Shown in pieces: positions 1 through 59,859 of a stretch of 59,859 nt of DNA. The notes under the pieces were generated by a model. That model ran no database searches, was not told the DNA's origin, and was given only the letters and a program-made list of their open reading frames with translations. Within the stretch, counting starts at the first letter, position 1; each line of letters opens with the position of its first letter. This stretch comes from Lachnospiraceae bacterium (GTDB taxonomy: Bacteria; Bacillota; Clostridia; Lachnospirales; Lachnospiraceae). Both the position numbers and the translations under genes were made by a program. Where the stretch lies: positions 1-59,859 of the forward strand of contig JAFVCL010000026.1 of the NCBI GenBank assembly GCA_017479285.1, given 5' to 3'.

Positions 1-275
1 CGCAGGCGTAGGATATCTGAGAGGAGCTGTCCTTAGTACGAGAGGCCCGGGATGGACGGACCACTGGTGTATCTGTTGGAGATCAACTCAATGGCAGAGT
101 AGCCAAGTCCGGCAGGGATAAACGCTGAAGGCATCTAAGCGTGAAGCCCCCCTCAAGATGAGATATCCCCACATAAGTGGTAAGACCCCTCAGAGAGTAT
201 GAGGTAGATAGGAATGAGGTGTAAGAGTGGCAACACTTTCAGCTGACATTTACTAATCGGTCGAGGGCTTGTTCA
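1..275 (+). rRNA. rrl: 23S ribosomal RNA, 3' end (partial)
   Basis: The window opens inside a 23S rRNA gene. The sarcin-ricin loop (AGTACGAGAGG at about 37-47) and the conserved stretch around 'GGATAAACGCTGAAGGCATCT' are directly recognisable, as is the near-terminal 'ACTAATCGGTCGAGGG' of Bacillota 23S. The mature 3' end is placed near 275 by similarity to other Clostridia and may be off by a few bases. The 5' part lies outside the window. No 5S rRNA gene follows before the terminator at 338-370. Confidence 0.97.
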
Positions 276-337
276 AGGGAAGGATGATATTGATTCGTGT
301 TCGGTTTTCAGGGAATAAATTTCACGACTTTGATTTT

Positions 338-370
338 AAGACTGTAACAGAGCGTTATAGTCTTTTTTTT
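338..370 (+). terminator. Rho-independent terminator of the rRNA operon
   Basis: GACTGTAAC (340-348) pairs with GTTATAGTC (354-362) around a 5-base loop, with one G-T pair, and is followed by eight T. It closes the rRNA transcript before fruK. Confidence 0.85.
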
Positions 371-397
371 ATTTTTAAACAATGTTAAAATGATTCT

Positions 398-1312
398 ATG
401 ATATACACAGTTACCTTTAATCCCTCAATTGATTATATTGTAAGAATGGATTCCGAACTCGAGCCGGGAAAAACAAACCGCAGCAGCAGCGAGGACTATT
501 TTATCGGCGGCAAGGGGAATAATGTCTCCGTTATACTTAACGAGCTTCATACTCCAAGTACTGCCCTGGGTTTTGCGGCCGGATTTACGGGGAAGGAGAT
601 CGTTAGAGCTCTCGGTGAAAGAGGAATTAAGACCGATTATATTTTCCTTTCCTCGGGCAATTCAAGGATAAATATAAAGCTGAAGGGTAAGAACAACAGG
701 GAGACGGAGATAAATGCCGCCGGTCCTTTTATTTCCGGGGAGGAGCTTGATAAGCTTTTTAAAAAGCTTGATGCATTAAATAACGGGGATTATCTTGTTC
801 TTGCGGGCAGCATTCCAAAATCCCTGAAATCCACCGTCTATGAGGAGATAATCGAAAGGCTTAAAGAAAAGGACATCCGTTTTATCGTGGATGCGGGAGG
901 CGAGCTTTTGCGCAGGGTCTTAAAATATAAGCCGTTTCTTATAAAGCCCAATAAGCAGGAGCTGGAAGAATTATTTGACACAAAAATAAATAGTCCGGAT
1001 GAAATTGCAAAATATGCGGAGGCTTTGAAAAAAGAGGGGGCCCGCAATGTTATCGTATCCCTTGGCGGGGACGGAGCAATTCTGTTTTCGGAGGACGGAA
1101 GAGAAATATCCCTTCACGCAATGGACGGAGAGGTTAAAAATACGGTGGGTGCTGGAGATTCAATGGTTGCCGGGTTTATAGCCGGATTCGTAAGGTATAA
1201 TGATTACGGGAAGGCCTTTAAATTAGGGTGCGCGGCGGGAAGCGCAACCGCATTTTCCGATGATCTTGCAGGCGGAGAACTGATAGAAAACTTATTTGAA
1301 AAAATGCAATGA
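398..1312 (+). CDS. fruK: 1-phosphofructokinase (PfkB family)
   Basis: A 304-residue ribokinase/PfkB-fold sugar kinase, the normal length for FruK/LacC-type enzymes. It should phosphorylate fructose 1-phosphate to fructose 1,6-bisphosphate in the cytoplasm. Visible motifs are the N-terminal substrate motif GGKGNN (residues 37-42) and the C-terminal anion-hole motif NTVGAGDS with the catalytic base at about Asp254. Tagatose-6-phosphate kinase is the main alternative, since the two cannot be separated by eye. ptsI follows after 12 bases, which suggests one operon linked to the PTS, but no fructose EII gene is present. There is no clear Shine-Dalgarno before the ATG. A -10-like TAAAAT at 386-391 lies very close to the start. 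Confidence 0.9.
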   Translation: MIYTVTFNPSIDYIVRMDSELEPGKTNRSSSEDYFIGGKGNNVSVILNELHTPSTALGFAAGFTGKEIVRALGERGIKTDYIFLSSGNSRINIKLKGKNNRETEINAAGPFISGEELDKLFKKLDALNNGDYLVLAGSIPKSLKSTVYEEIIERLKEKDIRFIVDAGGELLRRVLKYKPFLIKPNKQELEELFDTKINSPDEIAKYAEALKKEGARNVIVSLGGDGAILFSEDGREISLHAMDGEVKNTVGAGDSMVAGFIAGFVRYNDYGKAFKLGCAAGSATAFSDDLAGGELIENLFEKMQ

Positions 1313-1324
1313 TGAGGGTATCCT

Positions 1325-3046
1325 ATGAATGCCTGTAAAAATGAACCTGTCTCCGGAGTGGCCTGTTCCGGGGGAATAGGTATTGGAAATGTTGTATTAT
1401 TAAGAGAATATCCGGTTAAAAAGGATGCTCCCCGTGGTGGGGATCCGCAGCTTGAGATAGAAAGGCTGAAGGAAGCGGCCCAAAAGTACAAGGCGCACAC
1501 CTTACTTCTCGCGGACAAGGTGGAGGCAAAGCTTGGAAGAACGGATGCCGATATTATCCGAAGTCATATTGCGATAGCGGAGGACCCGGAGGCGAATATG
1601 CTTGTAAGGAAGCTGATAAGCTCCGGACAGTCTGCGGAGGAAGCGGTTTCCGGTGTAAGCAGGATTTATTTCAATATGTTTCAAAACTCGGAGGATCCCC
1701 TTTTAAGCCAGAGGACCGCGGATATCCTTGATATAAGGGATTCGCTTCTTGATATACTTACAGACGGTATACAATACGGACAATACGCGGAGGGAAGCGT
1801 ACTTGCGGGAAAGAATATTCCGCCGTCGCTGGTTTCCGGGCTTTTGGACGGGAAGATTGCCGGTATTGTTTCGGAAAACGGTAACGAGACTTCACATTGC
1901 GCAATACTTGCAAAAGCGCTCCGTATTCCCATGGTATCGGGGATAGGAAATATTTACGATGTGGTTTCAAAGGACGATAAGATAATCGTTGATGGTACCG
2001 CGGGAGAAATAATAATAGAGCCTGATGAGGATACGGTTCTTTTATATGAAAAAAGAAGAAAAGAGTATACAGATAAGATTTCGAGGCTCCGGGAGTTCGC
2101 GGGAAAAGAAACGAAGACCGTTGATGGCTGTAAACTAAGCATACTCTGCAATATATCGGGCATTAACGACCTTAGAAAGGTAAAGGCATCGGATGGAGAG
2201 GGGATAGGACTCTTCAGAACGGAGATGCTGTTTATGGCTTCGCCAAAGGCTCCTGCGGAGGAGGAACAGTTTTCTATATACAAATCCGTGGTCCTGCAAA
2301 TGGATGGAAAGCCACTGGTTATCAGGACGCTGGATGCGGGCGGGGATAAAGAGATTCCATATTTGGATTTTCCGGAGGAGGAAAATCCATTCCTTGGGAT
2401 AAGAGGAATAAGGTTTTCCCTGAAGGAACAGAAGCTTTTCAGAACCCAGCTAAGGGCGATTCTACGGGCTTCCGCTTACGGCGATATAAAGATCCTTATA
2501 CCGATGATAAGCTGTGTCGAGGAGCTTGTTTCGGTCAAAGAGATTGTAAAAGAGATTAAAACCGGGCTTGATAAAGAGGGAATAGCCTACAAAAAGGATA
2601 TTCAGACAGGCTGTATGATAGAGACTCCGTCGGCGGCGCTTATGGCGGATGAGCTCGCAAAGGAAGCGGACTTTTTCGCGGTGGGAACGAATGATCTTAT
2701 CCAGTACACAATGTGTGCGGACAGGGGTAATTCTTCGGTTTCCTACCTGTATTCGGCGATGCAGCCTGCTGTTTTAAGACTGCTTAAGGGTATATGCTCC
2801 GCAGCCGGAAGCCGGGGAATCGGCGTGTGCATCTGCGGTGAATCCGCCGCAAACAGTATGCTTCTTCCGGTGTACCTTGCTCTGGGCATAAAGACCCTCA
2901 GCGTTAATCCGGACGCGGTATTGGAGCTTCGGGAAAATATCTCAAAATGGAGTCTGTCAGATGCGGAAAGAAAGGCTGAAAGCGTGTTTGACATGAGCAC
3001 GGAAGAGGAAATATACGCATATTTGAGTAATTTAAGGGTGAATTGA
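1325..3046 (+). CDS. ptsI: PTS enzyme I (phosphoenolpyruvate-protein phosphotransferase)
   Basis: 573 residues, full length for enzyme I. It takes phosphate from PEP and passes it to HPr, the first step of all PTS sugar uptake, in the cytoplasm. The phosphohistidine motif GNETSH ends at His191, preceded by the N-terminal HPr-binding helical region. The C-terminal PEP-binding barrel contains the conserved ICGE motif with catalytic Cys near residue 504, and FRTEMLFM and GTNDLIQY are recognisable. It lies 12 bases after fruK and is probably co-transcribed. No ptsH (HPr) is visible nearby, so HPr must be encoded elsewhere. Confidence 0.95.
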   Translation: MNACKNEPVSGVACSGGIGIGNVVLLREYPVKKDAPRGGDPQLEIERLKEAAQKYKAHTLLLADKVEAKLGRTDADIIRSHIAIAEDPEANMLVRKLISSGQSAEEAVSGVSRIYFNMFQNSEDPLLSQRTADILDIRDSLLDILTDGIQYGQYAEGSVLAGKNIPPSLVSGLLDGKIAGIVSENGNETSHCAILAKALRIPMVSGIGNIYDVVSKDDKIIVDGTAGEIIIEPDEDTVLLYEKRRKEYTDKISRLREFAGKETKTVDGCKLSILCNISGINDLRKVKASDGEGIGLFRTEMLFMASPKAPAEEEQFSIYKSVVLQMDGKPLVIRTLDAGGDKEIPYLDFPEEENPFLGIRGIRFSLKEQKLFRTQLRAILRASAYGDIKILIPMISCVEELVSVKEIVKEIKTGLDKEGIAYKKDIQTGCMIETPSAALMADELAKEADFFAVGTNDLIQYTMCADRGNSSVSYLYSAMQPAVLRLLKGICSAAGSRGIGVCICGESAANSMLLPVYLALGIKTLSVNPDAVLELRENISKWSLSDAERKAESVFDMSTEEEIYAYLSNLRVN

Positions 3047-3076
3047 TGCTGAAAGACCCGACTTGTTAATTTTTTT

Positions 3077-3105
3077 AGAAAAAAATACACAATTTTTTCT
3101 TTAAC
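3077..3105 (+). terminator. Possible A/T-rich terminator after ptsI
   Basis: An AGAAAAAA / TTTTTTCT hairpin with a loop around ACACA, about 9 base pairs and entirely weak apart from one G-C pair. It lies 30 bases after the ptsI stop, a plausible but weak terminator. Confidence 0.35.
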
Positions 3106-3108
3106 TTA

Positions 3109-3136
3109 TTTCATTTTCTGTATATTATGATATAAT
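3109..3136 (+). promoter_or_regulatory. Candidate sigma-A promoter for cheV
   Basis: TTTCAT (3109-3114), a 16-base spacer and a perfect TATAAT (3131-3136). The -35 is poor. It would give a leader of about 95 bases before the chosen cheV start. Confidence 0.35.
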
Positions 3137-3235
3137 TCAATATATGATTTCGGATTAGTTTTCCCGAAATATGTTCCTCTATGTGAGGATGACGATAATA
3201 TAAAGTCGCTTTAGGTGACGGAATGTGAGGTTTTG

Positions 3236-4141
3236 ATGGATACAAAGATTTTGCTTGAGAATGGTACAAATGAGCTCGAGATACTTGAATTTACTATCGG
3301 TAATTTCTCTTACGGTATCAATGTTGCTAAGATCAAGGAGATTATTTCTTACCAGCCTGTGACACCGGTTCCTAATTCTCATCCCAGCATTGAGGGAATC
3401 TTTATGCCGCGTGATATTATGATTACGGCTATTGACCTTAAGAATTGTCTTGGAAGAGGAAGTTCGGATCCCAAGGGCCTGTTCATAATTACTAATTTCA
3501 ACAGCCTCAATATTGCATTCCATGTTGATGCGGTACTTGGCATCCACAGAGTATCCTGGAGAAATATCATCAAGCCCGATGCTACGATTTCTTCCGCAGA
3601 GGCCAGCGTTTCTACCGGTATTATCAAGAACGAGAACAAGCTTATCATTATCCTCGATTTCGAGAAGATCGTAAGCGATATCAATCCCGAGACCGGACTT
3701 AAGATTAGTGAAATAACCGCTCTTGGACCTCGCGAGAGAAACAGTGTTCCCATCCTTATCGCTGAGGATTCGGTCCTTCTTAACAAGCTTATAGTTGATT
3801 CACTTACCAAGGCAGGCTATGATAACCTTATCCATACCGAGAACGGACAGAAGGCTTACGATGTTATCGTTCAGTGCAAGAATGAGGGAACCCTCGATGA
3901 GCATGTAAAGATACTCATTACCGATATAGAGATGCCTGAGATGGACGGACATCGTCTTACAAAGCTTGTAAAGAGCGATGACAAGACAAAGCATATTCCG
4001 GTCATTATTTTCTCCTCCCTCGTAAACGAGGAAATGAGAAAGAAGGGCGAGGCTCTCGGAGCGGATGCCCAGCTTTCAAAGCCCGAGATCGGAAACCTTG
4101 TAAGGATTGTTGATGATCTTGTTAAAAAGAACAATTTATAA
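3236..4141 (+). CDS. cheV: Chemotaxis coupling protein CheV (CheW domain plus receiver)
   Basis: 301 residues from the ATG at 3236, chosen because GTGAGG lies just upstream; an in-frame GTG at 3215 would add seven residues without a ribosome site. A CheW-like domain (about 10-150) is followed by a response-regulator receiver (about 170-298) with acidic Asp178, phospho-acceptor Asp230 in the ITDIEMPEMDG motif, and Lys282. The family couples chemoreceptors to CheA, and receiver phosphorylation tunes adaptation. The gene stands alone with its own promoter and terminator and has no other chemotaxis gene beside it. A chemoreceptor gene lies about 27 kb away at 31391. Confidence 0.93.
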   Translation: MDTKILLENGTNELEILEFTIGNFSYGINVAKIKEIISYQPVTPVPNSHPSIEGIFMPRDIMITAIDLKNCLGRGSSDPKGLFIITNFNSLNIAFHVDAVLGIHRVSWRNIIKPDATISSAEASVSTGIIKNENKLIIILDFEKIVSDINPETGLKISEITALGPRERNSVPILIAEDSVLLNKLIVDSLTKAGYDNLIHTENGQKAYDVIVQCKNEGTLDEHVKILITDIEMPEMDGHRLTKLVKSDDKTKHIPVIIFSSLVNEEMRKKGEALGADAQLSKPEIGNLVRIVDDLVKKNNL

Positions 4142-4156
4142 TGATGTTTATTTTGG

Positions 4157-4190
4157 GACTGTGGTTTTTGCCACAGTCTTTTTTTGTTTT
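4157..4190 (+). terminator. Rho-independent terminator of cheV
   Basis: A perfect 8-bp stem, GACTGTGG (4157-4164) with CCACAGTC (4171-4178), followed by seven T. It separates cheV from the repeat-protein gene. Confidence 0.9.
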
Positions 4191-4227
4191 TATGAATAAT
4201 AGCTGTCATTTTATAAATATGATTTTA

Positions 4228-4256
4228 TTGAAGTAATCGTATTTGTGTGATAGAAT
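4228..4256 (+). promoter_or_regulatory. Promoter of the repeat-protein gene
   Basis: TTGAAG (4228-4233), a 17-base spacer and TAGAAT (4251-4256), close to sigma-A consensus. The predicted start near 4263 leaves a leader of about 77 bases before the ATG at 4340. Confidence 0.65.
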
Positions 4257-4339
4257 ATAAAAGTATTATTTTGTGAATTTTTGCAGTTGTTGGGTATTAT
4301 TTCCCAGCCTGCAGCACATGGATTGGAATGGATTAAAAA

Positions 4340-7300
4340 ATGTCATCTTCTGAAGAATACTTAGACAGGTTATTGCGTGAAATGATGGGTGGTGGAGTAC
4401 CTGAGGTTCAGGCTCCGCAAGCACAGCCGCAGGATGTAAACGAAACAGTTCCGGATTCTCCGGAAGCTGAACCCTCCATAGAAAAAAATGAGAGTTCTGA
4501 TGTTGAAGAAAGCATAATCGAAGCCTCGGCCGAGGAAACTACGACCGAGGCTTCGATAAGTGATGTTGCGATTGAGACTCCGGCAGAGGAAGTTGAAATT
4601 GAAGCTCCAGCGGCGGAGACAATAGAGAATTCAAATACCTCGAAATTTGCATATTCGGATGAATTGTCCTCCGAGATTCCTACAGATATTGATACTATGG
4701 GAATGGTAATTGATAAAGCGCCTTCCCTTTCGCCTGTATCAGAGGCTCCGTTTGATTCCGAGATTGCAGATCTTATGGCGGATATCATGCCTTCATTTGA
4801 TGCCGGATTAAGTTCGGTTGCAGATGATGTTGATGCAGCGTTGGCTGAAGCATCCGGCGAAAAAAGAGTATTCTCTGATATTTCAATCCCCGGGGTAGAT
4901 ACTGCTACAGAAGAAGCAGTTCCGGGAATGGACGGAGTTCTTGGGGATATGCCTACGGTAGAGGAAGCGCCTGTAGTAGACGATATTCCTACCGTCGAGG
5001 AAACTCCTGTAGTAGAAGATATCCCTGTTGTTGACGAGACTCCTGCCACAGAGGAGCCTGCAATCGACCTTTCGAATATAGACATCCCGGGAATGGACGG
5101 GCTTCTTGGAGATATGCCTGCGGTAGAGGAAGCGCCTGTAGTAGAAGATATCCCTGTGACCGAGGAAGCACCTGTAGTAGAAGATAACCCTGTTGTTGAC
5201 GAGACTTCTGCCACAGAGGGGCCTGCAATCGACCTTTCAAATATAGACATCCCGGGAATGGACGGACTTCTCGGAGATATGCCTGCGGTTGAGGAAGCGC
5301 CTGTAGAAGATGATATGCCCACAGTTGAGGAAACGCCTATAGTAGACGATATCCCTACTGTCGAGGAAGTTTCTGCCACAGAGGAGCCTGCAATCGACCT
5401 TTCAAACATAGACATCCCGGGAATGGATGGACTTCTCGGAGATATGTCTGCGGTTGAGGAAGCGCCTGTAGTAGACGATATTCCTTCTGTCGAGGAAGCG
5501 CCTGTAGTAGAAGATATCCCTGTTGTTGACGAGACTCTTGCCACAGAGGAGCCTGCAATCGACCTTTCTAACATAGACATCCCGGGAATGGATGGGCTTC
5601 TTGGAGATATGTCTGCGGTTGAGGAAGCGCCTGTAGTAGACGATATTCCTACTGTCGAGGAAGCACCTGTAGTAGAAGATATCCCTGTTGTTGACGAGAC
5701 TCCTGCCACAGAGGAGCCTGCAATCGACCTTTCAAATATAGACATCCCGGGAATGGATGGACTTCTTGGGGATATGCCTGCGGTAGAGGATGCTCCTATA
5801 GTAGACGATATTCTTACGGTCGAGGAAGCTCCTACAGCAGAGGAGCCTGCAATCGACCTTTCGAATATAGACATCCCGGGAATGGACGGGCTTCTCGGAG
5901 ATATGTCTGCAGTTGAGGAAGCACCTGTAGTAGACGATATTCCTGTTGTTGACGAGACTCCTGCCACAGAGGAGCCTGCAATCGACCTTTCAGAACTTGA
6001 AGCTCTTAATGCTGAGATTGAGGCGGAGGAACAGCTTCCCGATGAGAATGATATCGAGAAAATGCTCGCAGAGGCCGCAAGCGGAGCAGATGAAGAATCC
6101 GGCTCCGGTATAGACATTCCCGGACTTGATAATCTGTCTCTGGGAGACCTTCTTGACACGGCAAACGATGGAGAGGCAGATGAGATTGGGGACCTTCTCG
6201 ATAAAAACCAGCGCAACGAGCTGATCGATGAAGGAGTGATGGAAAAGCTAAACGCTGATTCCGAACCTGCTAAACAGGTTGGCAATCAAAGTGATATCGC
6301 CTCCGAAAGAGAAATGCTTACAGGAGGGGATGAACTTGATCCCAGAGAAAAGAAGAAGGCCGAGAAAAAGCGCTTAAAAGATGAGAAGGCAGCGGCAAGG
6401 AAGAAGACCAAGGAAGAAAAAGCGGCGGCAAGGGCAGCCAAGAAGAATAAAGGAAAAGCAGATACGGAAACACCTGTTACCCCTAAAGTCGGAGACATCG
6501 GAAGCGGTGTGGAAGTACATGATACGGACTTAAGCGATGTGGAAGCATTGCTTGCCGGCGCTGAAATGGCAGGCAGAGCGGAAGCTGAACCGGGAACCAT
6601 AACCGGTGAAGCTGCCATGGAGCCAAACGCTGAGAGCAACACCCCAGCCGGCGAGGAGGAGTTTAATCCCTTCGGCAGTGATATTGATATTTTAAGTAAT
6701 CCTGATCTTACCGCTATAATCGGAAATGATTTCAATGAGGAGCCTGCCGTGGTGGATGACGGCAGAGTCCCGCTTACTGAGAAGAGTGTCGGATACGGAA
6801 GTGGTGAGGAAGCCGGAAGCCCGGATTTTGAAATAAATCTCGATGCCTTCAACGACAATTTTGGGGCAGAGACCGAACCCTCAGAGGCGAAAGCGGCGCC
6901 GAAAATTCCTTCGGATAATACGGAGACGATACCCGATATACCGGATATTTCGGGGGATGAGAAGGACAAAAAGCCTTCCTTCCTTGACAAGGTTAAAGGT
7001 GTCCTTGAAAAGATCACGGGAGCCCTGACTGATTCGGATGATGACGACGATGATGACGACGAGGCTTCGGAAATAAAGCTTTCCTATGAGAACGCGAAAA
7101 TCCTTGAAGAAATGGATAAAGAGGGCGACGGCGGAAAGAAGAAAAAGAAGGACAAGAAAAAGAAGAACGATGCGGACGAGGGCGACTCCGGCGACGAGGA
7201 AAAGAAGCCAAAGAAGGAGAAAAAGCCAAAGAAGCCCAAGAAGGAAAAGCCCCAGGAAGAGGAGAAGCCCGGCAAAAAGCTTTCGACCAAGAAGGTAATA

Positions 7301-7921
7301 ATGGTCGTACTTGTGTGCGCGATGCTCTTTGCGCTTATCTTCCTTTCCATAAGGTTTGCCAGTGATTTCTCGATAAAGAAATCCGGGCGCACCGCTTATA
7401 TGAATGAGGATTACCAGACCTGCTACCAGGATCTTTTCGGCAAGGAGCTAAACGAGACGGAAAAGGTTATGTTTAACCGCTCGGAATGCATTTTAAGGAT
7501 AAGATTATGGCTTCGCGAATATGAGATACTTGCGGAGGAGGGCTCGGAGATAAAGGCACTTGACAGCCTTATCCAGTCGATAATCAAATATCCGGAGCTC
7601 TACGCTTCGGCGGAAAGCTGGGGATGTCTCGACAAGGTTGAGCCTACATATCAGGAGATGGTCAGCATCCTTGGAAACAAATACGGACTTAGCGTAGAGG
7701 ATGCGTTCAATATCGATGCCGAGCCGGATGATGTTGTTTACACAAGGCTTCTTTACGAGGTACTCGGAGGCTCGGATTATTCCCAAGCCATCGACAGGAT
7801 AAATGGTGTGGCAGCTCCCGATGGAGAGGCAGCCAATGAGCCTGAGCCGATTCCGAGACCGGACATTCTCCCTGAGGAGGAGAGCATGGAAAACGGGAAT
7901 TTTGTGGATAACGGCAACTGA
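4340..7921 (+). CDS. Giant acidic tandem-repeat single-pass membrane protein, function unknown
   Basis: I do not recognise this 1193-residue protein. Visible parts, in order: an N-terminal acidic, probably disordered stretch (1-190) that begins with an SSEEYLDRLLREMM helix; tandem repeats (about 194-550) built on IDIPGMDGLLGDM plus Val/Glu/Asp/Pro-rich 12-residue units; a charged Lys/Ala/Glu segment likely to form a helix (about 670-710); a run of eight Asp (about 897); Lys-rich stretches (about 930-980); one membrane segment (about 986-1007); and a 185-residue C-terminal domain. The basic stretch before the membrane segment predicts the long N-terminal part inside the cell and the C-terminus outside. 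The C-terminal part looks helical. It has its own promoter and is followed after 32 bases by hisH. It could be a scaffold or surface-organising protein. Confidence 0.85.
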   Translation: MSSSEEYLDRLLREMMGGGVPEVQAPQAQPQDVNETVPDSPEAEPSIEKNESSDVEESIIEASAEETTTEASISDVAIETPAEEVEIEAPAAETIENSNTSKFAYSDELSSEIPTDIDTMGMVIDKAPSLSPVSEAPFDSEIADLMADIMPSFDAGLSSVADDVDAALAEASGEKRVFSDISIPGVDTATEEAVPGMDGVLGDMPTVEEAPVVDDIPTVEETPVVEDIPVVDETPATEEPAIDLSNIDIPGMDGLLGDMPAVEEAPVVEDIPVTEEAPVVEDNPVVDETSATEGPAIDLSNIDIPGMDGLLGDMPAVEEAPVEDDMPTVEETPIVDDIPTVEEVSATEEPAIDLSNIDIPGMDGLLGDMSAVEEAPVVDDIPSVEEAPVVEDIPVVDETLATEEPAIDLSNIDIPGMDGLLGDMSAVEEAPVVDDIPTVEEAPVVEDIPVVDETPATEEPAIDLSNIDIPGMDGLLGDMPAVEDAPIVDDILTVEEAPTAEEPAIDLSNIDIPGMDGLLGDMSAVEEAPVVDDIPVVDETPATEEPAIDLSELEALNAEIEAEEQLPDENDIEKMLAEAASGADEESGSGIDIPGLDNLSLGDLLDTANDGEADEIGDLLDKNQRNELIDEGVMEKLNADSEPAKQVGNQSDIASEREMLTGGDELDPREKKKAEKKRLKDEKAAARKKTKEEKAAARAAKKNKGKADTETPVTPKVGDIGSGVEVHDTDLSDVEALLAGAEMAGRAEAEPGTITGEAAMEPNAESNTPAGEEEFNPFGSDIDILSNPDLTAIIGNDFNEEPAVVDDGRVPLTEKSVGYGSGEEAGSPDFEINLDAFNDNFGAETEPSEAKAAPKIPSDNTETIPDIPDISGDEKDKKPSFLDKVKGVLEKITGALTDSDDDDDDDDEASEIKLSYENAKILEEMDKEGDGGKKKKKDKKKKNDADEGDSGDEEKKPKKEKKPKKPKKEKPQEEEKPGKKLSTKKVIMVVLVCAMLFALIFLSIRFASDFSIKKSGRTAYMNEDYQTCYQDLFGKELNETEKVMFNRSECILRIRLWLREYEILAEEGSEIKALDSLIQSIIKYPELYASAESWGCLDKVEPTYQEMVSILGNKYGLSVEDAFNIDAEPDDVVYTRLLYEVLGGSDYSQAIDRINGVAAPDGEAANEPEPIPRPDILPEEESMENGNFVDNGN
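4921..5990 (+). repeat. Hierarchical tandem repeat inside the giant protein gene
   Basis: The DNA coding PAIDLSNIDIPGMDGLLGDM recurs with starts at 5057, 5222, 5387, 5552, 5717 and 5846, and a final partial copy starts at 5975. Spacing is 165, 165, 165, 165, 129 and 129 bases. The 36-base difference is one 12-residue sub-repeat (pattern VVDDIPTVEEAP). A degenerate first copy starts near 4921. Copies are nearly identical in DNA, so copy number is likely to change by slippage or recombination. Confidence 0.95.
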
Positions 7922-7953
7922 GTCCCTCGTGATGGGATAAATGTGGAGTATAT

Positions 7954-8571
7954 ATGATCGCTATTATTGACTATGACGCCGGAAATATAAAAAGCGTCGA
8001 AAAGGCAATTAAATATATCGGTGAGGATGTGGTCCTTACGAGAGACCGGGAGAAGATTCTCGGAGCAGACGGGGTTATCCTTCCGGGAGTGGGTGCCTTC
8101 GGCGATGCGATGGAAAAACTGAATTCCTACGGCCTTTCAGATGTTTTAAGACAGGTTGCGGAGAGCAAAAAGCCATTCCTTGGAATCTGTCTCGGACAAC
8201 AGCTTTTGTTCGAGGAGAGCGAGGAAAGCCCCGGTGTTAAAGGTCTTGGTATTTTGAAGGGAAGGATAGTAAGGCTTCCTTCCGACAAGGGACTAAAGAT
8301 CCCGCATATCGGTTGGAACGATCTTAAATATCCCCACAAAGGCAGATTGTTTGAAGGCGTACCGGAAGGCAGTTATGTTTACTTTGTCCATTCATACTAC
8401 CTTGAGGTCAGTGACCCTTCCATAGTCACAGCCACTTCGGAATATGGGGCGACTATCCAGGCTTCCGTTGAGTGCGGAAATGTTTTTGCAACGCAGTTTC
8501 ATCCGGAAAAAAGCTCTGATATCGGACTTAAGATGCTTAGGAATTTTGTATCTGTGGTAAAAGCCGGATAG
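7954..8571 (+). CDS. hisH: Imidazole glycerol phosphate synthase, glutaminase subunit HisH
   Basis: 205 residues, normal length. This class I glutamine amidotransferase supplies ammonia to HisF in histidine synthesis. The catalytic triad is visible: Cys79 in GICLGQQ, and His183 and Glu185 in QFHPEKS. The ATG has GTGGAG upstream. hisF follows after 51 bases, so the pair forms the HisHF heterodimer. The rest of the histidine pathway is not in this window, so the his genes are split in this genome. Confidence 0.96.
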   Translation: MIAIIDYDAGNIKSVEKAIKYIGEDVVLTRDREKILGADGVILPGVGAFGDAMEKLNSYGLSDVLRQVAESKKPFLGICLGQQLLFEESEESPGVKGLGILKGRIVRLPSDKGLKIPHIGWNDLKYPHKGRLFEGVPEGSYVYFVHSYYLEVSDPSIVTATSEYGATIQASVECGNVFATQFHPEKSSDIGLKMLRNFVSVVKAG

Positions 8572-8622
8572 AGAGCGGATCAAGGGCAATATGCCCGGTT
8601 TACCTAAAAGGGCGGAAAAGAT

Positions 8623-9381
8623 ATGCACACAAAAAGAGTCATTCCCTGCCTTGATGTAAAAGACGGAAGGGTCGTAAAGGGAATTAATTTTGTAAATTTA
8701 AGAGATGCGGGAGATATATCCGAGGTTTCCTCCGCTTATGACAAAGCAGGAGCGGACGAGCTTGTCTTCCTCGATATAACCGCATCGAGCGATGCGCGGG
8801 ATACGCAGCTTGAGTGGGTCAGAGAGGTTGCCTCGAGAGTATTCATCCCCTTTACAGTAGGCGGAGGGATTAGGACTGTCGATGATGTGAGAGCAATCCT
8901 TCGAGAAGGCGCGGATAAGGTGGCAATTAATTCCGCGGCTATAATGAATCCGCAGATTGTCAGCGATGCTGCGAAAAAGTTCGGCTCCCAATGCGTTGTT
9001 GTAGCCATTGATGCAAAGAGAAGACCGGACGGCGAAGGCTGGACCATCTATAAAAACGGCGGAAGAGTCGATATGGGAATCGATGCGGTCGAGTGGGCCG
9101 GAGAGGTATGCAGGCTCGGCGCAGGCGAGATACTCCTTACAAGCATGGACTGTGACGGCACGAATAACGGGTACGATACGGAGCTTACAAAGGCGGTCGC
9201 CGACAGAGTTGATATCCCCGTTATCGCCTCGGGAGGAGCCGGAAAGCCCGAGCATTTTTATGATGCCATCGAGGCAGGGGCTGAAGCCGTACTCGCCGCT
9301 TCACTGTTCCACTATAAAGAGCTTGAGATTTCCGAGGTAAAGAGCTATTTAAGAAGCAGAGGAGTCAGCGTAAGACTTTAA
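8623..9381 (+). CDS. hisF: Imidazole glycerol phosphate synthase, cyclase subunit HisF
   Basis: 252 residues, the standard length for this TIM barrel. It cyclises PRFAR with ammonia from HisH to imidazole glycerol phosphate and AICAR. The two catalytic aspartates fall at the canonical Asp11 ([13 protein letters not shown]) and Asp130 (VVAIDAKR). The phosphate-binding glycines are in [10 protein letters not shown] and [21 protein letters not shown] ribosome site precedes the ATG. Confidence 0.97.
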
Positions 9382-9419
9382 AAAAGCTTCCATGCTTTTG
9401 CTGCCTGAAAGGATTGAGT

Positions 9420-10094
9420 ATGCCCGGAATAGAAAACGATTGGCTTGAAGTATATAATGACGAATTTAAAAAGCCTTATTACAGAGAGCTGTACAGATTT
9501 ATAAAAGATGAATACGGCAGATACACGGTGTATCCTCCGTCGGATGAGATATTCAGCGCATATAAGCTTACTCCGATGAGTAAGGTAAAGGTTGTTATAA
9601 TCGGACAGGATCCGTATCACGAGCCGGGACAGGCCCACGGCTTATCCTTCTCGGTAAAGCCCGGTATCGATATACCTCCGTCCCTTGTCAATATTTATAA
9701 AGAGCTCGAGTCCGACCTTGGGTGCAGGATACCTAATAACGGATATCTTGTAAAATGGGCGGAGCAGGGTGTGCTTCTTTTAAACTCCGTGCTCACGGTA
9801 AGGGCGCACGCAGCTTTCTCACACCAGGGACACGGCTGGGAGGAATACACGGACGCGGCCATAAAGGGACTTAACAAAGTAAACAGACCCATAGTATTTA
9901 TCCTCTGGGGAAGCTCTGCGAGAAAGAAAAAGCAGATGCTTGATAATCCGGCTCATCTAATAATCGAGTCCGCCCATCCAAGCCCGCTGTCGGCATACAG
10001 AGGCTTCTTCGGAAGCAGACCCTTCAGCCGTACAAACGAGTTTCTCGTAGCCAATGGCGAAACTCCCATCGACTGGCAGATAGAGGATATTTAA
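9420..10094 (+). CDS. ung: Uracil-DNA glycosylase (family 1)
   Basis: 224 residues from the ATG at 9420. That start sits six bases after GAAAGGA, whereas the in-frame TTG at 9414 directly abuts it. The enzyme removes uracil from DNA in base-excision repair. The water-activating loop GQDPYH has catalytic Asp64 and His67, and the minor-groove loop HPSPLSAYRGFFG has catalytic His186. It lies 38 bases after hisF and may be co-transcribed, though the functions are unrelated. Confidence 0.97.
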   Translation: MPGIENDWLEVYNDEFKKPYYRELYRFIKDEYGRYTVYPPSDEIFSAYKLTPMSKVKVVIIGQDPYHEPGQAHGLSFSVKPGIDIPPSLVNIYKELESDLGCRIPNNGYLVKWAEQGVLLLNSVLTVRAHAAFSHQGHGWEEYTDAAIKGLNKVNRPIVFILWGSSARKKKQMLDNPAHLIIESAHPSPLSAYRGFFGSRPFSRTNEFLVANGETPIDWQIEDI

Positions 10095-10153
10095 AAAGAA
10101 AATTAAAGCAAGGCTATAGATAAAACAATACATACAAGAAAGGGAAGTTGAAA

Positions 10154-11134
10154 ATGAAAGCAGCAATTTTAGGTTACGGCAATCTTGGAAAGGGAATCGA
10201 AAGCGCGTTAAGACAAAACAGCGATTTTGAACTTGCGGCATTTTTCACGAGAAGAGATCCTTCCTCGTTAAAGACTATGACCGAGGGGGTTCCGGTGTAC
10301 AGCGCAGAGGATATTCCCGCACATAAGGATGAGTTTGATATTTTATTTATCTGCGGAGGAAGCGCTACCGATCTTCCCAAGCAGACTCCCGAATACGCAA
10401 AGTATTTCAATGTCATAGACAGCTTCGATACCCACGCAAGAGTACCCGAGCATTTTGAGAATGTGGATAAAGCAGCGAAGGAGAGCGGACATGTTGCGCT
10501 TATAAGCTGCGGCTGGGACCCGGGAATGTTCAGCTTAAACAGGCTCTATGCGAACTGCATTCTGCCGGAGGGAAATGATTATACCTTCTGGGGCAAGGGC
10601 GTAAGCCAGGGACACTCCGACGCAATAAGGAGGATCGAGGGAGTAAAGAATGGAAAGCAGTATACCATCCCCGTACAGTCCGCTCTTGATTCGGTAAGAG
10701 CCGGAGAAAACCCCACACTCAGTACCCGCCAGAAGCATACAAGAGAATGCTTCGTTGTAGCTGAAGAAGGGGCTGACAAGGCAAGGATCGAGCAGGAAAT
10801 CAAGACCATGCCCAATTATTTTGATGAGTATGATACCACTGTTCATTTTATCTCCGAGGAGGAGTTTTTGCGCGACCACAGCGAGATACCTCACGGCGGA
10901 TTTGTTTTCAGAACGGGCGTTACCGGATTTAACAAAGAGCACAAGCATGTTATCGAGTACAACATTAAGCTTGACTCAAATCCCGAATTTACAGCCAGTG
11001 TTATCGTAGCTTATGCAAGAGCTGTCGTAAGAATGAAGAATGAGGGACAGACCGGATGCAAGACTGTATTTGATGTTCCTCCCGCATACTTAAGCCCTCT
11101 TGACGGAGCAGAGCTCAGGGCGCATCTTCTTTGA
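10154..11134 (+). CDS. ddh: meso-Diaminopimelate D-dehydrogenase
   Basis: 326 residues, typical for the family. It makes meso-diaminopimelate in one NADPH-dependent step from tetrahydrodipicolinate, giving precursor for peptidoglycan and lysine. The N-terminal dinucleotide fold has GYGNLGKG. CGWDPGMFSLNR and GKGVSQGHSDAIRR are characteristic family motifs. The ATG at 10154 is preferred over the in-frame TTG at 10148 because AGGGAAG lies eight bases before it. lysA follows after 30 bases, so the two consecutive pathway genes probably form one transcript. Confidence 0.95.
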   Translation: MKAAILGYGNLGKGIESALRQNSDFELAAFFTRRDPSSLKTMTEGVPVYSAEDIPAHKDEFDILFICGGSATDLPKQTPEYAKYFNVIDSFDTHARVPEHFENVDKAAKESGHVALISCGWDPGMFSLNRLYANCILPEGNDYTFWGKGVSQGHSDAIRRIEGVKNGKQYTIPVQSALDSVRAGENPTLSTRQKHTRECFVVAEEGADKARIEQEIKTMPNYFDEYDTTVHFISEEEFLRDHSEIPHGGFVFRTGVTGFNKEHKHVIEYNIKLDSNPEFTASVIVAYARAVVRMKNEGQTGCKTVFDVPPAYLSPLDGAELRAHLL

Positions 11135-11164
11135 TAAATAAAGCAGCAAGGACAGGTTAAGGCA

Positions 11165-12439
11165 ATGGAAAAGAAAGCATTTATCACTAAAGAACAGGTC
11201 GAGGAAATCGTTAAAAAATTTCCCACACCCTTCCATATCTACGACGAAAAGGGGATTAGGGAAAACGCAAAGGAGCTTAAAGAGGCTTTTTCGTGGAACA
11301 AGGGATACAAGGAGTATTTCGCTGTAAAAGCTACTCCCAATCCTTTTCTTATAAACATTTTGCATGAGTACGGCTGCGGAGCCGACTGCTCCTCATACAC
11401 CGAGCTTATGTTAAGCGACGCCATCGGACTTAAAGGCGGAGACATCATGTTCTCATCCAACGATACCCCGGCCGAGGAATTTGTTTACGCAGCAAAGCTC
11501 GGAGCCACAATAAACCTTGACGATATTACCCATATAGACTTCCTTGAAAAAACCATTGGTTATATCCCCGAGACCATAAGCTGCCGTTATAATCCCGGCG
11601 GATATTTTTCAATAGCAAACAGCATAATGGATAATCCGGGTGACGCAAAATACGGATTTACCACCGAACAGCTCTTTGAGGGCTTTAAGATTTTAAAGGC
11701 AAAGGGAGCAAAAAATTTCGGTATTCACGCTTTTCTTGCGAGCAACACGGTTACGAATGATTATTATCCCGAGCTTGCAAAGCAGCTTTTCGAGCTTGCG
11801 GTAAAGCTTCGCGACGAGACCGGTGCGGACATTAAATTCATTAACCTCTCCGGAGGTATCGGTATCCCCTACAAGCCGGAGCAGGAGCCGAACGATATAA
11901 AGATAATCGGTGAGAGAGTTCATAAGGCCTTTGACGAGATACTTGTTCCTGCGGGAATGGGTGATGTGGCTATCTACACCGAGCTTGGAAGGTTTATGAT
12001 GGGACCTTACGGCCATCTTGTTACAAAGGTTATCCACGAGAAGCACATCCACAAGGAGTACATCGGAGTTGATGCCTGCGCCGCAAACCTTATGAGACCT
12101 GCGATGTACGGGGCATATCATCATATAACCGTCCTCGGAAAAGAGAACGCCCCCTGTGACAGGATTTACGATGTTACCGGATCCCTCTGCGAGAACAATG
12201 ACAAGTTTGCCATAGACAGACAGCTTCCCGAGATAGAGATCGGTGATTACATAGCGATCCATGATACAGGAGCACACGGATTTGCCATGGGCTACAATTA
12301 CAACGGCCGCCTTTGGTCCTCTGAGCTTCTTTTAAAGGAGGACGGCAGCGTGGAGCTTATAAGACGCGCCGAAGAGCCGAGGGATTACTTTGCCACATTT
12401 GACTGCTTCCCGATATATGAGAAGCTGAAGCAGAAATAA
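11165..12439 (+). CDS. lysA: Diaminopimelate decarboxylase
   Basis: 424 residues, a fold-type III PLP enzyme that converts meso-diaminopimelate to lysine. The PLP lysine is Lys55 in YFAVKATPNP. The glycine-rich phosphate loop (LSGGIGIPY) and the C-terminal barrel motif GSLCENNDKFA, with its substrate-binding cysteine, are visible. It lies directly downstream of ddh, whose product is its substrate. A shorter biosynthetic carboxynorspermidine decarboxylase is a conceivable relative but does not fit the context. Confidence 0.94.
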   Translation: MEKKAFITKEQVEEIVKKFPTPFHIYDEKGIRENAKELKEAFSWNKGYKEYFAVKATPNPFLINILHEYGCGADCSSYTELMLSDAIGLKGGDIMFSSNDTPAEEFVYAAKLGATINLDDITHIDFLEKTIGYIPETISCRYNPGGYFSIANSIMDNPGDAKYGFTTEQLFEGFKILKAKGAKNFGIHAFLASNTVTNDYYPELAKQLFELAVKLRDETGADIKFINLSGGIGIPYKPEQEPNDIKIIGERVHKAFDEILVPAGMGDVAIYTELGRFMMGPYGHLVTKVIHEKHIHKEYIGVDACAANLMRPAMYGAYHHITVLGKENAPCDRIYDVTGSLCENNDKFAIDRQLPEIEIGDYIAIHDTGAHGFAMGYNYNGRLWSSELLLKEDGSVELIRRAEEPRDYFATFDCFPIYEKLKQK

Positions 12440-12486
12440 GTTTTAGCCGTAAAAAAATGCTTAATGCAAAAGATTCGAGGTTTTAA

Positions 12487-13539
12487 ATGCGTTATCCGGA
12501 ATTTTTAAAAAAGGGTTCATCCGTTGGCTTTCCCGCACCTTCCTTCGGTGCAAATATTGAGCCCTACAGGACAAGACTTAAAAAAGCCCTGGAGCTTATC
12601 GGCTCTAAGGGCTACAGGACTGTTCCGGGGGAAAACGCGTTTAAGGGCGAAGGAGTCGGAATAAGCAATAAACCGGAGAACTGCGCCGCCGAGCTGGAAG
12701 GCATGTATCTTGATGAAAGCATCGATACGCTAATTTCCTGTGGCGGCGGAGAGCTCATGTGCGAGATACTTGAGTATATTGACTTTGAAAAGATAAGGTC
12801 CGCAAAACCGAAGCTCTATATGGGCTATTCGGACAACACAAACTTTACCTTTCTGCTTAATACGATATGCGACACAGCAGCCGTCTACGGACCCTGTGCC
12901 GGAGACTTTTGCGGCTTGGACAGTGTGGAGCATATCGACGATGCTTTCAGTCTCTTTACGGGGGAAAAGTTTGAATTTAACGCTTATCCTAAGTGGGAGA
13001 GGGAATCCCTTGTAACAGAGGAGAAACCCCTTGAGCCCTTTAATCCGATGGAAAAGAGAGTCCACGGATTGTATTATAACGGTGAGCTTATACGCGATGC
13101 GTCGGAGTCCGGGGTTTCCTTCGATTTTACCGGAAGGATAACAGGCGGCTGTATGGACTGCCTTGTTACGCTTCTCGGCACGAGATTTGACAAGGTAAGG
13201 GAATTTTGCGAAAGATATAAAAATGACGGAGTTATCTGGCTTATAGAAGCCTGTGACCTTAATGTTTTCGGGATAAGGCGGGCTATGTGGCAGATGGAGA
13301 ATGCAGGATGGTTCGACACCGTAAAGGGCTTTGTCTTCGGAAGGGCGCTTAACGGAGGAAGCATGCTTAATCTCGACTGCTTTGACGCATTTTTGGAGAT
13401 GGCAAAAAGGCACAATGTCCCAGTTATCCTTGACGCGGATTTCGGACATATAGACCCGATGTTACCGGTTCTTATGGGCTCGGTTGCAACCTTTAAGGTA
13501 AACGGGAACGAGATGAAGGTTAAATATGAACTGAAGTAG
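12487..13539 (+). CDS. LD-carboxypeptidase, peptidase family S66
   Basis: 350 residues, related to LdcA and the microcin-C-resistance protein MccF. The family cleaves L,D bonds such as meso-Dap-D-Ala in muropeptides during wall recycling. The nucleophile is expected at Ser115 in MGYSDNTNF, with downstream Glu (LIEACD) and His (DFGHIDPM) completing the Ser-Glu-His triad. No signal peptide is seen, so it is cytoplasmic. It lies 47 bases after lysA, consistent with a diaminopimelate theme. MccF-like immunity is the alternative function. Confidence 0.87.
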   Translation: MRYPEFLKKGSSVGFPAPSFGANIEPYRTRLKKALELIGSKGYRTVPGENAFKGEGVGISNKPENCAAELEGMYLDESIDTLISCGGGELMCEILEYIDFEKIRSAKPKLYMGYSDNTNFTFLLNTICDTAAVYGPCAGDFCGLDSVEHIDDAFSLFTGEKFEFNAYPKWERESLVTEEKPLEPFNPMEKRVHGLYYNGELIRDASESGVSFDFTGRITGGCMDCLVTLLGTRFDKVREFCERYKNDGVIWLIEACDLNVFGIRRAMWQMENAGWFDTVKGFVFGRALNGGSMLNLDCFDAFLEMAKRHNVPVILDADFGHIDPMLPVLMGSVATFKVNGNEMKVKYELK

Positions 13540-13542
13540 GGG

Positions 13543-13570
13543 AAGACCCGAAAAAGGTCTTTATCTTAAA
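13543..13570. terminator. Short hairpin between the S66 gene and tRNA-Leu
   Basis: AAGACC (13543-13548) and GGTCTT (13556-13561) flank a CGAAAAA loop. It lies between two convergent units. The T tract is weak on both strands, so the terminator call is tentative. Confidence 0.4.
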
Positions 13571-13583
13571 GAATTTATAAAAC

Positions 13584-13666
13584 TGCCGGTGGTGGGACTC
13601 GAACCCACACGAGGTTGCCCTCAACAGATTTTGAGTCTGCCTCGTCTACCATTCCGACACACCGGC
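13584..13666 (-). tRNA. tRNA-Leu (anticodon CAA)
   Basis: The reverse strand reads GCCGGTG...CACCGGC with discriminator A, a 7-bp acceptor stem. The anticodon stem-loop is GCAGA-CTCAAAA-TCTGT with anticodon CAA, decoding UUG. A long variable arm, as expected for class II tRNA-Leu, and the T-loop GGTTCGAGTCC are present. The 3' CCA is not encoded. It is one of only two minus-strand genes in the window. Confidence 0.95.
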
Positions 13667-13679
13667 GAACGACTTATTG

Positions 13680-13708
13680 ATAATAACATATAAGTTTTAT
13701 TTTTACAA
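13680..13708 (-). promoter_or_regulatory. Promoter of tRNA-Leu
   Basis: On the minus strand TTGTAA (13703-13708), a 17-base spacer and TATTAT (13680-13685), 13 bases before the tRNA 5' end. This is ideal spacing for a tRNA gene. Confidence 0.75.
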
Positions 13709-13723
13709 GCAGATTTCTATCAG

Positions 13724-14044
13724 ATGGAATGCAGAGAATTTGAAAAGAAAATTCCACAATATCTGAAGGGAACCCTTGATTACGAAACCATGGAAGCCTT
13801 TCAGGAGCATATGAACGTATGCGCTGCGTGCAAGGAGGAACTGAGCATACAGTTCCTTGTGCAGGAGGGTATGAAGCATCTTGAGAACGGTGACAGCTTT
13901 GACCTGGATGCGGAGTTTAAGAACCGCCTCGAATCCAGCAGACGGACTTTCAGAAGAAAGGGCGCGCTGATGGAGATGGGGGAGTGGACCGTTATTTTGA
14001 TACTTTTCCTGCTCGGAGCCGCAGCAATAATTATTTTTGGGTGA
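13724..14044 (+). CDS. Anti-sigma-factor-like zinc-finger membrane protein
   Basis: 106 residues. The N-terminal zf-HC2 type motif uses Cys3, His29, Cys33 and Cys36 (HMNVCAAC), the ZAS pattern found in anti-sigma factors such as RsiW. A short linker follows and one membrane helix sits at the extreme C-terminus (about 87-105), with only one or two residues beyond it. There is no extracytoplasmic sensor domain and no sigma-factor gene beside it. polA starts eight bases after its stop. It could be an orphan anti-sigma factor or a small membrane regulator. No clear Shine-Dalgarno precedes the ATG. Confidence 0.75.
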   Translation: MECREFEKKIPQYLKGTLDYETMEAFQEHMNVCAACKEELSIQFLVQEGMKHLENGDSFDLDAEFKNRLESSRRTFRRKGALMEMGEWTVILILFLLGAAAIIIFG

Positions 14045-14052
14045 GGAAGATT

Positions 14053-16698
14053 ATGAGCGAAAAGCTTGTTTTGATAGATGGACACAGTATAGCGCACCGG
14101 GCATTCTACGGTGTGCCGGATCTTACAAATTCCAAGGGTTTTCACACTAACGCAATTTACGGTTTTTTAAATATACTTTTCAGGATACTTGACGAGGAGA
14201 ATCCTGACTATCTTGTTGTGACCTTTGACGAGCACGCCCCTACATTCAGACACGAGATGTTTAAGGAGTACAAGGGCACAAGAAAGCCCATGCCGGAGGA
14301 GCTGCGTGAGCAGATTCCGGTCCTTCGCGAGCTTCTTGAGGCGATGAAGATAACCGTGATCTCAAGGCCCGGTCTCGAGGCGGATGACCTTATGGGAACC
14401 CTTGCGAAGAAAGCGCAGGCCGCGGGGATGGAGGTATCCCTTGTATCCGGAGACAGGGATTTACTGCAGATTTCGGATGAGCATATACTTATCCGTATTC
14501 CCAAGACCAATTACGGAAAAACCACGATAGAGGATTATAAGCCGGATGATGTAGAGGCTAAATATCAGGTTACTCCCGCTCAGTTTATCGAGCTTAAGGC
14601 ACTTATGGGAGATACGGCGGACAATATTCCGGGAGTCCCCAAAATCGGCGAAAAGACCGCGACGGAGCTTATGGTAACATACGGCTCGATAGACGGGATA
14701 TATGAGCACCTTGAAGACATCGGCAAGAAGAGCGTAAGGGAGACCCTTGCCGCGAATAAAGACCTGGCAGACCTTTCCCTTAAGCTTGCCACGATAAAAA
14801 CCGATTGTGATGTTGAACTTGATAAGGAGAGCTCAAAGGCGGAGGGATTCTTTACTCCTGAGGCTTATGAGATGATGAAACAGCTTGAATTTAAAAAGCT
14901 TCTTGATAAATTCTCAAAGGATGTTGTCAGCGAAAAAACGGAGGTAAGCAAACTTACCACCGAAGAGTGTGACAGCGCGGAAAGCTTTGCCGGAATTCTT
15001 GAGAAGGCGGCATGTTCCGATTTCGGTCTTTGGATTCTTGCGGAGGAGGGAAACATTTACGGAGCCTGCGTATGCGTAAGGGAGGAGGATTACAGGGCTT
15101 ACTATTACAATGCCTATATGGACGGTGGAAAGCTTCCGGAAATCATTAAAGAAAAGACGAAAAACATATCCGGCAGGCTCTATACCATCGACCTTAAAAA
15201 GCAATTTGACTTTATGGATACGGATAATACGGAAAAGTATTTCGATACCGTAATCGGTGCGTATCTTTTAAATCCGCTTAAAAACGATTATGACCTTACC
15301 TCCGTGGCAAACGAATATCTCGGGCTCTCCATAGCCGGCAGAAGGGAACGCTTCGGAAAGTCGGATTTGGCAGGAGTCATGATGACTGACCCGGCACAGG
15401 CAAAGAGCTTTTGCGCGGATAATGCCTTTATCGCACTGGCCGCCGGAAAGCAGATTTCCGAAAGGCTGAAGGATTCGGGAATGGACGGTATTTTCAGCAA
15501 TATAGAGATGCCGCTTACCGCAGTCCTCTACAATATGGAGCAGGAGGGCATCCTTGTACGGAGGGATGAGCTTGCAAGGTTTTCGGATGAGCTTGCGGTA
15601 AGGATAAACGAGCTTGAAAAAACCATCCGGGAAAAATCCGGAGAGGATTTTAATATAAATTCCCCGAAACAGCTGGGTGAGATTTTGTTTGAAAAGATGG
15701 GGATACCCGGTGGAAAGAAGACCAAGACAGGTTATTCCACCGCCGCGGATGTCCTTGAAAAGCTTGCTCCGGATTATCCCTTTGTGGCGGATATCCTTGA
15801 ATACAGAGCGCTTACAAAGCTTAAGAGCACCTATGCGGACGGACTCGCAGGGTATATCGCGGGGGACGGGCGTATACACACAAGCTTTAACCAGACCATA
15901 ACCGCAACCGGAAGGATTAGCTCCACTGACCCGAACCTCCAGAACATTCCCATAAGGACAGAGCTGGGAAGCAAGCTGCGGGGAGTTTTCGTGCCTAAGG
16001 AGGGCTGCGTATTTATCGACGCGGACTACTCCCAGATAGAGCTCAGGGTACTTGCTTCCCTGTCCGGAGACAAGGAACTTATCGAGGCTTACAAGGAGGA
16101 TAAGGACATTCACAGGATAACCGCGTCGAAGGTATTCGGTGTCCCCTTTGAGGAGGTTACGGACCAGATGCGGAGAAATGCCAAGGCAGTTAATTTCGGT
16201 ATCGTTTACGGAATCAGCTCCTTCGGATTAAGCCAGGATCTTTCCATCGGACAAAAGGAGGCAAAGGGATATATCGAGCAGTATTTTAAGACCTATCCCC
16301 AGATAAAGGAATACCTCGACAGACTCGTTACGGACGCAAAGGAGAAGGGATATTCGGTTACTGCCTTCGGAAGAAGAAGACCGATACCCGAGCTTAAGTC
16401 CTCAAACTTCATGCAGAGGCAGTTCGGCGAGAGAGTCGCCATGAATGCCCCGATACAGGGAACTGCTGCTGATATTATGAAGATCGCGATGCTTAAGACT
16501 GCATCGGCGCTTAAAGAAAATAATCTAAAGTCAAGACTTATTCTGCAGGTTCACGACGAGCTTCTTGTGGAGGCTTACGAGGATGAGAAGGACAGGGTAT
16601 GTGAGCTTTTGAGGGATGCTATGATGAATGCCGCTGACATGGCAGTTAAGCTTGAGGTTGGACTTGGAACCGGAAGGAATTGGTTAGAGGCGCATTAA
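14053..16698 (+). CDS. polA: DNA polymerase I
   Basis: 881 residues from the ATG at 14053 (GAGGAAG upstream). The enzyme fills gaps and removes RNA primers during replication and repair. An N-terminal 5'-3' exonuclease domain (1-290; DGHSIAHRAF, PGLEADDLMGT, DTADNIPGVPKIGEKTA), a degenerate 3'-5' exonuclease domain (about 310-480) and a family A polymerase domain with motif A DADYSQIELR, motif B RRNAKAVNFGIVYG and motif C QVHDELLVE are visible. The proofreading DxE residues are absent from the middle domain, as in Bacillus PolA, so it probably lacks proofreading. coaE follows after three bases, a common Bacillota neighbour. Confidence 0.97.
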   Translation: MSEKLVLIDGHSIAHRAFYGVPDLTNSKGFHTNAIYGFLNILFRILDEENPDYLVVTFDEHAPTFRHEMFKEYKGTRKPMPEELREQIPVLRELLEAMKITVISRPGLEADDLMGTLAKKAQAAGMEVSLVSGDRDLLQISDEHILIRIPKTNYGKTTIEDYKPDDVEAKYQVTPAQFIELKALMGDTADNIPGVPKIGEKTATELMVTYGSIDGIYEHLEDIGKKSVRETLAANKDLADLSLKLATIKTDCDVELDKESSKAEGFFTPEAYEMMKQLEFKKLLDKFSKDVVSEKTEVSKLTTEECDSAESFAGILEKAACSDFGLWILAEEGNIYGACVCVREEDYRAYYYNAYMDGGKLPEIIKEKTKNISGRLYTIDLKKQFDFMDTDNTEKYFDTVIGAYLLNPLKNDYDLTSVANEYLGLSIAGRRERFGKSDLAGVMMTDPAQAKSFCADNAFIALAAGKQISERLKDSGMDGIFSNIEMPLTAVLYNMEQEGILVRRDELARFSDELAVRINELEKTIREKSGEDFNINSPKQLGEILFEKMGIPGGKKTKTGYSTAADVLEKLAPDYPFVADILEYRALTKLKSTYADGLAGYIAGDGRIHTSFNQTITATGRISSTDPNLQNIPIRTELGSKLRGVFVPKEGCVFIDADYSQIELRVLASLSGDKELIEAYKEDKDIHRITASKVFGVPFEEVTDQMRRNAKAVNFGIVYGISSFGLSQDLSIGQKEAKGYIEQYFKTYPQIKEYLDRLVTDAKEKGYSVTAFGRRRPIPELKSSNFMQRQFGERVAMNAPIQGTAADIMKIAMLKTASALKENNLKSRLILQVHDELLVEAYEDEKDRVCELLRDAMMNAADMAVKLEVGLGTGRNWLEAH

Positions 16699-16701
16699 AC
16701 T

Positions 16702-17292
16702 ATGAAATTTATCGGTATTACAGGTGGTGTGGGAGCCGGAAAAAGCGAGCTTATAAAATATATCGGAAAGCATTATAAATGCAGGATATATCTTGCCGAC
16801 GAGGTGGCACATGAGGTAAGAAAGCCGGGGACGGATTGCTATAAGGAATTGTGCGGTCTTCTCGGAGAAGATGTTGTTGCCGACAAAAAGCGGATGGCAG
16901 CAAAGGTTTTTGCGGATGAAAAGCTTCTCGAAAAGGTAAACGCCATTGTTCATCCGGCTGTGGAAAAATATCTCCTGAAGGCTTATCGGGAAGCCGCGGA
17001 AGACGGGGAGACGGAGCTTTTCTTTGTGGAGGCGGCTCTGCTTATTGAAGCGGGTTACAAGAAAATAGCCGACGAGCTTTGGTATGTCTATGCCAATAAC
17101 GAGGTAAGGATAAAGCGGCTTATGGACAGCCGGGGTTATTCGAGGGAGAAGGCGGTATCCATAATGGATTCGCAGCTTTCGGATAAGGAATTCAGGGAAA
17201 ATTGTGATTTTGTAATAGATAACAGTGGCTCTCTTGAGAATGCTACGGAAAGCATCAGGAGAAGACTGGAGGGATATACATGGCTAATGTAA
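16702..17292 (+). CDS. coaE: Dephospho-CoA kinase
   Basis: 196 residues, normal length. It catalyses the last step of coenzyme A synthesis, ATP-dependent 3'-phosphorylation of dephospho-CoA. The P-loop GGVGAGKS (9-16), the substrate motif LADEVAHE and the HPAVEKYLL and FFVEAALLIEAG segments are visible. It overlaps the following FtsA-like gene by 13 bases, implying translational coupling in a polA-coaE-ftsA-like operon. Confidence 0.95.
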   Translation: MKFIGITGGVGAGKSELIKYIGKHYKCRIYLADEVAHEVRKPGTDCYKELCGLLGEDVVADKKRMAAKVFADEKLLEKVNAIVHPAVEKYLLKAYREAAEDGETELFFVEAALLIEAGYKKIADELWYVYANNEVRIKRLMDSRGYSREKAVSIMDSQLSDKEFRENCDFVIDNSGSLENATESIRRRLEGYTWLM

Positions 17293-19496
17293 ACAGGGGA
17301 TCCGATAATCTTGTATTCGGACTTGATATCGGAACAAGAAGTATCGTAGGAACCGTTGGTTATCTTTTAAAGGACAAATTTCATGTTGTGGGTCAGTGCA
17401 TAAAAGAGCACGAGACCCGGGCGATGTTAGACGGACAGATACACGATATCATGAAGGTCGGCGGAACAATAAAGGCTGTAAAGGAGACCCTTGAAAAACA
17501 GCTTTCCGTAAAGCTGTCGGATGTCTGTATAGCGGCCGCAGGACGCGTGTTAAGAACCATAACCACCACCGCGGAGCTCTCCTTTGAGGCCGAAAAAGAG
17601 GTAAATGCCGAGGATATATACAACCTTCTCATGGAGGGGGTTGAACAGGCCTACGCCGATTTTGCAAAGGTCAATGACTCAGGACTTAAGTTTTACTGTG
17701 TGGGCTATACGCCTATGCGCTATTATATGAACGGCTACCAGATAGGGAACCTTGAGGGACACAAGGCCTCGAAGATAAGCTGTGACCTTATAGCGACCTT
17801 CCTTCCGGATGATGTTGTTGACGGTCTTTACAAAGCTGTGGAGCTTGCAGGGCTGCAGGTTTCAAATATGACTCTGGAGCCCATTGCGGCAATACAGGTA
17901 GCGATCCCCGAGAAATTCAGAATGCTCAATCTTGCTCTTGTGGATGTGGGAGCGGGAACAAGCGATATTTCCATAACCAGTGACGGCACTATAGTAGCTT
18001 ACGGCATGATTCCCACGGCGGGAGACTCTCTTACCGAGATAATCGTGCAAAACTGTCTTGTTGAATTTGAGACCGCCGAGATGATAAAGCGTGCCGCGGA
18101 CGGGGATGAGATGATCGAATATTCCGATATACTCGGTCTTCCCCAGACCATTGAACCCGGAAAGGTTCTCGAGATGCTTGACGCAAAGCTCGAGGAAATG
18201 ACGGATATGGTGGCGGCGGAGATAAAGCGTCTCAACGGAGATAAGAGCGTAAGCGCCGTATTTGTGGTCGGCGGAGGCGGTACTGTTCCGGGATATACGG
18301 AGAAGCTTGCCGCAAAGCTGGGTATCGTAAAGGAGCGTGTTGCCATAAGGGGCAAGGAAGTTATGCAGTCCATCGAGTTTGAAAACGAGGACGCCCACAG
18401 GGATTCCCTTATGGTTACGCCGATCGGTATCTGCCTTAGCTATTATGAGCAGAGCAATAACTTTATATTTGTCCAGTTTAACGGACAGCGGCTTAAGCTT
18501 TATGACAACGGAAAGCTTACGGTTTCCGATGCCGCTATGCAGGTTTCGCTTCCGAATGAGGATCTCTTCCCGAAGAGAGGAAAGGCGCTTACCTTTACCG
18601 TAAACGGAAAGTCCCGTATGGTCAGGGGTGAGCAGGGAGAGCCCTGCGTAATCAAGTTGAATAAAGAGCCTGCAGACCTTTATACATCCATAGGAAGCGG
18701 TGACAATATAGAGGTTATTCCGTCTACAGCCGGAGAGGATGCAAAGGCTTCTCTTGGCTCTCTTAAGGAAATGTCCGAGCCGCTCCATATCGTTGTAAAC
18801 GGAAAAACAGTTTCTCTTCCGAGGACTGCTGTTGTCGGAGATGAGATTAAAAATGAGTTTTACGAGATAACCGATGGTGATGATATTACGATAGATAATT
18901 TCTATACCGTCTCTCAGATAATGAAGCTCCTTGAGATTAGTGTTTCATCGGATATACTTGTCAATGGAACTCCCGCAAATGACAATACAAAGGTTTATGA
19001 GGATTTCACAGTTGATTTTAATGTGGAGGATATTATAAACGGTATTTCAAGGGAATCTGAGGAATCTGAGGAATCTGAGGAATCCGGTGAGGAATCCAAG
19101 GAAAACCGAACTTTCGACGATAGTTATAAAACAGATAGCAATAAAAAAACAAAACAGGACAGCTCTGAGAAGTCCACAAAACAAGGCAGCGCAGATAAAT
19201 CTTCAAAGCAGGAAGCTTCCGATAAATCCTCCAAACAGGATGACGCGGAGAACGGCGAAGATAAAACAGAAGAAAAATCAGGTCCTCACGATATTAATAT
19301 TATAGCCAATGGTGATCCCATAACCATGAAGGGTAAGAGCAATTATGTATTTGTCGATGTTTTCGATTATATCGATTTTGATCTCAGAAACCCTGCGGGA
19401 AGAAGCGTTATCACCAAGGTAAACGGTCTTGAGGCCGCATATATGCAGGAACTCCATGACGGAGATACACTTGAGATATATTGGGAGAAAAGATAA
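17280..19496 (+). CDS. FtsA-like actin-fold ATPase with extended C-terminus
   Basis: 738 residues, against roughly 420 for classical FtsA. The actin-type ATPase core (about 10-350) shows phosphate-1 LDIGTRSIVG (15-24), phosphate-2 VDVGAGTSDISI (221-232) and the adenosine motif VVGGGGTVPG (329-338). After about residue 380 come several segments with a VNG...GD.I.I pattern, suggestive of small beta-grasp domains, interrupted by a Ser/Glu/Lys-rich disordered tract (about 590-670). The end reads GDTLEIYWEKR with no obvious FtsA amphipathic membrane helix. It lies in the polA-coaE operon and not beside ftsZ, so it may be a second FtsA-family protein. The cell-division role is inference. Confidence 0.85.
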   Translation: MANVNRGSDNLVFGLDIGTRSIVGTVGYLLKDKFHVVGQCIKEHETRAMLDGQIHDIMKVGGTIKAVKETLEKQLSVKLSDVCIAAAGRVLRTITTTAELSFEAEKEVNAEDIYNLLMEGVEQAYADFAKVNDSGLKFYCVGYTPMRYYMNGYQIGNLEGHKASKISCDLIATFLPDDVVDGLYKAVELAGLQVSNMTLEPIAAIQVAIPEKFRMLNLALVDVGAGTSDISITSDGTIVAYGMIPTAGDSLTEIIVQNCLVEFETAEMIKRAADGDEMIEYSDILGLPQTIEPGKVLEMLDAKLEEMTDMVAAEIKRLNGDKSVSAVFVVGGGGTVPGYTEKLAAKLGIVKERVAIRGKEVMQSIEFENEDAHRDSLMVTPIGICLSYYEQSNNFIFVQFNGQRLKLYDNGKLTVSDAAMQVSLPNEDLFPKRGKALTFTVNGKSRMVRGEQGEPCVIKLNKEPADLYTSIGSGDNIEVIPSTAGEDAKASLGSLKEMSEPLHIVVNGKTVSLPRTAVVGDEIKNEFYEITDGDDITIDNFYTVSQIMKLLEISVSSDILVNGTPANDNTKVYEDFTVDFNVEDIINGISRESEESEESEESGEESKENRTFDDSYKTDSNKKTKQDSSEKSTKQGSADKSSKQEASDKSSKQDDAENGEDKTEEKSGPHDINIIANGDPITMKGKSNYVFVDVFDYIDFDLRNPAGRSVITKVNGLEAAYMQELHDGDTLEIYWEKR

Positions 19497-19498
19497 AA

Positions 19499-20299
19499 AT
19501 GAGATTTTGTGCTTTTGCAAGCGGAAGCAGCGGAAACTGTACTTACGCCGGCTCCGACAGCACGCATCTTCTGGTGGATGTGGGGATCAGCGGTAAAAGG
19601 ATCGACACAGCGCTTAAGGATGCGGGACTTTGCGGTAAAGATTTAAGGGGAATACTTATTACACACGAACACGCGGACCATGTATGCGGTCTCGGGGTTA
19701 TCTCAAGAAAATACCGGATACCGATTTACGCCACCGCCAAAACCATTGAGGCTATAAAGCGTGATAAGACTCTCGGAGAGATAGACAGAGAGCTTTTTAA
19801 TACTGTGGAAGCGGATAAAAAATTCATGCTCGGAGATCTTACGATAAATCCCATGAAGATTTCCCATGATGCCGCCGACCCCGTGGGATACAGGATATCC
19901 TACGGAAAGAAGAAGGTGGCGGTCTGTACGGATCTCGGAAAATATGATGAATATACCGTCGAGTGCCTTAAAGGGCTTGATGCGGTGCTTCTTGAAGCGA
20001 ATCACGATGTAAAGATGCTGCAGCTTGGTCCCTATCCCTATCCTTTAAAGCAGAGGATACTGGGCGACAGGGGACACCTTTCAAATGAGCTTTCGGGACA
20101 GCTCCTTTCCCGGATCTTACATGATGATCTTAAGTATGTTTTTCTCGGGCATTTATCCAAGGAGAATAACCTGCCGGAGCTTGCTTACGAGGCGGTAAGG
20201 ACGGAAATAACCCTAAGCCCGGTAAACGAGTACAGGGGCGATGATTTCAGGATCAGTGTGGCAAAAAGAAGTGAGCCCTCGGAGCTCGTGGCGATATAA
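19499..20299 (+). CDS. Metallo-beta-lactamase-fold hydrolase (YycJ/WalJ-like)
   Basis: 266 residues from the ATG at 19499, with GGGAGAAA eight bases upstream. The metal site THEHADH (His56, His58, Asp60, His61) and further His ligands in ISHDAADPVGY, EANHD and GHLSKEN match the YycJ/WalJ group of MBL exonuclease-like proteins. That group is linked to DNA repair and cell-division coordination. The gene follows the FtsA-like gene by two bases and is surely in the same operon. The walRK genes usually beside walJ are absent. Confidence 0.88.
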   Translation: MRFCAFASGSSGNCTYAGSDSTHLLVDVGISGKRIDTALKDAGLCGKDLRGILITHEHADHVCGLGVISRKYRIPIYATAKTIEAIKRDKTLGEIDRELFNTVEADKKFMLGDLTINPMKISHDAADPVGYRISYGKKKVAVCTDLGKYDEYTVECLKGLDAVLLEANHDVKMLQLGPYPYPLKQRILGDRGHLSNELSGQLLSRILHDDLKYVFLGHLSKENNLPELAYEAVRTEITLSPVNEYRGDDFRISVAKRSEPSELVAI

Positions 20300-20366
20300 C
20301 TTTATGAAGTTTTAACGGTAAAAAATACATTCTTGAAAATATATTTTTAGTTTTGCAGGAGGAAAT

Positions 20367-20639
20367 ATGAAAAAAATCATTATTACTGTTGTGGGAAAAG
20401 ATACTGTGGGGATAATCGCAAAGGTATGTACTTATCTCGCAGAGAATTCCATCAATATCCTTGATATATCCCAGACCATCGTTTCCGGATATTTTAATAT
20501 GATGATGATTGCCGATATGGGTAATTCCGGAAAGCATTTCGGTGAGGTTTGTGATGAGCTCGACAGTATCGGTGAGGGAATCGGTGTGGCTATAAAATGC
20601 CAGAAGGAAGAGATTTTTGATTCCATGCACAGAATATAG
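20367..20639 (+). CDS. ACT-domain regulatory protein (UPF0237 family)
   Basis: 90 residues, a single ACT domain beginning [20 protein letters not shown]. Small free-standing ACT proteins of this family are thought to bind amino acids and regulate a partner. A strong GCAGGAGG site precedes the ATG. The UPF0210 gene follows after 19 bases, and the two are a conserved pair in many Bacillota, which supports a shared but unknown role. Confidence 0.9.
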
Positions 20640-20658
20640 TAAAACAGGAGCATTCCAG

Positions 20659-21927
20659 ATGATAAACCAGTTTGAAGTAATAGAAACAAATAAGATGGTC
20701 GAGGAGGAAAACCTTGATGTAAGAACGATAACCATGGGGATAAGCCTTCTTGACTGTATCGATTCCGACCTCGACAGCTGTTGTAAAAAGATACATGACA
20801 AGATATTTGAGGCTGCAAAGGATTTAGTTAAAACAGGGGAGAAAATCGCAAAGGAATACGGTGTTCCGATTGTAAACAAGAGGATTTCCGTAACACCAAT
20901 CGCACTTATCGGCGGAGCCTGCTGCAAGACTCCCGACGATTTCGTGGAGATCGCGAAGACTCTCGATAATGTCGCGAGGGAGGTGGGAGTAAACTTCCTC
21001 GGAGGCTATTCCGCTCTTGTAAGTAAAGGAACAACACATGCCGATGAGCTTTTGATGCGTTCCATTCCCAAGGCGCTCGCCTCCACGGAATTCGTCTGCA
21101 GCTCCGTCAACCTCGGCTCGACAAAGACCGGTATCAATATGGATGCCGTAAGACTTATGGGCGAGATTATAAAAGAGACGGCTGAACTCACAAAGGATAA
21201 GGATTCCCTCGGCTGCGCAAAGCTTGTGGTATTCTGTAACGCCCCGGACGATAATCCCTTTATGGCTGGTGCCTTTCACGGCGTAACCGAGGCTGACAGG
21301 ATTATAAATGTCGGTGTAAGCGGACCGGGTGTTGTTAAGAAGGCTCTTGAATCCGTAAGAGGGGAGAGCTTTGAAGTGCTTTGCGAGACCATCAAGAAGA
21401 CCGCGTTTAAGGTAACGAGAGTCGGTCAGCTTGTTGCAAGGGAAGCATCGAGAATGCTCGGCGTTCCCTTTGGAATAGTGGATCTCAGTCTTGCCCCGAC
21501 CCCCGCTATCGGAGATTCGGTTGCGGATATTTTATGCGAGATAGGTCTTGAATATGCCGGAGCTCCGGGAACGACAGCGGCTCTTGCCCTTTTAAACGAT
21601 CAGGTAAAGAAGGGAGGCGTTATGGCTTCTTCCTATGTCGGGGGACTCAGCGGAGCCTTTATTCCGGTCAGCGAAGACCAGGGGATGATAAATGCGGTTG
21701 AGGCAGGCGCACTTACTCGTGAAAAGCTTGAGGCGATGACCTGTGTTTGCTCTGTGGGACTGGATATGATCGCGATACCGGGAGATACAAAGGCGACCAC
21801 AATCTCCGGCATAATAGCCGACGAGCTTGCTATAGGTATGATAAATCAAAAGACCACGGCTGTAAGACTTATCCCCGTTATCGGCAAGGGTGTCGGAGAG
21901 ATTGTGGAATTCGGCGGACTTTTGTGA
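20659..21927 (+). CDS. UPF0210 / PFL-family (DUF711) protein
   Basis: 422 residues from the ATG at 20659, with AGGAG eight bases upstream; reading from 20617 would overlap the preceding gene. The family is conserved in anaerobes and archaea and has been related structurally to pyruvate-formate-lyase-like folds, but no reaction is established. [17 protein letters not shown] and the glycine-rich [10 protein letters not shown] segment are family features. No signal peptide or membrane segment is seen. It is paired with the ACT protein, so amino-acid-dependent regulation is plausible. Confidence 0.9.
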
Positions 21928-22053
21928 TACGCTCCCATAATGCCCGTTAACCGGTTTTCCTGCGATGCCTTCGTAAACCGCACCGGAAGAATACCGGCTC
22001 CGATACATTCCTTTAAGAATTAAATATATATTTCCTCATTTAATAAAAAATAC

Positions 22054-22082
22054 TTGACATAACAAGGTGGAGTGCATATAAT
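22054..22082 (+). promoter_or_regulatory. Strong sigma-A promoter for yceD-rpmF
   Basis: Perfect TTGACA (22054-22059), a 17-base spacer and perfect TATAAT (22077-22082). This is the best consensus promoter in the window. Transcription would start near 22089, about 39 bases before the DUF177 start. Confidence 0.92.
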
Positions 22083-22127
22083 AATCGAGTGTGCGATTTT
22101 GCGTAATTGAATGCAAGGGTTAAAGCT

Positions 22128-22661
22128 ATGCTGATCAATCTTACGGAGGTTTTCAATACATCCGGCAAAGTGCTTGAAACGAAAATTAAGCCGGAATCGA
22201 AGGTATACAGCGACGGTTCCTCGGATTATGAGATTGTCGGTGCCGAAGAGATTCCTTTGAGGTTTAGCTTTATTGAAAAGGGCAAGGCTCTGGTTTCGGG
22301 CAGGGTAAGAATGGCTTTAAAGGCTTCCTGCGACAGATGCCTTAAGGAAGTAATCCTTCCCCTTGATTTCGATATCGACAGAGAATGTGCATCCCCGGAT
22401 TTTAAAGCTCCGGATCCTGATGAGGATGAAGAGATTCACAGCATCATGGAAGGATACAGCATTGATACCGAAAGGCTTTTGCATGATGATATTACAATAA
22501 ACTGGCCTGTCAAGATCCTCTGCCGTGAGGACTGCAAAGGGCTTTGCCCGGTCTGCGGAAAGGATCTGAACGAGGGGGATTGCGGATGCGATACCTTTGT
22601 GCCGGACCCTCGCATGGCAGCTATTTTCGATAAAATAATGGATTCCACTAAGGAGGTGTAA
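22128..22661 (+). CDS. yceD: YceD/DUF177 family protein (23S rRNA accumulation)
   Basis: 177 residues from the ATG at 22128, with AAGGG eight bases upstream; an in-frame TTG at 22107 is possible but lacks a site. The family is needed for normal 23S rRNA accumulation in E. coli and plants and is almost always next to rpmF, as here. The C-terminus carries a cysteine cluster (CREDCKGLCPVCG...GDCGC) that probably binds a metal. rpmF begins three bases after its stop, so the two are co-transcribed from the promoter at 22054. Confidence 0.9.
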   Translation: MLINLTEVFNTSGKVLETKIKPESKVYSDGSSDYEIVGAEEIPLRFSFIEKGKALVSGRVRMALKASCDRCLKEVILPLDFDIDRECASPDFKAPDPDEDEEIHSIMEGYSIDTERLLHDDITINWPVKILCREDCKGLCPVCGKDLNEGDCGCDTFVPDPRMAAIFDKIMDSTKEV

Positions 22662-22664
22662 ATC

Positions 22665-22844
22665 ATGTCAATCTGCCCCAAGAATAAATCTTCCAAAGGA
22701 AGAAGAGACCAGAGAAGAGCTAACTGGAAGATGTCTGCTCCTACTCTCGTAAAGTGCAGCAAGTGCGGCGCTCTTATGCAGCCCCACAGAGTATGCAAGA
22801 AGTGCGGCTCTTATGACAAGAAACAGGTTATCGATGTTGATTGA
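22665..22844 (+). CDS. rpmF: 50S ribosomal protein L32
   Basis: 59 residues, the usual size of L32. The Zn-binding type is present: CSKCG and CKKCG, four cysteines. The start MSICPKNKSSKGRRDQRRANWK is a slight variant of the usual MAVPKRKTSKSRRDKRR. A strong AGGAGGTG precedes the ATG. A terminator follows at 22873. Confidence 0.96.
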   Translation: MSICPKNKSSKGRRDQRRANWKMSAPTLVKCSKCGALMQPHRVCKKCGSYDKKQVIDVD

Positions 22845-22872
22845 CCTTCCTCAAGTTCATACGAGATTAACT

Positions 22873-22903
22873 AAGAAGTCGATTATTTCGGCTTCTTTTT
22901 TTA
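22873..22903 (+). terminator. Rho-independent terminator of yceD-rpmF
   Basis: AAGAAGTCGA (22873-22882) pairs with TCGGCTTCTT (22888-22897), with a G-T pair, and runs into a T tract. Confidence 0.85.
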
Positions 22904-22913
22904 ATATTTATTA

Positions 22914-22942
22914 TTGATTTTTATGTTCTGCTCTTGTATAGT
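22914..22942 (+). promoter_or_regulatory. Promoter of the plsX-acpP-rnc-smc-ftsY block
   Basis: TTGATT (22914-22919), a 17-base spacer and TATAGT (22937-22942), immediately after the rpmF terminator. The leader to the plsX ATG at 23023 would be about 74 bases. I see no FapR-type inverted repeat. Confidence 0.75.
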
Positions 22943-23022
22943 ATCTTTTAGAGTTTACTAAACGGTAAATGAATTCAATTAACGCCGTATTTAAGCGTTC
23001 GCTGATTGGAGAAAAATTAAAA

Positions 23023-24048
23023 ATGGACAGAATTATAAAAGTAGCTGTCGATGCGATGGGCGGAGACAATGCTCCCGGAGAAATCGTTAAAGGCGCAGTG
23101 GAGGCTGCAAATAGCGAGTCCCGCGTAAAGATATATCTCTGCGGAAAGGAGCCCGAGATCCGCGAAGAGCTTTCGAAGTACGAGTACAATGCGGAGTCGA
23201 TAGAGATAGTTCACTGCACCGAGGTTATTGAGACAGCAGAGCCGCCTGTAAACGCCGTAAGGCGCAAGAAGGATTCCTCCCTTGTAAGAGCCATGTACCT
23301 TGTTAAAGAGGGGGAGTGCGATGCACTTGTTACCGCCGGATCCACCGGGGCTTTTCTTGTGGGTGGACAGATAATCGTGGGCAGGATAAAAGGCATCGAA
23401 AGACCGCCTCTTGCCACAGTTATCCCCACGACCAAAGGTATTTCATTTCTGCTGGACTGCGGAGCAAATGTGGACGCCAAGCCCACGGCCATCGTCCAGT
23501 TCGCCCAGATGGGCTCGATATACGCAGAGAATTTCCTCGGTATAAAGAATCCGACTGTGGGGATAGTTAATATCGGCGCCGAGGAGGAAAAGGGAAACGC
23601 GCTTGTAAAGGAAACCTTCCCTCTTCTCAAGGAGGCTAAAGGAATCAACTTCATCGGAAGCTGTGAGGCCAGGGATGTTCCCTACGGCGGAGCGGATGTT
23701 ATCGTTGCCGAAGCTTTTACCGGAAATATTGTACTTAAGATGATGGAGGGGGTAAGCGGTGCTCTCGTAAAGATGATAAAGAAGGGGCTTATGTCCACCT
23801 TTATCTCCAAGATAGGAGCGCTTTTATCCAAGAAGGCATTAAAGAAGACCTTAAAGATATTTGACACGGAAAGCTACGGCGGAGCGCCTCTTTTGGGATG
23901 CAACGGACTGCTTGTAAAGACCCACGGAAGCAGCTCGTCGGTCGCTATTAAGAATTCAATTCTTCAGTGTGTGAAGTTTACAGACCTTGATATTAACGGA
24001 AAGATAAGGGATATACTTCGCGCGGAAGAGGAAGAAAATAAAGAATAA
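23023..24048 (+). CDS. plsX: Phosphate acyltransferase PlsX
   Basis: 341 residues from the ATG at 23023, which gives the standard N-terminus before VAVDAMGGDNAPGE; GGAGA lies upstream. An ATG at 22969 would add 18 residues atypical of the family. PlsX converts acyl-ACP to acyl-phosphate for PlsY, the first step of phospholipid synthesis in Gram-positives. ITAGSTGAFLVGG-like glycine-rich and EAFTGNIVLKMMEG motifs are visible. acpP, which carries its substrate, follows after 42 bases. plsY is at 54658. Confidence 0.96.
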   Translation: MDRIIKVAVDAMGGDNAPGEIVKGAVEAANSESRVKIYLCGKEPEIREELSKYEYNAESIEIVHCTEVIETAEPPVNAVRRKKDSSLVRAMYLVKEGECDALVTAGSTGAFLVGGQIIVGRIKGIERPPLATVIPTTKGISFLLDCGANVDAKPTAIVQFAQMGSIYAENFLGIKNPTVGIVNIGAEEEKGNALVKETFPLLKEAKGINFIGSCEARDVPYGGADVIVAEAFTGNIVLKMMEGVSGALVKMIKKGLMSTFISKIGALLSKKALKKTLKIFDTESYGGAPLLGCNGLLVKTHGSSSSVAIKNSILQCVKFTDLDINGKIRDILRAEEEENKE

Positions 24049-24090
24049 GGATACAGTTCAACATAACGAAATAAAAAAGGAGTATGTATT

Positions 24091-24321
24091 ATGGAACTTG
24101 AAAAATTAAAAGCTATTATAGCGGAGGTTCTCAATGTGGATCCCGACGAGATAACTCCCGATACCACTTTTACCGATGACCTCGGGGCTGATTCTCTTGA
24201 TGTTTACCAGATCATTATGGGCATTGAGGACGCATTTGATATTCATGTAGAGGAAGAAGCCGCCGAGAATATTACAACTGTAGGCCAGGCTGTTGAGCTT
24301 ATTAAGGATGCTTTAAACTAA
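24091..24321 (+). CDS. acpP: Acyl carrier protein
   Basis: 76 residues, acidic, with the phosphopantetheine attachment Ser35 in GADSLDVYQ. It carries acyl chains for fatty-acid and phospholipid synthesis. AAAGGAG lies upstream of the ATG. A hairpin with a T tract follows at 24361, which may lower expression of the downstream rnc-smc-ftsY genes relative to acpP. Confidence 0.97.
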   Translation: MELEKLKAIIAEVLNVDPDEITPDTTFTDDLGADSLDVYQIIMGIEDAFDIHVEEEAAENITTVGQAVELIKDALN

Positions 24322-24360
24322 GCTTTGGAGCTCCTTGCTGATCAGACATTTGGAATCCTG

Positions 24361-24401
24361 ATTCCCGGATGGAAGATTGACATTCGGGAATTATTTTTTT
24401 T
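24361..24401 (+). terminator. Terminator-like hairpin between acpP and rnc
   Basis: ATTCCCG (24361-24367) and CGGGAAT (24385-24391) form a 7-bp stem with a 17-base loop followed by a long T run. It ends the plsX-acpP transcript, at least in part. The rnc ATG is only 11 bases downstream, so either readthrough or a second promoter must serve rnc. Confidence 0.65.
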
Positions 24402-24412
24402 GAGGTATAAAA

Positions 24413-25123
24413 ATGAATAATCTTGAATTTTCCGATCTTGAAAAGGCTATCGGGTATGAGTTTAAGGATAAGTCCCTTCTTAAACAGGCGCTTACACACA
24501 GCTCCTACGCCAATGAATTAAAGATCGGCAAGTCGGGTGATTATGAAAGATTGGAGTTTCTCGGCGACGCGGTTCTTGAAGTCGTTTCCTCCGAATTCCT
24601 TTTTCATAAGTATCCGCTTCTTCCGGAGGGAAAACTCACAAAACTGAGAGCCTCCATGGTCTGCGAGCCCTCCCTTGCGATATGCGCGAGAGATATTGAC
24701 CTGGGCAGCTATATCCTCCTCGGAAAAGGAGAGGAGGCCACCGGGGGCAGACTTAGGGAGAGCATTGTATCCGATGTTATGGAGGCGATAATCGGCGCTA
24801 TATTCCTTGACGGCGGTATGGAATGTGCGAAAAAGCATATCCATCGTTTTGTTTTGTCGGATCTTGAGGATAAGGCGCTGTTTTATGACAGCAAGAGTAC
24901 TCTGCAGGAGGTAATGCAGGGCGAATTAAAGAAAGAATTTGAGTATGTGCTTACCGGAGAGAGCGGACCGGAGCATGACAAGGTTTTTGAGGTTTCGGTT
25001 ATGTCCGGGGGAAATGAGCTGGGAGCCGGAAAGGGTCGCACGAAAAAGGCGGCCGAACAGCAGGCAGCATATCAGGCATTACTTAAATTGAGAGAAAAGG
25101 GTTATGTTTCTAAAAAGTATTGA
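24413..25123 (+). CDS. rnc: Ribonuclease III
   Basis: 236 residues. It cleaves double-stranded RNA, including rRNA precursors. The RNase III signature ERLEFLGDAVLE (about 45-56) contains the catalytic acidic residues, with more in SDVMEAIIGAIFLDGG. A C-terminal dsRNA-binding domain spans about 162-231 (GAGKGRTKKAAEQQAAYQAL). Its end overlaps the smc start by 20 bases, a conserved coupling in Bacillota. Confidence 0.96.
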   Translation: MNNLEFSDLEKAIGYEFKDKSLLKQALTHSSYANELKIGKSGDYERLEFLGDAVLEVVSSEFLFHKYPLLPEGKLTKLRASMVCEPSLAICARDIDLGSYILLGKGEEATGGRLRESIVSDVMEAIIGAIFLDGGMECAKKHIHRFVLSDLEDKALFYDSKSTLQEVMQGELKKEFEYVLTGESGPEHDKVFEVSVMSGGNELGAGKGRTKKAAEQQAAYQALLKLREKGYVSKKY

Positions 25124-28100
25124 AGTACAGGGCTTTAAGTCTTTTGCAAATAAGATCGTTTTCCAGTTCCACAACGGTATAACAGGTATCGTCGGGCCCA
25201 ACGGCTCCGGAAAGAGTAATGTGGCGGACGCGGTGCGCTGGGTTCTGGGAGAACAGAGCGTAAAGCAGCTCCGTGGCGGAACCATGACGGATGTTATCTT
25301 CTCCGGAACAGAGACGAGAAAACCTCTCAGCTATGCTTATGTGGCAATAACGCTTGATAATTCCGACCACGCCCTTCCCACGGATTACGAGGAGGTTACC
25401 ATCGCCAGAAGGCTTTACCGTTCGGGCGAGAGTGAATACCTTTTAAACGGTACGGCGTGCAGGCTTAAGGATGTAAACGAGCTGTTCTACGATACCGGTA
25501 TCGGTAAGGAGGGCTACTCCATTATCGGACAGGGCCAGATCGATAAGATCCTTTCCGGCAAGCCCGAGGAGAGGCGGGAGCTTTTCGACGAGGCGGCAGG
25601 TATCGTTAAATACAAGCGCCGTAAATCCGCGGCACTTAAAAAGCTTGAAAACGAGCAGAACAATCTTGTCAGGGTAAATGATATCTTAACCGAGCTGGAG
25701 CGCCAGGTCGGTCCTTTGGAGCGCCAGTCGGAGAAGGCAAAGCAGTATCTCAGCTTAAAGGAAAATCTTAAAACCCTTGATGTAAATACCTTCCTCCTTG
25801 AGCACGACAGGCTTAAGAACAATCTCTCCGATACGGAGGAAAAGCTTGAGTTTGCCAATAATGATCTCGCCGAGGTAAGAAAACAGTTTGACGGCGTCCG
25901 CGAGGAATATGACCGGATGGCGGGCGAGATATCCGAGCTGGACAGGGAGATTGAAAAGGCGAGAAACGAGCTCTCAAGCACGGACCTTAACAGGAGCCGT
26001 CTCGAGGGGGAGATAAACCTTTTAAAGGAAAAAATCCGCTCCGCCGGCGACAGCGATGCTTATTACATCGAAAGAAAAAATGCCATCAATGCGGAGATAG
26101 GGGAGCGAAAAGCCGAGAGGGATAAGATCCTTAACGACAACCGGGATTCCGATGAGCAGGCAAAGGAAATCGAGAAGACCGCAAAGGAGCTGGCGGATGC
26201 ACTTTCCGAGGTTCAGGGACAGATAGAGGATCTGAACAAACGGGTTGAGGACGGCAAAAACATTATTATCAACGAACTGAATTCCCGCTCGACCATAAAG
26301 GCAAAGATGAGCCGTTTCGATTCCATGAGTGAGCAGATCGGAGTCCGCAAGGCAGAGCTTAATTCAAGGCTTCTTCGGGTTAAATCCGATGAGGAGGAGC
26401 GGAAGGATACCATAAAGGCTCTCGAGGATGAGTTTGAGGCCGCGACAAAGAATATAAAGGCTGCGAATGAGAAATCCGTCTCTGTTGAAAATGAGATCGA
26501 ATCTCTCCGCGCCGAGATAAATAAAAAGGATGACGCCTTAAGACAGAACCAGAACCTGTACCACCAGGAAAAGACAAAGCTGCAGACCCTTCTTGATATC
26601 GCCGAGAGGTACGAGGGCTACGGCGGAAGCGTCAAGAAGGTTATGGAGCAGAAGGACAGCATCAAGGGTATTGTAGGTGTTGTTGCGGATATCATAAAGG
26701 TTGACAAGCGGTATGAGACGGCGATAGAGACGGCTCTGGGGGGAAATATCCAGAATATCGTCACAAAGGACGAGGAAACCGCTAAGAAGCTTATCGCATT
26801 TCTTAAAGAGGGTAGACTTGGAAGAGCAACCTTCCTTCCTCTCGACGCGGTCAAGAACCCCCAGAAGATAAAGGCTGTAGAGGTACTCGATGAAAAGGGC
26901 GTTCTCGGACTTGCCCATACTCTTGTGGAGACGGAGCCGGAATATGCCGATATCGCGGAAAGTCTTCTCGGAAGATTTGTTGTGGTGGATACTGTCGATA
27001 ACGCGACAAAGATAGCAAGAAAATATCATTACACAATCCGTATGGTAACTCTCGAGGGAGAGCTTCTTACCCCCGGCGGTGCCATAAGCGGAGGCGCATT
27101 CAAGAACAATACCAACTTCCTCGGAAAGCGCAGGGAGATAGCCGACCTTGAAAAGAGCGTAAAAAAACTGGAGAAGGATATCGAAGACGGGGACAGAGAG
27201 GTCAATTCCTTAAGGGATAAGCGGACGGAAAAGAGAACTGAATTAGAGCATATAAAGCTCGAAATCCAGGAGCTTACCATAAAGCAGAATACCGCAAGGA
27301 TAAACTTAAGCTCCGCGAGAGAACGAATGGAGGAGGAGTCGGAGAGCCTTCTTTCCCTCAGCAGGGAACAGCAGACCATCGATTCACAGCTGGTGGAGAT
27401 AAAGGAAGGCCGTGAAGCAGCCCTGGAGGAGCTTAAGACCAGCGAGGAGCTCGAGGAGAAGACCCAGGAGGAGGTTAAAAAGCTTTCAGCGCTCCTTGAG
27501 GATAAGCATAAAGAGGAGAGCGAGGCTGCCGCAAAGGTCAACGCATTCGAGGTAGAAGTCTCAAAGATGCGCCAGGCCCAGAGCTTTAAACAGGCAAACC
27601 TTGAAAGAATAGACTCGGAACTCGCTAAATCGGAGGAGGAGCTTGGAGCCGTTCTCTCCGCTCTTGAAGCCAACGCAAAATCTGTGGAGGAGAACAGGAC
27701 AAGGATATCCGAAATCGAAACGACCATCGAGAAATCATATTCTGTGGCAGAAGAGCGCCAGATGCAGATGCAGGAGAATATGAAAAAGAAAAACGAGCTT
27801 GCATCCAGGCAGAAGTCATTCTTTGAAGACCGCGAGGCTTTGTCCTCAAAGATGACCTCCCTCGACAAGGAGGTGTTCCGTCTCAATTCACAGAAGGAAA
27901 GAACCGAGGAATCCATCGAGAGCCATATAAATTATATGTGGGATGAGTACCAGATAACGCTTTCCGCCGCCGCCGAGATAAGGGACGAAACCATGACGGA
28001 TCTTACGGTCATGAAGCGTGATATCGGGGAGATAAAGGACAAGATAAGGCGCCTCGGAGATGTTAATGTCAACGCGATAGAGGAATTCAAGGAAATCTCC

Positions 28101-28664
28101 GGAAGATACAATACGATGAAGACCCAGCAGACCGATCTTGTACAGGCTGCGGAGACCTTAAAGGGTATCATCGAGGAGCTTGACAGTGCCATGAGAAAGC
28201 AGTTTACGGAGAAGTTTGCCGAGATAAGCGACGAGTACGACAGGGTGTTCAAGGAACTGTTCGGCGGAGGTAAGGGAACCCTTGAGCTTATGGAGGATGA
28301 GGATATTCTCGAGGCGGGCATAAAGATAATCGCCCAGCCCCCGGGAAAGAAGCTGCAGAATATGATGCAGCTCTCCGGCGGTGAGAAGGCTCTCTCGGCA
28401 ATCGCGCTCATGTTTGCAATCCAGAACCTCAAGCCTTCGCCTTTCTGTCTTCTTGACGAGATAGAGGCGGCGCTTGATGATTCAAATGTGGGGCGCTTCG
28501 CCAAGTATCTGCATAAGCTGACAAAGAACACGCAGTTCATCGTTATAACACACAGGCGCGGCACTATGGAAAATGTGGACCGCCTCTACGGTATTACGAT
28601 GCAGGAGAAGGGCGTATCCACGCTTGTATCCGTAAATCTTATCGAGAAGGATCTTGATGAGTAG
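25104..28664 (+). CDS. smc: Chromosome partition protein SMC
   Basis: 1186 residues, the canonical length. It is an ATP-driven condensin ring that organises and segregates the chromosome with ScpA and ScpB. Walker A GPNGSGKS (31-38), first coiled coil (about 170-500), hinge (about 505-660, with GGAISGG-type glycines), return coiled coil (about 670-1000), ABC signature LSGGEKALSA (1090-1099) and Walker B LLDEIEAALDD (about 1116) are in the expected order. It overlaps rnc and is followed by ftsY after 15 bases. Confidence 0.97.
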   Translation: MFLKSIEVQGFKSFANKIVFQFHNGITGIVGPNGSGKSNVADAVRWVLGEQSVKQLRGGTMTDVIFSGTETRKPLSYAYVAITLDNSDHALPTDYEEVTIARRLYRSGESEYLLNGTACRLKDVNELFYDTGIGKEGYSIIGQGQIDKILSGKPEERRELFDEAAGIVKYKRRKSAALKKLENEQNNLVRVNDILTELERQVGPLERQSEKAKQYLSLKENLKTLDVNTFLLEHDRLKNNLSDTEEKLEFANNDLAEVRKQFDGVREEYDRMAGEISELDREIEKARNELSSTDLNRSRLEGEINLLKEKIRSAGDSDAYYIERKNAINAEIGERKAERDKILNDNRDSDEQAKEIEKTAKELADALSEVQGQIEDLNKRVEDGKNIIINELNSRSTIKAKMSRFDSMSEQIGVRKAELNSRLLRVKSDEEERKDTIKALEDEFEAATKNIKAANEKSVSVENEIESLRAEINKKDDALRQNQNLYHQEKTKLQTLLDIAERYEGYGGSVKKVMEQKDSIKGIVGVVADIIKVDKRYETAIETALGGNIQNIVTKDEETAKKLIAFLKEGRLGRATFLPLDAVKNPQKIKAVEVLDEKGVLGLAHTLVETEPEYADIAESLLGRFVVVDTVDNATKIARKYHYTIRMVTLEGELLTPGGAISGGAFKNNTNFLGKRREIADLEKSVKKLEKDIEDGDREVNSLRDKRTEKRTELEHIKLEIQELTIKQNTARINLSSARERMEEESESLLSLSREQQTIDSQLVEIKEGREAALEELKTSEELEEKTQEEVKKLSALLEDKHKEESEAAAKVNAFEVEVSKMRQAQSFKQANLERIDSELAKSEEELGAVLSALEANAKSVEENRTRISEIETTIEKSYSVAEERQMQMQENMKKKNELASRQKSFFEDREALSSKMTSLDKEVFRLNSQKERTEESIESHINYMWDEYQITLSAAAEIRDETMTDLTVMKRDIGEIKDKIRRLGDVNVNAIEEFKEISGRYNTMKTQQTDLVQAAETLKGIIEELDSAMRKQFTEKFAEISDEYDRVFKELFGGGKGTLELMEDEDILEAGIKIIAQPPGKKLQNMMQLSGGEKALSAIALMFAIQNLKPSPFCLLDEIEAALDDSNVGRFAKYLHKLTKNTQFIVITHRRGTMENVDRLYGITMQEKGVSTLVSVNLIEKDLDE

Positions 28665-28679
28665 GTGAGGGATAAAAAT

Positions 28680-29687
28680 ATGTGGTTTTTTGGAAAGAAG
28701 AATACTGAAGAGAAGAATACTGAAGAGAAGAACACTGAAGAGAAGAATACCGAGGAGCAGAATAACGCAGAGGAGCCGGGAAAGGGGTTCTTTGCCCGTC
28801 TTAAGGAAGGACTTACCAAGACCCGTGACAGCTTTGCAAAGAGCCTGAGCAATGCGTTTACCGCTTCGGAGATCGATGATGATTTCTATGAGGAACTCGA
28901 AGAAATCCTTATTATGGCGGATATCGGAGTTACCGCCACTGAAAGCATTATTGATGATCTTAAAGCAAGAGTAAAAAAGGATCATCTTAAAAAGACCGAG
29001 GAGTGCCGGGATATCCTTAAGGAATCCATAAAGGCACAGATGAAGGTTGAGGAGACGGAGTACAGGTTCGAGTCCGAGAAATCGATAATTATGGTTATCG
29101 GTGTAAACGGAGTCGGAAAGACAACTACCGTCGGAAAGCTTGCCTCTAAATTTAAGGCACAGGGAAAGAAGGTTTTAATTGCAGCCGCGGACACCTTCAG
29201 AGCGGCCGCCAGCGAGCAGCTTGAGGTCTGGGCGGACAGGGCGGGTGTTCCCATCGTCGGTTCTACCGGAGGCGCAGACCCGGCAAGCGTGGTTTTTGAT
29301 GCGGTTTCCGCATGCAAGGCAAGAGGAGTTGATATTCTCCTTATCGATACTGCAGGGCGTCTTCACAACAAGAAGAATCTCATGGAGGAGCTCCGCAAGA
29401 TGGACAAGATCATTTCAAGGGAGTTTCCGGATGCGCACAGGGAGAATCTTATAGTTCTTGACGGAACCACAGGACAGAATGCTCTTATCCAGGCTAAGGA
29501 GTTTTCAGAGGTCGCTCCGCTTACAGGTATTGTTTTGACAAAGATGGACGGAACCGCGAAGGGCGGCATTGCCGTTGCGATACAGTCGGAGCTTGATATT
29601 CCGGTTAAATATATCGGAGTGGGCGAGCATATCGACGATCTGCAGAAGTTTGATCCCGATGCATTTGTAGAGGCAATTTTCAATTAG
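28680..29687 (+). CDS. ftsY: Signal recognition particle receptor FtsY
   Basis: 335 residues from the ATG at 28680, with GGTGAGG nine bases upstream. FtsY is the membrane-associated SRP receptor GTPase that docks Ffh-ribosome complexes at the translocon. The G1 motif GVNGVGKTTTVGKL, DTAGRL, TKMDG and the GVGEHIDDL end are visible. The N-terminal region is short and begins WFFGK followed by four KNTEE repeats. Its partner gene ffh is at 36335, separated by the accessory patch. Confidence 0.96.
   Translation: MWFFGKKNTEEKNTEEKNTEEKNTEEQNNAEEPGKGFFARLKEGLTKTRDSFAKSLSNAFTASEIDDDFYEELEEILIMADIGVTATESIIDDLKARVKKDHLKKTEECRDILKESIKAQMKVEETEYRFESEKSIIMVIGVNGVGKTTTVGKLASKFKAQGKKVLIAAADTFRAAASEQLEVWADRAGVPIVGSTGGADPASVVFDAVSACKARGVDILLIDTAGRLHNKKNLMEELRKMDKIISREFPDAHRENLIVLDGTTGQNALIQAKEFSEVAPLTGIVLTKMDGTAKGGIAVAIQSELDIPVKYIGVGEHIDDLQKFDPDAFVEAIFN
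28698..28757 (+). repeat. Four 15-base tandem repeats at the ftsY 5' end
   Basis: The unit AAGAATACTGAAGAG occurs four times (28698-28757) with one change in copy 3 and two in copy 4. It encodes KNTEE x4 at FtsY residues 7-26, in the acidic membrane-interaction N-terminus. It is likely to vary in copy number among strains without breaking the frame. Confidence 0.95.
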
Positions 29688-29703
29688 AAAAGAGGAAGAT
29701 GAA

Positions 29704-30927
29704 ATGGATAAGGAAATGCTTACACTTGACGCTTTTGAGGAGGCAACCGAGGTTGTCCAGAAGGTTACTTCCGAAACTAAACTTGTATATTCGGAGTATT
29801 TCAGCGCGAAATACGGAAACAAGATATATTTTAAGCCGGAGAATATGCAGTATACCGGAGCATACAAGCTTCGCGGCGCATATTACAAGATGAGTCTTTT
29901 GAGCGATGAGGACAGGGCAAAGGGCGTTATAACCGCCTCCGCTGGAAACCATGCCCAGGGTGTCGCTTACGCAGCCAAAGCCTTCGGCGCAAAGGCGACC
30001 ATCGTAATGCCGACCACAACTCCGCTTATAAAGGTAAACCGTACCAAGGGCTACGGAGCAGAGGTTATCCTTCATGGGGATGTGTATGACGAAGCTTGTG
30101 CAAAGGCTTACGAGCTTGCGGAAAAGAATGGTTATACCTTCGTTCATCCCTTTGACGATCTTACGGTTGCCACAGGACAGGGTACCATCGCCATGGAGAT
30201 AGTTAAAGAGCTTCCTCTTGTGGATTATATTCTTGTTCCCATCGGGGGAGGTGGGCTTGCGACTGGTGTATCGACACTTGCAAAGCTTCTTAATCCGAAG
30301 ATAAAGGTTATCGGTGTGGAGCCTGCCGGTGCCGCCTGTATGAAGGCTTCCTTTGAGGCAGGAAAGGTTGTTACCCTTCCCGTAGTAAATACGATAGCCG
30401 ATGGTACAGCGGTAAAGACCCCGGGTGAAAAGCTTTTCCCTTATTTACAGCAAAATCTTGATGATATCATAACCGTTGAGGACGCCGATCTTGTGGTGGC
30501 ATTCCTTGATATGGTCGAAAACCACAAGATGATCGTTGAAAATTCCGGCCTTCTTTCAGTTGCCGCGCTTAAGCAGTTAAATGTAAAGGATAAAAGAGTC
30601 GTGTCCATACTCAGCGGCGGAAATATGGATGTTATTACAATGTCCTCCGTTGTTCAGCAGGGACTTATATTGAGAGACAGGATCTTTACCGTTTCCGTAC
30701 TTCTTCCCGACAAGCCGGGTGAGCTTTCGAGGGTATCCGGAATTATCGCCGGCGTAAACGGAAATGTTATCAAGCTTGAGCATAACCAGTTTGTTTCCAT
30801 AAACAGAAACGCCGCCGTAGAGCTGCGCATTACCCTCGAAGCTTTCGGCACGGACCACAAAAAGGAGATAATCGCCGCTCTTGAAAAGGAAGGCTATAAA
30901 CCCAAGGTGGTTTCAACGAATATATAA
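29704..30927 (+). CDS. ilvA: Threonine ammonia-lyase (threonine dehydratase)
   Basis: 407 residues. A PLP fold-type II enzyme that deaminates threonine to 2-oxobutyrate. The PLP lysine is Lys55 in GAYKLRGAYY, and the phosphate loop is GGGGLATG (about 182-189). A single C-terminal ACT-like domain (about 325-405; VSVLLPDKPGELSRVSGI) indicates the shorter one-ACT type. By family knowledge this can be either biosynthetic (feeding isoleucine) or catabolic; no other ilv gene is nearby. It lies 16 bases after ftsY with GAGGAAG upstream, so it is probably the last gene of that transcript. Confidence 0.93.
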   Translation: MDKEMLTLDAFEEATEVVQKVTSETKLVYSEYFSAKYGNKIYFKPENMQYTGAYKLRGAYYKMSLLSDEDRAKGVITASAGNHAQGVAYAAKAFGAKATIVMPTTTPLIKVNRTKGYGAEVILHGDVYDEACAKAYELAEKNGYTFVHPFDDLTVATGQGTIAMEIVKELPLVDYILVPIGGGGLATGVSTLAKLLNPKIKVIGVEPAGAACMKASFEAGKVVTLPVVNTIADGTAVKTPGEKLFPYLQQNLDDIITVEDADLVVAFLDMVENHKMIVENSGLLSVAALKQLNVKDKRVVSILSGGNMDVITMSSVVQQGLILRDRIFTVSVLLPDKPGELSRVSGIIAGVNGNVIKLEHNQFVSINRNAAVELRITLEAFGTDHKKEIIAALEKEGYKPKVVSTNI

Positions 30928-30966
30928 TTTTGATTTATAAAAGATTTCATGGTCAATAGAACTATA

Positions 30967-30996
30967 ATGTCCGAAGAGCATTTGTTCTTCGGACAT
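30967..30996. other. Perfect 11-bp inverted repeat after ilvA
   Basis: ATGTCCGAAGA (30967-30977) and TCTTCGGACAT (30986-30996) with an 8-base loop. No T tract follows on either strand, so it is not a standard intrinsic terminator. It could be an operator, an RNA-stability hairpin or a Rho-assisted end. Confidence 0.7.
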
Positions 30997-31061
30997 ATTC
31001 ATTGGAGGCTTTTATGAGTATCCGGACTCGAGAATTATTGAGCTTGATAAAAAATTAATCG

Positions 31062-31274
31062 GTGATACGCTTTACCGGACCGCTTGATGATGAAGGAAAG
31101 AACTGTATTCGAGAGATATGTGAGAATGCCAAGGCCGGAAATAGTTATGTTTACGATATTATGGATATGATATCTGAGGAATTGTCTCCATACTTTGAAG
31201 GGCAGAGAAGCGCAGAAAAGACGGCGGAGATTTTAAACAGCAGGGTACAGCTTTATCTTGATGAGAACAGTTAA
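31062..31274 (+). pseudogene. Remnant: C-terminus of an extracellular solute-binding protein
   Basis: The 70-residue reading frame ends GQRSAEKTAEILNSRVQLYL followed by DENS. It aligns over about 60 residues with the end of the solute-binding protein at 33489-35860 (GQKTAEETARIIDSRVQLYL, DENR). This C-terminal helix pattern is typical of family 1 ABC solute-binding proteins of Clostridia. The rest of the protein is missing. In the same frame a short start with a good ribosome site (ATG 31014, GGAGG at 31004) encodes 14 codons and then a TAA. The last 40 bases also match the other gene closely at DNA level. I call it a decayed fragment. The 463-base interval 30928-31390 holds only this, the hairpin at 30967 and a promoter. 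Confidence 0.75.
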
Positions 31275-31311
31275 GCTATATTTAAGTTTTTTATAAGTAT
31301 ATAAAAACAAT

Positions 31312-31341
31312 TAGACAACATCTATCCTCTTAGAGTATAAT
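31312..31341 (+). promoter_or_regulatory. Candidate promoter of the chemoreceptor gene
   Basis: TAGACA (31312-31317), an 18-base spacer and TATAAT (31336-31341). It does not resemble a sigma-28 flagellar promoter. The predicted leader is about 43 bases before the TTG at 31391. Confidence 0.6.
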
Positions 31342-31390
31342 ATCAGTACTACACATTAACTGTTCTATGATTTTACAGGAGGGTACAGAT

Positions 31391-33448
31391 TTGAAGAGTA
31401 TAAAGACAAAGATGCTTATAACTCTTTTGCCTTTGTTTGCGATAGTATTGATTCTTATGGCGGCATTCAGCTTACAGGAGAGCCGTACGATAATCACGCA
31501 GCAGGCAAAAGATATCGCTGACGGAAAGCTTGAAGCGGTTATCAATGATATGGACGGGGAACTTAATGTTATAAGATATACCGCCCTTGATATCGCAAGT
31601 GCCGTTTCGGCCACCTACAAGACTGCAAAGGAGGTCGATTTTGAGCTGATGCTGACGAGGATCATAGACGGTAACGATATGATCTCCGGTTCAGGTCTCT
31701 GGTTTGAGCCTTATGCTTTTGATGAGGGACTTAAGTACTATGGTCCGTATTATTATGTCGACGGCGAAGATATAGTCCTTACCATGGATTACAGCAACGA
31801 GGATTACGATTACTTCGGTGAGGAATACTATATTAACGCGACAAAGCTGGGATTCGGAGAGGCAAAGATCACCGATCCTTATTACGACCCGGTTTCCGCA
31901 ACGGTTATGGCTACCTGCTCTGCGCCGATTTTCGATGAAAACAAGAATTATATCGGCTGTGTTACCGTGGACATCCAGCTTGGCTCCATCGAGGAGGCTG
32001 TGGGCAGTATTACCATGGGAGAGACGGGCTCGGCAATGCTGACGACCTCCAGCGGTGTATTTCTTTATCACAGGGATACCACCAAGTCGGAAAACGGGGA
32101 AAACATACTCGAAGATTCCAATAAATCCCTTGCGGGGCTTGGAAATACCGTTCTTTCCAATGACAAGGGAACGGGGACTTATACTGACGGAAGCGTAAAG
32201 TATGATGTATTCTATTCCACCCTTCCCGAGGTTGGATGGAAGCTTATGCTCCAGATTGACGATAAGGAGCTCTTATCAAATGTGTATAAGATGCTTAATA
32301 TTATGATCGCTATCCTTGTTATCGCCCTTGCGGTGGGAGCTGTGGTCATATTCTTAGTTATAAATGCGGTTACAAAACAGCTTGCAAAGGTTTCCGTGTT
32401 TGCGGGTGAGCTTGCTTCCGGCGACTTTACCATTCCCCAGCTTAACATTAAGTCAAAGGATGAGGTCGGAAAGGTCAGCGATGCTCTAAATAACATGTAT
32501 TCCAGCAATAAAACCATCATTCAGGGCATTGCAAAGGAATCCTATGATGTGAACGAGGTTTCAACCACACTCGGAGCCATGTCGCAGGAGCTTAACGCGG
32601 AATTTGAGAAGATCCGTGAGAATATGGCTGTTGTAAATGACGCAATGATGATGACCGGTGCCGCGACCGAGGAGGTAAGCGCTTCTGTTGCGGATGTAAA
32701 TGAGTCTGTGAGAGGACTCGCGGAAGAGACCGCCACCACAAAGAAGGAGGTTGACCGCATAACAAGGCGCGCTAGGGAAATCCGTGAAAAGAGCGGAAAG
32801 GCACATGATGAGGCTATCTCTATCGCAAATCTCAGAAGAGAAGAGCTTGAGCATGCTAATTCCAAGGCTGCCGTAGTAAACGAGATAGATACTCTTGCTT
32901 CCACAATCTCCGAGATTGCGGAGCAGATAAACCTTCTTTCGCTTAACGCTTCCATTGAGGCGGCGAGAGCGGGTGAAGCCGGAAGAGGTTTCGCTGTCGT
33001 TGCCACGGAGATAAACAAGCTTGCATCGGAGACTGCGGATGCGGTCGAAAAGATAAAGGGAACAACAAGCGAGATTCAGAATGCCTTTATGGAAATGTCC
33101 GAAGGCTCAAATAAGCTGCTTTCCTTTGTTACGGAGACCGTTACGCCTGACTATGACAATTTTGTGGAGGTCGGACATCAGTACGGGGATGATGCCGCGC
33201 TGTTCGGTAAGCTTGCTTCCCAGATAGAAGAGATGACCGGAATGATAAGCAACTCCATGAATGAGGTTAACGACGCGGTTGCGAGCATAGCAGAATCCAC
33301 CCAGGATACTTCAAGTAAATCCGCCGAGATAACCGATTCGGTAAACAATGTTTCCGGCGCGGTGGAGAGCGTTGCGGATATGGCTCAGCAGCAGCAGAAG
33401 ACTGCTTACAACCTTATCGATATCGTAAATAATTTCAAGCTTGAATAA
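31391..33448 (+). CDS. Methyl-accepting chemotaxis protein with dCache-type sensor
   Basis: 685 residues from a TTG start at 31391. AGGAGGG lies seven bases before it, whereas an ATG at 31367 would put that site inside the gene. Membrane segment 1 (about 8-27), an extracytoplasmic double-Cache-like domain (about 30-295; [39 protein letters not shown]), membrane segment 2 (about 302-326), a HAMP region and a long cytoplasmic coiled coil follow. The signalling tip (about 507-560) is the highly conserved segment with [20 protein letters not shown]. The ligand is probably a small organic molecule such as an amino acid. The flanking broken solute-binding gene may once have been a partner. No CheR-docking pentapeptide is at the C-terminus. 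Confidence 0.93.
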
Positions 33449-33488
33449 TTTCGGGTTTTAAAGAAGGAATAATAGTGTGGGGGATAAT

Positions 33489-35860
33489 ATGAAAATCAAT
33501 CGCATTAAAAATATTATTCTTATAAATCTGATATTTGTTTCAGCCATGATCTCAGGCTGTGGCGATGCGCCACAGTCTGAGGTTTCTGTTTTGGAGAATG
33601 ATTCTTCGGCTTTACAGTCTGACGGTAATATTTCGGGTTCTGAGAGATATTCGGTTTTTTGTGATGAGTTGGAGCTTCCGGAGATTCCCTCGATAACGGA
33701 AGAATGGCTTGACCGGGAGAAAAAAAGCTATTATACGCATGTTGCCGGCAATGTGACGGAGACAGAGGGTGGCTGCGTTGCCAGAATGGATGCGGGAGTC
33801 TACGGGGATACATTATATGTTATAGATGAATTATGCAGCAAGGCACTTATGGGTAACAATAATCCTGACTATCCGTATTTTTATGAGCTGTATGGTATAT
33901 GTCTTAGAACGGTAAATCAAAGTGGCGAAAATAACGCATACCTTATAAATTATAATGATGTATTTGATGACAGGTTGGTAGAAATCACAGAGTTGATCGG
34001 TGTTCTGGAGGATACGGTTTTTTCAGGATAAACTGTATGTACGAAGGCTATGTGGGCAGTTTTAACGAAAAGGAGGGAGTAAAGGTACTTGGTCAGATTC
34101 CAAATGAGTCTGCCAGAAGTAAGGGATATTACGAAGACGGTTACTTTTATTTCACAGGTGATTATTTAGGATATTACGGTTCTCCCGTTACCCCTTCAAA
34201 CAGATTGACAAGGATAGAAAAAAATACCTGGGAATCAGAAAGCTTTAACTTTGAAAACAGTATTGTAGGGTGTATAGAAGGTGAAGGAGATAATCTTTAC
34301 ATTGTTGAATATGATGGAAGCAGCTTTTTCCTATATGATTCGCCGGAAGATAAGTCAGTATACAGTTTTGCGGGTGAAGATGTGACCGGTTTTATTTTAT
34401 GGGGCTGTATAGACAAAAACAGTAAAGTATCCATGTTCTATAATGGTTCGTTTAATACTTTCAGCGGCGCTGAGCAGGAGAAGGATTATTTCAGCGCTCT
34501 CGGTATAATGGCGGAGAGTTTTTACGGAGCGGTTAAAAACAATGACGAATTTAAGGTATATACAGCTTATGAGGATTCATATTATGTTTATACGGTAAAT
34601 AAATTGTCGGATAAGAAAATCGATAAAAAGACGATTCGTTTTTGTATGTCATACAGGGATCCGGTTTTGGAGGATTTTATTTCGGAATATAATAATAAAA
34701 ATCCATATTACAGTGTAATTATTGAAACCGCACCCCAAAATATGGATATTGAAGATTACAAAAAGAACATTTCTGTGGAAATATCTACGGGAACAGGTCC
34801 TGAACTGATCACAGGAAATCTTATTGCTCCCCTCAGACCGGTTCGAAACGGTACTTTTGCTGTACTCGACGAAATCATTGCTTCCGCGGATAACTCCGAT
34901 TTTATACCCGGAGCGCTTGCGTGCGGTATAGTTGACGGTCATCAATATGGTATACCTTATCATATTTCACCGATTAATTGCGTTACAGGTAATGCGCTTG
35001 TCGGAGATATTGATTAATGGACGCTTGATGAGTGCATAGATATTATCGATGCTTCTGAGTATACTTTATTCGGTAGCTCCCACGGAAGACTTGTGTCAAT
35101 TGAGGATATAGTGTTTTTTCTGGGATTGTACGATGAATCAAATAAAGACCTGATAGACTGGGAAAATGGGCAAAGTAATCTTGAAGATGAGAGCTTTATA
35201 AAACTTTTGGAATTTGCAAAAAAATATGGTTCTCCGGAAGAGAAAGCGCTGGACTGGTATAATAAACAGGAGGATTTTGAAAAACTTTATAAGATTGCCT
35301 GCGACTGCGAGTGGAGAAGTCCTTCGGTAAATATTGGCATTATTCAGAATTATTCAAATAAATATAACGGTGATGATAATTGGATCGGATTTCCACGCAG
35401 CGATAAGAGCTCGGCTTATATAAACAGCATCTGTATATATCTTAACGACGCTTCAGAGCAAAAAAACGGTGCATTGGATTTTCTGTCATATCTTATTTCA
35501 GTAGAAGGACAAAAGAAACTTGCAAAATGCGGACTAAAAAATAAGGATTATGGTTTTCTTTCGCTAAGAATGTCTGTTTTGGACATGTATATCGATGAGT
35601 ATAATGAAGAAATGAAATACACCGAGGGAGGCGCTACAGGACCGTTTGGGTATTATGAATACAAAGAACTTACAGACGAAGAATGTGAGAAGTATAAACG
35701 GATGCTGGCAGAGGCTAAGCCGGTAATGCCGGAGCTTGAACAGATACTTGTAATCGTGGATGAGGAGCTCGGGGCATTTATAGCAGGTCAAAAGACCGCT
35801 GAGGAAACCGCAAGGATAATCGACAGCAGGGTACAACTTTACCTTGATGAAAACAGGTAA
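33489..35860 (+). pseudogene. Lipoprotein extracellular solute-binding protein, broken by a frameshift and a stop
   Basis: Three pieces read as one protein: 33489-34031, 34037-35017 and 35093-35860. The N-terminus has a signal peptide and lipobox ending ISGC. A first half of about 370 residues looks beta-rich (repeated Gly/Tyr/Asp strands, possibly propeller-like). The second half is a periplasmic-binding-type domain starting near IRFCMSYRDPVLEDFI and ending SRVQLYLDENR. Break 1 is a -1 frame change at a run of six T (34016-34021). Break 2 is an in-frame TAA at 35015 between GDID and WTLDEC, where the family pattern suggests a Glu codon (GAA to TAA). Two lesions point to a pseudogene, though sequencing error or programmed slippage at the T run cannot be excluded. 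There are no permease genes nearby. The region is visibly A/T-richer than its neighbours. Confidence 0.82.
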
Positions 35861-35917
35861 TAATATATCCGGATTTAATGGGTGTAAATAAAAAACAAGG
35901 GTGTAAAGAAAAAATAC

Positions 35918-35946
35918 TTGACAGATCTGCGCACATGTACTATTTT
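35918..35946 (+). promoter_or_regulatory. Promoter of the ylxM-ffh operon
   Basis: Perfect TTGACA (35918-35923), a 17-base spacer and TATTTT (35941-35946). The start would be near 35953, 33 bases before the ylxM ATG. A 12-bp inverted repeat covers its spacer, -10 and start region. Confidence 0.8.
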
Positions 35947-35959
35947 AGTATATGTGCGC
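35929..35959. promoter_or_regulatory. Inverted repeat over the ylxM-ffh promoter (possible operator)
   Basis: GCGCACATGTAC (35929-35940) and GTATATGTGCGC (35948-35959) form a 12-bp dyad with one mismatch (a G-T pair in RNA) and a 7-base centre that includes the -10. TTTT follows the right arm, so it could also terminate transcription arriving from upstream. Both roles are compatible. Confidence 0.65.
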
Positions 35960-35985
35960 TTTTACAGTATTAAAGGGGACCTATA

Positions 35986-36333
35986 ATGGATGAGTTATTT
36001 GAAAAATCCCTTCTTTATGATTTTTATGGCGAGCTCCTTACCGAGCACCAGCAAGCGGTCTACCAAAGCTTTGTGTTTGAGGATATGTCCCTTGCGGAGG
36101 TGGCACAGGAACAGGGAATAACGCGTCAGGGCGTACATGACCTTGTAAAGCGGTGCGACCGGATACTCCAGGGTTATGAGGAAAGGCTCCATCTTGTAGA
36201 GAAGTTTGTGTCCATTAAAAAGACGGTCACAAGGATAGAGAAGCTTACAGAGCCCAATGATGGCAAGGATACCCTGGAAAACAGGCTGAGTGAAATAAGA
36301 GCTCTTACACACGATATTTTAGAGGAATTGTAA
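35986..36333 (+). CDS. ylxM: YlxM-family putative helix-turn-helix protein (UPF0122)
   Basis: 115 residues. A sigma-70 region-4-like helix-turn-helix is visible in LTEHQQAVYQSFVFEDMSLAEVAQEQGITRQGVHDLVKRCDRIL (about 17-60; motif described here by its ends, LTEHQQ and DRIL). The family is almost always directly upstream of ffh and is reported to interact with the SRP. The gene ends two bases before ffh. AAAGGGGACC provides a ribosome site. Confidence 0.93.
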   Translation: MDELFEKSLLYDFYGELLTEHQQAVYQSFVFEDMSLAEVAQEQGITRQGVHDLVKRCDRILQGYEERLHLVEKFVSIKKTVTRIEKLTEPNDGKDTLENRLSEIRALTHDILEEL

Positions 36334-36334
36334 T

Positions 36335-37711
36335 TTGGCTTTTGAAAGTTTAACAGACAAACTTCAAAATGTGTTTAAAAAACTCCGCGGAAAGGGAAAG
36401 CTGTCCGAGGAGGATGTAAAGTCGGCACTCAAGGAAGTCAAAATGGCACTTCTTGAGGCGGATGTAAATTTCAAGGTTGTTAAGCAGTTTACGAAAACCA
36501 TTGAAGAAAAGGCAATCGGTGCGGATGTGCTTAACGGTCTTAATCCCGCCCAGACGGTCATTAAGCTTATTAATGATGAGCTTATAGAGACTATGGGAAG
36601 CGAGACCTCGGAGGTTTCCTTTCAGCCCGGAAAAGCTGTTACCGTTATTATGATGGTGGGTCTTCAGGGTGCAGGTAAAACGACCCAGACCGCAAAGATG
36701 GCAAAGCGTTTTAAGAGCAAGGGTAAAAAGAGTCTTCTTGTTGCCTGCGATATTTACAGACCCGCGGCTATCGACCAGTTAAAAATAAATGCTGAAGCGG
36801 TAGATGTGGATTTATTTTCGCTGGGCAGCGATGTCAAGCCGCCGCAGATAGCCGCAAAAGCGGTAGAGCATGCCGAAAAGAACGGATATAATGTGGTTAT
36901 CCTTGATACAGCCGGACGGCTTCATGTTGATGAAGAGATGATGGCTGAGCTGCAGGAGATAAAAAAGACTGTAACGGTTCATCAGACGATCCTTGTTGTA
37001 GATGCCATGACCGGTCAGGATGCGGTGAATGTCGCTAAGGAATTTGACGAGAAGGTGGGAGTCGATGGCGTTATACTGTCAAAGCTTGACGGCGACGCGA
37101 GAGGCGGTGCAGCTCTTTCCATAAGAGCCGTTACCGGAAAGCCCATTTTCTACTGCGGTATGGGGGAAAAGCTTGACGACCTTGAGCAGTTCCACCCTGA
37201 CCGTATCGCAGGCAGGATACTCGGTATGGGCGATGTACTTTCCCTTATCGAGAAGGCACAGGCGAATATTGACATAGACGAAGATAAGAGCCGCGACATG
37301 GCTAAGCGCATGAAGAAGTGGCAGTTCGATTTTGAGGACTATCTCGAGAGCATGAAGCAGATGCAGAATATGGGCGGACTTGCCGGTATTATGGGAATGC
37401 TTCCCGGAATGGGTATGAAGGCTTCGGACATTGAAGGAATGGTGGATGAGAAGAAGCTTAAGCACATGGAAGCCATTGTGCTTTCCATGACTGTTGCCGA
37501 AAGGAGAAATCCAAAGCTTTTGAATCCGAGAAGAAAATTCAGAATCGCTAAAGGCGCAGGTGTTGATATAGCCGAGGTAAACCGTTTTATAAAGCAGTTT
37601 GAACAAAGCCAGAAGGTGATGAAGCAGATGACCGGAAACAAGCACGGACGAGGATTGTTCGGAGGCCTGGGAGGCTTCGGGGGCCTTGGCGGAGGCAGAA
37701 GACCTTTTTAA
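36335..37711 (+). CDS. ffh: Signal recognition particle protein Ffh
   Basis: 458 residues from a TTG start at 36335, which gives the canonical MAFESLTDKL N-terminus; AGAGGAA lies upstream. Ffh binds signal sequences and 4.5S RNA and targets ribosomes to FtsY. The N domain, the G domain (G1 GLQGAGKTTQTAK, about 109-121; DTAGRL; SKLDGDARGG) and the Met-rich M domain (about 325-435) are all present. The extreme C-terminus is Gly/Phe-rich. No 4.5S RNA gene was seen in the window. Confidence 0.97.
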   Translation: MAFESLTDKLQNVFKKLRGKGKLSEEDVKSALKEVKMALLEADVNFKVVKQFTKTIEEKAIGADVLNGLNPAQTVIKLINDELIETMGSETSEVSFQPGKAVTVIMMVGLQGAGKTTQTAKMAKRFKSKGKKSLLVACDIYRPAAIDQLKINAEAVDVDLFSLGSDVKPPQIAAKAVEHAEKNGYNVVILDTAGRLHVDEEMMAELQEIKKTVTVHQTILVVDAMTGQDAVNVAKEFDEKVGVDGVILSKLDGDARGGAALSIRAVTGKPIFYCGMGEKLDDLEQFHPDRIAGRILGMGDVLSLIEKAQANIDIDEDKSRDMAKRMKKWQFDFEDYLESMKQMQNMGGLAGIMGMLPGMGMKASDIEGMVDEKKLKHMEAIVLSMTVAERRNPKLLNPRRKFRIAKGAGVDIAEVNRFIKQFEQSQKVMKQMTGNKHGRGLFGGLGGFGGLGGGRRPF

Positions 37712-37804
37712 TTTTGGTAGTCGGAGTAAAAACTCTTAAACTATATACAAAAGGATTGTTATAAGCAATTCCTTATTTAATCTATTTTATGGAGGAAAAG
37801 AAAA

Positions 37805-38050
37805 ATGGCAGTTAAGATCAGATTAAGAAGAATGGGTCAGAAGAAGGATCCTATTTACAGAGTTATCGTGGCAGATTCACGCGCTCCCAGAGACGGACGC
37901 TTCATCGAGGAAATCGGAACCTACAATCCTTCCACAGATCCTTCAACCTTTAATATCAACGAAGAGGCAGCCAAGAAGTGGCTTGCAAACGGAGCTCAGC
38001 CTACAGAGGTTGTTTCCAAGCTTTTCAAGATCGCCGGAATCGAGAAGTAA
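37805..38050 (+). CDS. rpsP: 30S ribosomal protein S16
   Basis: 81 residues, typical S16, starting [19 protein letters not shown] with [29 protein letters not shown] gives a strong ribosome site. It opens the ribosomal part of the operon 93 bases after ffh. That gap contains a weak imperfect hairpin around AAGGATTG but no convincing promoter. Confidence 0.98.
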
Positions 38051-38113
38051 TCGGACTGATACTGTTGACTGAAATTTGTATAGCAGATTACTATTCGTAG
38101 GAGGAGTCTTGTA

Positions 38114-38344
38114 ATGAAGGAATTAGTAGAAGTTATGGCCAAGGCTCTTGTAGATAATCCCGAGGAGGTCAGTGTGACCGAGAGAACCGAGGGGAGAACC
38201 ACCATTGTCGAGCTTCGTGTGGCACCTTCCGATATGGGTAAGGTCATCGGCAAGCAGGGCAGGATAGCAAAGTCCATCCGCGCCGTTGTTAAAGCTGCAT
38301 CGACAAGAGACAATACAAGAGTAGAGGTTGAAATAGTAGAATAA
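38114..38344 (+). CDS. khpA: KH-domain RNA-binding protein KhpA (YlqC)
   Basis: 76 residues with a single KH domain. The GxxG loop is GKQG in VIGKQGRIAKSIRAVVKA. In Gram-positives KhpA pairs with KhpB and affects RNA stability and cell elongation. It sits between rpsP and rimM as in B. subtilis. AGGAGGAG precedes the ATG. Confidence 0.95.
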   Translation: MKELVEVMAKALVDNPEEVSVTERTEGRTTIVELRVAPSDMGKVIGKQGRIAKSIRAVVKAASTRDNTRVEVEIVE

Positions 38345-38348
38345 TATT

Positions 38349-38858
38349 ATGGAATCCTATTTCAAAATCGGTATTATTACTTCATCTCACGGCGTTCGCG
38401 GTGAGATGAAGGTTTTTCCTACAACTGACGACCCGAGAAGGTTTAAAAAATGTAAAAATGTCTTTATAGAGGACAAGACCGGTTTTGTTCCTTTTGAGGT
38501 TGAGGGCGTAAGAGTGGCTCCGGACAAGGTGCTCCTTAAGCTTAAGGGGATCGATTCTCCCGAGGCTGTAGCCGGATTCCGTCAAAAGGGAATATTTGTT
38601 GACCGGGAACATGCCGTGAGCCTTAATAAGGACGAGTATTTCATCGCTGATCTGTACGGGCTTAAGGTTCATGACGAGAATAATTCAGTTATTGGTGAGT
38701 TAGAGGAAGTTATCCAGACCGGAGCAAACGATGTTTATCAGATTAAGTTGACTGATGGAAGGGAATTGCTGCTTCCGGCCATCAGGGATTGTATTCTTGA
38801 TGTGGATGTGGAACAGGGCTTTATTAAGGTCCATATACTTGACGGGCTTTTAGACTGA
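38349..38858 (+). CDS. rimM: Ribosome maturation factor RimM
   Basis: 169 residues. It binds S19 and assists assembly of the 30S head. The N-terminal RimM barrel (YFKIGIITSSHGVRGEMKV) and the C-terminal PRC-barrel-like part (DEYFIADLYGLKV, LLPAIRDCILDVDVEQG) are both present. It starts four bases after khpA. In most Bacillota trmD follows directly; here an acyltransferase gene intervenes. Confidence 0.96.
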   Translation: MESYFKIGIITSSHGVRGEMKVFPTTDDPRRFKKCKNVFIEDKTGFVPFEVEGVRVAPDKVLLKLKGIDSPEAVAGFRQKGIFVDREHAVSLNKDEYFIADLYGLKVHDENNSVIGELEEVIQTGANDVYQIKLTDGRELLLPAIRDCILDVDVEQGFIKVHILDGLLD

Positions 38859-38871
38859 GCGGGGTATATCC

Positions 38872-39915
38872 TTGAAAGAAGAAAAACAAAGAAATATTGC
38901 CTTTGACATATTAAGGATCCTTTCTGCCGTGAGTATTATCATAATGCATATTACTGACGGCAATATTTATTCTTCGCCGGTAAAGGGATCTGTCTTTTGG
39001 CAATCTGCGCTTTTAAACTCCATATCGCATTTCGGAGTTCCGGTTTTTGTCATGATAAGCGGAGCGTTGTTTCTGGCACCCGGATATAAGTTAAACTTAA
39101 AAAGACTGTGGCTCCACAATATCTTAAGACTTTGCATTGTTTATATCGTATGGAGTTTTGCGTACGGAATTTATGATTATTCATCCTACGGGGGAGGGTT
39201 TAAGCAGCTTATCTGGTGCGCCGTTATCGGGAGACCACATCTTTGGTTTCTGCCTATGATAATCGGAATCTATATTATCCTTCCGTTTATGGTTACATGG
39301 GTCAGGAATGCATCTGTTAAAGAAATCAGGTTATTTATCCTGTTATTCTTTATATTTAATATTGTATGTGAGACTATAAAGGCATTTAAAGCAGCCGAGA
39401 TAATTACTTTTATTCTTGATCTTAGAAATATACAGCTTGTATGCAGCTATGTGGGGTATTTTATTATCGGCTATTACATTGTTCATATCGGGCTTGAAAA
39501 GAAATTCAGAAAGCTATTGTACTGCGCAGGTATGATATCCGGGATATTAAGCGCGATATCCGTGATCCTGTTATCAAATATTGCCGGAACGCCTAATATG
39601 TATATCGTTGACAGCTACAGCATATTTACTTTTTTCTGGTCCGCGGCGATATTTACTTTTGTATTTGAAAAAGCGGGTAATAAAACCTACGGAAAGCATA
39701 CGGAGCTTTTTTGGGGGAATATCGGAAAGGATACCCTTGGATTATATCTTTGTCACCTGGGAATAATAGAGATAATATATCCCATAAGGGATTTTTGTGG
39801 GTCTCTGCCCGTTATTCCCGGATTTCTTTTATATACTTTGATAATTGCGGTAATTGGATTGGGTCTTGGCGCGGGTCTAAGGCGGATACCTTTTATCGGG
39901 AGATATATTTGTTAA
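38872..39915 (+). CDS. Acyltransferase family 3 membrane protein
   Basis: 347 residues with about ten hydrophobic segments. The N-terminal signature FDILRILSAVSIIIMHIT, with the conserved His, places it in the acyltransferase-3 (OafA/WecH-like) family, which O-acylates surface sugars or other exported molecules. The substrate cannot be told. TTG start at 38872, 13 bases after rimM, with a weak GCGGGG site. It interrupts the otherwise conserved rimM-trmD pair and is visibly A/T-richer than its neighbours, suggesting insertion or transfer. Its end lies 38 bases before trmD. Confidence 0.85.
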   Translation: MKEEKQRNIAFDILRILSAVSIIIMHITDGNIYSSPVKGSVFWQSALLNSISHFGVPVFVMISGALFLAPGYKLNLKRLWLHNILRLCIVYIVWSFAYGIYDYSSYGGGFKQLIWCAVIGRPHLWFLPMIIGIYIILPFMVTWVRNASVKEIRLFILLFFIFNIVCETIKAFKAAEIITFILDLRNIQLVCSYVGYFIIGYYIVHIGLEKKFRKLLYCAGMISGILSAISVILLSNIAGTPNMYIVDSYSIFTFFWSAAIFTFVFEKAGNKTYGKHTELFWGNIGKDTLGLYLCHLGIIEIIYPIRDFCGSLPVIPGFLLYTLIIAVIGLGLGAGLRRIPFIGRYIC

Positions 39916-39953
39916 AGCGGTTTATTTTTTTAAACAGATTCGGAAAGAAATAT

Positions 39954-41399
39954 ATGAACTTTACAGTACTTACTCTGTTTCCGGAGTTTATTGAACAGGG
40001 ACTGAATACGAGCATACTGGGAAGAGCCATTGAAAAGGGCCTTTTAACAGCCGATGTCATAAATATAAGGAATTTTTCGGCGGATAAAAACGGAAGAGTG
40101 GACGATTATACTTACGGCGGCGGAGCAGGGATGCTTATGCAGCCCCAGCCGGTTTTTGACGCGTATAAAGAAGCCCGCAGCCGTATCTTAAGTAAAAGAT
40201 TTCCGGAGGGGAATCCCGCAGGCGATGAAAGCGCCACATCCGGAAGCCATAATAACAATAAAATAAGATGCATATATGTAACACCCCAGGGGGAGCCCTT
40301 TACACAGAAGAAGGCTTTGGAGCTTTCCGGGGAGGATGACCTTATCGTACTCTGCGGTCATTACGAGGGTATCGATGAGAGAGTGCTTGAGGAGGTTGTA
40401 ACGGACCGGATATCCATTGGTGATTATGTTTTAACCGGCGGTGAGCTTCCTGCCCTTGTAATCATAGATGCGGTGGCGAGGCTTGTGCCTGGGGTACTGG
40501 GGAATGAAACCTCTGCGGATATCGAGTCCTTTTACGGGGATCTTCTTGAATATCCGCAGTACACAAGACCGGAGGTGTGGAACGGAAAGAGGGTTCCGGA
40601 GGAGGTGCTTACCGGGGATCCGAAGAAAACCAACGCCTGGAGACTTGAAAAACAGATAGAGCTCACAAAAAAGGTCAGACCTGATCTTTTTGAAAAGTAT
40701 CTTTTAAGGCAGAGCACCCTTGAGAAGCTTTTAAAGGACAAAAGAAATAATATTCAGATGATAGAGGCGCTGAGGCGCGGAACGGGGGATATTATTTGCA
40801 CCGATCCCCTTGTTATTTACCTTGAGTGTGACAAGCTGGCGCTTGTAGGTCTTGGGGATTCCATATCGGTAGGTGAATTGCTCGGCATAATTCCCGGATC
40901 CGCAAGAAGCATTGTCTGCTCAGCAGGTCTTGCGGAGGTTCTCTGCAGGGATGAGCGGATAGAAAAATCCTGTGATGTGCATAATTATGTTTATACTGAG
41001 AAGGTACACAGAAGGGTTGTAAACAAGGATATCCGCAGGCTGGGTATGGAGTATGCCGGCTACATCGGCGAAAAATACGCCCTGGGAGGCCCGGAGTACG
41101 GCAGAGAAAGACTTGGCGCCGGAGTTGTCTACGGTATATTTGTTGAGGGCGAGATAGCGGGCTTTATCGGAACCCACGGTGAGGGCAGCATAGGGATGCT
41201 CTATGTGGACGAAAAATACAGACACCGGGGGCTTGCAGCCGACCTTGAGAGCTTTATGTTTAACAGGGACCTTGAGGCAGGCAGAACCCCTTACGGCCAG
41301 ATCATCCTTGGAAACGAGGCATCGACGGCTTTGCAGGAAAAAATCGGTGTTTACGGCGGGGATAAGGTTCTTAGCTGGCTAAATATAAAAAATGCTTGA
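39954..41399 (+). CDS. trmD: TrmD tRNA (guanine37-N1)-methyltransferase fused to a GNAT acetyltransferase domain
   Basis: 481 residues against about 245 for ordinary TrmD. Start at ATG 39954 gives the canonical MNFTVLTLFPEF. The SPOUT methyltransferase (1 to about 255) includes YGGGAGMLMQ, CGHYEGIDERV (about 133-143) and SIGDYVLTGGELP, which form the trefoil-knot SAM site; it should methylate G37 of tRNAs. A roughly 20-residue Asn/Ser/Gly-rich insertion sits near residue 90. From about 290 to 481 a GNAT-like domain follows, with the strand GSIGMLYVDE and the acetyl-CoA loop RHRGLA (423-428). The reading frame is continuous, so this is a genuine fusion in this sequence. The acetylated substrate is unknown. 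Confidence 0.92.
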   Translation: MNFTVLTLFPEFIEQGLNTSILGRAIEKGLLTADVINIRNFSADKNGRVDDYTYGGGAGMLMQPQPVFDAYKEARSRILSKRFPEGNPAGDESATSGSHNNNKIRCIYVTPQGEPFTQKKALELSGEDDLIVLCGHYEGIDERVLEEVVTDRISIGDYVLTGGELPALVIIDAVARLVPGVLGNETSADIESFYGDLLEYPQYTRPEVWNGKRVPEEVLTGDPKKTNAWRLEKQIELTKKVRPDLFEKYLLRQSTLEKLLKDKRNNIQMIEALRRGTGDIICTDPLVIYLECDKLALVGLGDSISVGELLGIIPGSARSIVCSAGLAEVLCRDERIEKSCDVHNYVYTEKVHRRVVNKDIRRLGMEYAGYIGEKYALGGPEYGRERLGAGVVYGIFVEGEIAGFIGTHGEGSIGMLYVDEKYRHRGLAADLESFMFNRDLEAGRTPYGQIILGNEASTALQEKIGVYGGDKVLSWLNIKNA

Positions 41400-41424
41400 T
41401 TTTTAACCGGGTTTGTAGTAGATT
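41396..41424 (+). promoter_or_regulatory. Candidate promoter of rplS
   Basis: TTGATT (41396-41401), a 17-base spacer and TAGATT (41419-41424). The -35 overlaps the trmD stop codon. Transcription would start near 41431, leaving a leader of about 74 bases before rplS. Confidence 0.55.
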
Positions 41425-41504
41425 ATTAATGTTGTGTTAACAAAGATGGTCCTCTGTTACCCGTGAGGTATTAAGAACATCCATTGTATGGAAGGAGCTT
41501 TAAA
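41425..41504 (+). promoter_or_regulatory. Possible L19 leader (autoregulatory RNA)
   Basis: In the rplS leader, CCTC (41451-41454) can pair with GAGG (41465-41468) around TGTTACCCGT, nested within ATGG (41446-41449) and CCAT (41481-41484). L19 leaders with conserved hairpins are known in low-GC Gram-positives. I could not score it against the family model. Confidence 0.35.
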
Positions 41505-41852
41505 ATGAGCGACATTATCAAAGAGATCGAAGCCGAGCAGTTAAAGGCTGAGGTGGATGATTTTGCAGTAGGAGATACCGTTAAGGTTTACGGCAAGATC
41601 AAAGAGGGAAACCGTGAGAGAATTCAGATTTTTGAAGGAACCGTGCTTAAGCGTCAGGGCGGCAGCAACCGTGAGACCTTCACTGTAAGAAAGACCTCAA
41701 ACGGTGTAGGAGTTGAGAAAACATGGCCTCTTCATTCTCCCAATGTAGAGAAGATCGAGGTTGTAAGAAAGGGTAAGGTTAGACGCGCTAAGCTTAACTA
41801 CATCCGTGACCGTATCGGTAAGAAGGCAAAGGTTAAGGAAATCGTTAAATAA
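41505..41852 (+). CDS. rplS: 50S ribosomal protein L19
   Basis: 115 residues from the ATG at 41505, with GGAAGGAG seven bases upstream; an in-frame TTG at 41484 would include that site. [43 protein letters not shown] and [11 protein letters not shown] are L19 hallmarks (conserved parts of each shown). A terminator follows at 41878, so it may form its own transcript besides readthrough from trmD. Confidence 0.97.
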
Positions 41853-41877
41853 TATAACTTTCTTATGTTTACACTTG

Positions 41878-41912
41878 AGCAATTCTTCCTTTTGGAAGGG
41901 TTGCTTTTTTCT
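41878..41912 (+). terminator. Rho-independent terminator of rplS
   Basis: AGCAATTCTTCC (41878-41889) and GGAAGGGTTGCT (41894-41905), a 12-bp stem with G-T pairs and a TTTT loop, followed by six T. Confidence 0.85.
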
Positions 41913-42004
41913 TATCGGAAAAATCTCCGGTTTTTTGGACGGTTTTGGAGATATAACTTGTTTTTCTCGTTTTTTAAAGCGGTATATGTTATAATTAGCT
42001 TTGT

Positions 42005-42592
42005 ATGGCTAAGAAAGATTATTCGGACGGATTGTCCTTTTACAAAAGAAAAAAGAAGATAAGCTATAAAGCTGTCCATGAGGTTTTAAGCTGGCTTTTA
42101 TCCGTACTTATTACGGTTTTTCTCGCCACAGCTCTGGTCATGCTTTTCGGTATGGAGGTTTTTATGGCCGGGTCTTCCATGAGACCGGGGATAGAGCCGG
42201 AGCAGGATCTTTTAATCGACAGATTCTCGTATGTCCTCGGCAAGCCCCATGCCGGGCATGTTGTTATCTTCCTTCCTAACGGAAATGAAAACTCGTATTA
42301 TTACACGAAAAGGGTTGTTGCCTGCCCGGGGGATACGGTTCAGATAAAAAACGGAAGACTTTATGTCAATGGGGAGCTTTCGGAATATATTGAAAGCTAT
42401 ATTTCGGACCCTGGGATTGCTGAAAACGAGTTGACTCTTGAAAACAACGAGTATTTCCTGATGGGAGATAACCCTTCGGAGAGCGAGGACAGCAGATCCT
42501 CGGGTATCGGTCCCGTTCTGCTTACGGATATAAAGGGGCATGTGTGGTTTAAATTGCCGGTGGAAGGCGGAAAGATGGGGATAGTCAGATGA
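42005..42592 (+). CDS. lepB: Signal peptidase I (first copy)
   Basis: 195 residues. A type I signal peptidase with a cytoplasmic basic N-terminus, one membrane anchor (about 28-52) and an external catalytic domain. Catalytic Ser58 is in AGSSMRP and general-base Lys102 in YYTKRVVACPGD; box E is MGDNPSESEDSR. It removes signal peptides from exported proteins. No Shine-Dalgarno is seen; an extended -10 (TGTTATAAT, 41987-41995) lies just before the ATG. The stop overlaps rbgA by four bases (ATGA). A second copy follows rbgA. Confidence 0.94.
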   Translation: MAKKDYSDGLSFYKRKKKISYKAVHEVLSWLLSVLITVFLATALVMLFGMEVFMAGSSMRPGIEPEQDLLIDRFSYVLGKPHAGHVVIFLPNGNENSYYYTKRVVACPGDTVQIKNGRLYVNGELSEYIESYISDPGIAENELTLENNEYFLMGDNPSESEDSRSSGIGPVLLTDIKGHVWFKLPVEGGKMGIVR

Positions 42593-43431
42593 ATTACGGA
42601 TGGTATCCGGGCCATATGACCAAGGCTGTCCGGATGATGAAGGAGGAAATATCACTTGTCGATCTTGTGGTAGAGCTTCTCGATGCGCGGGCACCCTTGA
42701 GCAGCCGCAATCCGGATATTGATGAGCTCGGAAGGAATAAATACAGACTCGTGATCTTAAACAAGTCGGATCTGTCCGATAAGAGCGCTACCGATATGTG
42801 GAAAGCGTATTTTAAAGAGAAGAATATACCGGTGCTCACAATGGACGCGAGAAACCGGGGGATGGTCAAGGCTGTAGATAATATCGTCAAAGAGGTATGT
42901 AAAGAGAAGATAGAGAGGGACCGGAAGAGGGGAATCAAAAACAGACCCATAAGGGCAATGGTCTGCGGTATCCCCAATGTGGGAAAGTCGACCTTTATAA
43001 ATTCCTTTGTGGGAAAGACGACTGCGAAAACAGGGAATAAGCCCGGAGTTACAAAAGGAAAGCAGTGGATAAGGCTGAGCGATTCAATAGAGCTTCTGGA
43101 TACTCCCGGAATACTCTGGCCTAAATTCGAGGATCAAAGCGTCGGCCTGCGGCTTGCGATATTGGGCACGATAAACGACAATATCCTGGATACGGGGGAA
43201 CTTGCGATTAAGCTTATTGATTATCTTAAGGAGCGTTATCCCGGTGTATTAAACAGCCGATATAGTATTGAGGAGGATGCCCCGTCGGTTAAAGTCCTCG
43301 AGTCCATCGCGGTAAACAGAAAAGCATTAAAAAAAGGAGAGGAGCCGGATATAGACAAGGGCGCGTTTTATCTTATAGATGATTTCAGAGCCGGGCGCCT
43401 TGGCAATATTTCACTTGAAAAGCCGGAATAA
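42589..43431 (+). CDS. rbgA: Ribosome biogenesis GTPase RbgA (YlqF)
   Basis: 280 residues. A circularly permuted GTPase: G4 NKSD (about 58) comes before G1 GIPNVGKST and G3 DTPGILWP. It is needed for late 50S assembly in B. subtilis. The N-terminus NYGWYPGHMTKA, with its catalytic-type His, is diagnostic. It overlaps lepB by four bases and is followed by the second signal peptidase gene, a translationally coupled arrangement. Confidence 0.96.
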   Translation: MNYGWYPGHMTKAVRMMKEEISLVDLVVELLDARAPLSSRNPDIDELGRNKYRLVILNKSDLSDKSATDMWKAYFKEKNIPVLTMDARNRGMVKAVDNIVKEVCKEKIERDRKRGIKNRPIRAMVCGIPNVGKSTFINSFVGKTTAKTGNKPGVTKGKQWIRLSDSIELLDTPGILWPKFEDQSVGLRLAILGTINDNILDTGELAIKLIDYLKERYPGVLNSRYSIEEDAPSVKVLESIAVNRKALKKGEEPDIDKGAFYLIDDFRAGRLGNISLEKPE

Positions 43432-43435
43432 AAAA

Positions 43436-44047
43436 ATGGAAAACAACAACACAGACAATATCGTTAAAGAAAGCAAAAGAAATAAAACCTACAAGGGAGT
43501 GTTAAAGGAGCTCTTTTCTCTTGCGGTACATTTGCTCATAGCACTTGGACTTACGGTTTTGTTTATTACCTTTGTGGCACAAAAAACCGTAGTACATCAG
43601 TCCTCCATGTATCCGACCCTTGAGGAGGGCAACCACCTTATCGTGGATAAAATAACATACAGATTCAGGGATCCCGAAAGGTTCGAGATAGTTATCTTCC
43701 CGTATAAGTATGCGGACAGGAAAAACACTTATTATATAAAGCGCGTTATCGGTCTTCCCGGAGACACTGTCCGCATCGGAGAGGACGGATATGTCTATAT
43801 AAATGGTGAGCTGCTTACAAGTGATGTATACGGCAGGGAGCCTATCAATTACGATTCTTCGGGCTGGGTACGCGGAAAGGGTGAAGGGATAACCCTCGGA
43901 GAGAATGAATACTTTGTTATGGGTGATAACCGTAACAATTCCGTTGACAGCCGTTTTGATGTGATCGGTAACGTTAACCGGTCGGAAATCATCGGAAGGG
44001 CGATTTTCAGACTCTTTCCCTTCAGAGATTTCGGACCGATCGAATAA
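43436..44047 (+). CDS. lepB: Signal peptidase I (second copy)
   Basis: 203 residues from the ATG at 43436, four bases after rbgA. A membrane anchor at about 27-49, catalytic Ser57 in HQSSMYPT and Lys102 in YYIKRVIGLPGD, plus MGDNRNNSVDSR. It is clearly a paralogue of the copy at 42005, but the two differ over much of their length, so the duplication is old or they came from different sources. The ribosome site is weak (CCGGAA), consistent with coupling to rbgA translation. Confidence 0.93.
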   Translation: MENNNTDNIVKESKRNKTYKGVLKELFSLAVHLLIALGLTVLFITFVAQKTVVHQSSMYPTLEEGNHLIVDKITYRFRDPERFEIVIFPYKYADRKNTYYIKRVIGLPGDTVRIGEDGYVYINGELLTSDVYGREPINYDSSGWVRGKGEGITLGENEYFVMGDNRNNSVDSRFDVIGNVNRSEIIGRAIFRLFPFRDFGPIE

Positions 44048-44083
44048 AGGGCGAAAAACATTTGTAAAGCGGGAGTGTTCCTA

Positions 44084-44839
44084 ATGAAAAGCATTTCAGA
44101 GATATCGGGTCTTTATAAAAATACGCCTGCGGAGGAGCTTGGCTTATTTATCGGGGAATTCGGGAGCGATGAGCGTGGCGGGGTTAAAAAGCTTGTTGCG
44201 TCAGCGAAGAGAAAACTTGATGAGCTTGAAGCGGAAAAGAAACGGATATATGCTTTGTCGGAGTTTGAGAGAAAATATTCGGATTGCAGGTTTATCTGCG
44301 GTATCGACGAGGTGGGAAGAGGACCTCTGGCGGGTCCTGTGGTTGCCGGAGCGGTAATACTTCCGAAGGACTGTGACATCTTATACATAAACGATTCCAA
44401 GCAGGTTCCCGAAAAGATAAGGGAAAGGCTGTATGATGAGATAAAGGACAAGGCTGTCGCCGTATCGGTCGGGCATGCATCCTCGCAGAGAATCGACGAG
44501 ATAAACATATTGCAGGCCACCTATGAGGCCATGAGAGAGGCAATCACCGGCCTGGGCGTTACTCCGGATATACTTTTAAACGATGCGGTAACGATACCCG
44601 GTGTTGATATAAGGCAGGTTCCCATAATTAAGGGAGACGCCAAAAGTATTTCCATCGGTGCCGCGAGTATTTTTGCAAAGGTTACAAGGGACAGAGAGAT
44701 GGAGGAATACGACAGGCTCTACCCGGAATACGGCTTTGCGAAGCATGTGGGATACGGAACGAAAATGCATATTGATGCGATAAAAAAATACGGACCCTGT
44801 CCTATCCACAGGAGAACCTTTATAAAGAATTTTATTTAA
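44084..44839 (+). CDS. rnhB: Ribonuclease HII
   Basis: 251 residues from the ATG at 44084, with GGGAG eight bases upstream; a GTG at 44075 would add three residues. It nicks RNA in RNA-DNA hybrids, including single misincorporated ribonucleotides. The catalytic motif GIDEVGRGPLAGPVVAGA begins the nuclease domain at about residue 68, followed by NDSKQVPEK and the later acidic residues. The first 65 residues form a charged helical extension as in B. subtilis RnhB. It lies in the conserved rbgA-rnhB order. Confidence 0.95.
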   Translation: MKSISEISGLYKNTPAEELGLFIGEFGSDERGGVKKLVASAKRKLDELEAEKKRIYALSEFERKYSDCRFICGIDEVGRGPLAGPVVAGAVILPKDCDILYINDSKQVPEKIRERLYDEIKDKAVAVSVGHASSQRIDEINILQATYEAMREAITGLGVTPDILLNDAVTIPGVDIRQVPIIKGDAKSISIGAASIFAKVTRDREMEEYDRLYPEYGFAKHVGYGTKMHIDAIKKYGPCPIHRRTFIKNFI

Positions 44840-44860
44840 CCCCTATCTGCCGGTACTTAT

Positions 44861-46831
44861 ATGAATATAAATGATATTTTAACAAACACGAATCAAATAT
44901 TCGGAAACAATATACCGGTAAACGGTGGGGAACAGCCTTCCGTAAGGTTAAACGCCGCAGACGCTCTGCTGGCAGATCTGAAGGCCGGGGATTCTATCCG
45001 GGCCCAGGTGGTATCAAAGGATGGGAATACCATTACTCTTTCCCTGCCCGGGGGAGCTGCCTTTGATGCAAAGCTTTCGGGAGCGATGAATCTTGAACTC
45101 GGAAAGCTCCTTACATTTGAGGTAAGAAGTTCAACAAAGGGGCTTATGCTTTCTCCTTTGTTTACCAATATGGCGACGGATCCGAATATATCCAAGGCAC
45201 TTAATATGGCGGGGCTCCCCGTAACCTCGGATACCGTAGAGATGACAAGGCAGATGATGCAGTCGGGAATGAGCGTTGACAGAGCCTCCCTGCAGAATGT
45301 TTTTAAGGATGTCTCAATGTACGGGGATTCATCAATAACCGATATTGTTGATCTTCACAGGCTGGGTATCGATGTTAACGAGACGAATCTTTCCCAGATA
45401 GATTCATATAAAAATCTTTCATATCAGCTCGGCGAGGGGATGTCAAATGTGCTCTCGGAGCTTGAAGGTCTTATTGACGGAAAAGGAGCTGATCTTTCCC
45501 AAAGCGCGAGACTGTTGTCCCATCTTGCGGATATCGCCGCGGACATCGGAAAAAACGGGGATGCAGTTTTAAACAATACCGGTTCGGATACCGGCGCTGC
45601 TTTGCCTGCCGGTCAGATACCGGAGGGGGAGACGGTTCAAAGTGGCGATATCGGAAGCACAAAGGTGTTTTCTGATATTGGAAGCGTTGCCGGGGCGGAA
45701 AATGACATCGGGGCTGCCGACGGAGAGACCGCTCCAACAGAGACCTTTCCTGCGGGAGAGAAGCTCTCCGCCGCAGAGAGGGCTTTAAGGCTCTTATCCT
45801 CGGTCTCCGAAGAAAGAGTAACGGAGACATCAAATCCGGAGAATAAGACAAACGCTGTAAATTCCGGTCTATTCGCAGAAAATCAGGCGAAGGCAGTAAA
45901 CGCGGGTTCATCCGGAGCCGGGATTCAAACGGCAGAGGGTAATATTACCCGAACCGGCAGTGAAAATGTTGCCGACAGGGAAAGGATTCCTTTGGACGAT
46001 GCCGCAAGGCTGACCCTTGCCGGTGAACTTGAGGCTTTAAGCGATGATAAGGTCAGTCTTTCAGGCAAGTCCCTTCCGGAGCTTTTTAATATTACAAAGA
46101 GTATTATTGACAATGCAATAAAAAGCGGAGATTCATCAAAGCTCGAGAGACTTCTCGGGAATAATGTTATAAAGGACAGCATATTTTCGGCCATTTCGGA
46201 GCAGTGGAGCATAAGCCCTTCCGATGTGGCGGAAAAAGAGAAGGTGATGGAGCTTTACAGCAAGCTAAACAAACAGCTCATTACCTTAAAGGAAACTCTG
46301 GAGGAGGCGGGGCTTAAAAACACTCCCGCCGGGGAATCCGCTGCCAATATGAGTAATAACCTCGATTTTTTAAATCAGGTAAATCAGATGTACTCATACA
46401 TACAGCTTCCCATAAAACTGTCCGGGGGAGACAGAGCCCACGGAGACCTCTATGTTTATTCAAACGGGAAAAAGCTCAATATGAAGGACGGAAAGGTGAG
46501 CGCCCTTCTGCATCTTGACATGGAGCATTTAGGACCGGTGGATGTCTATGTGGCAATGGATACAGCTTCCATAAACCGGAAGGTAAGCACCCAGTTTTAT
46601 GTGGCGGATGAGAGTATTCTGGATTTTCTCGAGGAGCATATGGATGAGCTTACCGCAAGGATAGAGGCAAAGGGGTATTCCGTATCCGCAAAGACCTCTG
46701 TAAAGGGCTCCCCGGAAAGCAGGGAGAATCCCATATCCGACGCGGCGGAGGGCGGAGGTATAAACGGCATATTATCTCAGACAGGAAGCAGACTTAAACT
46801 GGCCGAGTATTCCTTTGATGTGAGGACTTAA
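44861..46831 (+). CDS. FliK-like (hook-length-control C-terminal domain) protein, YlqG type
   Basis: 656 residues. The C-terminal part (about 510-610) matches the flagellar hook-length control (FliK C-terminal) pattern, with LHLDMEHLGPVDVYV followed by a helix-rich end. The N-terminal part (about 1-130) has a beta-rich domain (AQVVSKDGNTITLSLPGG). The middle (about 230-400) is low-complexity and Gly/Ala/Glu-rich, as in FliK linkers. In B. subtilis the gene at this position (after rnhB) is the FliK-like ylqG, followed by the FlhB-like ylqH. The same order here supports orthology. Its function is unknown, and it may not be flagellar. Confidence 0.82.
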   Translation: MNINDILTNTNQIFGNNIPVNGGEQPSVRLNAADALLADLKAGDSIRAQVVSKDGNTITLSLPGGAAFDAKLSGAMNLELGKLLTFEVRSSTKGLMLSPLFTNMATDPNISKALNMAGLPVTSDTVEMTRQMMQSGMSVDRASLQNVFKDVSMYGDSSITDIVDLHRLGIDVNETNLSQIDSYKNLSYQLGEGMSNVLSELEGLIDGKGADLSQSARLLSHLADIAADIGKNGDAVLNNTGSDTGAALPAGQIPEGETVQSGDIGSTKVFSDIGSVAGAENDIGAADGETAPTETFPAGEKLSAAERALRLLSSVSEERVTETSNPENKTNAVNSGLFAENQAKAVNAGSSGAGIQTAEGNITRTGSENVADRERIPLDDAARLTLAGELEALSDDKVSLSGKSLPELFNITKSIIDNAIKSGDSSKLERLLGNNVIKDSIFSAISEQWSISPSDVAEKEKVMELYSKLNKQLITLKETLEEAGLKNTPAGESAANMSNNLDFLNQVNQMYSYIQLPIKLSGGDRAHGDLYVYSNGKKLNMKDGKVSALLHLDMEHLGPVDVYVAMDTASINRKVSTQFYVADESILDFLEEHMDELTARIEAKGYSVSAKTSVKGSPESRENPISDAAEGGGINGILSQTGSRLKLAEYSFDVRT

Positions 46832-46833
46832 GG

Positions 46834-47130
46834 ATGGCGGAGGAAAAAAAGAAAAAACAGGCCATAGCCCTTGAATACGATCCGAACGATGCCGCCCCGA
46901 AGGTTATTGCCACAGGTACTGGGATCATTGCGGAAAAGATAATCGAAAAGGCGAAGGAGGCGGATGTCCCGATCCACAGGGACGATAAGCTTGCCGATAC
47001 GCTCTCGAGGCTTGAGATCGGTGAGATGATACCTCCGGAGCTTTATGAGGTGGTGGCGGAGATCCTTTTGTTTGTGGACAATATGGATAAGATAAAGAAT
47101 AAGCTTAAGAAATATAGGGTCAGCTGTTGA
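46834..47130 (+). CDS. FlhB C-terminal-domain-like protein (YlqH type)
   Basis: 98 residues. It matches only the cytoplasmic C-terminal part of FlhB/EscU export-switch proteins (AIALEYDPNDAAPKVIATG, VPIHRDDKLADTLSRLEIG, IPPELYEVVAEIL). It lacks the membrane domain and the NPTH autocleavage motif, so it resembles the fragment that remains after FlhB self-cleavage. It starts two bases after the FliK-like gene. FlhB and FliK interact to switch export specificity in flagella, so this pair may act together. Confidence 0.9.
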   Translation: MAEEKKKKQAIALEYDPNDAAPKVIATGTGIIAEKIIEKAKEADVPIHRDDKLADTLSRLEIGEMIPPELYEVVAEILLFVDNMDKIKNKLKKYRVSC

Positions 47131-47492
47131 ATAAAAGAGCGAGGGGCACGGAATACGAGGAGATCGCTTCGGGATTTCTTTCGGAAAGGAATGTAGGGAT
47201 AATTGACAGAAATTTTCGCTCCGCAAAGGGCGAGATAGATATTATCGGAATAGATACGGACGGGACACTGGTGTTTTTTGAGGTCAAATACAGGGCGGGA
47301 GTAAGGTACGGAAGCGCCGCGGAAGCAGTTGATCTTAAAAAGCAGAGAGTTATTTCTGAGGTTTCCGATTATTACAGGATAAGCCATAAGGAGTACCAAA
47401 GCAGGCAGATACGCTTCGATGTTATCGCCATAACAGGTGAAAACATCTCATGGATAAAAAACGCCTTTTATTACGCGGGAAACGGGTTTTAA
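47127..47492 (+). CDS. yraN: YraN-family putative endonuclease (UPF0102)
   Basis: 121 residues, TTG start overlapping the previous stop by four bases (TTGA). The PD-(D/E)XK nuclease-like core is visible: GEIDIIGID with FFEVKYR, after a first helix containing YEEIASGFL. The family is widespread beside rnhB and related genes and is suspected to act on recombination intermediates or DNA uptake, but the role is not settled. It closes the rplS-to-yraN gene run. Confidence 0.92.
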   Translation: MNKRARGTEYEEIASGFLSERNVGIIDRNFRSAKGEIDIIGIDTDGTLVFFEVKYRAGVRYGSAAEAVDLKKQRVISEVSDYYRISHKEYQSRQIRFDVIAITGENISWIKNAFYYAGNGF

Positions 47493-47535
47493 CGGGGCTT
47501 TTGAGGACCTGTTTTTACTTTGAGGAGGAATTAAG

Positions 47536-48231
47536 ATGGACAGAGTGATAGTGTGTGACGATGACAGGGAGATAGTTGATGCCATAAGCATTTATCTCAC
47601 AAGGGAGGGCATCGAGGTCATAAAGGCATATAACGGAAAGGAAGTTCTTGAGATCCTTGAAAAAGAGGAGGTTCAGCTCCTTCTTATCGATATAATGATG
47701 CCGGAGATGGACGGTATTGAGACGACCAAGGCAATAAGGGAAAACAGCAGTCTGCCCATCATACTTCTGTCCGCGAAATCCGAGGAGAAGGACAAGATAA
47801 ACGGTCTTGATATCGGTGCGGATGACTATATTACAAAGCCCTTTAACGCAGGGGAGCTTGTGGCGAGGGTTAAATCAAATTTAAGAAGATATACCTCCCT
47901 GGGGGGACAGAAGGATGAAAACGCTTCTATGATCAAGATCGGCGGTCTTACTATAAACGACGAGAACAAGCAGGTATTTGTGGATGGGGAATTTGTAAGA
48001 CTTACGCCCATTGAATATAACATATTACTGTTTCTTGCTAAGAACAAGGGAAATGTTTATTCCTCGCCCCAGATCTATGAGCATATCTGGAACGAGAAGC
48101 CGATAGATGCGGAAAACACCGTAGCGGTACATATCCGCCATATCCGTGAAAAGATAGAGATAAACCCGAGGGAGCCTGAATATCTTAAGGTTGTATGGGG
48201 CGTGGGCTATAAGATCGAAGGAGATTTATGA
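47536..48231 (+). CDS. OmpR-family response regulator
   Basis: 231 residues. Receiver domain (1-118) with acidic pair Asp8-Asp10, phospho-acceptor Asp52 in LLIDIMMPEMDG and Lys in ITKPF. A winged-helix DNA-binding domain (about 135-230) includes LTPIEYNILLFLAKN and VAVHIRHIREKIE. It controls transcription in response to the histidine kinase gene that overlaps its end by four bases. AGGAGGAATT is a strong ribosome site. The receiver resembles VanR/ResD-like regulators of Clostridia, but the target genes are not evident. Confidence 0.95.
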   Translation: MDRVIVCDDDREIVDAISIYLTREGIEVIKAYNGKEVLEILEKEEVQLLLIDIMMPEMDGIETTKAIRENSSLPIILLSAKSEEKDKINGLDIGADDYITKPFNAGELVARVKSNLRRYTSLGGQKDENASMIKIGGLTINDENKQVFVDGEFVRLTPIEYNILLFLAKNKGNVYSSPQIYEHIWNEKPIDAENTVAVHIRHIREKIEINPREPEYLKVVWGVGYKIEGDL

Positions 48232-50681
48232 AAAAAAGATTAACCGGAAGGATCATCATAAGCGTGATAATGCATCTGCTTATCGGTGCGGCTTTCGTTA
48301 TAATTGCAAATCTGCTTCTTCACCCTGATTTCAAGGTAAGCTTTCTGGAAGGGGATGAATCTTTTATTCCAAACAATGCCTTCAGCGAAGATTATGTATT
48401 TGAGGATTCCGACATTTATACAGTCATATACACCCGCCAGATACAGGATATCATCACTTACAGTGCCATCAGGAATGTTATAGAAAAAGGAGAAGAACAA
48501 AACTTCGATTCTGTAAACATTCTTGACTTTGCGTACTCGAATTCAAGTACGGAGAATAAAAGCAGTCAGGTTGTCTATTATATAGACGATCTTATAAAAT
48601 GGGGGCGCACGGGCTTTACTTATGATTACACGGAATATACTGTAGAGGAATTTCTGGGCAAATATGAGTCCGACCTCGCGCTTGATTATATTCTTGATTA
48701 TTGCAGTGAAAAGATCAGTTCCTATACGGATGAAGAAGGAAATACGCTCATTTCAGTTGTAAGCCTGCATCCGATATACTCAACTGTCAGCGGTGTTTAT
48801 GATCTCAGTACCCTTGCGGGCGACTGGGTGGATTTTTACAATATTGAGGATTCACTTGTTTATGCGGCTGAGAAGTATTCAAAGTATTATGACCTTTACA
48901 AAGTCGGAAACGGTCTTTACGAATCGAAGGATATAAACCTTAAATATATACTGAGAGTCGGTGAAGGTGATGAACAGATAACTTACTCAAATATCAGTGA
49001 CAGCCATTTCAGCGCTATTGAAACAAGCGATGAAGAACTTACAAATATAATCTCCGATTACAGGGATTATATTGTTTATTTCCCGGATAGGCTTGAATAC
49101 CAGACTCTTTCGGATGTAAATGAATCGGAGCTGTATATATATGTCCGTTCCTATGCGGATGAATTCAGAGGCCCCATGCGTCTCTGGTCATATATCGAGG
49201 GGGATTTTAATAAGCAGGGAGATGCTTTTTCAATTGCCTTTGAGGCTACATCAGGAAGAAAAAGCATGCTCCTTAAGAGCATTATCTCCGGATCTCTTAT
49301 AAGTCTTTTGTATCTGGGGCTGTTTATATATATGTCCGTTACCGCCGGAAGATTTCCGAACGGAACTAAATATTTATACAAGATCGATAAAGTATTTATT
49401 GAAATATACGGGTCGCTGTTTTTAGGATGTGTGTTGTTATCAAGGTATCTTTTTAATATAAATTCCGAGGAAAGACTTGGTAATATTCCCGGCTATTTTA
49501 TACCAATGGGTATCATCACAAGCTTTACATTTGTACTGTTTATCTATTCACTTATCCGGAGGATAAGAAACGGATGTTTGTCCCAATACAGCCTGATATA
49601 TTTCATATACAGAAGCTACGGCAGTCTTCGGGACAGGATCGAAAACAGCAGGAATCCTTATGTCAGTGCGCTTATTCCTTTCCATTTTTATTTCATAATA
49701 AATTTTGTGATATTTGTGCTCATAGTTATAAGCGCCAATAACTCAAATTATGCCGGGTTATTTTTCTTTATTACCATACTTATTGTTTTAAATATCCTTT
49801 TTGCCATAAGGAAGGTTAAGAAGGATTCCGATATGAATTCGATACGGGAGGGGCTGGGAAGGCTCAGCGCAGGAGATCTTGAGTACAAGATCGATAAGGA
49901 TTCTCTCCTTACAAAGAACAAGGAACTGGCTGATGAGATCAACCATATCGGTGAGGGCATAAAGAATGCTGTAAATACCAGCATGAAGGATGAGAAGATG
50001 AAGTCGGATCTTATCACGAATGTCTCCCATGACCTTAAGACGCCGCTTACATCCATCATCAATTATGTTAATCTTTTGCAGGATGAGAATATAACTCAGG
50101 AGCCTGCTGCCGGGTATATTAAAACCCTTGATGATAAATCCAGAAGACTTAAGCAGCTGCTTATCGATCTTATCGACGCGTCGAGGCTTTCCTCCGGGAC
50201 CACCGAGGTTGACCTTTCCGTACTAAAGATAACGGAGCTTCTCCACCAGATAATCGCGGAGTTTTCGGATAAGCTTGAAAACGCGGGGCTTGAGCCTGTT
50301 TTTGACGGTGAGTCCGGAGCCTATATCCTTGCGGATGGAAGACATATGTGGAGACTTATGGATAATCTTTTCGAGAATGTCTGCAAATATTCTCTTAAGG
50401 GGACCAGAGTATATATCTCCGTAAAGGAACTGGAGGGCAGTAATAACGGAAAGATACTTATCAGCATAAAAAATGTCTCCGCCCGGCCGAATACCCTGCA
50501 GGGTAACGAACTGACGGAGAAATTTATAAGGGGCGATGCCTCGAGATCCACCGAGGGAAGTGGGCTTGGACTTTATATCGCAAAGAGTCTTACCGAACTT
50601 CAAAAGGGAACCTTTGAGGTTATCGCCGACGGAGATCTTTTTAAGGTCGATATAACCTTTGATATCCTTAGAAAAGATTAA
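48228..50681 (+). CDS. Membrane sensor histidine kinase with large external domain and several membrane helices
   Basis: 817 residues. Membrane segment 1 (about 9-30), an acidic Tyr/Asp-rich extracytoplasmic domain of about 310 residues with no family I recognise, then a cluster of about five more membrane segments (about 350-530). A HAMP-like linker is followed by HisKA with phospho-His601 (VSHDLKTPLTSI) and a HATPase domain with N box DNLFENVCKYS and G2 box GSGLGLYIAK. It is the partner of the regulator at 47536 (four-base overlap). The stop lies only three bases from the convergent prs stop. The signal sensed is unknown. Confidence 0.93.
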   Translation: MKKRLTGRIIISVIMHLLIGAAFVIIANLLLHPDFKVSFLEGDESFIPNNAFSEDYVFEDSDIYTVIYTRQIQDIITYSAIRNVIEKGEEQNFDSVNILDFAYSNSSTENKSSQVVYYIDDLIKWGRTGFTYDYTEYTVEEFLGKYESDLALDYILDYCSEKISSYTDEEGNTLISVVSLHPIYSTVSGVYDLSTLAGDWVDFYNIEDSLVYAAEKYSKYYDLYKVGNGLYESKDINLKYILRVGEGDEQITYSNISDSHFSAIETSDEELTNIISDYRDYIVYFPDRLEYQTLSDVNESELYIYVRSYADEFRGPMRLWSYIEGDFNKQGDAFSIAFEATSGRKSMLLKSIISGSLISLLYLGLFIYMSVTAGRFPNGTKYLYKIDKVFIEIYGSLFLGCVLLSRYLFNINSEERLGNIPGYFIPMGIITSFTFVLFIYSLIRRIRNGCLSQYSLIYFIYRSYGSLRDRIENSRNPYVSALIPFHFYFIINFVIFVLIVISANNSNYAGLFFFITILIVLNILFAIRKVKKDSDMNSIREGLGRLSAGDLEYKIDKDSLLTKNKELADEINHIGEGIKNAVNTSMKDEKMKSDLITNVSHDLKTPLTSIINYVNLLQDENITQEPAAGYIKTLDDKSRRLKQLLIDLIDASRLSSGTTEVDLSVLKITELLHQIIAEFSDKLENAGLEPVFDGESGAYILADGRHMWRLMDNLFENVCKYSLKGTRVYISVKELEGSNNGKILISIKNVSARPNTLQGNELTEKFIRGDASRSTEGSGLGLYIAKSLTELQKGTFEVIADGDLFKVDITFDILRKD

Positions 50682-50684
50682 TCC

Positions 50685-51878
50685 TTATTTAAGGGAGATA
50701 TCCCTGTGGGCGTTGTATTCCTCTAAGATCGCATGCATCTTTTCGGTGGTCGCCATTACATTTGAAAGCGAAGCGTCGTGGTTCATGAAGTCGATTATTG
50801 AGGAGATGAACTTACTCATATCCGCAACCTTGAAGTAGGGTTTATCATAGATTTCAGGCGGAAGATAGGTAAGGTTGGTAGTTATAAGCCTGTCGAAGTA
50901 TTTCTTCTCAAAGGCCTCGTCAAAGCCTGCGAGCCCCTCGGTAAAGAGTCCGAAGGTGGTACAGATAAATACCCTGCCGGCACCCATTTTCTTAAGCTGA
51001 CCTGCGGTATCTATCATGGAGCCGCCGGAAGATATCATATCGTCCATTATGATAACATCCTTGCCGTTAAGACTGTCGCCCAAGTATTCATGGGCGACAA
51101 TGGGATTTTTACCGTTTACGATGGTTGTATAATCCCGCCTTTTGTAAAACATTCCGGTATCGATACCGAGGACATTGGCAAAGTAGATTGCCCGGTCGAG
51201 AGCTCCCTCATCGGGGGATATGACCACAAGATGCTCCTTGTCCACCCGGAGATTCTGTTCGCTGGCAAGGAGAGCCTTCATAAACTGATAGGGCGGCATA
51301 AAGTTGTCAAAGCCCTTAAGCGGCGTTGAATTCTGGACACGGGGGTCGTGGGCATCAAAGGTAACAAAGTTGCTTACGCCCATATCATAAAGCTCCTCGA
51401 GCATATAGGCCGCATCAAGGGATTCGAGTCCGTTTCTTCTGTGCTGGCGGCCTTCATAGAGGAAGGGCATTATAATATTTATGCGGTTTGCCTTGCCGTT
51501 GCAGGCTCCGATTATACGCTTGAGATCCTGATAATGGTCATCCGGGGACATATGGTTTTCATATCCGTTCATTTTATAAGTGACGGAATGGTTGCATACA
51601 TCCACAAGGATGAAAATATCCTTGCCTCGTATGGACTCTTTTATAAGAGCCTTGCTTTCACCGCTTCCGAAACGTGGAAGTTCATACTCGAGAAGGTAGT
51701 TGTCTTCCTTGTAGCCGTGAAAGGCAGGGTCGTTTTTTACGGAATCGTTGTGGACTACTTTCCGGAATTCCACGAGATAGTCGTTTATTGTTTTACCCAT
51801 TTCGGTCATTGAGGGAAGAGCTATTATCTTTAAGGGACCAACGGGCACTGCGTTTTCAAGTTCAGCGATATTGGGCAT
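50685..51878 (-). CDS. prs: Ribose-phosphate pyrophosphokinase (PRPP synthetase), long form
   Basis: 397 residues against about 315 for classical Prs. It makes PRPP from ribose 5-phosphate and ATP, the precursor for purines, pyrimidines, histidine and tryptophan. The active-site region PFLYEGRQHRRNGLESLDA, the divalent-metal area DAHDPRVQN and the PRPP-binding loop DVIIMDDMISSGGSM are visible. The N-terminal 80 residues are longer than usual and the PRPP loop has SSGGS where DTGGT is common, so this is a divergent subgroup. GGAGG lies before the ATG on the minus strand. hisHF use PRPP-derived substrate. Confidence 0.9.
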   Translation of the reverse strand: MPNIAELENAVPVGPLKIIALPSMTEMGKTINDYLVEFRKVVHNDSVKNDPAFHGYKEDNYLLEYELPRFGSGESKALIKESIRGKDIFILVDVCNHSVTYKMNGYENHMSPDDHYQDLKRIIGACNGKANRINIIMPFLYEGRQHRRNGLESLDAAYMLEELYDMGVSNFVTFDAHDPRVQNSTPLKGFDNFMPPYQFMKALLASEQNLRVDKEHLVVISPDEGALDRAIYFANVLGIDTGMFYKRRDYTTIVNGKNPIVAHEYLGDSLNGKDVIIMDDMISSGGSMIDTAGQLKKMGAGRVFICTTFGLFTEGLAGFDEAFEKKYFDRLITTNLTYLPPEIYDKPYFKVADMSKFISSIIDFMNHDASLSNVMATTEKMHAILEEYNAHRDISLK

Positions 51879-51909
51879 GGGAAACCTCCGTTTAAATCTT
51901 TGCGAAAAT

Positions 51910-51939
51910 ATTTTACATATATAAACATATAATAGTCAA
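51910..51939 (-). promoter_or_regulatory. Promoter of prs
   Basis: On the minus strand TTGACT (51934-51939), an 18-base spacer and TAAAAT (51910-51915), 31 bases before the prs ATG. On the + strand a TATAAT at 51928-51933 overlaps it and may serve the DUF512 gene, but no good -35 accompanies it. Confidence 0.65.
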
Positions 51940-51961
51940 GTTTACATAAAAGGAATTTTTA

Positions 51962-53296
51962 ATGAAGCATAAACATGTGATCGGAAGTGTTATACAGGGA
52001 AGTATAGCGCAGGAGCTGGGTTTGGAGCCCGGAGACGCCATAGTTTCCATAAACGGTGAACCCATAGAAGATATTTTTGATTACCAGTATCTTACCCAGG
52101 ACGAGGAGCTTGATATCCTTATCGAGACAAAGGACGGGGAGGAGGTCACTCTTGAAATCGAGAAGGATGCGGATGAGGATCTGGGTATTATTTTTGACAA
52201 CGGATTGATGGACAATTACCGTTCATGCCACAATAAATGCATTTTCTGTTTTATCGACCAGAATCCTCCCGGGATGAGAGAAAGCCTTTATTTTAAGGAC
52301 GACGACTCAAGGCTTAGCTTCCTTCAGGGAAACTATGTTACCCTCACGAATATGTCCGACCACGATATAGACAGGATAATAAAATATAATCTGTCCCCCA
52401 TAAATATCTCTTTCCACACCATGAATCCGGAGCTCAGATGCAAAATGCTGCACAACAGATTCGCGGGAGAGGCTTTAAAGAAGGTGGACAGATTTTATGA
52501 AGCCGGCATAACGATGAACGGTCAGATAGTGCTCTGTCCGGGGTGGAATGACGGGGATGAGCTGGAATATTCAATAAAAGAATTAATGAAATATCTGCCT
52601 GTTCTGGAGAGCGTTTCCGTCGTCCCCGTGGGGCTTACGAAATTCAGGGAGGGGCTCGAGCCTCTAAGAACATTTACCCCCGAAGAATGCGGAGAGGTTA
52701 TTGATATTATCGAAAAATACCAGAAGGAGGCCTTTGAAAAATACGGACTTCATTTTATACACGCCAGCGATGAGTTTTATTTTGATGCGGGGCGGGAGCT
52801 GCCGGAGGCTTTAAGGTATGACGATTACCGCCAGATAGACAACGGAGTCGGTAAGGCAAGGCTTGTGACAGACGAATTTATCGAGACTCTTGAACGGGTT
52901 AAAAAGCTTCCGGGTGTGTATGAGAGAAAACACCGGGTCGTTTCCACCATAACCGGAACCATGACAAGCAGGATGGTCGGGGAACAGGCGGAGGTTCTTA
53001 TGAAGGAATTTCCCTGGCTGAGGATAAATGTCTATACGATACTTAACGATTTTTACGGCCATGGAATTACCGTTACGGGACTTCTTGTGGGAAAGGATAT
53101 CATCGCCCAGCTAAAGGGCAGGGAACTGGGGGAAAGGCTTTATCTTCCGGAGAATGTTCTTAGAAGCGGCGGAGACGAATTTTTAGATGATGTGCATGTG
53201 CCGGAGCTTGAAAATGCTTTACAATGCCGCGTCAGTATTGTAAAATCAAGCGGACGCGATTTTGTCTACGGGATGCTTGGACTGCTTGAAAAATAA
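51962..53296 (+). CDS. DUF512 protein: PDZ-like plus radical-SAM-type iron-sulfur domain
   Basis: 444 residues. The N-terminal PDZ-like domain (about 1-65; [20 protein letters not shown]) precedes a cysteine motif CxxxCxxC at Cys89, Cys93 and Cys96 ([19 protein letters not shown]), which should hold a 4Fe-4S cluster as in radical SAM proteins. The C-terminal DUF512 region follows. In Clostridia the gene is typically next to der, as here. The function is unknown. der begins 31 bases after its stop. Confidence 0.9.
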
Positions 53297-53327
53297 CCGG
53301 CGCATCTACTATACAGGAGAGATATAT

Positions 53328-54674
53328 ATGTCAGAAAATACAAATAAACCCATAGTGGCGATAGTCGGCAGACCGAATGTCGGAAAGTCCACTTTATTCA
53401 ATCTTCTTGCCGGAGATAAGATATCCATCGTAAAGGATACTCCGGGTATCACAAGGGACAGGATATATGCGGATGTCACATGGCTTGACAAGAACTTTAC
53501 CCTTATAGATACCGGCGGTATCGAACCGGAGAGCAAGGATATAATCCTGTCACAGATGCGTGAGCAGGCTCAGATTGCATTTGATACCGCAGATGTTATA
53601 ATATTTCTTGTGGATGTAAAGCAGGGACTTGTGGACTCTGATTCCAAGGTTGCGGATATGCTGAGGCGTTCCCATAAGCCGGTGGTGCTTGTTGTAAACA
53701 AGGTGGATTCCTACGAGAAATTCATGGCGGATGTCTATGAGTTTTATAATCTCGGTATCGGAGAGCCCTTTGCGATCTCCTCGGTAAACCGCCTGGGACT
53801 CGGGGATATGCTCGATGAAGTCATATCTCATTTCCCGGACAGGGAATACGATGCCGGGGAGGAGGAACTTCCTAAAGTCGCCATCGTGGGGAAGCCCAAT
53901 GTGGGCAAATCCAGCCTTATAAACAAGCTCCTCGGTGAGGACAGGCTTATTGTTTCAGACATTGCCGGTACAACAAGGGATGCGGTGGATACAAGGATAA
54001 AGTACGGCGAGAAGGAATATGTCTTTATAGATACCGCGGGTGTCCGCCGTAAAAACAAGATAAAGGAAGACCTTGAGCATTATATGATCGTCCGCACGGT
54101 GGGAGCGATAGAGCGAAGCGATGTGGTGGTTCTGGTCATCGATGCCACGGAGGGAGTTACGGAGCAGGATGCAAAAATCGCCGGAATCGCCCATGACAGG
54201 GGTAAGGCTGTAATAATAGCGGTAAACAAGTGGGACGCGGTTGCGAAGGATGACAAGACAATCTACAGATTTACCGAAAAGGTCAGGGAAGTACTTTCCT
54301 TTATGCAGTACGCGGAGATAATCTTTATCTCGGCCCTTACCGGACAGAGACTTCCGAAGCTCTTTGAGACCATCGACGCAGTGTATGAGAATCATGCGAT
54401 GCGTGTCGGAACCGGAGTGCTTAATGAAATTATGTCGGAGGCTGTCGCCATGCAGCAGCCCCCCAACGACAAGGGAAAGATATTAAGGCTCTATTATATT
54501 ACCCAGGTTGCGGTAAAACCGCCCACATTCGTAATTTTTGTAAACGATAAGGAGCTTATGCACTTTTCGTATACAAGATATATTGAAAACCAGATCCGTA
54601 AAACCTTCGGATTTATCGGAACACCATTAAGATTTATAATCAGGGAGCGTGGAGAAGATGGAAATCGCAGTTAG
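53328..54674 (+). CDS. der: Ribosome assembly GTPase Der (EngA)
   Basis: 448 residues from the ATG at 53328 with CAGGAGAG upstream. Two tandem GTPase domains: first G1 GRPNVGKS (14-21) and G3 DTGG; second G1 GKPNVGKS (about 188-195), G3 DTAG and G4 NKWD. A C-terminal KH-like domain (about 360-448) completes the architecture. It is essential for 50S maturation. It overlaps plsY by 17 bases. Confidence 0.97.
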
Positions 54675-55404
54675 ATTTTTTTCACTTGCAATCGGTCTTG
54701 CATTTGGATTATTCCAGACAGGCTATATCGTCGGAAAAGCCAACGGTATCGATTTACGAAATTACGGAAGTGGAAACTCGGGTACAACAAACGCGGTGAG
54801 AGTCCTCGGTACAAAGCAGGGGCTTCTTGTTCTCGCGGGGGATGCGGCAAAAACACTCCTTGCAATGATGATCGTTTATTATACCTTCGGAAATATGTAT
54901 CCGGATATGAGGTTGCTTCTTTGCATGTACGCGGCACTTGGAGCGGTTTTATCCCATGATTTTCCTTTCTATATGCATTTTAAAGGCGGAAAGGGAATAG
55001 CCTGTACCGCAGGCTACTGCATAGGATTATGCTTTTTTAATCCCTGGATATTCATAGTTACATTTTTTGTATTTTTGATACCTTTTCTCATTACCCATTA
55101 TGTATCACTGGGCTCAATCCTTGTATATATCGCGCTTGTGTTTGAATTTATCCTTTACGGACAGATGCAGTGGCCGGGATTTGAGTATTCACAGGACATA
55201 CTTATAGAGATTTATGTTATAATGTTTATACTTGCCGGACTTGCGATATTCCTTCACAGAAAGAATATCCTCCGTCTTATAAAGGGCGAGGAGAACAAGA
55301 CATATCTTGTTAAGAAGCACAGAGAGGCATATAATGCCGAAAGAGCGGCTAAAGAAGCTGCAAAAAAAGCGGCAATGGAGGCTGATAAGTCTCCGGAGCG
55401 GTGA
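54658..55404 (+). CDS. plsY: Glycerol-3-phosphate acyltransferase PlsY
   Basis: 248 residues from the ATG at 54658, inside the der end. An integral membrane enzyme with about five membrane segments. It transfers the acyl group from acyl-phosphate (made by PlsX) to glycerol 3-phosphate. The family motif [15 protein letters not shown] and the second conserved motif [13 protein letters not shown] are visible. A charged Ala/Lys/Glu tail of about 45 residues at the C-terminus is longer than in most PlsY. gpsA, which makes its substrate, follows after 35 bases. Confidence 0.95.
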
Positions 55405-55439
55405 GCTGTATCTGCTTTTAAGGGCTGAAAGGAAAAGAA

Positions 55440-56429
55440 ATGGCTAATGTAACGATTCTGGGCGGCGGTACCTGGGGTATTGCGATTGCCCAGCTTTTAA
55501 ACAAGAACGGACATAAGGTTAAGGTTTGGTCCGCGCTTGAAAAGGAGATCAGGGTGCTGTCGGAGACCCACACCCACCCCCAGCTTCCGGGAGTCGTGTT
55601 ATCCGATGAGATATCCTATACCCTTGATGACAGGGAAGCGGTAAGTGGTGCGGATCTTCTTGTCATGGCTGTTGCCAGCAGCTTTACAAGGGTAACGGCA
55701 AAGAGGTTTTCCGGTCTTGTTGGAAAAGGGCAAAAGATCGTAGCTGTGGCAAAGGGTATCGAAGAGGGAAGCCTTATGACCCAGACCGATATTATCTCGG
55801 ATGAGATACCCCAGGCGGATGTGGCCGCCTTATCGGGACCATCCCACGCGGAGGAGGTCAGTAAATTTATGCCGACGACGGTTGTTGTCGGAGCGAAGGA
55901 AAAGGAGACCGCGAAATACATCCAGAATCTTTTTATGTGTGATGTATTCAGGGTTTACACCAGCAGCGACATGCTCGGAATAGAGCTGGGCGGTTCCCTT
56001 AAAAATGTTATTGCACTCGCGGCGGGTATCTCGGACGGACTTGGATACGGTGATAACGCAAAGGCAGCCCTCATAACAAGAGGTATTGCCGAAATGTCAA
56101 GACTCGGTACGGCTATGGGTGGCAAAGCCGAGACCTTCGCGGGGCTTACGGGTATCGGAGACCTTATCGTTACCTGCGCAAGTATGCACTCGAGAAACAG
56201 AAGGGCCGGTATCCTTATCGGACAGGGAAAGACCCTGCAGGAAGCCCTTGACGAGGTTCAGATGGTGGTTGAGGGCGTTTACTCCGCCAAGGCTGCGAAG
56301 GCGCTTGCGGAAAAATATGATATACAGATGCCCATAATCGAGCAGGTAAATCTTGTGCTTTTTGAGAATAAGAAGGCCATCGATGCCTTTAACGATCTTA
56401 TGAGCCGTGAACGCAAGGATGAGGTTTAG
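55440..56429 (+). CDS. gpsA: Glycerol-3-phosphate dehydrogenase [NAD(P)+]
   Basis: 329 residues, normal length. It reduces dihydroxyacetone phosphate to sn-glycerol 3-phosphate for phospholipid synthesis. The N-terminal nucleotide-binding motif GGGTWGIAIAQLL, the catalytic Lys region LGGSLKNVIALAAG and TFAGLTGIGDLIVTC are clear. GAAAGGAAAAG provides a ribosome site. The der-plsY-gpsA order is common in Bacillota. Confidence 0.97.
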   Translation: MANVTILGGGTWGIAIAQLLNKNGHKVKVWSALEKEIRVLSETHTHPQLPGVVLSDEISYTLDDREAVSGADLLVMAVASSFTRVTAKRFSGLVGKGQKIVAVAKGIEEGSLMTQTDIISDEIPQADVAALSGPSHAEEVSKFMPTTVVVGAKEKETAKYIQNLFMCDVFRVYTSSDMLGIELGGSLKNVIALAAGISDGLGYGDNAKAALITRGIAEMSRLGTAMGGKAETFAGLTGIGDLIVTCASMHSRNRRAGILIGQGKTLQEALDEVQMVVEGVYSAKAAKALAEKYDIQMPIIEQVNLVLFENKKAIDAFNDLMSRERKDEV

Positions 56430-56479
56430 TATTTCCGCCGTATAAAAGGCGGCATAGTATAAAGACAAAGGATTAGGAT

Positions 56480-57292
56480 ATGCAGGAATTTGAAAGTACA
56501 AAGGATTATGTGGCCAGCGAGGAGCTTATGGCGAGCGTAAATATCGCCATGGCTCTTGAAAAGCCGCTTTTGATAAAGGGCGAGCCCGGAACGGGAAAGA
56601 CCCAGCTTGCACAGGCTGTTGCGGCAGCCCTTGGAAAAAGGCTTATTATCTGGAATATTAAGTCAACCACAAAGGCGCAGGAGGGACTTTATATTTACGA
56701 TACGATACAGAGGCTTTATGACGGACAGTTCGGCGAGAGCGGAGTGGATGATATCGCAAAATATATAAAGCTTGGAAAGCTTGGAGAGGCCTTCGATTCA
56801 GAGGATCAGGTGGTCCTTCTCATAGACGAGATAGATAAGGCCGATCTTGAGTTTCCTAACGACCTTCTCTGGGAACTTGACCAGATGGAGTTTTATATTA
56901 ACGAGACAAAAAGAACCATAAAGGCAAAGCACAGACCCATTGTGATTATTACCTCCAACGCGGAGAAGGAACTTCCGGATGCTTTTTTGCGCCGCTGCAT
57001 TTTCCATTATATCGATTTCCCGGATAAGGAGCTTATGGCGCAGATCGTCAAGGTTCATTATCCCAATGTGGAGGATAATCTTTTAAATGCCGCCATGGAT
57101 ACTTTTTACGATATCAGGAATATCCATGATATCCGTAAAAAGCCCAGCACCTCCGAGCTTATCGACTGGGTAAACGCGCTGCAGCTCGGGGGAATAAGCG
57201 CGGATCAGATACGCGCAAAGCTTCCCTTTGTGGGAGTTGTTGTAAAGAAGGATGAAGACCTTGAGCTTGTTAAGAAGGGCGGACTTGTTTAG
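56480..57292 (+). CDS. MoxR-family AAA+ ATPase
   Basis: 270 residues. Walker A GEPGTGKTQ (34-42), Walker B VVLLIDEIDKAD (about 111-122), the sensor region IITSNAEKELPDAFLRRC with the arginine finger, and a C-terminal lid domain. MoxR ATPases act as chaperones that insert metals or remodel complexes with VWA-domain partners. The partner gene starts at the last base of this stop codon (TAGTG), so the two are translationally coupled. The particular target is unknown. Confidence 0.93.
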   Translation: MQEFESTKDYVASEELMASVNIAMALEKPLLIKGEPGTGKTQLAQAVAAALGKRLIIWNIKSTTKAQEGLYIYDTIQRLYDGQFGESGVDDIAKYIKLGKLGEAFDSEDQVVLLIDEIDKADLEFPNDLLWELDQMEFYINETKRTIKAKHRPIVIITSNAEKELPDAFLRRCIFHYIDFPDKELMAQIVKVHYPNVEDNLLNAAMDTFYDIRNIHDIRKKPSTSELIDWVNALQLGGISADQIRAKLPFVGVVVKKDEDLELVKKGGLV

Positions 57293-58497
57293 TGTTTCTA
57301 ACCTTTTTCGAGAGTCTCCGGGCCAAAGGACTGCATGTTACACTGGGTGAGTTTCTTGATCTTCAAAATGCCCTTGATAAAGGACTTTGCGGGAGCTCAC
57401 TTACACAGTTTTATTATGTATCCCGCATGATCCTTGTAAAGTCGGAGACGGATTACGATAAATTTGATATGGCCTTTGAGGAATGCTTTAAAGCCGCGGA
57501 GAGGGAGACCGAGGTGGGAACCCAGATGCTGAGGTGGCTTGATAAGTCGGATATGCTTGAGCTTGCCCATGAGGAGGCGAGAAAGCATCTTAACCAGACA
57601 GAGGATCTCCAGATAGACAAGGACGATGTCGAGGAGAAATTCAAGCAAAGGCTCCGGGACCAGAATGAGGAGCACAACGGCGGTTCCTTCTGGATAGGAA
57701 CCATGGGAAAGACCTCCTTCGGAAATATGGGCGGCAATGTAGGCGGCGTCCGGGTCGGGGGACAGACAGGCTACCAGAGTGCATTCTCAGTCGTGGGAGC
57801 GAGAAAATACAGGGACTTCAGGGACGACAGGGTTATGGACAACCGGCAGTTCCAGCTTGCCTTCAGAAGGCTCCGGCAGTTTTCCGCAAATCTTGATATT
57901 CCCGAGTCGGAGCTTGATATAGACAGGACGGTGGATAAGACCTGTAACCAGGGGGGCGTACTCGGTATAGTCATGAAAAAGCCGAGGAAAAACGCGGTGA
58001 AGCTCATGCTCCTTATGGACAGCGGCGGAACGATGATACCATACAGTTCTTTATTGAACGATCTCTTCCAGTCCGTCAACAAGTCAAACCACTACAAGGA
58101 TGTAAAATGCTACTATTTTCATAACTGTATTTACAGCCATCTCTACAAGACCCCTGAATGTGAGAACGGGGACTGGGTGGAGACAGATTGGCTCTTTAGA
58201 AATGCAGACAGCGATTATAAGGTTATAATCGTGGGGGACGCGGCGATGGCGCCGGAGGAGCTCTGGTCGGATACCGGTAATTACCGGGGGCCGAACGGCG
58301 GTCTTTCGGGTTATGAATGGCTTAAGCTTGTAAAGAGGCATTACAAAAAGGTTGTTTGGCTTAATCCGAAGATGGCTCCGGGTAAAGCTCCGTGGAGAGA
58401 GGCTGAGACTGCCTGCAAGGAACTTTTCCCGATGTATAAGCTTACGGTTGCGGGGTTAAATAAAGCGATGTATGAGCTTATGGCTCCGAAAAGGTAA
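57292..58497 (+). CDS. VWA-domain protein, CoxE-like, partner of the MoxR ATPase
   Basis: 401 residues from a GTG overlapping the previous stop by one base. An N-terminal helical part (about 1-110), a Gly-rich segment (about 120-165; GGSFWIGTMGKTSFGN and similar) and a C-terminal von Willebrand A domain (about 230-400). The metal-site motif reads MDSGGTM from about Asp243, where canonical VWA has DxSxS; the GG form is usual in this CoxE-like group and may weaken metal binding. MoxR/CoxE pairs are best known from CO dehydrogenase maturation, but no dehydrogenase gene is nearby. Confidence 0.9.
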   Translation: MFLTFFESLRAKGLHVTLGEFLDLQNALDKGLCGSSLTQFYYVSRMILVKSETDYDKFDMAFEECFKAAERETEVGTQMLRWLDKSDMLELAHEEARKHLNQTEDLQIDKDDVEEKFKQRLRDQNEEHNGGSFWIGTMGKTSFGNMGGNVGGVRVGGQTGYQSAFSVVGARKYRDFRDDRVMDNRQFQLAFRRLRQFSANLDIPESELDIDRTVDKTCNQGGVLGIVMKKPRKNAVKLMLLMDSGGTMIPYSSLLNDLFQSVNKSNHYKDVKCYYFHNCIYSHLYKTPECENGDWVETDWLFRNADSDYKVIIVGDAAMAPEELWSDTGNYRGPNGGLSGYEWLKLVKRHYKKVVWLNPKMAPGKAPWREAETACKELFPMYKLTVAGLNKAMYELMAPKR

Positions 58498-58539
58498 AGA
58501 TAAAGTATACTTGCCTGCAAGCTGGAGGGGATTGACACT

Positions 58540-59136
58540 ATGGAAAAAGGAAAGTATGACTACAGATCCGGTAAAATGCTCATAAAGCCCACGGATGAAG
58601 AAGATGTATGGAACTGCAAGTGGGATATTTATCTTGTGGATAAAGATTCCACAAAAATCGGATGGCTGTCTTTTGAAGGAAAAAAAGAGACGGGGACGGT
58701 TCCCGTAAGCATCGAGCTCCTTCCTCTTTACCGGGGACGGGGACATGGGACGGATGCCCTTAAGATGGCGAGAGAATGGGCCTTTAACCATTCCAGCGTA
58801 TATGAAGTCGAGGCGTATGCGGACAGGGAAAACTCCGGGTATATTTCCGCCCTTTTAAAGGCGGGGTTTATCTACAGGGAGGATCTTACCATTGTCAAGG
58901 ACGCTCCCGAGAGGTACTCGGTAGTGCGCCCTAAAAGTACCTGGCTCGGACTTTATGTTATAATCGGTATTGTTGTTGGTGTTATACTTGGTATCGTTAT
59001 AGGAATCCCGTGGGTCGGAATGGTTATAAGCCTTGTGATCGCTTTCAGCCTCGGAACCTATATGGATTCCGTTGAAAAACGAAAGAGGAAAGAGATAACC
59101 GGTGGCAAGCTGGATCATTATATCAAGAGAAAATAA
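58540..59136 (+). CDS. GNAT N-acetyltransferase with C-terminal membrane anchor
   Basis: 198 residues. A GNAT domain (about 10-125) with the acetyl-CoA pyrophosphate loop YRGRGHGTDAL and the C-terminal motif RENSGYISALLKAGF. Two closely spaced hydrophobic helices (about 133-150 and 155-172) rich in Gly/Val/Ile follow, then a basic tail EKRKRKEITGGK. The architecture suggests an acetyltransferase held at the inner face of the membrane. GGAGGG precedes the ATG. It lies 42 bases after the VWA gene and could belong to the same transcript. The substrate is unknown. Confidence 0.85.
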   Translation: MEKGKYDYRSGKMLIKPTDEEDVWNCKWDIYLVDKDSTKIGWLSFEGKKETGTVPVSIELLPLYRGRGHGTDALKMAREWAFNHSSVYEVEAYADRENSGYISALLKAGFIYREDLTIVKDAPERYSVVRPKSTWLGLYVIIGIVVGVILGIVIGIPWVGMVISLVIAFSLGTYMDSVEKRKRKEITGGKLDHYIKRK

Positions 59137-59163
59137 TTATATTTACTGATTGGAGATAAAAAA

Positions 59164-59859
59164 ATGCAGATTTACGAAGAATTAAAAGCTAGAGGACTTA
59201 TAGCGCAGGTTACGGACGAGGAAAAGATACGCGAGCTTGTAAACTCCGGAAAGGCTACATTTTACATCGGCTTTGACTGTACCGCAGACAGTCTTACAGC
59301 AGGTCATTTCATGGCACTCACCCTTATGAAGAGGCTTCAAATGGCGGGAAACAAGCCTATCGCGCTTATCGGCGGCGGAACCACCATGATCGGTGACCCC
59401 TCTGGAAGAACCGATATTAGAAAGATGCTCACAAGGGAGGATATCGACCATAACGCGGAGTGCTTCAAGCGCCAGATGGAAAGATTCATTGATTTTTCCG
59501 ACGACAAGGCACTTATGGTAAACAACGCCGACTGGCTTATGAATCTCAATTACATAGAGCTTTTAAGAGAGGTTGGAGCCTGCTTTTCGGTAAACAATAT
59601 GCTCAGAGCGGAGTGCTACAAGCAGAGGATGGAGAAGGGACTTTCCTTCCTTGAGTTTAACTACATGATAATGCAGTCCTATGACTTCTACTACATGTTC
59701 CAGAAGTACAATTGTAATCTTGAATTCGGCGGAGACGACCAGTGGAGCAATATGCTCGGCGGTACCGAGCTTATCCGCCGCAAGCTCGGCAAGGACGCTT
59801 ACGCTATGACCATCACGCTTCTGCTCAATTCAGAGGGCAAGAAGATGGGCAAGACCGAG
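59164..59859 (+). CDS. tyrS: Tyrosyl-tRNA synthetase, N-terminal part (cut by window end)
   Basis: 232 codons are present and the frame remains open at the window edge. It attaches tyrosine to tRNA-Tyr. The class I HIGH region is present as [11 protein letters not shown] (Thr-Ala-Gly-His), GDPSGRT binds the tyrosyl-adenylate, [14 protein letters not shown] and [12 protein letters not shown] are diagnostic for TyrRS, and the KMSKS loop appears as KKMGKT at the very end. The C-terminal anticodon and S4-like domains lie outside. GGAGATAAAAAA precedes the ATG; no T-box leader is visible in the 27-base gap. Confidence 0.97.

Follow-up and report, generated by a model that had tools for sequence, protein, structure and literature searches.

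Computational analysis of a TrmD joined in one reading frame to a GNAT domain of glycine-N-acyltransferase fold in a Lachnospiraceae bacterium and its relatives

Results

The stretch of Lachnospiraceae DNA that we analyzed (59,859 nt, hereafter the window) carries on its forward strand a trmD gene, 39954..41399 (+), that encodes 481 aa plus a stop codon. The frame runs from an ATG at 39954 to the end of the stop codon at 41399 without internal stops, and models of both TrmD and GNAT domains exceed their cut-offs within it, so that the in-frame fusion described in an earlier note on this DNA, made from the letters alone, was upheld. The TrmD part extends over residues 1-250, an approximate edge (39954..40703, +). 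Pfam PF01746 matched residues 23-243 (E 1e-56, 192.2 bits, cut-off 27.3) and the NCBIfam equivalog NF000648 matched residues 1-246 (288 bits, cut-off 220), while TIGR00088 scored 279 bits (cut-off 195). There is one PF01746 match in the window genome, making trmD single there, and the gene occupies its usual place between rimM and rplS; the usual operon hosts the fusion wherever the neighbours of relatives were readable. By curated models and gene place the window protein is a TrmD, and it is predicted to carry out m1G37 methylation. Between rimM and trmD lies an additional gene (38872-39915, +) whose product we take to be a membrane-type, acyltransferase-like protein. With tblastn (1e-6) it was detected in the same place in five of the nine long-tailed congener loci (L002-L006), with no match in the remaining loci examined. 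An acyltransferase-like gene is also found at the corresponding position in G052, a genome of another family.

The TrmD part measures 249 aa in the window compared with 224-243 aa in congeners (37 of 44 rows). The Asn/Ser/Gly-rich insertion that had been called unusual is indeed present near residue 90 (approximately residues 79-103, 40188..40262, +), but it is a loop whose length differs among relatives, and long loops occur at this position in further relatives as well. At window residues ~185-209, which we take to hold the position of the catalytic Asp of E. coli TrmD, a Glu was found at that position in 90 of 92 TrmD rows. Because this Glu occurs in tailed and tail-less rows, a tail-linked change in TrmD catalysis was ruled out. 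The idea that the tail replaces the last helix of TrmD is not secure: a helix motif was seen in 23 of 37 tail-less rows, 8 of 25 with a long tail and 3 of 21 with a short tail, counts that derive from a loose regular expression with at least two rows mis-cut.

The remainder of the protein is a tail of 231 residues. The GNAT domain had been thought to start at residue 290 and to span about 190 residues; we place its start at approximately residue 251 instead, the point from which free-standing GNATs resemble it, those of G052 and G045 aligning to window residues 250 or 251 to 476. Two Pfam GNAT models scored above their cut-offs on the tail, FR47 (27.5 bits, cut-off 22.1) and Acetyltransf_10 (27.2 bits, cut-off 23.6). 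A profile search with the tail found GNATs weakly (best E 0.0019), and a single-sequence search of the PDB returned chance-level proteasome matches only. The fold search, set beforehand as the test of the GNAT assignment, recovered mostly GNAT chains for the AlphaFold2 model of the tail, with glycine N-acyltransferase matching over model residues 1-231. The N-terminal half of the module (residues ~251-348, 40704..40997, +) is defined by this match to the model, and the C-terminal, catalytic-type half (residues ~349-481, 40998..41396, +) by FR47, Acetyltransf_10 and the fold search. Within the latter are the acetyl-CoA strand and loop (tail residues 156-178, 41169..41237, +), including RHRGLA at protein residues 423-428, precisely where it had been reported. 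The acetyl-CoA loop motif of GNATs is R/Q-x-x-G-x-G/A; RHRGLA fits it and, by general knowledge of GNATs, is presumably that loop. Since this stretch is the best conserved part of the long tails (mean pairwise identity 0.63 vs 0.37 in the N-terminal half, in 11 of 25 long tails), the acetyl-CoA core is probably in use where it is kept, and an acyl-CoA-dependent activity of the tail in the window species is plausible.

A first survey, in which 59 relatives were searched and frames then read, revealed the in-frame fusion in nine genomes of the window's genus, the window's own included. Across the genus, family and order surveys, the long fused tail is present in 25 distinct genomes with frames read, labelled Lachnospiraceae, Acetatifactor or Lachnobacterium where labelled. 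A scan of genome contigs gave four loci; L032 and L033 were duplicates of L003 and L007 and were dropped, and L035 was new. L034 duplicates L037 of G107, and a single copy was retained. In the family survey, which sampled approximately one genome per genus, a profile of the tail matched 18 of 299 genomes at 1e-10, and in 10 of these 18 the match was fused to TrmD. The eight others were assigned by reading (G476 and G525) or, in six genomes, from the length of the frame and its place on the contig alone. The recurrence of the same join in 25 genomes leaves almost no room for an assembly or frame error that joins two genes, although the window genome is spread over 102 contigs with a completeness of 87.5 and one relative (G006, locus L005, contig G006:C49) has a trmD frame that runs into rplS, probably through a frame error close to where the GNAT tail ends. 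Inspection by eye also revealed no conserved start codon at the junction accompanied by a Shine-Dalgarno-like sequence. We rejected on the same grounds the idea that the GNAT is translated on its own from a start inside the frame, an ATG being aligned in several but not all long tails.

In the genus, 28 TrmDs were found, every one with a tail. The acetyl-CoA core, however, is absent in 19 of these 28 congeners and likewise in G268 and G468, which belong to two other genera; of the 46 fused tails that were read, 21 lack it. These short tails keep the N-terminal half of the GNAT module, as seen in the alignments, and the last helix-strand-helix-strand, and the GNAT-core columns are missing; the segment without a counterpart corresponds to window tail residues ~113-176 (41040..41231, +), with edges placed to within about 10 residues at best. 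No GNAT model matched at E up to 1 among the 17 of 21 short tails scanned with Pfam; G268 was scanned as a whole protein instead, and G003, G019, whose short tail ends at the contig end, and G468 were left out. With hhalign, the tails of G268 and G468 both proved homologous to the long one (E 3.3e-11 and 3.7e-12), and the weakest short tail exceeded the best shuffle by a narrow margin (8.4 vs 7.7 bits). Judging from these comparisons, the short tails derive from a GNAT but lack its defining acetyl-CoA-binding core, and a short tail is predicted to fold confidently. Searching the congeners' genomes with the long-tail profile brought up no further full-length relative, in assemblies 68-99% complete; beyond the nine fusions, its genus-wide matches were seven, all short and weak (E 2.9e-5 to 7e-4).

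These observations bear on the proposal that TrmD has an active partner in the GNAT, which would acetylate the same tRNA, a charged tRNA or a protein of translation, or would gate TrmD by acetyl-CoA. In the long tails the GNAT half is intact, with the acetyl-CoA loop as its best conserved part, and the link to a tRNA enzyme is kept in frame in many species. Yet nearly half of the fused tails read have no core, probably through separate losses, and the profile found no other full-length relative in the congeners' incomplete assemblies, so we regard this proposal as unlikely. The coupling of acetylation to tRNA modification that the earlier note had suggested retains its premises, the fusion and the GNAT fold, but cannot be why the tail is retained in general, because most congeners, G268 and G468 have dispensed with the core and kept the rest. 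Such coupling is possible in long-tailed species; it cannot explain a tail that outlives its core.

In a tree of TrmD domains (90 rows, leaving out L089 and L106), presence or absence of a tail requires three changes, and the tail-less L101, L103 and L144 branch among tailed TrmDs. One gain and two losses of the tail would fit this tree without being proved by it, as the root is undetermined and many branches are weak. Long versus short tails likewise account for three changes, one within the genus, one in G468 and one in G268, of which at least two are forced by well supported branches; the core was therefore probably lost separately, more than once. Among 23 pairs of short tails in five close groups, dN/dS was 0.02-0.31 in 20, the highest value belonging to L031/L152 (0.31), and dS was saturated in three. 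Long-tail pairs gave 0.03 to 0.19 in five of six, the sixth being saturated. In most pairs dS exceeded 1 and came close to saturation. L015/L017, the pair farthest from it (tail dS 0.29), had a dN/dS of 0.091 for the tail vs 0.058 for TrmD. Tails usually diverge faster than their own TrmD, L025/L029 being 76% identical in the tail vs 95% in TrmD. The short tails thus look constrained, more loosely than TrmD.

Other C-terminal domains occur on TrmD in the family, and the counts given here are minimum values. Among the matches listed, the tail ends in 4Fe-4S ferredoxin motifs in at least two genomes, G317 (L139) and G411 (L137), and TrmD is in frame with an HD domain in G338 (L140) and with a putative cyclase in G512 (L138). 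Two members of the ferredoxin clade, G377 and G562 (L142 and L143), have a shorter remnant tail that gave no Pfam match at E up to 0.01 and that resembles, by eye, the longer tail of the clade. In G052 (L066:3970-5232), TrmD is in frame with a GNAT of Acetyltransf_3 type. At first sight this suggested that a GNAT had been captured independently; among ten f19 genomes searched, however, the nine others with a TrmD match have frames of 224-267 aa, leaving G052 as a single case there. Free-standing members of the GNAT family of the window tail occur in unlike gene settings, and in G476 (L134:839-2113) the same family is joined to an N-terminal domain that looks like NUDIX, a motif recognized by eye. 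A free-standing GNAT adjoining trmD, as a source of the fusion, was found in none of 19 regions read; in G052 the two are ~10 kb apart.

Discussion

The tail may have begun as a passenger, a neighbouring GNAT that joined trmD by chance, is or was an independent enzyme, and decays piecewise where it is not needed. The variety of domains at the end of TrmD in this family (ferredoxin-type, HD and cyclase), the different GNAT type in G052, the ferredoxin-clade remnants that parallel the short GNAT tails, and the occurrence of the same GNAT family free-standing or beside a NUDIX-looking partner are all consistent with such an origin. Against it, the core-less tails have low dN/dS in most measured pairs and a confident predicted fold, and no TrmD found in the genus is without a tail. 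We therefore consider a passenger rather unlikely, though a serious contender.

Because the acetyl-CoA site has been excised in several relatives that retain the remainder, the tail probably matters beyond its chemistry. We give about even credence to the reading that selection acts in common on the tail as a scaffold on TrmD, in stability, tRNA docking or partner docking, rather than on acetyl transfer. The tail would then consist of two separable parts, a kept scaffold and an optional catalytic core, and on this basis we read the shared function as structural or as one of docking. In the window species, the intact and conserved site may bind acetyl-CoA and would probably acylate an amine, as a second, lineage-specific function suggested by sequence conservation. 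Against a scaffold role, the tail can be done without, since L101, L103 and L144 are tail-less among tailed TrmDs, and unrelated C-terminal domains are found elsewhere. The faster divergence of most tails, the near-saturated dS and the slim margin of the weakest short tail over the shuffles also count against it. It is also conceivable, but quite doubtful, that the tail is a module specific to TrmD that tunes or complements m1G37 formation by binding acetyl-CoA or by acetylation, with core-less lineages having fixed one state while keeping the module. If so, an essential tRNA methyltransferase would have a domesticated, core-less GNAT as an accessory domain.

TrmD is essential, serves as a target for antibacterial drugs, and is usually regarded as one fixed architecture. 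Here it appears to have acquired an enzyme domain whose catalytic core was then lost, probably more than once. The clade thus offers a natural experiment in which what a fused domain contributes by structure can be told apart from what it contributes by catalysis, and in which long-tailed, short-tailed and tail-less TrmDs can be compared directly.

A TrmD and a C-terminal GNAT of glycine-N-acyltransferase fold in one reading frame, common to relatives of several genera, is what our computations show. In the partly covered literature on TrmD fusions and extensions and on SPOUT-acetyltransferase proteins, no title or abstract opening describes a fusion of this kind, and the same partial coverage yielded no papers on bacterial proteins resembling GLYAT or on pseudoenzymes of the GNAT type. 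The window protein has the whole TrmD part (PF01746, NF000648), the rimM and rplS neighbours and the single copy of a standard TrmD; unlike the standard enzyme, which ends after ~225-255 aa, it adds a 231-residue GNAT. A GNAT domain within a tRNA-modifying enzyme is also present in TmcA, the tRNA cytidine acetyltransferase, although the partner domains of the two proteins are unrelated. Pfam includes GLYAT models, and none named so was among the matches of the window protein at E up to 1. In the structural model, the tail has the two-half fold of GLYAT (PDB 7pk0 and 7pk1) and of the related chain 1sqh, at 12-14% identity, and short tails differ from GLYAT in lacking the acetyl-CoA core. Extensions of SPOUT proteins in general have been described (PMC9508554), and in TrmD-Tm1570 a TrmD is joined to a second SPOUT domain (PMC1829167, PMC11187310); the words "acetyltransferase" and "GNAT" are absent from the main texts of these three papers. 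TrmD-Tm1570 shares with the window protein an added C-terminal enzyme domain on TrmD, and differs from it in that the added domain is a SPOUT methyltransferase rather than a GNAT.
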